A stretch of 34,610 nt of DNA. It comes from Acidobacteriota bacterium (GTDB lineage Bacteria > Acidobacteriota > Terriglobia > Acidiferrales > UBA7541). The position numbers and the translations under genes were made by a program. Under the pieces are notes generated by a model. That model was not told the origin of the DNA. It ran no database searches and was given only the letters and a program-made list of their open reading frames with translations. The stretch is from contig QHZB01000202.1 in the NCBI GenBank assembly GCA_003224525.1, positions 31,688 through 66,297 of the forward strand. The letters are read 5' to 3'. Positions 1 through 34,610 of the stretch are shown here, in pieces. How positions within the stretch are numbered: the first letter of the stretch is position 1; every line of letters starts with the position of its first letter.

Positions 1-1013
1 TTTTAATGGGACAGCACTGGGTGTTAACGACGAAACACCACGATGGTTTTTGCATGTTCGACACTTCCTACACAGACTACAAGATCACGACTACTCCCCA
101 TGGGAAGGACGTTGTCAGGCAACCGGCGGACGTTTGCCAAGGAAGAGGTATGCCACTGGGGTTTTACTACTCGCCGCCCGATATGCACCGCACTGCCTTT
201 CGGGACACCACGAAGTTGGCGAAAGAGAATTGGAACGGGGAGCCCACATGCCCCGAGTGGCTCATGTACCTCGAGGCCCGGTCGCTTTGATCTGGTTCGA
301 CGGTTTGCGTCACCAGGAGAAATACGACGGCAACCGCTTCCTTGAGCTGATCCAGAAACTGCAGCCTGCCACTTTGGTGAACGACCGAATTGGCGTGCCG
401 GGAAACTATCAAACGCCGGAACAGTTCATCTCTAATGCGATCCCGACGAAGGGCGTGGCTTTTGCGGCGACCGATACCAGCGTTCAAAAAGATCGAAGGA
501 GTTGACTCCGCCGCCAGAAGACTTTCAGTTGTGGGAAACCTGCATGACCATAAACAAGACGTGGGCATCTAACGCGAACGATCTTGAATATGAGCCGTCG
601 GAGCTTCTCATTCGGAGCCCCGTGGAAGTCGCAAGCCGGGGCGGGAACTTCCTGCTGAACGTCGGACCGCAACCCGATGGCTTGATTCAGCCGGAATTTC
701 AGCAGCGTCTCCGCGCCATCGGCGATTGGCTCGCGGTTAACGGCGAATCCATATACGGGACGACCTACGGACCAGAGCAAAACATGAAATCTGTTCGAAC
801 CACGGCAAGACGCGGGAGACTCTTCCTCCACATCTTCGATTGGGCGTCGTCGCCATTGGAGATATCGGGGCTGGACACGAAGGTGATGTCGGCGCACTTG
901 CTCGCAGGAGGCAATCATTGAAATCTCGACAGACGGAACGCCGGCTCCAGATTGACCTGCCACAGCAACCACCCGATCCGAACGTGACCGTCATTGCTGT
1001 CAGAACTCTTTAA
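1..1013 (+). pseudogene. GH29 alpha-L-fucosidase, 5'-truncated by the window edge and broken by several frameshifts
   Basis: Recognisable GH29 alpha-L-fucosidase sequence is spread over all three forward frames. Frame 3 (from base 6) carries the KHHDGF motif and the GFYYSPPDM stretch. It stops at a TGA at 288-290. Frame 2 then carries PVALIWFDGL (about 275-310), which contains the GH29 nucleophile Asp, and runs to about 485. Frame 1 (about 500-918) carries WETCMTIN, GGNFLLNVGP and AIGDWLAVNGE. Frame 3 resumes from about 918 with LQIDLP and PDPNVTVIAV and ends at the TAA at 1011-1013. Around 270-280 the dozen or so residues normally lying between the WxMYL segment and the nucleophile strand are missing, so this break looks like a small deletion. 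At least three separate disruptions make a single sequencing error unlikely. The intact ancestor would have released alpha-L-fucose from glycans, probably outside the cytoplasm. Confidence 0.85.
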
Positions 1014-1146
1014 GAGGGCGCGCTCGCGATCTTGCGCCAATGCCCGACGATCAAAAGGACCTCCGCCATACGCAAATCGGGTCATGGCGAACATCCAAAC
1101 CGCTAGCAGCAGCGAGTTTGGTGTAGGCTTTCCGCCGGAGAGAATC

Positions 1147-2388
1147 ATGTTCAAATTCAGACTTCTACAGTTGCCGCTTCTTCTGCTGGCATTGAGTTCC
1201 CAAGGAAGCGCGCAGTTTGCACACACCGACCACAAACAGATCGTCGATGCCGCTGGTAAACCGCTCTTTCTTCGCGCAACAAATCTGGGCAATTGGCTGG
1301 TGCCAGAGGGTTACATGTGGCTGTTCCAAGGCGGCCCGCAATCTCCTAGTGAGATCCGCGCGTTGGTGTTGGAACTCCTGGGGCCTGAAGGGTCGGCCGC
1401 ATTCTGGCAGAAGTACCGCGAGAACTACGTCACGCGTGAGGACATCGCGCTCCTGCATCGGGCCGGCTTCAACGCCATTCGAGTTCCTTTGCATTACAGC
1501 CTGTTTGAGAGCGACAACGCGGAAGGTTTCCAGCTGCTGGACCGGCTGATCGTCTGGAGCCGTGCGGAAAACATGTATGTGATTCTTGACCTGCATGCCG
1601 CGCCGGGCGGACAGACGGGCACGAACATAGATGACAGCGCGGGATATCCTTGGCTATACCAGAGTCCACAAGAGCAAGAACACCTGATCGCCATCTGGCG
1701 GCGCCTGGCGACGCACTATCGCGATGCGCCGGCCGTGCTCGGTTATGACCTGCTGAATGAGCCGATCCCGCATTTCCTTAAGCTGGCAGCTTTGAATTCT
1801 TCGCTTGAGCCGCTCTACAAGAAGTTGGCGGGCGAAATACGAAAGGTTGACGCTCACCATATTCTCTTTCTCGGTGGCGCGCAGTGGGACGGGAACTTTT
1901 CGGTCTTCGGAAAACCCTTCGATGCGAACGTGACATACACGTTCCACAAGTATTGGACGGCGCCTGATGAAAGCGTGCTACGGCAATACATTGATTTTCG
2001 CGAGCGTTATGACGTGCCAATCTGGATGGGCGAGTCCGGGGAGAATACCGATGAGTGGATCGCGCAATTCGTGAAAGCGCTTGAAAAAAACAGCATCGGA
2101 TGGGCTTTCTGGCCGTATAAGAAGATGGAAAAGCCGTCGGCGGTCGTCAGCATTATCCCACCTTCCGATTGGGGAAAGATTGTGGAGTTCGCAAAGCTTC
2201 CGCGCGGCACTGGGCGCGCGGAAGAACGGCTGAAGGCCCGCCCTGAACAGCAAACGATCGCCCGTGTTTTCGCAGAGTTGCTCGAGAATGTCCGCCCGCA
2301 AAAGTGCCGCGTGAATCAGGGATATTTAAAAGCCCTGGGGATGAAGTCAGATATTGCACCGGTCAGTGCCGGAGGATCGGCGAACTGA
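1147..2388 (+). CDS. Secreted glycoside hydrolase family 5-type endoglucanase/mannanase
   Basis: A 413-residue protein. The ATG at 1147 is chosen because GGAG (1137-1140) lies 6 bases upstream and the protein then opens with a signal peptide: a basic start, a Leu-rich core near residues 7-17, and probable cleavage around SSQGSAQ. The mature part shows the GH5 (clan GH-A) plan. RATNLGNWL lies near the start, the general acid/base is E205 in LLNEP, and the nucleophile is probably E296 in WMGESGEN. Aromatic residues (YTFHKYW, WAFWPY) lie around the cleft. Enzymes of this family retain configuration while cutting beta-1,4-linked glucan or mannan, or related beta-glucans; the exact substrate cannot be read from the sequence. 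The fold is complete and the stop is clean. It sits just downstream of the fucosidase remnant, which suggests an eroded polysaccharide-use cluster. The open frame extends upstream to 994, but that extension lacks family features. Confidence 0.85.
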   Translation: MFKFRLLQLPLLLLALSSQGSAQFAHTDHKQIVDAAGKPLFLRATNLGNWLVPEGYMWLFQGGPQSPSEIRALVLELLGPEGSAAFWQKYRENYVTREDIALLHRAGFNAIRVPLHYSLFESDNAEGFQLLDRLIVWSRAENMYVILDLHAAPGGQTGTNIDDSAGYPWLYQSPQEQEHLIAIWRRLATHYRDAPAVLGYDLLNEPIPHFLKLAALNSSLEPLYKKLAGEIRKVDAHHILFLGGAQWDGNFSVFGKPFDANVTYTFHKYWTAPDESVLRQYIDFRERYDVPIWMGESGENTDEWIAQFVKALEKNSIGWAFWPYKKMEKPSAVVSIIPPSDWGKIVEFAKLPRGTGRAEERLKARPEQQTIARVFAELLENVRPQKCRVNQGYLKALGMKSDIAPVSAGGSAN

Positions 2389-2593
2389 ACGATTCTTCAA
2401 TCACTGATTCGTTAGCCGTTTCATGTAAATTTCAATGGCACGATTCGTCGGGTCCACGCGGCGAGCAGGAGTATCCTTCGCCGGTGGTTTTTGCGGAACT
2501 AACGAAGTGGCACCACTCCGGCGTCCCGTTCGTACCGTTACGGACGAGACGTATTTTTTGCGGTCTTATGTTTCCTCGTCTCATGTGGTGACT

Positions 2594-2878
2594 TTACACG
2601 TTGCTGTCTGAATGGGTGTGGCGATAATTCCAGTATTTCGACTGTTCCCTCTTGCTCACCTTCGAGAATTCGCGAGAATTCCTGTGGTTTTGCGCAAGGT
2701 ACTGGCCCCAGGCGCGGTTTTCGTTGTCATCCCAGTTGTGATAGTCCTTGTGTTGTTTATCGTAGACTCGGAGCTGAACGCGGGCCTCTTGAGGTGCAGG
2801 AGCGGCCATAATTGCCACTGGCGCCACCAGAGCAGCGGTCAGGAACAGCGCAGCGATGTAACGATGTGAAAGGTGCAT
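2594..2878 (-). CDS. Small secreted protein of unknown function, rich in His/Tyr/Trp
   Basis: A 94-residue protein. The ATG at 2878 is preceded by GGAGG with 8-base spacing, a clear start. Residues 1-30 form a signal peptide (basic MHLSHR, an Ala/Leu/Val core, AAPA cleavage region). The mature part is only about 65 residues and strongly polar and aromatic, with the pattern YDKQHKDYHNWDDNENRAW followed by YLAQNHRNSREF and YWNYRHTH. I have the impression that similar short exported proteins occur in acidobacterial genomes, but I know no assigned function. The spaced His, Asp and Glu residues could bind metal or polyanions, which is speculation. It stands alone, is transcribed leftwards, and diverges from the threonylcarbamoyl-AMP synthase gene. 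It is a convincing gene because of the strong ribosome site plus signal peptide. Confidence 0.75.
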   Translation of the reverse strand: MHLSHRYIAALFLTAALVAPVAIMAAPAPQEARVQLRVYDKQHKDYHNWDDNENRAWGQYLAQNHRNSREFSKVSKREQSKYWNYRHTHSDSNV

Positions 2879-3308
2879 GTTGTAGTCCTCCAAATTCTAA
2901 ATGTCCGCCTTCGGAATCGCGGTAGCCATAACTATGCACCAAGAGCTGATTGATTTATGTCGCATTCAGCGCATACGCATCAGATAGGTCCCGAAAAACA
3001 ATCCACTTGTAGAAGTACCGTTCGCGCCCGAAACATTCCGGGCGTATGTCGAGCAATCGGAAACGTCCCCCGCGCCTTTCGGCTTCCCCTCTCACGTTGG
3101 TGGCCATTTAGCTACAGGATTGGCTTACCGGAAACAGACAATCCCACACCGTGTTTGTCATTTTGCGGCCCGCTTTTGCTGCTGGAGAGGTTCGCCAGCA
3201 AGCTCTTATTGCGTGGGTCGAGGGGGGTATGGTAGCGTCGCCCAATTAAGGGCAGCGCTGGCGGGGCGCTGCAGGGGTGGCGCTACGACTTCGCCAAAGG
3301 CCAAAAAA
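2879..3308. other. Divergent intergenic region, no gene recognised
   Basis: About 430 bases between the leftward small secreted protein and the rightward TsaC-type gene. It presumably carries both promoters. A hairpin with a 6-bp stem (CGCCCG at 3025-3030 with CGGGCG at 3039-3044) is visible, without a T tract. A possible -10 element TATGGT lies at 3228-3233, with no good -35 at the right distance. The downstream open frame runs through this region to 3120, but the translation before 3309 is Cys/Arg-rich and not family-like, so it is treated as non-coding. Confidence 0.45.
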
Positions 3309-3944
3309 TTGCCGGCTGAGCTGCTGCGCGTAAATGCGCAATTCCCAGAGGCGGACCTGCTGCGGTATGCAGCAGGTTTTCTGACGCGCGGGGGTGTGAT
3401 TGCCATTCCCACGGACACTTTCTACGGACTGGCGGCCGACCCCTTCAATCTTGCCGCTGTGGATGAAATCTATCGTGTGAAAGGGCGCCCGGAAACGAGG
3501 GCGCTGCCTATCCTCGTGAATTCGATCGAACAAGCCATTCTGCTCGCGCGCGAAGCGCCGCGGAAATTTTTGGGGCTCGCCCAGGCGTTCTGGCCGGGCG
3601 GGTTGACGCTGGTGGTGAACGCCGCGCAGCGCATCCCGCTCAAAGTGACCGCAGGCACAGGCCGCATCGCCTTGCGCTGGCCGAATAGCGCAGTGGTGCG
3701 GCGATTGATCGATGAATTCGAAGGCCCGGTCACGGGAACGAGCGCGAACATTTCCGGCTTTCCTTCGTGTTCGAACGCAGAACAAGTAATGAAGCAACTC
3801 GGCTCGCGGGTGCCTCTTGTGCTGGACACGGGAGAAACCGGCGGGACGCAGGCTTCGACCATCGTGGAATTGAATGGCGACACCTGGAGGATCGGCAGGG
3901 AAGGGGCCATTCCGGTGGCGGAGATTGAGAAGGCGCTGGAGTAG
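3309..3944 (+). CDS. tsaC: L-threonylcarbamoyladenylate synthase (TsaC/YrdC/Sua5 family)
   Basis: A 211-residue protein of the YrdC fold, making threonylcarbamoyl-AMP from threonine, bicarbonate and ATP. This is the first step of the t6A37 modification of ANN-decoding tRNAs. Visible family marks are the IPTDTFYGLAADP segment, YRVKGRP, the WPGGLTLV strand, TGTSANISG, and a C-terminal IGREGAI. It has the short TsaC layout without the extra Sua5 C-terminal domain. The start is inferred: no ATG fits, but TTG at 3309 has AAGG (3297-3300) 8 bases upstream and gives a protein beginning close to the usual family N-terminus. The reading frame stays open back to 3120, but that part looks non-coding. 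It ends 35 bases before the convergent binding-protein gene. Confidence 0.87.
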   Translation: MPAELLRVNAQFPEADLLRYAAGFLTRGGVIAIPTDTFYGLAADPFNLAAVDEIYRVKGRPETRALPILVNSIEQAILLAREAPRKFLGLAQAFWPGGLTLVVNAAQRIPLKVTAGTGRIALRWPNSAVVRRLIDEFEGPVTGTSANISGFPSCSNAEQVMKQLGSRVPLVLDTGETGGTQASTIVELNGDTWRIGREGAIPVAEIEKALE

Positions 3945-3978
3945 AACCTAACTTGAAGGCGCGAGGCGTGCTCGCTAA

Positions 3979-5547
3979 TTAATTCCCGCCCGGATGAAGA
4001 GTCGCAAGAAAATTGTAGTTGCCGGTGGAGGGAAGATCGAGAGCGCCGAGCGAGCGGCGATGGACGGAAACGACGTCGTTGAACCACATGGGCAAGTAAG
4101 GAAGATCTTCCGCGAGAGTTTTCTGAACTTCACTGCATAGTTCCTTCCTTTTTTCCTGATTCATCTCCACGCGAATCTGGTCCGTGAGTGCGTCGATGTG
4201 CGCGTTGCGATAGTGTCCGCGATTGGCGCCGTCGGGCGGAAAGCGCTTCGACGAGAAAGCGTATTCAAAAAAATCGGGATCAGTGTTGGCGCCGACCCAG
4301 CGCTGGTAGGTGATCTGGAAATTTCCCTTTGCGACGTCGGAGAACAGCGTGGCGAGCTCGAGCGGCCGAAGTTCCAGTTCGATGCCGGCGCGCCGCCATT
4401 GCTCCTGAAGAGCCGCGCCAATGAGTCGGGCTTGTTCCTCGGTAGAGCATTTCAGAGTGAGGCGCAGGCGCACGCCATCCCGTTTTCGAGGGAAGCCCGC
4501 AGCGTCGAGAACCTGTTCGGCGCGAGCGGGAGTGTAAGGATACTGCAGGACATTCGGATCGGCGGCCCAGTGAACTGGAGGCAGCGCGCCCGCGGCGAGC
4601 TTTGCTTGCCCATGGAGGAGATAGCGGATGAGCGCTTCGCGGTCGGTCGCGAGTGCAAGCGCTTGGCGAATTTCTCGATGGGCCAAGATAGGATCTTCGA
4701 GATTGAAACCGAGATAGGTGAAATTCGTGCCGGGGCGGTCGGTCACTGCAAGATCGGGTTGGCGCGCAAGAACGGGAATGATATCCGGAGAAAGGGAACT
4801 CATCTCCAGATCGGCAGAGCCTTTGCGCAGTTCGAGCGCGCGAACGACGCCGTCGGGGACGACGCGGAATCGCACGCGCGCAACCTGCGGCGCATCACGG
4901 AAGTATTCAGGATTTCGCTCCAGGACAACCTCTTCGTCCTGCGATTGCCGAACGAATCGAAACGGACCGGAGCCGACGGGGTGGCGGGAAAAATCGGCGC
5001 CGGCGTTTGCAGGAACGATGCCGATGGCGCTCGGAATGAGATTCACGCTGAAGGAAGCGTACGCCTGTCTGAGATGAAAGATGACCGTGGCGTCGTCGGG
5101 AGTTTCGACGGAGGTGACCATGCGAAGGGCTCCCTGTTTCGGGGATTTATTGGCGGGATTCATGATGAAGTCGAAAGTCGCCTTGACGTCGGCGGAGGTT
5201 AGCGCGCGGCCATCATGGAAGCGAATGCCGCGCCGCATATGGAAGACGTACGTGAGCGGGTCGGGAGTCGACCAGGATTCGGCAAGATCACCGTGAAAAT
5301 TCATCTGATTGTCGCGCTCCAGCAGGCCGCTAAAGAGGAGTCCATCGATGCGCTGGGATTGCGAATCGGTGGCAAAGCGCGGGTCGAGATTGGTGGGGCT
5401 GGATTCGATGAGGAAGGTGAGAGAAGAGGGATCGCTGTGAGATGAATGTGAACATGAGGCGAGACAAAAGGAAGCAAGGACGTAAGGAAGTAAAGAGGCA
5501 ACGAAAAGACGAAAATTTGACGAAGGGTAATTAGCGCGGCGGAGCAT
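3979..5547 (-). CDS. ABC transporter substrate-binding lipoprotein, peptide-binding family 5 (SBP_bac_5)
   Basis: A 522-residue exported lipoprotein. From the ATG at 5547 the first 32 residues are a type II signal peptide with lipobox L29-A30-S31-C32, which would anchor it by lipid at Cys32. The rest is the DppA/OppA-like family: ESSPTNLDPRFATDSQ, GLLFSGLLE, the characteristic TYVFHMRRGIRFHDGR, GSGPFRF, and TNFTYLGFN followed by IRQALALATDR. The start overlaps the end of anmK by 17 bases, so the two are probably translationally coupled; a longer frame reaching back to 5649 would run deeper into anmK and lacks a signal peptide. No permease or ATPase genes are adjacent. The link to AnmK suggests that the ligand may be a murein peptide, as for MppA, but the sequence alone does not show the ligand. 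Confidence 0.88.
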   Translation of the reverse strand: MLRRANYPSSNFRLFVASLLPYVLASFCLASCSHSSHSDPSSLTFLIESSPTNLDPRFATDSQSQRIDGLLFSGLLERDNQMNFHGDLAESWSTPDPLTYVFHMRRGIRFHDGRALTSADVKATFDFIMNPANKSPKQGALRMVTSVETPDDATVIFHLRQAYASFSVNLIPSAIGIVPANAGADFSRHPVGSGPFRFVRQSQDEEVVLERNPEYFRDAPQVARVRFRVVPDGVVRALELRKGSADLEMSSLSPDIIPVLARQPDLAVTDRPGTNFTYLGFNLEDPILAHREIRQALALATDREALIRYLLHGQAKLAAGALPPVHWAADPNVLQYPYTPARAEQVLDAAGFPRKRDGVRLRLTLKCSTEEQARLIGAALQEQWRRAGIELELRPLELATLFSDVAKGNFQITYQRWVGANTDPDFFEYAFSSKRFPPDGANRGHYRNAHIDALTDQIRVEMNQEKRKELCSEVQKTLAEDLPYLPMWFNDVVSVHRRSLGALDLPSTGNYNFLATLHPGGN

Positions 5548-6712
5548 AGGATATTTTACCGAGGATTGCGGGACCACGGGCGCCGGTTGCGGACGGCAGA
5601 TTCGCGGGGCGCTGGTGAAATGTCTCGTAGGCGAGAAGGGCGAAGGCAAAGGCTTCCTTGGCGCTTTCGGGAATGCCGAGACGCGAAGAGGGCAGAACTT
5701 CGATGCCGGGAAGGGCGGCGGAGAGCTGGGCGAGGATCAGCGGATTGTGCGCGCCACCGCCAGAAACGATGAATTGGTGAATCTTGGTTTTGGGCGCGAC
5801 GAAACGGTTCAGGGCATCGACGACCGAGAGTGCGGTGAAGATTGTGGCTGCGCGGATGAGGTCGTTTGGCTTGGCGCGATAGCGTCGGCCGAGGGCGAGG
5901 AGTTTTTTCAGGTAGGCGTGGCCGTAGCATTCGCGACCGGTGGATTTGGGCGGTGCAAGCTTCAGATAGGGATCGCGCAAAAGATCGTCGAGCAGCGCTG
6001 GTACACTGCGGCCCTGAGAAGCGAGGCGGGCGTTTTCGTCAAAACGCAGGCGGCCGTGCGTGAAATGCGAGACGAGGGCGTCGATGAGCATGTTGGCGGG
6101 GCCGGTGTCGAAGGCGAAGACTTGATGGGGCTTGGCCGCACGAGGAAGGACTGTGAGGTTGGCGATGCCACCGAGATTGAGCGAAACACGGCCAAGTTTC
6201 GGGTGGCGATAAAGAAGATAGTCCACATAGGGAACGAGAGGCGCTCCCTGGCCGCCGAGAGCGATGTCGGCAGGGCGAAAATCGCCGACGGTGGTAACGC
6301 CGGTTCGCGCGGCAATGATGGCCGACTCGCCGATTTGCAACGTTGAGGTGGTGGTATGGCCTAAATAGTTGATGGGCTTGCCTTGGTGGAAAATCGTCTG
6401 GCCGTGGCTGCCAATGAGGGCGATTTTCTTTGGTGCAATCCTGAACTTGCGGCAAGCGGCGAGAGCGGCGTCGGCAAAGAGTTCTCCCAATCGAAAATTT
6501 AATTGGCTGAGAGTGCCCGCGGTGATGGGGTGCTGTTCGGCGACGCGAAGAATTTCCTTGCGAAGGACGGGAGGAAATTTGACGGAGGTGTGGCCGAGCA
6601 GCTTGGCGTTCAGATTCGGCGGCGCGCCGGAGATGCGCGCGAGGGCAACATCAATGCCATCGGCGGATGTTCCGGACATCGTGCCGAGAACAAGCATGGG
6701 TTTTTCGTTCAT
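5531..6712 (-). CDS. anmK: Anhydro-N-acetylmuramic acid kinase
   Basis: A 393-residue cytosolic enzyme that uses ATP to open the 1,6-anhydro ring of anhydro-MurNAc and phosphorylate it to MurNAc-6-phosphate, a step of peptidoglycan recycling. The N-terminal phosphate-binding loop LGTMSGTSADGIDVA (residues 9-23) is diagnostic. GSHGQTIFH, GDFRPADIALGGQGAPLVP, LNLGGIANLT and FDTGPANMLIDA follow in the expected order, and IVSGGGAHNP near residue 315 completes the ATP site. Length is normal for the family. Its ATG overlaps the mutS stop in an ATGA arrangement (6709-6712), and its 3' end overlaps the binding-lipoprotein gene, so the three genes read as one leftward operon. All key motifs appear intact. 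Confidence 0.95.
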   Translation of the reverse strand: MNEKPMLVLGTMSGTSADGIDVALARISGAPPNLNAKLLGHTSVKFPPVLRKEILRVAEQHPITAGTLSQLNFRLGELFADAALAACRKFRIAPKKIALIGSHGQTIFHQGKPINYLGHTTTSTLQIGESAIIAARTGVTTVGDFRPADIALGGQGAPLVPYVDYLLYRHPKLGRVSLNLGGIANLTVLPRAAKPHQVFAFDTGPANMLIDALVSHFTHGRLRFDENARLASQGRSVPALLDDLLRDPYLKLAPPKSTGRECYGHAYLKKLLALGRRYRAKPNDLIRAATIFTALSVVDALNRFVAPKTKIHQFIVSGGGAHNPLILAQLSAALPGIEVLPSSRLGIPESAKEAFAFALLAYETFHQRPANLPSATGARGPAILGKISYAPPR

Positions 6713-9411
6713 GAGATTTGTTTCTTCAGCTCGGCGAGGAGATTGAGTGCGTCGAGTGGCCTCAACTGGTCGAGGTCGGCGCCGCGCAATTTCTCTAACA
6801 CCTCGCGATCAAGCGCAGTGAAGAGCACCTGCTGATTGCCGTTCTTGTTGGCGAGGTGGGAGGCGCCGGGAGAAAGCGTCTCGCTGAGTTCGTGTTCGCT
6901 CTGTTCATGCCTTTTTAGGACTTCGCGGGCGCGTTCAATCACGCTGCGAGGGAGCCCGGCGAGGCGGGCAACTTCGATGCCGTAGCTCTTGTCCGCGCTG
7001 CCGGGTTCGACACGGCGCAGAAAAATGATCTCGCTGGGCGTTTCCTTGACGGACACGTGAACGTTCTTGACCGCGGGGAGAAGGTCGCCAAGTTCCGTCA
7101 GTTCGTGATAGTGCGTGGCGAAGAGCGTGCGCGCGCGAGTGTGCTTCTGGAGGTGCTCGATGACGGCCCAAGCGATGGAGAGGCCATCGAACGTGGAGGT
7201 GCCGCGGCCGACTTCATCGAGGAGCACGAGACTCGCGGGAGTGGCGGAATTCAGGATGGCGGCGACTTCGCTCATTTCGACGAGGAAGGTCGAGCGCCCG
7301 CGGGCGAGATTGTCGCTCGCACCGATGCGCGTGAAGATGCGGTCGGTGATGGGCAACTTCGCCTGGCGCGCGGGAACGAAAGAGCCCATCTGCGCCATCA
7401 GGACGATAAGGGCGGACTGGCGAAGATAGGTGGACTTGCCACCCATGTTTGGGCCAGTGATGAGCAGAAGCTGCTGCCGCCCGTGCTCGAAGCAAAGATC
7501 GTTGGGAACGAAGCGCTCGCCTTTTTGGCGCAGCAGCTCTTCGATCACGGGATGGCGCCCGCCGATGATGAGGAGTTCGCCGGTGGAGTTGAACTCGGGG
7601 CGGGAATAGCCGCGATCGGCGGCCAGTTTTGCGAACGCGGTGAGAACGTCCAGCTGTGCGACCGCCGCGGCGGTACGGCGCAAGCGCGCGGCTTTGGCGG
7701 CCACGGATGAACGCACATCGACAAAAAGCTGGCGCTCGATTTCCAGGATGCGCTCATCGGCGGCGAGGATCTTCCGCTCGTATTCTTTCAGCTCGGATGA
7801 AGTAAACCGCTCGGCGTTGACTAACGTTTGTTTGCGCTCGTAGTCCGCCGGGGCGAGATGCAGGTTGGCTTTCGAAATTTCAATGTAGTAGCCAAAGATT
7901 TGATTGAAGCGAATCTTTAGCGAGCCGATGCCCGTGCGTTTGCGCTCGCGCTCTTCCATGGCGGCGATGATCTGCTTGCTGTGCTGGCTGAGGTCGCGAA
8001 GTTCATCCAGCTCGGCATGGTAACCGCTGCGGATCATGCCGGGATCGGTGGCCAGGGCGGGCGGCTCGTCGGCGATGGCGCGTTCGAGCCGATCGCGGAC
8101 GTCGGCGAGTTCGTCGATTTCCTGATGGAGGTGACGAAGAAGTTCGCTTCCGCCGGCGGGGGGCGGCGTAAGGAAATTTTTCAGCACCGGTAACTGTACA
8201 AGCGACTTGCGCAGCACCACGAGCTCACGCGGAGTCGCAAGTCCCAGCGTGATGCGGCTGGTGAGCCGCTCGAGATCGAGGATGCCTTTGAGTTCCTTGC
8301 GGATTTCGCCGCGCACCACGGTTTGTTGGACGAGGTGTCCGACGGCATTGAGGCGGGCGTCGATGGCCTCGCTATCGATGAGCGGGCGGAGCATCCAGGA
8401 GCGCAGAAGTCGCGCGCCCATGCCGGTCACGGTGGCGTCCAGCACGGCAATCAGAGTAGCAGGGCCAGTCGTGCGGCCGGCTTCCTCAGTGAAGATGGGC
8501 GCGAGTAGCTCCAGGTTGCGTACCGACACGGGATCGAGTACGAGAGCAAGGTGTTGCTCGTAGTAGCGGACGCGGTCGAGATGCCGCAATGCTTCGACGC
8601 TGGAGGCACCCACGTTTTCATTGGTGGCCGCAGAGCGGTCGCCGCGCGCGGCGTTTTCTCGGAGATAGTGAACGATGGCGCCGGAGGCGGCCAGCGCTTG
8701 CGGGTGCTCGTCGAGGCCGAAACCCGTGAGTTCGGCAACGCCAAACTGTTCGCGAAGGATGCGTTCGGCGTAGTCGCGCTGGAAGACCCAGTCTTCGAGG
8801 CGGGATTCCACGCCACCAACACCTTCCAGGAGCGATGTCTTTGCAGTTTCGAAAAGCTGTTGCGGCCGGGGAAGTAGAGTTTCCCGCGGTCGCAGCAACT
8901 GAAGTTCGTCGCGAAGAGCGTCATCGGCGCGGGCGCCGGAGAATTCGGTGGCCTGAAATTCTCCGGTGGAAAGATCGACGAAAGCGAGGCCGATGGGTGA
9001 ACCACCGGCATGTTTGGCGACGGACGCGAGGAAATTGTTTTCGCGGGCGTCAAGAAGTGCACCGTCAGTAGCCGTACCCGGCGTTATGACGCGCACCACC
9101 TCGCGGCGCACGAGCTTTTTGCCCAGACCGGGCAGTTCCATCTGATCGCAGATCGCGATCTTGAAGCCGGCGCGAATCAGGCGCGCGATGTAGCCTTCGG
9201 CGGCGTGGTACGGAACGCCACACATGGGAATAGGCTGGCCCTTCTCGCGGTTGCGCGAGGTGAGAGTGATTTGAAGCTCGCGCGCGGCGATGATCGCGTC
9301 TTCGTAAAATAGTTCGTAGAAATCGCCAAGACGGAAGAGCAGCAGGGCGTGCGGGTAGCGCGCCTTGATGGCGTGATACTGCTGCATCAGTGGTGTTGTA
9401 GGCTCGCTCAT
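6709..9411 (-). CDS. mutS: DNA mismatch repair protein MutS
   Basis: A 900-residue mismatch-recognition ATPase, close to the usual 850-900. The N-terminal mismatch-binding domain holds the Phe-X-Glu wedge as F31-Y32-E33 in GDFYELF, followed by ITLTSRNREKGQPIPMCGVPYHA. The connector, core (LDRVRYYEQHLALVLDPVSVRNL region) and clamp domains follow. The ABC-type ATPase has Walker A GPNMGGKST at about residues 652-660, Walker B LVLLDEVGRGTSTFDG and FATHYHEL. The C-terminal dimerisation helix region ends LNLLAELKKQ. The protein binds mispairs and recruits MutL, and no MutL gene is in the window. It is the first gene of a leftward group with anmK and the binding lipoprotein, overlapping anmK by 4 bp. 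A 116-base gap separates it from the oligopeptidase B gene upstream. Confidence 0.97.
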   Translation of the reverse strand: MSEPTTPLMQQYHAIKARYPHALLLFRLGDFYELFYEDAIIAARELQITLTSRNREKGQPIPMCGVPYHAAEGYIARLIRAGFKIAICDQMELPGLGKKLVRREVVRVITPGTATDGALLDARENNFLASVAKHAGGSPIGLAFVDLSTGEFQATEFSGARADDALRDELQLLRPRETLLPRPQQLFETAKTSLLEGVGGVESRLEDWVFQRDYAERILREQFGVAELTGFGLDEHPQALAASGAIVHYLRENAARGDRSAATNENVGASSVEALRHLDRVRYYEQHLALVLDPVSVRNLELLAPIFTEEAGRTTGPATLIAVLDATVTGMGARLLRSWMLRPLIDSEAIDARLNAVGHLVQQTVVRGEIRKELKGILDLERLTSRITLGLATPRELVVLRKSLVQLPVLKNFLTPPPAGGSELLRHLHQEIDELADVRDRLERAIADEPPALATDPGMIRSGYHAELDELRDLSQHSKQIIAAMEERERKRTGIGSLKIRFNQIFGYYIEISKANLHLAPADYERKQTLVNAERFTSSELKEYERKILAADERILEIERQLFVDVRSSVAAKAARLRRTAAAVAQLDVLTAFAKLAADRGYSRPEFNSTGELLIIGGRHPVIEELLRQKGERFVPNDLCFEHGRQQLLLITGPNMGGKSTYLRQSALIVLMAQMGSFVPARQAKLPITDRIFTRIGASDNLARGRSTFLVEMSEVAAILNSATPASLVLLDEVGRGTSTFDGLSIAWAVIEHLQKHTRARTLFATHYHELTELGDLLPAVKNVHVSVKETPSEIIFLRRVEPGSADKSYGIEVARLAGLPRSVIERAREVLKRHEQSEHELSETLSPGASHLANKNGNQQVLFTALDREVLEKLRGADLDQLRPLDALNLLAELKKQIS

Positions 9412-9527
9412 TCGTCAATCATCAGTCTTAGTTACACCGTTCTCTATGTTTACGCCTGCCTGTAGTTGCGCAGCATGCGGCGCCACTACAAAGACAATCT
9501 CCGCCCGGCGGACCGGCGGTGAGCCGA

Positions 9528-11693
9528 TCATTCCTTGATGCCTAGATGCGTCAGGAAGAAACCATAATCCAGGGCAATCTCGCGCAAATAGTCATAGCGG
9601 CCGGAAGCGCCGCCGTGTCCCGCACCCATGTTGATTTTGAGCAGCAGCGGATTCGAATCGGTTTTCAATGTGCGCATTTTCGCAACGAATTTCGCGGGTT
9701 CCCAGTACATCACCTGGCTGTCATTCAGCCCCGTTTTTGCCAATATCGCAGGGTAAGCCTTCCGCTCCAGGTTGGTGTAGGGACAATACGACTTCATGCA
9801 GAAATATTCTTCCGCGATTTGCGGATTGCCCCATTCCTCGTATTCGCTGACGGTCAGCGGGAGAGACGCGTCGAGCATGGTATTCAACACGTCGACGAAG
9901 GGCACATGGCTGATGACCATGCGAAAAAGATCAGGGCGCATGTTCGCCACGGCACCCATAAGAAGGCCGCCGGCGCTGCCGCCCTCAATGCCGAGTTTCT
10001 CCGGCGCCGTGTAGCGTTGCGCAATCAGGTGTTCAGCAGCGGCGATGAAGTCCGTGAACGTATTACGTTTTTGTTTCAGGCGGCCGGCGTCGTGCCACGG
10101 TTTTCCGAGCTCTCCGCCGCCGCGGATGTGAGCGACGGCGTAGATCACGCCGCGGTCCAGCAAGCTGAGCCGATTCGAATTGAAATTGACCGGCACTGAG
10201 ATTCCGTAGCCGCCGTAACCATAGAGAAGTAGCGGGGCAGAGCCATCGCGCCGCGTATCGCGGCGGTGCACGATGGAAATAGGCACGCGGGTGCCGTCCG
10301 GAGCCGTGGCATGCAAACGCTCGCTAACGTATTGGGCAGGATCGTAGCCGCCGAGCACGGGTTGCTGCTTCCGAAGGCTTCGTTCACGCGTGCGAACGTC
10401 GTAGTCGAAAATGGAACGAGGAGTTACGAACGATTCATATTGGAATCGCACATGGGAGGCGCCGAATTCCGGGTTTTCACCGATGGAAGCGTTGTACGCG
10501 GGCTCGGCGAATTCGATGCGATGCGACGCGGCGAGAGCGCTGGGGCCGTCCGCGGTCAAATCCACGATGCGGAGAAAAGGGAGGCCGCCTTCGCGTTCGA
10601 ATAGCACCAGGTGAGTCTGGAAAACCTCTGCGGCGGCAAGCATGACTTCCGGGCGATTGGGAATAATCTCGCGCCAGAATTCTCGGCGTGGGTCGGTCAC
10701 CGGGGCGGTCATGAGTCGGAAGGTACGCCCGTCGGAATTCGTGCGAATGTAAAACACTCCCTCATTTGAATGAGGTGCCAGCCCGGGATGTGCCGCGGCG
10801 AGCGGACCGGGATGATGATCCGCGTAATATTCATGGTTGTCTTCGCGCGGAGCGACGAGCCGAAATTCTCCGGTGGGCCGATCGGCGCGCAAGAAGCGGA
10901 CTTCGCTGGCCGTATGACTAGCGATGGTGAGAAGTAGGAAAGCGCCGCTGCGCGTACGTTCCACCGCGATTCGAAAGCGCTCGTCGGTCTCCTCGTAGAG
11001 CAAGGGGTCCGGTTCGGCGGAGCCCAGAACATGCCGATAGAGCCGGTGAGAGCGCTTGGTCGTTTCGTCTTCGACGGTGTAGAACAGCGTACGATTGTCG
11101 CAGGCCCACGCGACACTAGTGATGCGTTCGAATTGCTTGGGAAAGGTGGTCCCGGTACGCAGATCTTTGACTTGAAGCACGTATTGGCGGAAACCCGTAG
11201 TATCGGTTGAATAGGCCAACAGGTGATTGTCATCGCTGACTTCAAAGGACTCCACAGAGAAAAAGGAATGACCTTCAGCGAGGGCGTTTAAGTCTAGGAG
11301 GAGTTGCTCGTCAAAGAATGCAGTACCGGGCTGGCGAAAATACAGCGGGTATTGCAGGCCTTCAAATGTCTTTGTGAAATATTGGTAACCGCGAAGCGTG
11401 TGGGGGACGGTAAGATCTGTTTGCTGGATGCGGCCCAGCATTTCCTGATAAAGCTTTTCTTGGAATGCCTCGGTCGGCTTGAGAACGGCATCGGTGTACG
11501 CGTTTTCGGCCTTCAGATAGGCGATGACTTCGGGGGTTTCCTTGCGGCGAAGCCAGGCGTAATGATCGACGCGGCGGTCGCCATGCAAAACGTGCTCCAC
11601 GGGTTCGCGCCGGGCGACCGGGGGCTTGAGAATTGTACTTGCTGAAGTTTCCTGGGCTGGCGCTGGCGTGGCGGTGTTGGCGTCCGGGTTCAT
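9528..11693 (-). CDS. ptrB: Oligopeptidase B (S9A prolyl-oligopeptidase family)
   Basis: A 721-residue serine peptidase that cuts short peptides after Arg or Lys. The N-terminal part (to about residue 420) is the seven-bladed propeller that gates substrate entry, beginning with the HGDRRVDHYAWLR segment typical of the S9A family. The alpha/beta-hydrolase domain has GYGGYGI, then HIRGGGELGKPWH and the nucleophile S573 in GGSAGG. The likely charge-relay residues are D658 (in GLNDSQVMYWEP) and H693 (in GAGHGG). EYEEWGNP, shared by oligopeptidase B enzymes, is present. There is no signal peptide; the Ala/Pro/Thr-rich first 30 residues look like a flexible tail, so a cytosolic location is most likely. 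It is transcribed away from the CYTH gene, and its start is fixed by a short AAGAGA ribosome site. Confidence 0.93.
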   Translation of the reverse strand: MNPDANTATPAPAQETSASTILKPPVARREPVEHVLHGDRRVDHYAWLRRKETPEVIAYLKAENAYTDAVLKPTEAFQEKLYQEMLGRIQQTDLTVPHTLRGYQYFTKTFEGLQYPLYFRQPGTAFFDEQLLLDLNALAEGHSFFSVESFEVSDDNHLLAYSTDTTGFRQYVLQVKDLRTGTTFPKQFERITSVAWACDNRTLFYTVEDETTKRSHRLYRHVLGSAEPDPLLYEETDERFRIAVERTRSGAFLLLTIASHTASEVRFLRADRPTGEFRLVAPREDNHEYYADHHPGPLAAAHPGLAPHSNEGVFYIRTNSDGRTFRLMTAPVTDPRREFWREIIPNRPEVMLAAAEVFQTHLVLFEREGGLPFLRIVDLTADGPSALAASHRIEFAEPAYNASIGENPEFGASHVRFQYESFVTPRSIFDYDVRTRERSLRKQQPVLGGYDPAQYVSERLHATAPDGTRVPISIVHRRDTRRDGSAPLLLYGYGGYGISVPVNFNSNRLSLLDRGVIYAVAHIRGGGELGKPWHDAGRLKQKRNTFTDFIAAAEHLIAQRYTAPEKLGIEGGSAGGLLMGAVANMRPDLFRMVISHVPFVDVLNTMLDASLPLTVSEYEEWGNPQIAEEYFCMKSYCPYTNLERKAYPAILAKTGLNDSQVMYWEPAKFVAKMRTLKTDSNPLLLKINMGAGHGGASGRYDYLREIALDYGFFLTHLGIKE

Positions 11694-11813
11694 CTGTCTC
11701 TTTTTTGTCGAGGACCGCGGTGCGGCCCATCTTTAACAAAGACCGCAATACAGTCCATCGTTGATGCGCGCGACGGGGTGGGGCGACGCGCGGAATGATT
11801 CGGGTGCCTTCGC

Positions 11814-11819
11814 TATACT
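11814..11819 (+). promoter_or_regulatory. Possible -10 element for the CYTH gene
   Basis: TATACT matches the sigma-70 -10 consensus at five of six positions and would start transcription about 47 bases before the ATG at 11873. No convincing -35 hexamer is seen 16-18 bases upstream, so the call is weak. Confidence 0.3.
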
Positions 11820-11872
11820 ATCGGAAGTCGGCGGCAGGAGAAAGCAGCCTGCGGCGGAGCGTGAGCAACCCA

Positions 11873-12541
11873 ATGGCAAGAGAGACTGAAATCAAGCTGA
11901 GGATCAGCGATGTGCGCGCGTTTCATCGCGCTTTGAAGCGCATCGGAGCGCGCCCCGGCGGCCCCGGAAGCTCCAAAGTTCATGAAGAAAATGTGATTTT
12001 CGACACGCCGCAGGGTGGACTTGCCAAGCATGGCCAATTGCTGCGCATTCGGACGGAGACGCCCGAAATTCGAGGGAAGGCAAAGACCACAGGAGCGAAA
12101 CAACGCGTGGTTTTGACCTTCAAGCAGCCGATGGTGCAGACCCCGGTCGCAGGTTTGCAGAGCTCTTCTTATGGGTCATACAAGATCCGAGAAGAGATTG
12201 AACTCGAGGTCACTGACCCCGGGAATCTCACCAGAATTTTCGAAGGGCTGGGGATGAGCGGCTGGTTCCGTTATGAGAAGTACCGCACGACTTTTCGCCT
12301 TCCCGATTCGAAAGCCTGGGCCAATGGCCTTCTGATTGAACTCGACGAAACGCCCATCGGGACCTTTGTGGAACTGGAAGGGCCTTCGCCTGCGATCGAT
12401 CGGGCGGCCGAGGAGCTGGGATTTACGAAACACGACTATGTCTTGAAGAGCTATCTCCGCTTGTACATGGAAGACTGCCGCCGGAAAGGGGAAGAACCAC
12501 GTCACATGGTCTTTCCGAACGGCAAGAGACGCTCCCCATAG
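11873..12541 (+). CDS. CYTH-domain protein (class IV adenylate cyclase / triphosphatase-like)
   Basis: A 222-residue single-domain protein of the CYTH superfamily, whose members bind a triphosphate group in an eight-stranded tunnel. The signature ExExK appears at once as E4-T5-E6-I7-K8. It is followed by FDTPQGGLAKHGQLLRIR (the usual DTP...G..LRIR pattern), the VVLTFKQP strand, REEIELEV, and the late LDETPIGTFVELEGP strand with the metal-binding acidic residues. It resembles the CyaB branch, but CYTH proteins range from adenylate cyclase to inorganic triphosphatase to thiamine-triphosphatase-like, so no reaction is assigned. The start at 11873 puts the signature at the N-terminus as in relatives. 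The frame opens at 11795, but that extension overlaps a likely promoter. It is followed immediately by a hairpin that includes the last base of its stop codon. Confidence 0.85.
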   Translation: MARETEIKLRISDVRAFHRALKRIGARPGGPGSSKVHEENVIFDTPQGGLAKHGQLLRIRTETPEIRGKAKTTGAKQRVVLTFKQPMVQTPVAGLQSSSYGSYKIREEIELEVTDPGNLTRIFEGLGMSGWFRYEKYRTTFRLPDSKAWANGLLIELDETPIGTFVELEGPSPAIDRAAEELGFTKHDYVLKSYLRLYMEDCRRKGEEPRHMVFPNGKRRSP

Positions 12542-12572
12542 GCATTCGAATAAAAAATGCGCCTCGAATGCC
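12541..12572 (+). terminator. Perfect 9-bp hairpin at the end of the CYTH gene
   Basis: GGCATTCGA (12541-12549) pairs perfectly with TCGAATGCC (12564-12572) across a 14-base loop. The first stem base is the last base of the CYTH stop codon. A loose T-rich stretch follows (ATTCTGTTCTT). It probably ends or stabilises the CYTH transcript, but it is weak as an intrinsic terminator because the stem is AT-mixed and the T tract is interrupted. Confidence 0.5.
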
Positions 12573-12581
12573 ATTCTGTTC

Positions 12582-12610
12582 TTGACAATCCGCAGCACGC
12601 AGCTTATCAA
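12582..12610 (+). promoter_or_regulatory. Sigma-70 promoter for the metal-transport leader
   Basis: A perfect -35 TTGACA (12582-12587), a 17-base spacer, and TATCAA (12605-12610) as the -10, which matches the consensus at four of six positions. Transcription would start near 12617, almost exactly at the first base of a 9-bp hairpin. This is the best promoter in the window by consensus match. Confidence 0.65.
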
Positions 12611-12616
12611 TGCAAC

Positions 12617-12910
12617 TGTGACTGCCAAGCAGTCACATAACGGGGTGAATTTCCTCTCAATGAGTGCGGGCAGCGAACTCGAACCTGGCCCTAGTTGGCC
12701 GGGGCTCCGGTGCAACCTGAAAATGGTTTATCGGCTGGGTATCCGGATGATATCGCGCGAGGCGCAAGCCACAGCGCGAGCGGTCGGGTGGGGAGGGTTC
12801 CCTGGCGGCTAAAGGTAAGTCCATTTGTGTGAGGTACTTGCCCGCGGCCGAAGTTTTTCGGTGCGCGGGTTTTTTGTGGCCGGGATCAGAAGCGCGAGGA
12901 GGATGACGGT
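12617..12910 (+). promoter_or_regulatory. Candidate riboswitch/attenuator leader of the MgtE_N-CBS and Nramp-like genes
   Basis: About 290 bases of non-coding leader lie between the promoter and the ATG at 12911. Visible structure in order: a 9-bp hairpin with a 3-base loop at 12617-12637; a 7-bp hairpin with a 6-base loop at 12684-12703; and a 6-bp stem (12753-12758 with 12774-12779) enclosing GGC-GCAA-GCC, a GNRA-tetraloop hairpin at 12761-12770. An intrinsic terminator ends the leader at 12841-12875. TGCGGGCAG at 12665-12673 is complementary over 9 positions (two wobble pairs) to TTGCCCGCG at 12838-12846, which holds the terminator's whole 5' arm base, so the two pairings exclude each other. 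That is the layout of a transcriptional switch. The strong ribosome site GAGGAGG (12896-12902) lies 8 bases before the start. I do not recognise a named class, and the ligand is unknown; Mg2+ or a related ion is a guess from the genes downstream. Confidence 0.55.
12841..12875 (+). terminator. Intrinsic terminator inside the leader, upstream of the start codon
   Basis: CCCGCG (12841-12846) pairs with CGCGGG (12864-12869) and CCGAA (12848-12852) with TTCGG (12857-12861), with loop GTTT and one small internal mismatch. Six T follow at 12870-12875. It points towards the gene it precedes and lies 35 bases before its ATG, so it is more likely an attenuator than the end of the CYTH transcript. Confidence 0.75.
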
Positions 12911-14152
12911 ATGGATCTCTACGCGACAGAATTGATGGGCGCGAAGACTTACGACGTGGCTGGGAACTATGTCGGACGTGTGCGCGAATTCTTTATCGAG
13001 CCCGCGGAAGCTCCCAATCGTGTCTCTCATTACCTGCTGTCACGGGGCCATTTTCAACCGCTGGTGGCCAAACACGACCAGGTTGCGTCGGTGGCGGCTG
13101 GGAAGATGGAGTTAAGCGTCAGCGAGCGGGCGCTTGAGCTTTACCACCCGAACGAGTCGTGGCTGGCGGTTCAGAAGGATCTGCTGGATCAACAGATCAT
13201 CGATACCCGCGGCCGAAAGGTCGTGCGTGTAAATGACGTCGATCTGACACCGTTCCGCACGAATGGCAACGTGGAGCTGCGTCTGACACAAGTCGATGTG
13301 GGGCTGCCGGGAGCCGTGCGGCGGCTGCTCCAGGGCGTGGTGCCTCACGCGGTCGTGCGCAAGCTGCAGAGCAAATTGCCGCAGAGCGCGATTCGCTGGG
13401 AGTTTGTGAACCTCGTTGAACCGGACCCCATGCGCCGCGTGAAGCTGCGCATCACGCACGAAAAGCTGGAGGACCTGCACCCGGCGGACCTGGCGGAAAT
13501 CATGGAGGATCTGTCCGCGGCGGAGCGGCAGGGAATTATCGCGTCGCTGGACGAAGAGACCGCGGCCGCGGTTCTCGCAGAGTTGGACGAGCGGCTCACC
13601 ACACAAATCGTGGAAAAACTGGATCCGGAGAAGGCGGCAGACATTCTGGAAGAAATGGCCCCGGACGCGGCTGCCGACCTTCTGGCGGATTTGTCCAAGG
13701 AAATATCCGATGAGCTTTTGGATGAGATGCCCGGCCAGGAAGCCGACGAGGTCCGAGAATTGCTGGAGTTTGACCCCGCAACGGCCGGCGGCATGATGAA
13801 CCCTCAATTCGCATATGTGGGCGAGGATTCCACGCGGGAGGAAGTTCTGGAGTGGATGCGCGGGGAGGAGTTGAACTATGACCAGCTTGACACGATCGTG
13901 CTGCTGGACCGTTTGGCACAGTTTTCGGGCACCGTTCCCGTTGCGCGGCTTCTTCTGGCGGCGGGCGATCAGCGCATGGCAGAGCTGAAGATGGAACCAC
14001 TGCTCAGCCTGCCCTCCGATGCGGACGAAAAAGAAGTCTTCGAGCTTTTCGACAAGTACAACCTGCGGATGTTGACGGTGGTTGACAAAGAACACCAGCC
14101 GATTGGAGCCATCACGGTGGATGACGTGGTGTCGCGACTGGTGAAGCAATAG
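12911..14152 (+). CDS. Cytosolic PRC-barrel / MgtE_N / CBS-pair protein, probable metal-transport regulator
   Basis: A 413-residue soluble protein with no membrane segment. Residues 1-75 resemble a PRC barrel (GAKTYDVAGNYVGRVREF), and a second PRC-like segment follows near 85-150 (IIDTRGRKVVRVNDVDL). Residues 185-290 are the MgtE N-terminal superhelical domain: HPADLAEIMEDL, then repeated LDEETAAAVLAEL, LDPEKAADILEEM and MAPDAAADLLADL units, and ATAGGMM at 290-296. Residues 297-413 form a CBS pair ending in GAITVDDVVSRLVKQ. In full-length MgtE these two domains sense Mg2+ and gate the pore; here the protein stops where the membrane domain would begin. An Nramp-fold transporter gene follows after 21 bases, so it may regulate that transporter. 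The start is supported by GAGGAGG 8 bases upstream. Expression is probably controlled by the leader and terminator before it. Confidence 0.88.
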   Translation: MDLYATELMGAKTYDVAGNYVGRVREFFIEPAEAPNRVSHYLLSRGHFQPLVAKHDQVASVAAGKMELSVSERALELYHPNESWLAVQKDLLDQQIIDTRGRKVVRVNDVDLTPFRTNGNVELRLTQVDVGLPGAVRRLLQGVVPHAVVRKLQSKLPQSAIRWEFVNLVEPDPMRRVKLRITHEKLEDLHPADLAEIMEDLSAAERQGIIASLDEETAAAVLAELDERLTTQIVEKLDPEKAADILEEMAPDAAADLLADLSKEISDELLDEMPGQEADEVRELLEFDPATAGGMMNPQFAYVGEDSTREEVLEWMRGEELNYDQLDTIVLLDRLAQFSGTVPVARLLLAAGDQRMAELKMEPLLSLPSDADEKEVFELFDKYNLRMLTVVDKEHQPIGAITVDDVVSRLVKQ

Positions 14153-14173
14153 CAAGGGAATTCGAGCCGATTG

Positions 14174-15496
14174 ATGAACTGGAATGTTATTTCCTCGAAG
14201 TTTGACCGCGTGAGGGCGGGCGACACGGATTTGCAGAAGAAGATCCGTGGACTGCGCCGGCGTCTGACGCTGCTGCTGGCGGTGGTGGGCCCGGGGCTGA
14301 TCACGTCCAATGTGGACAATGACGCGGGGGGAATTTCCGTCTATACGCAAGCCGGAGTGCAATACGGCTACGCGCTGCTCTGGTCGCTCATTCCGATGAC
14401 CATTGCTCTCTACGTCACCGAAGAGATGTGCGCGCGGATGGGCGTGGTCACCGGGAAAGGGCTTTCCGATCTCATTCGGGAGGAGTTCGGATTCCGTTCG
14501 ACGTTTTTTGTGATGATCACCGGTTTCTTTGTGGACCTGGCGAACGTGGTAGCGGAGTTTGCCGGTGTCGCGGCATCCATGCAGATTTTTGGAGTCAGCA
14601 AGTACGTCGCGGTGCCGATCGCAGCGATCGTCGTGTGGGTCCTGGTAATTCGAGGGACTTACCGCCAGGTGGAGGTTATTTTTCTATTCGCCTGCGTTTT
14701 GTATCTGTCCTACGTATTTTCCGCATTTTTGGCAAAACCGGATTGGCTGATCGCCGCGGAACATACGGTGGTTCCGAATCTTAGTCTCAATTCAGGCTAT
14801 CTACTTATGTTGACGGGACTCGTCGGAACCACGATTGCCCCGTGGCAGTTTTTTTACCTTCAAGCTGGCTTTGTTGAAAAGAAAGTGGGGCCGCGGCAAT
14901 ATCGGCAGGCGCGCGCTGACGTCCTCTTTGGCAGCATCAGCTGCATGGTGATCGTCTTCTTCATAATCGTTTGCACGGCAGCCACGCTCTACAAAAATGG
15001 CCACCGGGACATCAACGACGCCGCGCAGGCAGCGCAGGCGCTGATTCCGCTTGCCGGCAAAGGCGCAGGAATTCTATTCGCTTTTGGGCTGCTCAACGCG
15101 TCGCTCTTCGCCGCTTCCATTTTGCCGCTTTCCACCGCGCACGTGATTTGCGAGGGGCTTGGGTTTGAAGCGGGACTCGACCACAAATTCAAAGAAGCCC
15201 CCATTTTCTACTGGCTGTATACGATTTTGATCGTGGTTGGGGCGGGCGTCGTTCTGCTGCCCGGCGCGCCGCTTTGGAAGATTCTGATCTTTTCGCAGGT
15301 GGGCAACGGGATTTGGCTTCCGGTGGTGGTGATTTTCATTCTGCTGCTCGTCAACCGGCGCGACCTGATGGGCGACTACGTCAACACGGTGACTTTCAAC
15401 ATCGTGGCGTGGGTGACGGCAATCGCCATGATCGGGCTGACGTTAGTTCTCACTTACACCGCGCTCTTCCAGCAAAGCGTTCCACCGCCGCCCTGA
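14174..15496 (+). CDS. Nramp-family (SLC11-like) divalent metal transporter, NRMT-like magnesium type by motif
   Basis: A 440-residue membrane protein with about 11 hydrophobic segments and the LeuT-type Nramp fold. In helix 1 the usual DPGN metal motif is replaced by D50-A51-G52-G53 (within NVDNDAGGIS). In helix 6 the usual A-x-x-M-P-H reads GTTIAPWQ, so the metal-ligating Met becomes A222 and the His becomes W224. Loss of the soft Met ligand and a changed helix-1 motif are features I recall for the Nramp-related magnesium transporters (for example EleNRMT), as opposed to Mn/Fe carriers. Its partner gene encodes Mg2+-sensor-type domains, which fits. ATG 14174 is preferred; TTG at 14171 is an alternative, with AAGGG about 12-15 bases upstream of either. 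It forms an operon with the upstream gene. Confidence 0.85.
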   Translation: MNWNVISSKFDRVRAGDTDLQKKIRGLRRRLTLLLAVVGPGLITSNVDNDAGGISVYTQAGVQYGYALLWSLIPMTIALYVTEEMCARMGVVTGKGLSDLIREEFGFRSTFFVMITGFFVDLANVVAEFAGVAASMQIFGVSKYVAVPIAAIVVWVLVIRGTYRQVEVIFLFACVLYLSYVFSAFLAKPDWLIAAEHTVVPNLSLNSGYLLMLTGLVGTTIAPWQFFYLQAGFVEKKVGPRQYRQARADVLFGSISCMVIVFFIIVCTAATLYKNGHRDINDAAQAAQALIPLAGKGAGILFAFGLLNASLFAASILPLSTAHVICEGLGFEAGLDHKFKEAPIFYWLYTILIVVGAGVVLLPGAPLWKILIFSQVGNGIWLPVVVIFILLLVNRRDLMGDYVNTVTFNIVAWVTAIAMIGLTLVLTYTALFQQSVPPPP

Positions 15497-15589
15497 TGGC
15501 AAACACGGCATCTGACGTTGCGCGAGCACCGAAGCGTATGTTAACTTTGCGTCGTAAAGAAGTTTCCATAGAAAGCCTGCATAGACACC

Positions 15590-16438
15590 GTGTCCCACAG
15601 CAATACTCCCAAAACGCTGCACGTCGCCACACCCGGTTCGCTCGGCCCGGTAACACCTGAAGAGGCGAGTCTGCTCGAAAAGCTGGACTTGGGGCGGCTG
15701 CCGAGGCACGTCGCCGTGATCATGGACGGCAACGGGCGGTGGGCACAGAAGCGGCACCTCCCGCGGATCGCGGGGCACCGTTCGGGAACCCAATCGGCCC
15801 GCACGACGATCGAAACGTGCGCACGATTGAAAATCGAAACGCTGACGCTTTATGCGTTTTCGGTCGAAAATTGGCGGCGGCCCAAGACTGAGATCGACTT
15901 CCTGATGGCGCTCCTGCGCGAATATCTCCGCAAGGAGATGCCCCTGATCCAGAAAAACAATATCCGGATGCGATTCCTTGGCCGGATGGACGAACTCCCC
16001 GCTGGAGTGCAGAACGATGTGCGGGACGCCATGGAAAAAACCGCGGGGAACAAGGGCATGGTGCTGTGCGTGGCGCTGAATTATGGCGGGCGGGCGGAGA
16101 TCGTTGATGCCATGAACGCAATTCTTTCCGAACGCAACGGCCACGGGACTTCGGAGGACAAGGTCACCGAGGAGCAGCTCTCGCAGCACTTGTACACGGA
16201 AGGGTTGCCGGACCCCGATCTGCTGATCCGCACCAGCGGGGAGATGCGCGTGAGCAATTTTCTGCTCTGGCAGATTGCCTATGCGGAAATCTTTGTGACG
16301 GAGACGCTTTGGCCGGACTTCAACCGGGCGCGGCTGCTTGAGTCGCTGCTTGAATTCCAGAAGCGCGAGCGCCGCTACGGAGGTATCCGCGAAGGCGAGC
16401 CTTCTGACGAAAAGCCGGCGCGCGCTGCGGGACATTGA
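15590..16438 (+). CDS. uppS: Isoprenyl transferase (undecaprenyl diphosphate synthase, UppS)
   Basis: A 282-residue cis-prenyltransferase that adds eight isopentenyl units to farnesyl diphosphate to make the C55 lipid carrier for peptidoglycan and O-antigen. Diagnostic segments are VAVIMDGNGRWA with catalytic D46, GHRSG, YAFSVENWRRP, the late DLLIRTSGEMRVSNFLLWQ and the YAE/WPDF end region. The start is a GTG at 15590; the first 38 residues are a non-conserved extension, which makes the protein longer than the usual 250 residues, so a later start is possible. It lies 93 bases after the Nramp gene. It is normally next to cdsA, but here about 4 kb separate them. Confidence 0.94.
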   Translation: MSHSNTPKTLHVATPGSLGPVTPEEASLLEKLDLGRLPRHVAVIMDGNGRWAQKRHLPRIAGHRSGTQSARTTIETCARLKIETLTLYAFSVENWRRPKTEIDFLMALLREYLRKEMPLIQKNNIRMRFLGRMDELPAGVQNDVRDAMEKTAGNKGMVLCVALNYGGRAEIVDAMNAILSERNGHGTSEDKVTEEQLSQHLYTEGLPDPDLLIRTSGEMRVSNFLLWQIAYAEIFVTETLWPDFNRARLLESLLEFQKRERRYGGIREGEPSDEKPARAAGH

Positions 16439-16512
16439 TCTCCTGACAGGTGACCCGTGACGGGGAAAGGATTTCCGAGCCTCATTCTGATCCGCTTCGC
16501 GATGTTGCGGTT

Positions 16513-16536
16513 CTCAGTTGTCAGTTCTAAGTTGCC
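16513..16536. repeat. AGTT heptad repeat
   Basis: AGTT recurs with a 7-base period at 16516, 16523 and 16530, giving three imperfect AGTTNNN heptamers. It is a short simple repeat of the type seen between genes; no function is implied. Confidence 0.45.
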
Positions 16537-16779
16537 ACTTAGAGGGCCTGCTGCCCGCGAAACCTCATGAAGGCCGCATTCCCAGCGCTAAATCCTTTGT
16601 TTTCAGGTCGGCTGTGATTGCGACCATGCGTCTTTCGACCCGGGTGTGTGAGCAGCGGAAAATAAGGCCTATTGCCGTTCGGTGCGCCGCTGGTTGTCTC
16701 GCCGTTTCCCTGCGGCGTAACTCAGGGCTCACAACTCAGCACGCGGTGCGCAGGAAACCAGTTAGCGCGAAGATTGCTG

Positions 16780-16804
16780 CTCTTTAGCACGGTACTCTTT
16801 AGCA
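16780..16804. repeat. 10-bp direct repeat with 15-bp period
   Basis: CTCTTTAGCA occurs at 16780-16789 and again at 16795-16804, 5 bases apart. It could be a protein-binding pair or chance duplication. Confidence 0.4.
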
Positions 16805-17077
16805 GTTTTCGCGGGTCGCCGATCAGGATGGTCGAACTTGCATGGGGATTCGCACGCAGCAGCATGTGCGAGGGTGTGCGAGGAGAAGTATTGCAAAGAC
16901 AGGGCCGAAAATGGGACGATTCCGGCGGTACCTGGAATCGCACTACTTGATGAAAATCATCTCAAAGGGCTTGGAATCGACGAGGCCCACGGGTGGACGG
17001 AACAGCAGAGTAAGGCGGGCGAAATCAGAGCCGCGAAGCAGTGCCGGCCACTTATTTTAGGAAAGCACCTGCGTCAA

Positions 17078-19876
17078 GTGAGCGAAACGCACTGTGCCAT
17101 CAGTAAACCCAAGTCGCCCGCGACGGGAGCGTTTTGGCGTCTGCGCCGATTTTACTTTCTCTTCGCGCCGATCCTGGCGCTGGTCTGCCTGGTACTTGCC
17201 ACTCCTCTGCGCGCAGACACGATTTCCGGAACTGTAAAAGACCCGTCGGGCGCGGTCGTCATCGGCGCGCGCATCGAGCTCACCGGCGGCAACCTGTCAC
17301 AGCTGCTGCTGCTTGCTTCGGATGAATCCGGCAGATTTGTTGCGGCCAATTTGAGCGCCGGAAAATATTCCCTCCGCGTTGCCAAAGAGGGCTTCGACGA
17401 TCTTGTTACCACGGTCGACCTGCAGGGCACGGCTGATCTGGCGCTGAAATTGACGATCACTGCGCAGCAAACCAGCGTCACCGTCAACGAAAAGAGCACG
17501 GCGTTCGCAAATTCAGACGCCGTCTACCGCCAGCTCCGCAACGACGGATTAAGCGACACGTTCCGCTGCGAAAATTTCACCTTACCGATAGATGTCGGAA
17601 CCTTCGAGTTGAAATCCGGAACCATTACTCTCCTGGGGCCGGTCAACAAATTCGAAACTGGGGCTGTTTTCGTGGGCCGGGGACACTTCGCACTTAAACC
17701 CCTCGCCACCCTCGATACCAACGAGATGGCCCGGCGCGCCGGCAGTCCGACCGCCGAGGAAGACTTCACCGAAGTGGTGTTTCGTTTCTCCCCCGATCAA
17801 TTTTCACAATTCACCGCTGTGCTCGGAACCAGAGCGGATACGCCTACCGAGGCTTCCACCGCGTTTCAGCATTGGAAGGATAAAGTTCGACACCGCCACG
17901 AGTTACCCGAAGGTTTAACCCAAGCGTTCCTCGAGAGCGAAACGATCGACAATGTGGATGCCGATGTGCTCGCCGCCATTTACAATCCGAAACACCCTCC
18001 GTTTTTCAACGCTTACATGCATGGTTCGCCTCACAAGGACCTGCGTTTTTTCCTGCGCATGCGTGGAGGCGCGATTCCGCAAATCGATTCGCCCGAAGAG
18101 GTGGCGCTTGTCAATTGCAACGGCGGCGGAATGGACGACGGCATCTGGTATTCCCAACACTTGAAATCCGAGCTTCAGGCCCACACCGCAAGTTCGCAGC
18201 AGGACAAGCGAGTGTTCGCCACCCGGCGCTACAACATCGAAACCGTAATCGCCAAGAACGATCACCTGTTCAGCCGGGCGACGATCACCTTTGAGCCGCT
18301 CGTTCCCGGCGAACGCGTGTTGAAATTCGCGCTGCTTCCCACGCTGCGCGTCACGCGCGTAAGCGGCGAAGGCGGCCAGGATCTGCATTTCATTCAAGAG
18401 AACAGAAAGGAAGACGGCTCCTTCTATGCCGTTCTCGATGAAGCCCCTTCGATGGGGCAAGCCCATGCGATCACCGTGGAATACGGCGGGGACAAAGTGC
18501 TGAGCAACGCGGGCAGCGGAAGTTACTACATCGGAGCGCGCGAATCGTGGTATCCGAACCTGAACGGCTTTGGTGAAAAGGCGCTCTACGATCTCACGTT
18601 CAAGGTTCCACCCTCGAATGTTCTGATCAGCGTCGGAAAGCTGGAGGGGCAACACACCGAAGCAGGGTTTGCGGTGACCCATTGGGTAACGCCAGTGCCG
18701 ATCGCCGTCGCGGGCTTCAACTATGGGCAATACAAGAAAATCGATTTCCCCGACACCATCACCCATTACGAGATCTCCGGTTACTATTTGGCGGATTTGC
18801 CAGACAGCCTGCGGCGTTTTGAAAGTGGCGCGCTTGGCGGCATGGCTCCCGGCGCAATGACCAAATACGCGCTCGATCAGGCTCGCGCCCAGATGCAACT
18901 GTGCACGCTGTATTTCGGGAAGGGCCCTTACGACAACATTTACATTACCGAACAGCCGAACTTCAGCTTCGGCCAATCGTGGCCCAATCTTGTGTATTTG
19001 CCGATTTCAGCGTACATCGATTCAACCCAGCGATGGATGTTGTTTGGCCATATTGATTCGAAATTCACCGGGTTCGTCCAGGAAGTCACGCCGCATGAGG
19101 TGGCGCACCAGTGGTTTGGGCACGGCGCCGGCTGGGCTTCGTACCACGACCAGTGGCTTTCCGAAGGTTTTGCGGAGTTTGCGGCGGCATTGTTTCTGCA
19201 GCAAGCCGTGGGACCGAAGTGGCAGAAGGACTACATCGAGTTCTGGGAACGCCAGCGCGTCCGCATTTTAGAAAAAAATAATTTCGGCATTTCACCGAAC
19301 GATGCCGGCCCGCTGTGGCTGGGAATCCGGCTCATTTCTCCGCGCTCCGGGCAAGCCTATCAGGGAGTAACTTATTCGAAAGGCGCCTACGTTTTGTCCA
19401 TGCTGAGATCCCTGATGCGCGCGGATATCGGCTCCGGTGGCGACCCCGATCAGGCTTTCATCGACATGATGCACGATTTCATGGAACGTCACCGCGACAC
19501 TCCCGCCTCGACCGAATCCTTCAAGGCCGTCGCGGAAAAGCACATGACCAAGAAGATGGACCTTCAGCAGAACGGGCGCCTGGATTGGTTTTTTCGAGAG
19601 TGGGTCTGGGGTACCCAGGTGCCACGCTACAGTTTTAAATATGAACTTCAGCCAGCGGAAGGCGGCAAATTCAAAGTCCAGGCGGAAATCACGCAGAGTG
19701 AGGTTGACGAAAATTTCGCTATGTTTGTTCCGATCTTCGCCGATTTTGGAGATGGCATGGTGCGACTCACTCAGGTGGGCATTGCCGGCAATTCCACCAA
19801 GACTTACAACTTCGTTTTGGATCGCAAACCCAAAAAGATCGCGCTCAACGTCTACAAGGAAATTCTGGAGCGCTGA
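17078..19876 (+). CDS. Secreted M1-like zinc metallopeptidase with an N-terminal carboxypeptidase-regulatory-like domain
   Basis: A 932-residue protein from the GTG at 17078, chosen because it places a signal peptide at the start: basic residues RLRR, then a Phe/Leu/Val core, then cleavage near TPLRADT. AGGAAAG lies 12 bases upstream. Residues about 48-130 form a carboxypeptidase-regulatory-like beta-sandwich (TISGTVKDPSGAVVIGARIEL, GKYSLRVAKEGF). The catalytic part has H673-E674-V675-A676-H677 with W-F-G-H after it and E696 in LSEGFAEF, exactly the HExxH-18-E zinc site of M1 gluzincins. The usual GxMEN substrate-anchoring motif is not seen before it; EQPNFSFGQSWPNL occupies that place. It probably acts outside the cytoplasm on peptides. 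It has no partner gene beside it and splits the uppS-cdsA neighbourhood. The substrate is unknown. Confidence 0.85.
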   Translation: MSETHCAISKPKSPATGAFWRLRRFYFLFAPILALVCLVLATPLRADTISGTVKDPSGAVVIGARIELTGGNLSQLLLLASDESGRFVAANLSAGKYSLRVAKEGFDDLVTTVDLQGTADLALKLTITAQQTSVTVNEKSTAFANSDAVYRQLRNDGLSDTFRCENFTLPIDVGTFELKSGTITLLGPVNKFETGAVFVGRGHFALKPLATLDTNEMARRAGSPTAEEDFTEVVFRFSPDQFSQFTAVLGTRADTPTEASTAFQHWKDKVRHRHELPEGLTQAFLESETIDNVDADVLAAIYNPKHPPFFNAYMHGSPHKDLRFFLRMRGGAIPQIDSPEEVALVNCNGGGMDDGIWYSQHLKSELQAHTASSQQDKRVFATRRYNIETVIAKNDHLFSRATITFEPLVPGERVLKFALLPTLRVTRVSGEGGQDLHFIQENRKEDGSFYAVLDEAPSMGQAHAITVEYGGDKVLSNAGSGSYYIGARESWYPNLNGFGEKALYDLTFKVPPSNVLISVGKLEGQHTEAGFAVTHWVTPVPIAVAGFNYGQYKKIDFPDTITHYEISGYYLADLPDSLRRFESGALGGMAPGAMTKYALDQARAQMQLCTLYFGKGPYDNIYITEQPNFSFGQSWPNLVYLPISAYIDSTQRWMLFGHIDSKFTGFVQEVTPHEVAHQWFGHGAGWASYHDQWLSEGFAEFAAALFLQQAVGPKWQKDYIEFWERQRVRILEKNNFGISPNDAGPLWLGIRLISPRSGQAYQGVTYSKGAYVLSMLRSLMRADIGSGGDPDQAFIDMMHDFMERHRDTPASTESFKAVAEKHMTKKMDLQQNGRLDWFFREWVWGTQVPRYSFKYELQPAEGGKFKVQAEITQSEVDENFAMFVPIFADFGDGMVRLTQVGIAGNSTKTYNFVLDRKPKKIALNVYKEILER

Positions 19877-20014
19877 CGCAAGCCCACGCTCCCCTTGTAA
19901 GCGATGCCGCGGATCAGCCGCAGCACTGGATTTAGCCGCACGTTTTTCGTGGCTTATTCGCTGGTGTAAGCCGGTCCGCTTTGGGAGACTTACGCCGTAC
20001 GTATGGTTAGGTCC

Positions 20015-20419
20015 ATGCCGACGAGGTGCCACTTGATCAAGGTTGCGATTCCTCTCGTCCATGTTAATAGCTCGGTTGTAGCGGAAGAGTTCTATTGCAC
20101 GCGGCTGGGTTTCCGGCGGGAGTTCGCGCATCGCGGGGATGAGGCGAAAGCGGATCCGTGCTACACGGGCGTATCGCGCGATGGTGTCTGGCTGCATGTG
20201 TCGTCGTTTTCCGGTGATGGGGTATCAGGTGGCGTGGTCAACCTGATTGTTGAGGACGTGGATGCGCTGCACGCGGAATTTGTGGGGAAGGGCGTGCGGA
20301 TTGACACGGGACCGGTTGACCAGACGTGGGGGGAGCAGGGAAATGTGTGTGAAGGACGCCGATGGGAACTGTATTCGATTCATCTGCCCGAGTGGTGGCT
20401 AACCATCGGCTGTAGCTGA
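20015..20419 (+). CDS. VOC-superfamily (glyoxalase/bleomycin-resistance-like) protein with a C-terminal frameshift
   Basis: The first 105 or so residues are a clear VOC fold, with IPLVHVNSSVVAEEFYCTRLGF and the later CYTGVSRDGVWLHVSSFSGDG. Then come VNLIVEDVDALHAEF and IDTGPVDQTWG. After this the frame as written gives an unlikely Trp-rich tail ending at 20419. One base later the third frame reads EMCVKDADGNCIRF, the expected last strand of this family, and stops at TAA 20400-20402. Taking one G out of the G6 run at 20328-20333 joins the two parts as WGSREMCVKDADGN, so the break is a +1 insertion in that run, either a real mutation or an assembly error. The conserved ligand residues in the last strand would be lost. 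The start is uncertain: ATG 20003, ATG 20015 or TTG 20033. VOC proteins bind metal and small molecules; no reaction is assigned. Confidence 0.7.
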   Translation: MPTRCHLIKVAIPLVHVNSSVVAEEFYCTRLGFRREFAHRGDEAKADPCYTGVSRDGVWLHVSSFSGDGVSGGVVNLIVEDVDALHAEFVGKGVRIDTGPVDQTWGEQGNVCEGRRWELYSIHLPEWWLTIGCS

Positions 20420-20537
20420 GCGTGTCCCGGGATTCGAAAATTCGGACAGACAGGGATGGGTGTCCTACCGCGCGCGTGATTTATTTCTGTCAATGTGATG
20501 AGATGAAGGCAGCGATTTCTCAGGGGATTCCATTTCC

Positions 20538-21413
20538 ATGACTTGGAAGCGGGTGGCAACGGCGGCTGTGCTGATTCCGTTCGTCGTGAGTTTAGTGGTG
20601 CGGGGTTCGACGGCGATTGTAGCGCTGGCCGTCGCGCTGGTGACTCTGCTGGCGCTATTCGAGTATTTCGCGCTGGGCCAAGCCATCGGGCATCGGGCGT
20701 ATCGCTTCTGGACGGCAACCTGTGCACTGCTCCTGATTTACGCTCAGTGGTTTGCAACAAACTGGCCCGCTGACTATCTCACGGAATGGGAGCTGCGCTA
20801 CCGGCAGGCGTTCAGGTTTTTCGGCGGGGCACCTGCGATTCCGGAGACGTTATTTCTCTTTGTCCTCGGGATTGCAGCGCTCACACTTTGGACGAAACGA
20901 CCACTTGTCGAAGCACTGCCCGCGGCAGGAATCAGCGCGAGCGGACTTCTCCTTGTTGCGTTTCCTTTGTCGTATGCGATCCGCCTGCATGCCATCCCCA
21001 TGCGAGGTCCGCAACTCCTGCTCTTCGCCATGGTCATCATCTGGGTGGGAGACACCGCGGGTTATTTTGCCGGGCGATCCATCGGCAAACACGCTTTGGC
21101 ACCGCGTTTGAGCCCTAAGAAGACGTGGGAGGGGACGGTCGCGAGTTTTCTTGGATCGCTTATCGTGGCTGTGGTTTTTGCGAGGTTTATGACCGTGCCG
21201 CTGGCGCATTTGCTCGCGATGGCGACCGTGGGCAACGTGGCCGGGCAAGTTGGCGACCTTCTGGAATCGGCGTACAAGCGGAGCGCGGGGATCAAGGATT
21301 CCGGGAGTATTCTGCCTGGGCATGGCGGTGTGCTTGACCGAATCGACGCACTCATCCTTGCGATTCCGGTTGTCTGGTATTATTGGATATTGATCTACTC
21401 GCCCAAGTCGTAG
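20538..21413 (+). CDS. cdsA: Phosphatidate cytidylyltransferase
   Basis: A 291-residue inner-membrane enzyme joining phosphatidic acid and CTP to give CDP-diacylglycerol, the precursor of bacterial phospholipids. There are about eight hydrophobic segments. The C-terminal signature is complete: SAYKRSAGIKDSGSILPGHG, then GVLDRID, with K253-D254 in the catalytic stretch. WVGDTAGYFAGRSIGKH and LSPKKTWEGT, both conserved in CdsA, precede it. The ATG at 20538 gives the usual short cytosolic start. It is followed by dxr after 47 bases and begins the conserved cdsA-dxr-rseP run. Confidence 0.95.
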   Translation: MTWKRVATAAVLIPFVVSLVVRGSTAIVALAVALVTLLALFEYFALGQAIGHRAYRFWTATCALLLIYAQWFATNWPADYLTEWELRYRQAFRFFGGAPAIPETLFLFVLGIAALTLWTKRPLVEALPAAGISASGLLLVAFPLSYAIRLHAIPMRGPQLLLFAMVIIWVGDTAGYFAGRSIGKHALAPRLSPKKTWEGTVASFLGSLIVAVVFARFMTVPLAHLLAMATVGNVAGQVGDLLESAYKRSAGIKDSGSILPGHGGVLDRIDALILAIPVVWYYWILIYSPKS

Positions 21414-21460
21414 GTCAGAAGATTTTCAACCAACCGACAAAAAGGAATTCGAACGACTCC

Positions 21461-22651
21461 GTGAAACAGCTATCCATTTTGGGTTCGAGCGGATCGATTG
21501 GGCGGCAGTGTCTTTCGGTGGTGGAGGCGCTGCCGGAGAGGTTTGGTGTGGTTGCGCTGGCGGCGGGAACCAACCTGAAAGAGCTGATCGGGCAGATCGA
21601 GCGGCACCACCCGGAAGTCGTCTCCGTCGGGGATGCGAAGGGGGCTGATGAGTTGTCGCGGATGCTGCGCGAAAAGGGAATCACGCCGTCCCCGGAGATT
21701 CACCATGGCCGTGAAGGACTGCTGGCGGCCGGAACACACCCAAGGGTAGACATCGTGGTCTCGGCAGCAGTGGGCGTCGTCGGGCTGGAAGCGACTTACG
21801 AAGCGGTCAAGAAAGGAAAGACGGTCGCGCTTTCGAACAAAGAGGTCCTTGTCGCGGCGGGCGAACTGATGATGGCCGCGGTCGAAAAGGCCGGGCGCGA
21901 ACTTCTTCCCGTGGACAGCGAACACAACGCCGTGCATCAATGCTTGCGCGGCGGAACACGCGGAGAAGTGCGGCGGCTGGTCCTGACCGCGTCGGGCGGT
22001 CCGTTTCGCAAGACGCCGCTGGCCGCGCTGGCGAACGTCACGACCGAACAAGCACTGGCGCATCCCAACTGGCGCATGGGAAACCGCATCACCATTGATT
22101 CGGCCACGATGATGAACAAAGGCTTCGAAATTATCGAAGCGCGCTGGCTCTTTGGCATGCGCCAGGACCAAATCGATGTCGTGATCCATCCACAGTCCAC
22201 GATTCATTCCATGGTGGAATTCGTGGACGGTTCCATTTTAGCGCAACTGGGACCAACGGACATGCGCATGCCCATCCAATATGCGTTAACCTATCCAGAG
22301 AGGGTCGCATCTAATCAGGTGGCCCTGGATTGGCCGAAGTTGAAGCGCCTGGATTTTGCGAAGGCTTCGACAAGACGGTTTCCCTGCTTGCGTCTGGCCC
22401 GGGAAGCGATGAAAAAGGGCGGTGCACTGCCGTGCGCCCTGAATGCCGCGGATGAAATTGCCGTGGCGGCGTTCCTAGAACGGCGGATTCCGTTCCTGGG
22501 TATCCCGGAAGTGATCGAGCGCGTGCTCGGCCGCACACCGCGCGTGCGGTTTGAGAGGATGGAGGACGTGCTTGCGGCGGATGGTGAAGCGCGTCGAATG
22601 GCCAGGGAAGAGATAGAGCGGCTGGCGGTCACGGCCGCGGCGGCATCGTAA
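21461..22651 (+). CDS. dxr: 1-deoxy-D-xylulose 5-phosphate reductoisomerase
   Basis: A 396-residue cytosolic enzyme of the MEP pathway, converting DXP to MEP with NADPH, the committed step to isopentenyl diphosphate. The nucleotide-binding loop GSSGSIG is at residues 8-14. The active-site segments VDSEHNAVHQCL, LTASGGPFR, MGNRITIDSATMMNKGFEII and EARWLF and the C-terminal NAADEIAVAAFL are all intact. GTG at 21461 is taken as the start because the conserved KQLSILGSSGS begins at once; AAGGA lies 14 bases upstream. An ATG at 21383 would overlap cdsA and add 26 unconserved residues. It feeds the same pathway that supplies UppS. Confidence 0.95.
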   Translation: MKQLSILGSSGSIGRQCLSVVEALPERFGVVALAAGTNLKELIGQIERHHPEVVSVGDAKGADELSRMLREKGITPSPEIHHGREGLLAAGTHPRVDIVVSAAVGVVGLEATYEAVKKGKTVALSNKEVLVAAGELMMAAVEKAGRELLPVDSEHNAVHQCLRGGTRGEVRRLVLTASGGPFRKTPLAALANVTTEQALAHPNWRMGNRITIDSATMMNKGFEIIEARWLFGMRQDQIDVVIHPQSTIHSMVEFVDGSILAQLGPTDMRMPIQYALTYPERVASNQVALDWPKLKRLDFAKASTRRFPCLRLAREAMKKGGALPCALNAADEIAVAAFLERRIPFLGIPEVIERVLGRTPRVRFERMEDVLAADGEARRMAREEIERLAVTAAAAS

Positions 22652-22677
22652 AGGAGAAGGCAGAGAAGCCAGAGCAT

Positions 22678-24012
22678 ATGAATACGATTCTCGGAATCGT
22701 TCTCGTCCTGGGCCTGATGATTCTGGTCCACGAATTGGGGCATTTTATCGTTGCGCGAGTCTTTGGCGTGCGCGTGGATGTATTTTCCATCGGCTTCGGG
22801 CCCCGGCTTTTCGGCTGGAAGCGGGGAGCGACGGATTACCGGGTAAGCGCGCTTCCGTTCGGCGGCTACGTGCGCATGGCGGGACAGGATCTCTCGGAGG
22901 TCGACTCCGCTGACGTGGCGCCGACTGGTGCGTCCGACGAATTGATGAGCAAGCCGCGCTGGCAGCGGGCGCTGATCTCCGTGGCCGGCCCCACGGTGAA
23001 CTTGATCATGCCTCTGCTGCTGCTCAGCGGATTCTTTTGGACCAAAGGCCTCCCTTATCCATCGTACCTCGACAAACCGCCGGTCATAGCCGTGATGAAA
23101 GCAAATGATCCGCTGGCGAAGGCCGGTGTGGCCGTCGGCGATCGAATTACGGCAGTCAATGGGATAGCCACGCCGACTTGGGAAAAGCTGGATGAGGCCT
23201 TCGGTGAGCTGCGGCCCGAAAGTAGTTATCGAGTGACGGTGGAGCACCAGGGAACAACGCGCGAGGTCGAGGCAAGTGGCAAGGAGCTCATCCAAGCGGA
23301 CGCTCCGGGGCATTACCCGCTGGTGGTTCCCGTTGTTACCCAGCCCATCCGGGGGATGGGAGCCCAGCGCGCCGGCATGAAGCGCGGAGATCTAATCGTT
23401 TCCGTGAACGGCGCGAAAATTACAAGCTGGATGGAGTTCAAAGACATGATCTTGAGCTCGAGCGGTAGCCCGTTGGTTACCGTGGTGCAGCGCAATGGAC
23501 AACTCGTGACGCTCAAACTCGAACCCCAAGCCATTGTTGGCGAGGATGGCAAGTCGAATTTCCGGCTGGGAGTCGGAGCAGAAGAGAGCTGGTCCTACAA
23601 GAAAATGACGCTTGGCACCGCCGCGGAGAATGCCTCCGTGTCGACATGGTATGGATTGAAGCAGATGTTAGGCATGGTCGGCAGGCTTTTCTCCGGCAGG
23701 CAGTCTGTAAAGCTGCTGCTCGGACCAGTGGGGATCATCGACCAGGCAGGACAGGCGGTGCAGGAAGGCTCGTACGCGGTGATCAACTTGATGGCCATCA
23801 TCAGCCTGAATCTGGGGGTCTTGAATCTTTTGCCGATCCCCATACTGGATGGTGGAAACATCCTGCTTCTCGCTTTGGAAGGAATCCGGCGGCGCGATTT
23901 CAGCCTGGCCTTCAAGGAGCGCTTCGTTCAGGTTGGACTGGTCTTTCTCTTAGTGCTCTTCGGCTACGTTATGTACAATGACGTGGCGCGGTTTCTTCCG
24001 ATCCATACTTAG
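22678..24012 (+). CDS. rseP: RseP-type site-2 intramembrane zinc protease
   Basis: A 444-residue M50B protease of the inner membrane. The zinc motif H18-E19-L-G-H22 lies in the first membrane helix, and D391 in PIPILDGG supplies the third ligand. RVSALPFGGYVRMAG is the family membrane-associated loop. Two PDZ-like domains follow (around residues 135-205 and 215-285), with GVAVGDRITAVNG and GMKRGDLIVSVNG. There are membrane segments at the N-terminus, near residue 105 and at the C-terminus. RseP cuts anti-sigma factors or signal-peptide remnants within the membrane. No sigma or anti-sigma gene is in the window. It lies 26 bases after dxr, with GGAGAAGG between, so it is cotranscribed with it. 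Confidence 0.94.
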   Translation: MNTILGIVLVLGLMILVHELGHFIVARVFGVRVDVFSIGFGPRLFGWKRGATDYRVSALPFGGYVRMAGQDLSEVDSADVAPTGASDELMSKPRWQRALISVAGPTVNLIMPLLLLSGFFWTKGLPYPSYLDKPPVIAVMKANDPLAKAGVAVGDRITAVNGIATPTWEKLDEAFGELRPESSYRVTVEHQGTTREVEASGKELIQADAPGHYPLVVPVVTQPIRGMGAQRAGMKRGDLIVSVNGAKITSWMEFKDMILSSSGSPLVTVVQRNGQLVTLKLEPQAIVGEDGKSNFRLGVGAEESWSYKKMTLGTAAENASVSTWYGLKQMLGMVGRLFSGRQSVKLLLGPVGIIDQAGQAVQEGSYAVINLMAIISLNLGVLNLLPIPILDGGNILLLALEGIRRRDFSLAFKERFVQVGLVFLLVLFGYVMYNDVARFLPIHT

Positions 24013-24041
24013 ACCTGCGCTAGAGAGGCGGAGGGAGACAA

Positions 24042-24536
24042 ATGGCTGCATCGCCTGCCCATCGGGTTTCCACCGGCGAGCGCCTCAATACCGCCGAAAC
24101 AACCGGTAAGATTCAGCAGGCGGTGGCTGCCCGCGGCATCCGCATGACCCGCCAACGCCGCGTCATCCTGCAAGTGATGGACGACGCCGAGCAACATCTG
24201 GACGTGGATCAGATCCTCGAGCGAGCGCAGAAAATCGATGCCGGTGTTCACCTCGTCACCGTCTACCGCACGATCGATCTTCTTAAAAAGCAAGGGTTGA
24301 TCGACGAGCTGGATTTGCTGCATCTTCGCGGCGACCGCCACTACTACGAAACGCACGGGCCGCGAGATCACATCCACGTGGCCTGCTTGCGTTGCGGCAA
24401 GGTCCGCGAATTCGAAAGCCGCTTATACGAGCAACTGAAAGAACAGATTGCGCGCGACTTCCACATGAAGGTCACGGTTTCCCGCACCGAAGTCGGCGGC
24501 TACTGCGAAGAGTGCCTGCAGAAAACAAAGGAATAA
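24042..24536 (+). CDS. Fur-family metal-dependent transcriptional regulator
   Basis: A 164-residue DNA-binding repressor of the Fur/Zur/PerR family. The winged-helix part holds GIRMTRQRRVILQVM and the recognition helix VTVYRTIDLLKKQGLI. The dimerisation/metal part has GDRHYYETHGPRDHIHVACL with the usual His cluster. A structural zinc site is formed by CLRCG and CEEC, two CxxC pairs. The N-terminal 20 residues are an unconserved tail. Which metal it senses (Fe, Zn, Mn, or peroxide through Fe) is not decidable here. It lies 29 bases after rseP with GGAGGGAG before the start, so it probably shares that transcript. Its stop is 3 bases from the convergent MBL-RibF gene. Confidence 0.92.
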   Translation: MAASPAHRVSTGERLNTAETTGKIQQAVAARGIRMTRQRRVILQVMDDAEQHLDVDQILERAQKIDAGVHLVTVYRTIDLLKKQGLIDELDLLHLRGDRHYYETHGPRDHIHVACLRCGKVREFESRLYEQLKEQIARDFHMKVTVSRTEVGGYCEECLQKTKE

Positions 24537-24539
24537 CGG

Positions 24540-26384
24540 TCAGGCTGGCTGGCGGATCGAGCGAAAACGGCGCAGGCGCGAAAAAAAATGATTGGCGCGG
24601 ACGATATCGCTGGCGATCTGCACGCGCAATTCCTCGGGGCCGCTGAATTTCTTCTCTTCGCGAAGACGCTTCCAAAATCGCACTTCCATGCGCTTGGGTG
24701 CCGTCGCCAACTGAGCGTCGAGCAAATGCGTTTCGACGCTGAGCGACGAGCCGTTAAACGTCGGGCGCGTACCGACGTTCGTGACCGAGCGGTGGCTGGG
24801 CGTTTCTCCTTCGAGACACGAGCGGGTGATGTAGACGCCCCGAGCAGGAAGCAGCTCTTGTTCGGCGGCAAGGTTCAGGGTGGGAAAGGTGAAGCGGCGC
24901 CCTGTCCCCGTACCGCTGATCACTTCGCCCGTGAGAGCGAACGGCCGGCCTAGAAGCCACGCGGCGTGGGACACGTCGCCCTCGGCGACTTCCCGGCGAA
25001 TGATGGTGCTGGAGACCACTTCTCCGCGATGGACTACCGGGGGAACAATCACGACGTCGAATCCGTGTTTTGCGCCGAGCTCGGTCAGCAGCTTTACGTC
25101 GCCCGCCTGCTTATGCCCGAAGCGAAAATTCTCGCCGACCAGAACGGCCTTTATATGCAGATCACGGACAAGAATTTGCTCGACAAATTCACCGGGTGAA
25201 AGCCGCGCGAGATCGAGTGTGAAAGGCAAGACAACAACGGCTTCGAGCCCCATGGCGTTAAACCACTCCATACGCTGGGAGTTGGTTGAGAGCCGCGGGG
25301 GCGCAGTCTCCGGGCGAAGCACCTTCCGCGGCGAAGGGTCAAACGTAAGTGCTGTGGAGACCGCATTGAGGGCGCGAGCGCACTCGACCGTGGCGCGAAG
25401 AATCGCCTGATGGCCCAGGTGGATGCCATCGAAGTTGCCGATGGCCAGCACGCTGGTATGGCCAAAAGTTGCATAGCGCGACGCCCAGGCCTGCGAAGAT
25501 GAAAAGGCCGATAATCGCGTGGACCTCGCGCCCACCATCACGGCTCGTGATTCTTGTGAATCCCGGCCCTCGCGTGAAAGGTCTCCGGCCGCGTCCACCT
25601 GCACTTGAAATTCGAGGCCATCGTAGGCCAGTTGCACATGCGGGTAGCCCATTGTCAAAAGGCGCGCATTGGTCTCGGCGTGTGGCAGGTCGTGGGCAAT
25701 GTGCGTGAACCACGCGCGGCGCGGCTTGAGTTGTTGAATGAGAGCGAGCGCTTGCTCCACCGTCTGATGCATGGGATGTGGAATATCTCGCAGGGCGTCC
25801 AGGACCAGCTCGTCGAGACCTTCCAGAAGCGCCATCGACGAGTCGGGAATCTTGCTGAAGTCGGTGAGATAGGCGGCCCGCCCAAACCGGAATCCCAGAA
25901 CTTCCATCTCCCCGTGGAGCATGGGCACGGGAACAAACGGGGTGCCGAGAAGTTCGAATGGGCCCCGGATGGTGTTCAGCGTGACGCTCGGCACGGTGCT
26001 GAGGGTGGGTTTGTCGTCGAAAACGTAGGCGAAGACCCGCCGGATGACGCGAAACGTTTCTTCGTTGCTGTAGACGGGTAGCGCCGCCCGTTGGCGGATA
26101 TTGAAGGGGCGAATGTCGTCAAAGCCGAGGATGTGGTCGGCGTGACCGTGCGTCAGCAAAATGGCATCGAGGCGTTCCAGTCCAACGCGGAGCGCCTGCT
26201 GGCGGAAGTCCGGGGTGGTGTCAATCACTACGTTCTGGCCGCCGCGGGAGATCAGCAGGGAAGGGCGCAGCCGTTTATCGTGCGAATCGTTCGACTTGCA
26301 CACGCGGCAAGGGCATCCGAGCGTGGGGACACCCATGGATGTGCCGGAACCGACTACCGTGACTCTTAGCGGAGTAGAAGGCAT
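24540..26384 (-). CDS. ribF: Fusion of a PhnP-like metallo-beta-lactamase-fold hydrolase and bifunctional riboflavin kinase/FAD synthetase (RibF)
   Basis: One unbroken frame of 614 residues holds two complete enzymes. Residues 5-262 are a metallo-beta-lactamase fold of the PhnP/cyclic-phosphodiesterase type: VVGSGTSMG, a Cys cluster C24, C26, C29, the metal motif H79-G-H-A-D-H84, and later HPMHQT and WFTHIAHDLPH. Residues 263-308 form a polar linker. Residues 311-465 are the FAD-synthetase part (IGNFDGIHLGHQ, GENFRFGHKQAGD, SSTIIR), and 475-610 the riboflavin kinase (GTGTGRRFTFPTLNL, VTNVGTRPTF, VETHLLD). RibF makes FMN and then FAD from riboflavin; the hydrolase substrate is unknown. ATG 26384 starts next to the conserved N-terminus, with GTG 26411 and ATG 26408 as alternatives. 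An internal ATG at 25538 could start RibF alone, but no ribosome site precedes it. It lies 57 bases after the DUF1844 gene. Confidence 0.88.
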   Translation of the reverse strand: MPSTPLRVTVVGSGTSMGVPTLGCPCRVCKSNDSHDKRLRPSLLISRGGQNVVIDTTPDFRQQALRVGLERLDAILLTHGHADHILGFDDIRPFNIRQRAALPVYSNEETFRVIRRVFAYVFDDKPTLSTVPSVTLNTIRGPFELLGTPFVPVPMLHGEMEVLGFRFGRAAYLTDFSKIPDSSMALLEGLDELVLDALRDIPHPMHQTVEQALALIQQLKPRRAWFTHIAHDLPHAETNARLLTMGYPHVQLAYDGLEFQVQVDAAGDLSREGRDSQESRAVMVGARSTRLSAFSSSQAWASRYATFGHTSVLAIGNFDGIHLGHQAILRATVECARALNAVSTALTFDPSPRKVLRPETAPPRLSTNSQRMEWFNAMGLEAVVVLPFTLDLARLSPGEFVEQILVRDLHIKAVLVGENFRFGHKQAGDVKLLTELGAKHGFDVVIVPPVVHRGEVVSSTIIRREVAEGDVSHAAWLLGRPFALTGEVISGTGTGRRFTFPTLNLAAEQELLPARGVYITRSCLEGETPSHRSVTNVGTRPTFNGSSLSVETHLLDAQLATAPKRMEVRFWKRLREEKKFSGPEELRVQIASDIVRANHFFSRLRRFRSIRQPA

Positions 26385-26441
26385 GGTGAAAGCGTTGGAA
26401 CGAATCATCACGCGGAGCCGTGGCAGACCGCCGGGCGTTTT

Positions 26442-26921
26442 TTACGGGCGGGTCTTGGCCTTGGCTTTCGCGGCCTCGGCCGCAACCGCCTGATTGATTT
26501 CCAGAAAGGTCATCTTCAGCTTGCCCAGGAGGTCCAGGAGCAGGTTGTCTTCTTCCGGCGCGAGATTGCCTTTGGTCTTCTCGTGCAAAGCGTCGAGCAT
26601 GTCGATCAGCTCACGTGCGGCCTCGGGATCGATGACCGGCTGGCCGGTGCGCGGGTCAGCATACGCGCCGAGCACCATGGCAGCGTTGCTGCCGAGCATG
26701 CGGACGAGATTTTCGAAAGCGGGGGCGCGCTTCGGTGTTTCGACTGGAGGCGGAGGAGCAACTGCTTTTGCGGTCTCCGGGCGTGCTACTGGAATCTTTG
26801 CCGCCTCCCGCTTGGCTTCCCGCTCAGCTTCCTCGACGACTTCCTTGCGCAATTCCCCTTCCGCCGTAAAAGGGCGCCGGTCGATTACGCGAAACGCTTC
26901 TTCCTGTTTGTGGTCGGACAA
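26442..26921 (-). CDS. DUF1844 domain protein
   Basis: A 159-residue soluble protein. Residues 1-65 are charged and Ala/Pro-rich (a helical, probably flexible tail with Glu/Lys/Arg runs and a PPPP tract). Residues 68-145 are the conserved DUF1844 region: FENLVRMLGSNAAMVLGAY, then ELIDMLDALHEKTKGNL and EEDNLLLDLLGKL. Nobody has, to my knowledge, given this domain a firm function. The start is a TTG at 26921, supported by GAGGA 7 bases upstream on the same strand. It is the first gene of a leftward pair with the MBL-RibF gene and diverges from mazG over about 135 bases. Confidence 0.85.
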   Translation of the reverse strand: MSDHKQEEAFRVIDRRPFTAEGELRKEVVEEAEREAKREAAKIPVARPETAKAVAPPPPVETPKRAPAFENLVRMLGSNAAMVLGAYADPRTGQPVIDPEAARELIDMLDALHEKTKGNLAPEEDNLLLDLLGKLKMTFLEINQAVAAEAAKAKAKTRP

Positions 26922-27056
26922 GGTACTTTCCTCAGCGATTTATCGCGTTTGCAGTTTATCACGGGTTGCCAGGTCGCGTCGCTGCGGCGTGCTACTTGAA
27001 TCTGCGAGGCTTGTCAACGCCAGTGTGGCACCGTAAAGTGGGACCCTCGATTCAGA

Positions 27057-28001
27057 ATGGAAAGAGCTGAAAAGGCAATGCCTACACGAGGGAAACACAC
27101 GAAGAAAACAAGCAAACCGCGCCAAAATGCCAAGCGCGTGAAACAGAAACAATTAACACCGGGCCAGTGGTTTGAAAAGCTCGTCGGCGTCCAGGCCAGA
27201 TTGCGCGCCCCGAACGGCTGTCCCTGGGACCGCGAGCAAACGCATCAATCGCTGCGAACCTACCTCATCGAAGAAGCCTACGAGGTTCTGGAAGCCCTCG
27301 AAAGCGGGAACGACGGCAAGTTTGTGGAGGAGATGGGCGACCTGCTCTTGCAGATTGTTTTTCATTCGCAGATCGCCGGCGAAGAAGGACGCTTCACCAT
27401 AGCCGAGGTGATTCGCGAAATCCATGACAAGATGATCCGGCGGCATCCGCATGTTTTCGGGAAGACGCGCGCGAAAGATTCCGCCGAGGTGTTGAGAAAC
27501 TGGGAACAGATCAAGGCCGAAGAGCGCCGCACTAGAGGCAAACAAGGTGATTCGAATGGCGGTGGAAAAACACGAAAAGAGACTTCTCTGCTCGATGGCG
27601 TCTCTCGGGCACTGCCCGCAACGCTGGAAGGCTTTCAGCTCACTCGCAAAGCTTCCCGAATCGGTTTTGACTGGGACGACGCAGAGGGGATTTTCGAAAA
27701 AATGCAGGAAGAATCGGAAGAGCTGAAGAAGGCCTTGGGGGATCAAGACCAGCCGAAAATCGAAGAGGAGCTGGGAGACTTGCTCTTCGCCACCGTAAAC
27801 CTCTCACGATTTTTGAAGATCGACCCGGAAATCGCTCTCAAGAAGGCCAACGCAAAATTCTCTCGGCGATTCCGCGCCATGGAGAGGCTGGCCCGGAAAA
27901 ATGGCCGGGAGTTCAAAGACCTCCCACGCGAGGAGATGGAGGCATTTTGGGACGCCGCGAAGAAGTCGGAGGGGAAGCCGCGCTTGCCGGAAATGAGCTG
28001 A
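27057..28001 (+). CDS. mazG: Nucleoside triphosphate pyrophosphohydrolase MazG
   Basis: A 314-residue all-alpha NTP pyrophosphatase that hydrolyses (d)NTPs to NMP and PPi, serving house-cleaning of damaged nucleotides and, in E. coli, lowering ppGpp. It has the two tandem MazG domains. The first has CPWDREQTH, SLRTYLIEEAYEVLEAL and EEMGDLLLQIVFHSQ. The second has RIGFDWDD, MQEESEELKKAL and EEELGDLLFATVNLSRFL. The paired EExxE and ExxD magnesium ligands are intact in both. An unusual Gly/Lys/Arg-rich insert (about residues 158-180) links the domains, and the first 35 residues are a basic tail. The start may be ATG 27057 or ATG 27078; neither has a clear ribosome site. The GNAT gene follows after 14 bases. 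Confidence 0.93.
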   Translation: MERAEKAMPTRGKHTKKTSKPRQNAKRVKQKQLTPGQWFEKLVGVQARLRAPNGCPWDREQTHQSLRTYLIEEAYEVLEALESGNDGKFVEEMGDLLLQIVFHSQIAGEEGRFTIAEVIREIHDKMIRRHPHVFGKTRAKDSAEVLRNWEQIKAEERRTRGKQGDSNGGGKTRKETSLLDGVSRALPATLEGFQLTRKASRIGFDWDDAEGIFEKMQEESEELKKALGDQDQPKIEEELGDLLFATVNLSRFLKIDPEIALKKANAKFSRRFRAMERLARKNGREFKDLPREEMEAFWDAAKKSEGKPRLPEMS

Positions 28002-28015
28002 GCGGCAACGAAGCA

Positions 28016-28756
28016 ATGGGCCAGGAGATCATCGTTCGGAAATGCGAGAGTCTCGATGACTTCCACCGTTGCGTGGATCTCCAGCGCGAGGTCTGGGGGG
28101 AAGCCGACCTGGAGGTCGAGCCGGCTACCATGTTTGTGGTCGCCGCGCATACGGGCGGTGAAGTGCTGGGGGCTTTCGACGGCACCCACCTGGTGGGCTA
28201 CACGCTGGCGGTGGTTGGCCTGCGTGACCGCCTGCCTTACCTCCATTCCCACATGACCGGTGTGCACAGCGAATACCGCGACCGTGGCGTTGGCCGCCTG
28301 CTGAAACTTTTTCAGCGCACGGAAGCCCTGGGCCGTGGAATCCGGCTCATTCAATGGACGTTTGATCCCCTCGAACTTCGCAACGCGCACTTCAATTTGA
28401 ACCGGCTTGGCGCCATTTGCCGGAAATATCATCCTAATTTGTACGGCGTCACGACCAGTCCGCTTCATCGCGGCCTGGCGACTGATCGGCTGCTGGTCGA
28501 GTGGCATCTCGACTCCGCGCGCGTCGTGGCCGCCATCGAAAATCTCGTCAAAGAACCCGTCGACGCACCGGCGATCATCGAATTGCCCGCGGAGCTCGAT
28601 CGTTGGCAGCGCGAAGGTTCATCGCAGGTCGGCATCGTTCAGGCGCGCGTGCGCGAAGAATTCGCAAAGTGGTTTGCCAAAGGCTACGCGGCGGTCGCCT
28701 TACGCACTGCACCGGGAAACCGGGCGTATCTCCTCACTCCCTGGAGCGATTTTTAG
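28016..28756 (+). CDS. GNAT-superfamily acyltransferase (COG3375-like)
   Basis: A 246-residue protein with an N-terminal GNAT fold. Visible parts are IIVRKCESLDDFHRCVDLQREVW, the strand VVGLRDRLPYLHSHMTGVHS, and the acyl-CoA pyrophosphate loop YRDRGVGRLLKLFQR (the R/Q-x-x-G-x-G/A pattern reads RDRGVG). RLIQWTFDPLELRNAHFNLNRLGA follows, typical of a less studied GNAT branch, and the C-terminal 80 residues look like a separate small domain. The neighbour downstream is an N-succinylamino-acid racemase/OSBS homologue 24 bases away. In Geobacillus a GNAT enzyme next to NSAR succinylates D-amino acids, so succinyl transfer is a reasonable but unproven idea here. The ATG at 28016 is chosen because the fold begins there; the frame is open from 27947 inside mazG. 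Confidence 0.8.
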   Translation: MGQEIIVRKCESLDDFHRCVDLQREVWGEADLEVEPATMFVVAAHTGGEVLGAFDGTHLVGYTLAVVGLRDRLPYLHSHMTGVHSEYRDRGVGRLLKLFQRTEALGRGIRLIQWTFDPLELRNAHFNLNRLGAICRKYHPNLYGVTTSPLHRGLATDRLLVEWHLDSARVVAAIENLVKEPVDAPAIIELPAELDRWQREGSSQVGIVQARVREEFAKWFAKGYAAVALRTAPGNRAYLLTPWSDF

Positions 28757-28780
28757 GAAAGGCATTTCGGCCGAAAGCTC

Positions 28781-29887
28781 ATGCGAATACGAGAGGTCAC
28801 TTTGCAGGAAGTGCGAATGAAGCTGGTGGCCCCGTTCGAAACCAGCATGGACCGCACGGACGTGCGCCGCATTCTGCTGGTGCAGGCGGATGTGGACGGC
28901 GTCATCGGCTGGGCCGAATGCGTCGCCGGCGAGGCCCCTTTTTACAGTCCGGAAACGGCCGATACCGCGTGGCTCATGCTTCGCGATTTTCTTTGGCCGT
29001 TGATCAAGGAAAAGGATTTCTCGTCCGCCGACCAAGTGTGGGATTTGCTCGCGCGTGTCCGCGGGCATAACATGGCCAAGGGTTCACTGGAAGCAGCCGT
29101 CTGGGATGCCGAAGCCAAACAAAAGGGCGTGCCGCTTGCAAGACACATTGGAGGCGTTCGCGAGGAGATCGCTTGTGGCGTCTCGATCGGCATTAAAGAG
29201 TCGCTGGACGAACTCGCCGCCGCGGTGCAAAAAGAACTCGCTGCCGGATATCAACGCATCAAGATAAAAATCAAGCCGGGAAAGGACCTCGAGCCCGTGC
29301 GCCGCCTGCGCCAGGATTTTCCGCGCATCAAGCTGATGGTCGACGCCAACTCCGCCTACACGCTGCAGGACTGGCCGCTCCTGAAGCAACTCGAAGGCTT
29401 CTACCTGATGATGATCGAACAGCCGCTCGGCTGGGACGATCTCTACAGTCACGTGGAGCTGCAGAAGAAGCTGGACACGCCGATCTGCCTGGATGAATGC
29501 ATTCACACGGAAGAGCAGGCGCGCGCCGCCATCGAGCTGGGCGCCTGCAAAATCATCAACATCAAGCTTGGCCGCGTCGGCGGCCACACCGTGGCACGGC
29601 GCATCCACGATCTGTGCCAGCGCCACGGCATTCCCGTCTGGTGCGGCGGGATGCTCGAATCGGGTATCGGCCGCGCGCATAATATCGCGCTTTCGACGCT
29701 TTCCAATTTCACGCTCGCCGGCGATGTGGCCGCCAGCAAACGCTATTGGGAGGAAGACATCATTCTTCCCCAAGTCACTGTGTCGCCACAAGGCACGATT
29801 CACGTGCCCACCGCTCCCGGCATCGGATTCGAACCGCGGTTGGACCGCATCGACAAACTTACCGTGCGAAAAGAACGCCTGGCCTGA
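28781..29887 (+). CDS. menC: o-Succinylbenzoate synthase / N-succinylamino-acid racemase (enolase superfamily)
   Basis: A 368-residue enolase-superfamily enzyme of the muconate-lactonising subgroup. The catalytic K-x-K pair is K161 and K163 in RIKIKIKPG. Mg2+ ligands are D188 (MVDANSAY), E213 (MIEQPLGWDD) and D238 (CLDECIHT). The opposite base is K262 in INIKLGRVGG. GGMLESGIGRAHN near residue 290 is typical of the NSAR/OSBS family, where one active site can make o-succinylbenzoate for menaquinone and also racemise N-succinylamino acids. No other men gene is in the window, while a GNAT gene lies directly upstream, so the racemase role is at least as likely as the menaquinone role. The gene symbol follows family naming only. 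All key residues are present and the length is normal. Confidence 0.87.
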   Translation: MRIREVTLQEVRMKLVAPFETSMDRTDVRRILLVQADVDGVIGWAECVAGEAPFYSPETADTAWLMLRDFLWPLIKEKDFSSADQVWDLLARVRGHNMAKGSLEAAVWDAEAKQKGVPLARHIGGVREEIACGVSIGIKESLDELAAAVQKELAAGYQRIKIKIKPGKDLEPVRRLRQDFPRIKLMVDANSAYTLQDWPLLKQLEGFYLMMIEQPLGWDDLYSHVELQKKLDTPICLDECIHTEEQARAAIELGACKIINIKLGRVGGHTVARRIHDLCQRHGIPVWCGGMLESGIGRAHNIALSTLSNFTLAGDVAASKRYWEEDIILPQVTVSPQGTIHVPTAPGIGFEPRLDRIDKLTVRKERLA

Positions 29888-30060
29888 CGCAGTGAGAGCC
29901 GAGTACCGTGTCAGTTTCCGGCGCGCTGAAGAGAATTACTCACGCGCGGAATTTGGTTATGGTGGCGCGAACTACTCTTTGATGGAAGAATAGCGCCCGG
30001 GCTTTTCAACCCACGCGATCCATCCGACGGCGCGAAGCCCGCCGTCGAGGAGGCGAGACT

Positions 30061-31164
30061 TTGCCCGGTATTCCTTTGCGAAATGGTGGCCCTGCGGCCC
30101 GAATCGCCGTAATACCCGGCGACGGCATCGGGGCGGAGGTTACACCGCAAGCCGTCAATGTCCTGAGAGCCGTGACTGCACCCGCCAGGCGCCCCCTGGA
30201 ATTCGTCGAATTCGACTGGAGTGCGGAGAAGTATCTTCGCGAAGGCGTTTCACTGCCTCCGCGTGCGGTCGAGATGCTGCGCGATGAGTTTGACGCCATC
30301 CTCTTCGGCGCACTGGGCGATCCCCGCGTGCCGTCGAACCGACATGCAGCCGACATCCTGCTGGGGCTGCGCTTCAAACTCGATCTCTACGTCAATGCCA
30401 GACCCGTCGAACTGCTCCACGACCGCCTCACTCCGCTGCGCGATAGGACTGAGAAGGACATCCGGCTGATGGTCTTCCGTGAGAACACCGAGGGCCTCTA
30501 TGTGGGCGTTGGCGGGTTCTTCAAGAAAGGCACGCCAGACGAGATCGCCGTCCAGGAAGACGTGAATTCCCGCAAGGGCGTCGAGCGCATCATCCGCTAC
30601 GCCTTCGAATACGCCCGACAGAACGGCCTGAAACGCGTCTGCATGAGCGACAAATCCAACGCCATGAATTTTGCGCACGACCTCTGGCAAAGGGTTTTCA
30701 AGGAAGCCCGCCAAGAATATGTGAGCATCGACTCCCGCCATCTCTATATCGACACCCTGGCGATGGAAATCGTCCGCGACCCTAGCCAATTCGACGTCAT
30801 CGTCACCTGCAATCTTTTCGGCGACATTATCAGCGACCTGGGTGCGCAGCTCGCGGGCGGCCTGGGACTGGCGCCGTCCGCAAACATTCACCCGGGCAAG
30901 ACTTCACTTTTCGAGCCGGTCCACGGCTCCGCACCCCATATCGCCGGAAAGGGCGTCGCCAACCCGTTTGGCTCCGTCCTCTCTTCAGCCATGATGCTGG
31001 AATTCCTCGGCTGGAAGCCGGAAGCCGCGGCGCTTCGCACCGCCGTGCGGGCGGCTCTGCGCGAGAACCATGTGACGCCCGACCTCGGCGGCGAGAAACG
31101 CACGGTAGAGGTCGGCGATTGGCTGGCCATTAAATCCGTCGAAGCCCTCGCCCATCAACGCTAA
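30061..31164 (+). CDS. Isocitrate/isopropylmalate dehydrogenase family enzyme
   Basis: A 367-residue NAD(P)-dependent beta-decarboxylating dehydrogenase. IPGDGIGAEV opens the fold. The substrate-carboxylate arginines are R104, R114 (the R-x9-R pair in GLRFKLDLYVNARPV) and R140 (FRENTEG). SDKSNAM, the metal-binding CNLFGDIISDLGAQLAGG and the nucleotide loop EPVHGSAPHIAGKG complete the set. The loop that fixes the gamma-group of the substrate (GALGDPRVPSNRHAADILLG) is not the classical LeuB GGPKW type and recalls tartrate-dehydrogenase-like relatives, so LeuB, homoisocitrate or tartrate/malate use all remain possible. The TTG start at 30061 is decided by GAGGAGG (30047-30053) 7 bases upstream. 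No leuA, leuC or leuD is in the window. Confidence 0.86.
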   Translation: MPGIPLRNGGPAARIAVIPGDGIGAEVTPQAVNVLRAVTAPARRPLEFVEFDWSAEKYLREGVSLPPRAVEMLRDEFDAILFGALGDPRVPSNRHAADILLGLRFKLDLYVNARPVELLHDRLTPLRDRTEKDIRLMVFRENTEGLYVGVGGFFKKGTPDEIAVQEDVNSRKGVERIIRYAFEYARQNGLKRVCMSDKSNAMNFAHDLWQRVFKEARQEYVSIDSRHLYIDTLAMEIVRDPSQFDVIVTCNLFGDIISDLGAQLAGGLGLAPSANIHPGKTSLFEPVHGSAPHIAGKGVANPFGSVLSSAMMLEFLGWKPEAAALRTAVRAALRENHVTPDLGGEKRTVEVGDWLAIKSVEALAHQR

Positions 31165-31280
31165 ATGGTGTGCCGCCTCTTGGAGTACGGCAGCCCGGTT
31201 GCCGCTTCCGCAATGCCCGCTGCAATTCCAGCTTTCAATCTAACGTAATACTTTAATGCCAGGAAATCTTGATTTGCCCG

Positions 31281-31949
31281 CTATCTTCGCCGCGCCATCC
31301 CGGTCAACAGCATCCCCAAGAGAAACCCTCCGATGTGCGCCCACCAGGCCACTCCTCCAGAAGCACCGCCTCCGAGGGCGTTGATCCCAGAAAGAAACTG
31401 CATGACGTACCACAAACCAAGAAAGATCACGGCAGGCACTGGCAAAGGAAAGATAAAAACCAGTGTAAGAACTTGCGCCCGGGGATAGAGCAAGATGTAC
31501 GAGCCCATCACACCGGATATGGCCCCGCTCGCGCCCAAGGCCGGCACGTTGGAGTGCAGATTGAATAACACATGCAGCAGACCCGCCCCGACCCCACACG
31601 CGAGATAGAAGAAGAGATACGGTAGGTGCCCGAAAAAATCTTCCACATTGTCGCCGAAGATCCAGAGAAAGAGCATGTTCCCGGCGAGGTGCAGGAAGCC
31701 GGAATGGAGAAACATGCTGGTCACCAGGGGCACGAAGGATCCCTCAAAGCTGGCATGTCCCATCAGGAGGGCAGGGAAACGAGCGGGAACCGTGGAGTAG
31801 GAGAGGAGCAGGGCTTCATAGGCCCGCTGCGGGAGCGTAGCCTCGAGGCCGAGCTCGTAAATAAACACAGCGAGGTTGGCAAGGATCAGCGTGATGTTGA
31901 CGAAGGGATAGGTTCGCGACGGGTTGAGGTCCTTGAGTGGAATGAACAT
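31281..31949 (-). CDS. Rhomboid-family intramembrane serine protease
   Basis: A 222-residue membrane protein with six or so hydrophobic helices. The catalytic dyad is S141 in GASGAISG and H205 in WWAHIGGFLLG. H87 and N91 in HLAGNMLFLWIFG supply the oxyanion-side residues. The first helix begins right after MFIPLKDLNPSRTYPFVN, a start common in this bacterial branch. Rhomboids cut single-pass membrane proteins inside or next to the membrane; the substrate is unknown. It converges with the dehydrogenase gene (116 bases apart) and diverges from recO. It has no obvious partner. Confidence 0.92.
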   Translation of the reverse strand: MFIPLKDLNPSRTYPFVNITLILANLAVFIYELGLEATLPQRAYEALLLSYSTVPARFPALLMGHASFEGSFVPLVTSMFLHSGFLHLAGNMLFLWIFGDNVEDFFGHLPYLFFYLACGVGAGLLHVLFNLHSNVPALGASGAISGVMGSYILLYPRAQVLTLVFIFPLPVPAVIFLGLWYVMQFLSGINALGGGASGGVAWWAHIGGFLLGMLLTGMARRR

Positions 31950-32303
31950 GGGAAGGGGCCCGCAGCAGAGTAACGAAACGCGCGAGAAATGAAAAGGGCG
32001 AGGAGGCGGCTTTCCGTGTCCGATAATGTTGACATGAAACGCTTGCTAGTTAACAGAATATATTCTGCCCCGTAATAGCCTTGATCAACTGCGTTTATCT
32101 CGCTCCGCCCGGAAAAAGCCTTCGAAGTTGATGGGCAGGATTTTCAATTTCGCCCCGGCTCCCGGCTCGATTTTCCGATAAATTTTCCACGGGAACGTTG
32201 CACGATGACTGCGCGTGTGGTAATTACAATAGTTCTGCGTGTGCGCGCGATTCGGACGGAGTACCGCAGTTTGTCCGGCGCAGCGTCGGCGCGCCGACTG
32301 CTC
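31950..32303. other. Divergent regulatory region between the rhomboid and recO genes
   Basis: About 354 bases with no supported gene. A TTGACA (32029-32034) faces right, with a poor -10 (TAACAG, 32051-32056, spacer 16). A second possible -10, TACAAT, lies at 32225-32230, about 75 bases before recO, without a good -35. A perfect 14-bp palindrome overlaps the first -10 area. The recO frame stays open to 32205, but the extension is not family-like. Confidence 0.45.
32054..32067. promoter_or_regulatory. Perfect 14-bp palindrome, possible operator
   Basis: CAGAATATATTCTG equals its own reverse complement and lies in the region where a TTGACA-based promoter would have its -10. This is the typical size and place for a dimeric repressor site. 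No regulator is identified. Confidence 0.4.
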
Positions 32304-33044
32304 ATGCCTGCGCGGGAAACGGAAGCCATCATTCTGAAGACATTTCCCCTGGGCGAAGCGGACCGCCTGGTGAGTTTTCTTGGGCGTTCCTCTGGGCGGG
32401 TACGGGGCGTGGCCCCTGGCGCGCGCCGCCTGAAGAACCGTTACGGCTCGACGCTCGAGATCCTCTCGCACGTGCAGATCTGGTACGTCGAGAGGGAAAC
32501 CCGCGATCTCGTGCGCATCCAACAGGCCGAATTGCTTGAGTCCTTTCACAAGGCGCAGAGCGATTACGGTCTCAGCACCGGGCTCGCGGTGATCAGCGAG
32601 ATCTCGGAGCTTATTCTTCCGGAGCACGAAGTGTCCGAGCCCATGTTCCGGCTGATCCTGCTGGCCGCGCGGGAAGTCGCGCGCACCGGCGATTGGCACT
32701 TGCCGCTGAGCTACTTCGCCTTTTGGACGGTGCGGCTGGGCGGCTGGCTGCCGCGCTTCGATTGCTGCGTTTCTTGCGGCACGCCGTTTGGTTCGAAGCC
32801 GGCTTTCTACGATACCCATCAGCCCGGTCTCTTTTGCGAGAAGTGCCGGCGCTCCGGAATGCAGCCGCTGCATCCTGAGGCGAGGAGCCTTGCCGAGCGC
32901 TTCGCCGGTGAACGGCTGGATCGCATCGAGTACGAGAAGTCTCTGCAACTCGGCGTCAGGGAATTGCGCGAGGCAGGGCTGTGCTGGATTGAGCATCACC
33001 TCGAGCGCCGGCTCAGGACTCGCGAACTTTTGGAGACCACTTGA
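32304..33044 (+). CDS. recO: DNA repair protein RecO
   Basis: A 246-residue recombination mediator that works with RecF and RecR to load RecA on SSB-coated single strands. The N-terminal OB fold begins [24 protein letters not shown] and continues with [15 protein letters not shown] helical part follows, then a zinc site of two Cys pairs (CCVSCG and CEKC), then a C-terminal helical tail. The ATG at 32304 gives the family-typical length and start; the frame is open 99 bases further upstream without conserved residues. Its TGA overlaps the TTG start of glyQ by 4 bases, so recO is coupled to the glycyl-tRNA synthetase genes. Confidence 0.94.
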
Positions 33045-33985
33045 AAACTAAAGTACAACTTGAGAAAAAACCGAAGGGCCTCAATTTCCAAGATCTAATT
33101 TTGCAGCTCTCGCAATTTTGGGGGGAACAGGGTTGCGTACTTCAGCAGCCCTACGACCTGGAAGTAGGTGCTGGCACGATGCACCCGGAAACCTTCCTGC
33201 GCGTTCTCGGGCCGCACGCCTATCGCGTCGGCTATGTTCAGCCCAGTCGTCGGCCCGCCGACGGCCGTTACGGCGAGAACCCCAATCGTCTTTACAAGCA
33301 TTCCCAATTTCAAGTGATCCTGAAGCCCTCTCCGGTCGATGTGCAGGACATCTACCTCAAGAGCCTCGGCGCCATCGGCATCAACCTCAAGGAGCACGAC
33401 ATTCGTTTTGAAGAGGACAACTGGGAATCCCCGACCCTCGGCGCATGGGGCATCGGCTGGCAAGTTCTGCTCGACGGTCTCGAGATCACCCAGTTCACCT
33501 ACTTCCAACAGAGCGGCGGCATCGACCTCGACCCCATCTCCGTCGAACTCACCTACGGCCTCGAACGCATTTGCGCGTTTCTTCAGGGCGTCGAGAGCGT
33601 CTACGACCTGCGCTGGTCCGCGGACAAGACTTACGGCGACATCCGCCTGATGGAGGAGCAGCAGTTTTCCGAATACAGTTTTGATCGCAGCGATGCGCCC
33701 GCGATTCGCTCCGAATTCGAATTGCACGAGAAGCAGGCCAAGGAACTCCTCGATGGCTTCAAAGGACTGGAAGGGACGGGCCGCGTTCGTTTCCCGCTAC
33801 TCGCTGCCTACGACCATTGCCTGAAGTGTTCGCACCTCTTCAACCTAATGGACGCACGCGGCGTAATCTCCACCACCGAACGCGCCGCGCTCATGGCCCG
33901 CGTGCGCACCCTCGCGTGCCGCACCGCCACATCCTACCTGTCACAGATCGGCGGCGCCCCACCGCAGCACGAGGTGCGGTCATGA
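33041..33985 (+). CDS. glyQ: Glycyl-tRNA synthetase alpha subunit
   Basis: A 314-residue catalytic subunit of the bacterial alpha2beta2 glycyl-tRNA synthetase, which activates glycine with ATP. Segments are [91 protein letters not shown] and TYFQQSGG, all highly conserved. The start is TTG at 33041, overlapping the recO stop as TTGA. The first dozen residues are a basic tail. The stop overlaps the glyS start as ATGA. Length is normal (about 300). Confidence 0.97.
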
Positions 33986-34610
33986 AGGACGCCGCAAAAG
34001 AAAAACGCCTCGAGCTCCTCTTCGAAGTTGGCTGTGAGGAGATACCCGCAGGGATGCTTCCGAAGGCCGAAGAGGAACTCCGCGTCAACATCGAGAAACT
34101 TCTCACCGCGGAGAATCTCTTTGATGGGGTTTCGGTGGAGACCTTCAGCGCGCCCCGCCGCCTGACCGCCTGGGTCCGCGGACTGCTCGCGAAGCAGGCG
34201 GACGTCGAAATCGAAGTCACCGGTCCGCCCAAGTCGGTGGCCCACGATTCCGTCGGCGCGCCGACACGCGCGGCACAGAGCTTCGCCGAGAAGCAGCACG
34301 TCCACGTCAACGATCTCTATCTGGTTCAGACCCCCAAGGGCGAATACCTTGCCGCCAAACAGATCAAGCTCGGGAGAACCGCGGAACAGATTCTCATAAG
34401 TGTTCTCCCCCGCGCCGTTCACGATCTCACCTGGCCCCGCTCGATGACTTGGACCGGCCTCGATGGTGCGCGCTTCATTCGCCCCATCCGCTGGATCGTC
34501 GCCGTGCTCGACGGCAAACCTCTGAAACTCTCCGTCGCCGGTATCGCCGCTGGCCCCACCACTTGCGGGCACCGCTTCCTCGGTTCGAACGCGATTCACG
34601 TCAGCAACTT
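33982..34610 (+). CDS. glyS: Glycyl-tRNA synthetase beta subunit, 3' end beyond the window
   Basis: The first 209 residues of the beta subunit, which binds and positions tRNA-Gly; the whole protein is usually near 690 residues, so about two thirds lie beyond the window edge. [18 protein letters not shown] at the start, [35 protein letters not shown] and [20 protein letters not shown] are conserved in this family. The ATG at 33982 overlaps the glyQ stop by 4 bases, giving a tight recO-glyQ-glyS operon. Confidence 0.96.

Follow-up and report, generated by a model that had tools for sequence, protein, structure and literature searches.

A candidate leader-peptide attenuator with an acidic-proline motif upstream of an acidobacterial NRMT-type transporter operon

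The transporter operon and its leader

The window, as we call the whole stretch of 34,610 nucleotides of acidobacterial DNA that was analysed, carries two adjacent transport genes preceded by a leader of their own (Table 1). The PRC domain of the first product falls just under the Pfam cut-off. The second product scores 338 bits against EleNRMT (7qia) vs. 126 bits against classical MntH. NRMTs are recognized by a change from Asn to Gly on helix 1 and from Ala/Met to Thr/Ala on helix 6 (PMC8806188), and both changes are found here when NDAGG and TTIAPW are aligned to EleNRMT, while the genome's other Nramp paralogue has the Mn-type signature DPGN and ATVMPH. CorA, MgtE, and MgtA gave no match in the window's genome, which is 98% complete, and the NRMT signature marks the second gene as the predicted, and sole recognized, Mg2+ importer encoded there. 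The first-pass annotation of this DNA had proposed a metal-transport operon, which by domains and binding site can now be specified as one of the Mg2+-transporter type, and Mg2+ is in our view a likely signal for the leader to sense. A caution comes from Acidobacterium capsulatum, in which a homologous transporter linked to an MgtE fragment gave full rescue of Mn2+ uptake, and its Mg2+ rescue needed added millimolar Mg2+ (PMC4072509).

Table 1. Features of the leader and of the operon behind it, in window coordinates
Feature	Coordinates	Strand	Details	Basis
Sigma-70-type promoter	12582..12610	+	TTGACA 12582-12587; -10 TTATCA/TATCAA about 12604-12610	Read directly
Weak, distant Shine-Dalgarno-like element of the leader ORF	12642..12647	+	GGGGTG	Read directly
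Leader ORF (uORF)	12660..12812	+	50 codons, MSAGSELEPGPSWPGLRCNLKMVYRLGIRMISREAQATARAVGWGGFPGG, then stop	Conserved, common stop site
Proposed ribosome-destabilising (Mg2+-sensing) motif	12675..12692	+	E-L-E-P-G-P, uORF codons 6-11	Comparison
Predicted antiterminator hairpin	12806..12850	+	CGGCT 12806-12810 with GGCCG 12846-12850; GGTAAGTCC 12814-12822 with GG(T)ACTTGCC 12833-12842	
Intrinsic terminator	12841..12875	+	Stem 12841-12869, GC-rich; T6 12870-12875	Read directly
First regulated gene	12911..14152	+	PRC-barrel-like, MgtE_N (Pfam E 1.9e-26), and CBS (3.4e-08) domains	
Second regulated gene	14174..15496	+	Nramp-related transporter, NRMT type; DAGG, TTIAPW binding site	

The leader RNA is about 290 nt long, its terminator is followed 36 bases further on by the gene start, and a ribosome site, GAGGAGG at 12896-12902, can be read directly eight bases 5′ of the ATG at 12911. 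TTGAC(A/T) and TTATCA align in most leaders of the same genus, nearly all of which have both TTGAC(A/T) and the terminator, and TTGACA is also seen in other genera. The promoter, leader, terminator, and ribosome site of the first-pass annotation are thus real elements, and promoter and terminator also recur in relatives; its attenuator likewise stands, since the terminator lies before its own gene and a competing helix exists.

The leader reading frame across genera

Although the leader had at first been read without any ORF, a frame of 50 codons occupies most of it. Searching with the leader DNA returned matches in 30 of the 95 genomes of the order, all from the same genus, and the same-genus leaders were cut 5′ of the orthologous gene and aligned. 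Nearly every one of them contains an ORF of 46-63 codons with an MSxSxELEPGP-like start and a homologous stop, GGC followed by TAA, TAG, or TGA. Codon-like conservation is confined to the two ends, and about 56% of the sites in the middle differ, at all three codon positions alike; this middle has diverged beyond alignment, yet the frame is always open. It is because of such divergence that a kept frame is informative. Leader-peptide attenuators have a short translatable ORF before the structural genes, and the present one is open in 39 of 39 representatives sharing under 60% identity and drawn from several genera (log10 P about -10.6 against dinucleotide shuffles), compared with 26/68 for the +1 frame and 41/68 for the +2 frame, counts that come from related sequences and are not independent. 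Three different stop codons serve at one site, with TAA used in 29, TAG in 31, and TGA in 9 of 69 uORFs. The stop has the same position in 31 same-genus leaders, with equivalents in nine further genera; in L030 the usual stop is lost (CAG) and the ORF ends two codons later.

Altogether, 69 genomes from 10 genera of one acidobacterial family have equivalent ORFs before the orthologous PRC/MgtE_N/CBS and Nramp operon. In the nine other genera of the family the DNA is unalignable, yet promoter, uORF, and terminator again stand 5′ of the orthologous gene, and across genera the uORF measures 33-68 codons, save one of 26 codons. Many relatives have GGAG at the position of GGGGTG, which suggests this element as the ribosome site of the uORF in spite of its long spacing (12-14 nt). 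By comparison, then, the leader region is predicted to hold a hidden, translated leader gene of about 50 codons, and the uORF peptides tested match neither Pfam nor NCBIfam. No recognizable uORF was found in L124 and L047, the leader is absent from the two genomes of genus g3 examined, where CorA is present, and leaders of families f2/f3 have a terminator or a promoter and no clear uORF.

The only uORF sequence feature common across genera is an N-terminal acidic-proline motif, early in the peptide like the destabilising motif of MgtL. Asp or Glu followed by Pro occurs within residues 2-16 of 60 of the 69 uORFs, compared with 7.3 expected when each peptide is shuffled, and within residues 17-31 of only 4/69; the stricter form, acid-x(0,1)-acid with an adjacent Pro, is seen in 38 of the 69, compared with 3.3 expected. 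Strict acid-x-acid-Pro is near universal only in genera g1, g10, g12, and g13, and g11, g2, and g8 have mostly a single E-P. Variants include ELEPGP in the window, DQEPLPRRR in g10, EQEPLP, ELEPFP, SNSEPGG, and SNQDPGS, and the uORFs that have no early D/E-P are L114, L118, L144, L162, L032 (in which KP replaces EP), L029, and three members of g6. The codons of both motif residues vary synonymously (GAA/GAG for the acid; CCT/CCC/CCG/CCA for proline), and hence selection acts on the peptide.

Four genomes of the same genus own an MgtA-type Mg2+ ATPase, namely G033, G034, G035 (leaders L030, L056, L048), and G010 (L047). Their leaders are among the most diverged, and include the one that has lost the usual stop, while L047 lacks a recognizable leader, which hints at relaxed selection where another Mg2+ importer exists. 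Among relatives, the regions 5′ of eight MgtA and two CorA genes gave no convincing acidic-proline uORF.

The switch at the stop codon and a proposed mechanism

At the end of the uORF an intrinsic terminator is found together with an antiterminator that cannot form at the same time, less clearly so in some genera: the uORF stop codon falls within the 5′ arm of the antiterminator, whose 3′ arm is overlapped by the 5′ arm of the terminator. In the same-genus alignment 92.8% of the antiterminator cells are in standard pairs vs. 23-56% for slid controls, with a few covarying pairs, and 88% of the terminator cells are paired. When the RNA is folded before the 3′ arm of the terminator has been made, most of 30 relatives form the antiterminator at about -15 to -28 kcal/mol (about -20.7 in the window), and when a ribosome footprint at the stop is masked, the terminator forms at about -15 to -26 kcal/mol (-21.4 in the window). 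The distance from the uORF stop to the beginning of the terminator arm is 15-36 nt in each of the 67 leaders scored, which puts the arm just outside the ribosome footprint, as the model requires. Other genera have different bases at the stop that do the same job, for example CCGACUAGG with CCGUGGUCGG, and the terminator arm is sequestered beyond shuffles, with a genus mean z below 0 in 8/9 genera and a combined Z of about -4.7 (the nine genus-mean z summed and divided by 3). This sequestration is clearest in g2, g5, g6, and g8, and g13 has no excess.

Taken alone, the antiterminator of the window is not better than shuffled sequence (z -0.47). Equilibrium folding of its full leader still lets the terminator win, and RNAalifold on the alignment alone likewise gives the terminator, which is more stable than the state that it excludes; the antiterminator would therefore have to act kinetically. 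A kinetic win of this kind is usual for attenuators. The evidence for the switch consists of hairpin folding and pairing counts, and a simple duplex test between the stop region and the terminator arm, which gave no gain over dinucleotide shuffles in most genera, was set aside. Also discarded was the long-range helix 12665-12673/12838-12846 that the first-pass annotation had put forward to break the terminator. Its required GCGGGC occurs in just 4 of 31 relatives and is lineage-specific, its 5′ strand falls within uORF codons 2-5, and the competing helix is instead formed by 12806-12822 with 12833-12850. Overall, we regard the architecture, a uORF combined with a terminator/antiterminator switch at its stop site, as very probably correct.

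Two observations concern the end of the uORF. A Shine-Dalgarno-like GGAGG lies near its 3′ end (12789-12797 in the window), and in many genera such an element is found 8-16 nt 5′ of the last codon; it is suggested that this might prolong ribosome dwell at the stop, and its excess of hybrid energy over shuffles is slight, with genus means of z from -1.1 to +1.7. Of the 69 uORFs from all genera, 47 end in Gly or Asp. Both residues are poor peptidyl donors, and at this position they might delay release of the peptide.

In E. coli at low Mg2+, translation of MgtL is aborted at EPDP, termination before mgtA is prevented, and mgtA is expressed (PMC11282234). Early acidic pairs with a nearby proline provoke pausing or drop-off (PMC11282234). 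Our favored reading of the acidobacterial leader, held with somewhat better than even confidence, is a translation-controlled transcription attenuator in which Mg2+ would be sensed through synthesis of the leader peptide; that sensing works by ribosome destabilisation we favor by a slight degree. The uORF, its fixed stop, the acidic-proline motif, the terminator, the competing helix, and the Mg2+-type operon come from comparison, and from them we infer that the ribosome aborts at the motif, that Mg2+ is the signal, and in which direction control runs. Transcription from the promoter would yield a leader RNA whose 50-codon uORF is translated by a ribosome. When Mg2+ is sufficient, this ribosome would get past ELEPGP and arrive at the stop codon at 12810, where it would hide the 5′ arm of the antiterminator (GGCUAAAGGUAAGUCC) and leave free the terminator arm 30 nt downstream, so that the terminator forms and the operon is off. 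At low Mg2+ the ribosome would be destabilised and drop off or stall at the acidic-proline motif, and the naked stop region could pair with the 5′ arm of the terminator before the 3′ arm is transcribed; with the antiterminator formed, RNA polymerase would read into the MgtE_N/CBS and NRMT genes and turn the operon on. These soil Acidobacteria, in other words, probably gauge Mg2+ by whether a ribosome completes the leader peptide.

The M-box riboswitch controls NrmT genes in Clostridia, and the NRMT operon of A. capsulatum has no Mg2+ riboswitch according to the same 2014 study (PMC4072509). In a sister family (f6), comparison of coordinates places an M-box 5′ of the orthologous gene, at 76-261 nt in 14 genomes and at about 1.8 kb in a further four; the M-box was located in 29 f6 genomes and in one f7 genome of the same class, and was absent (RF00380) from the window and from all genomes searched of the family with the leader peptide (f1). 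Thus the orthologous operon is under a Mg2+ riboswitch in f6, and in f1 the leader peptide takes that position.

In family f8 of the same class (L131, L132, L176, L177) the orthologous PRC/MgtE_N/CBS gene is preceded by a minimal start-stop ORF, in which 4-6 nt separate an SD-like GGGGGC from an AUG whose next codon is UAG in three genera and UGA in one. A conserved terminator (CCTCCCGTGGC..GCCACGGGATTTTTTT) lies further downstream, at a distance of about 80-200 nt. Of 7 genomes, 4 contain the promoter-SD-ATG pattern a single time each; it would be very unusual for this operon to have a leader ORF of one codon. With an M-box in f6, an acidic-proline leader peptide in f1, a start-stop ORF and terminator in f8, and a terminator with no clear ORF in some f2 members, the 5′ control of this operon seems to have been swapped several times across families.

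Alternative readings and known systems

Through pausing at the E-P-G-P codons, an attenuator of the same build might answer to another signal, such as charging of proline or glycine tRNA, EF-P/EttA activity, or the overall capacity for translation. We consider this unlikely, although EPGP, EPLP, and EPFP are X-P-X contexts, several genera retain a single E-P, and MgtL too depends on proline codons and EF-P (PMC11611912, PMC8092293). The operon is a Mg2+-type transporter set that the M-box controls in the sister family, the acidic residue before the proline is kept whereas the proline codons vary freely, and most leaders have just one to three prolines near the start. Less probable again is that the sensing step is arrest of the nascent chain near its C-terminus, or slow termination at the stop (after GWGGFTGG, REARPGLK, or PGI), with the early motif secondary. 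The C-terminal ends are indeed conserved within each genus, and the frequent final Gly or Asp would suit such an arrest, but the C-terminal sequences are wholly different between genera, which have only the N-terminal motif in common, and since the bases concerned also form the antiterminator arm, constraint at the RNA level accounts for their conservation.

The first-pass annotation had favored a riboswitch of no known class for Mg2+, Mn2+, or a second messenger. A terminator before the gene, an alternative helix, and the true Mg2+ riboswitch on the f6 operon would agree with this. A perfect hairpin can be read directly at 12617-12637. However, the supposed aptamer is a conserved open frame in 10 genera, and the 150 nt preceding the stop have no conserved RNA structure: RNAalifold on 31 same-genus leaders finds none 5′ of the uORF stop codon (0.0 kcal/mol), for which reason the upstream hairpins were rejected as an aptamer, and the stability of the whole leader is not unusual (z -1.47). 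The Rfam covariance models matched no family at gathering, and one chance match (E 9.6) appeared at E up to 10. With an ORF in place of conserved RNA structure, a ligand-binding riboswitch is most unlikely on the sequence evidence, and the case is an example of a translated leader being taken for an orphan riboswitch. It is just as improbable that the uORF encodes a functional small protein whose stoichiometry with the operon the terminator merely sets, for although the start and end of the peptide are conserved, neither sequence nor length is constrained in its middle half, and its two ends coincide with the ribosome-acting motif and the antiterminator.

MgtL and mgtQ are enterobacterial, and a non-homologous acidic-proline leader in Acidobacteriota therefore bears on the generality of Mg2+ sensing through ribosome destabilisation, a question that the deeply conserved leader and the M-box of the sister family make directly testable by reporter. 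Whether such sensing was invented independently in Acidobacteriota, replacing an M-box on an orthologous operon and coupled to an intrinsic terminator, we judge to be evenly balanced; if true, this would be a case of RNA and ribosome sensors for the same ion being swapped in nature. In any case the leader provides a proposed regulator for acidobacterial NRMT operons. No acidobacterial leader peptide on this operon was described in the literature searched, from which subscription papers were mostly missing, so that its absence is not proven.

Among known systems, the M-box (ykoK, RF00380) shares with the leader the orthologous MgtE_N/CBS gene that it controls, but is a ligand-binding aptamer RNA. 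In trp/his-type attenuators, as here, the position of a ribosome on a short ORF picks terminator or antiterminator; there an upstream stall on uncharged tRNA relieves termination, whereas here no single regulatory codon is repeated in a run and conservation lies in an acidic-proline peptide motif. In mgtQ of Salmonella mgtCBR, early Asp/Glu residues abort uORF translation and remodel the RNA 5′ of a Mg2+ transporter gene (PMC8092293), but mgtQ has 8 codons, lies between genes, and acts on translation initiation, not on transcription termination. The closest parallel in mode of action is MgtL, before mgtA of E. coli and Salmonella, likewise a short leader peptide with an early acidic-proline motif (EPDP there, ELEPGP here) before a Mg2+ importer, and in our model, as for MgtL, full translation would favor termination and abortion would favor read-through (PMC11282234). 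MgtL is, however, much shorter and acts on a Rho-dependent terminator, in place of which an intrinsic one follows about 50 codons here, and it belongs to another phylum and another transporter class, with no alignable sequence. Because of these differences in terminator type, peptide length, phylum, and transporter, and with no sequence homology apparent, the acidobacterial leader is by analogy a system that works like MgtL, and is not filed as MgtL.
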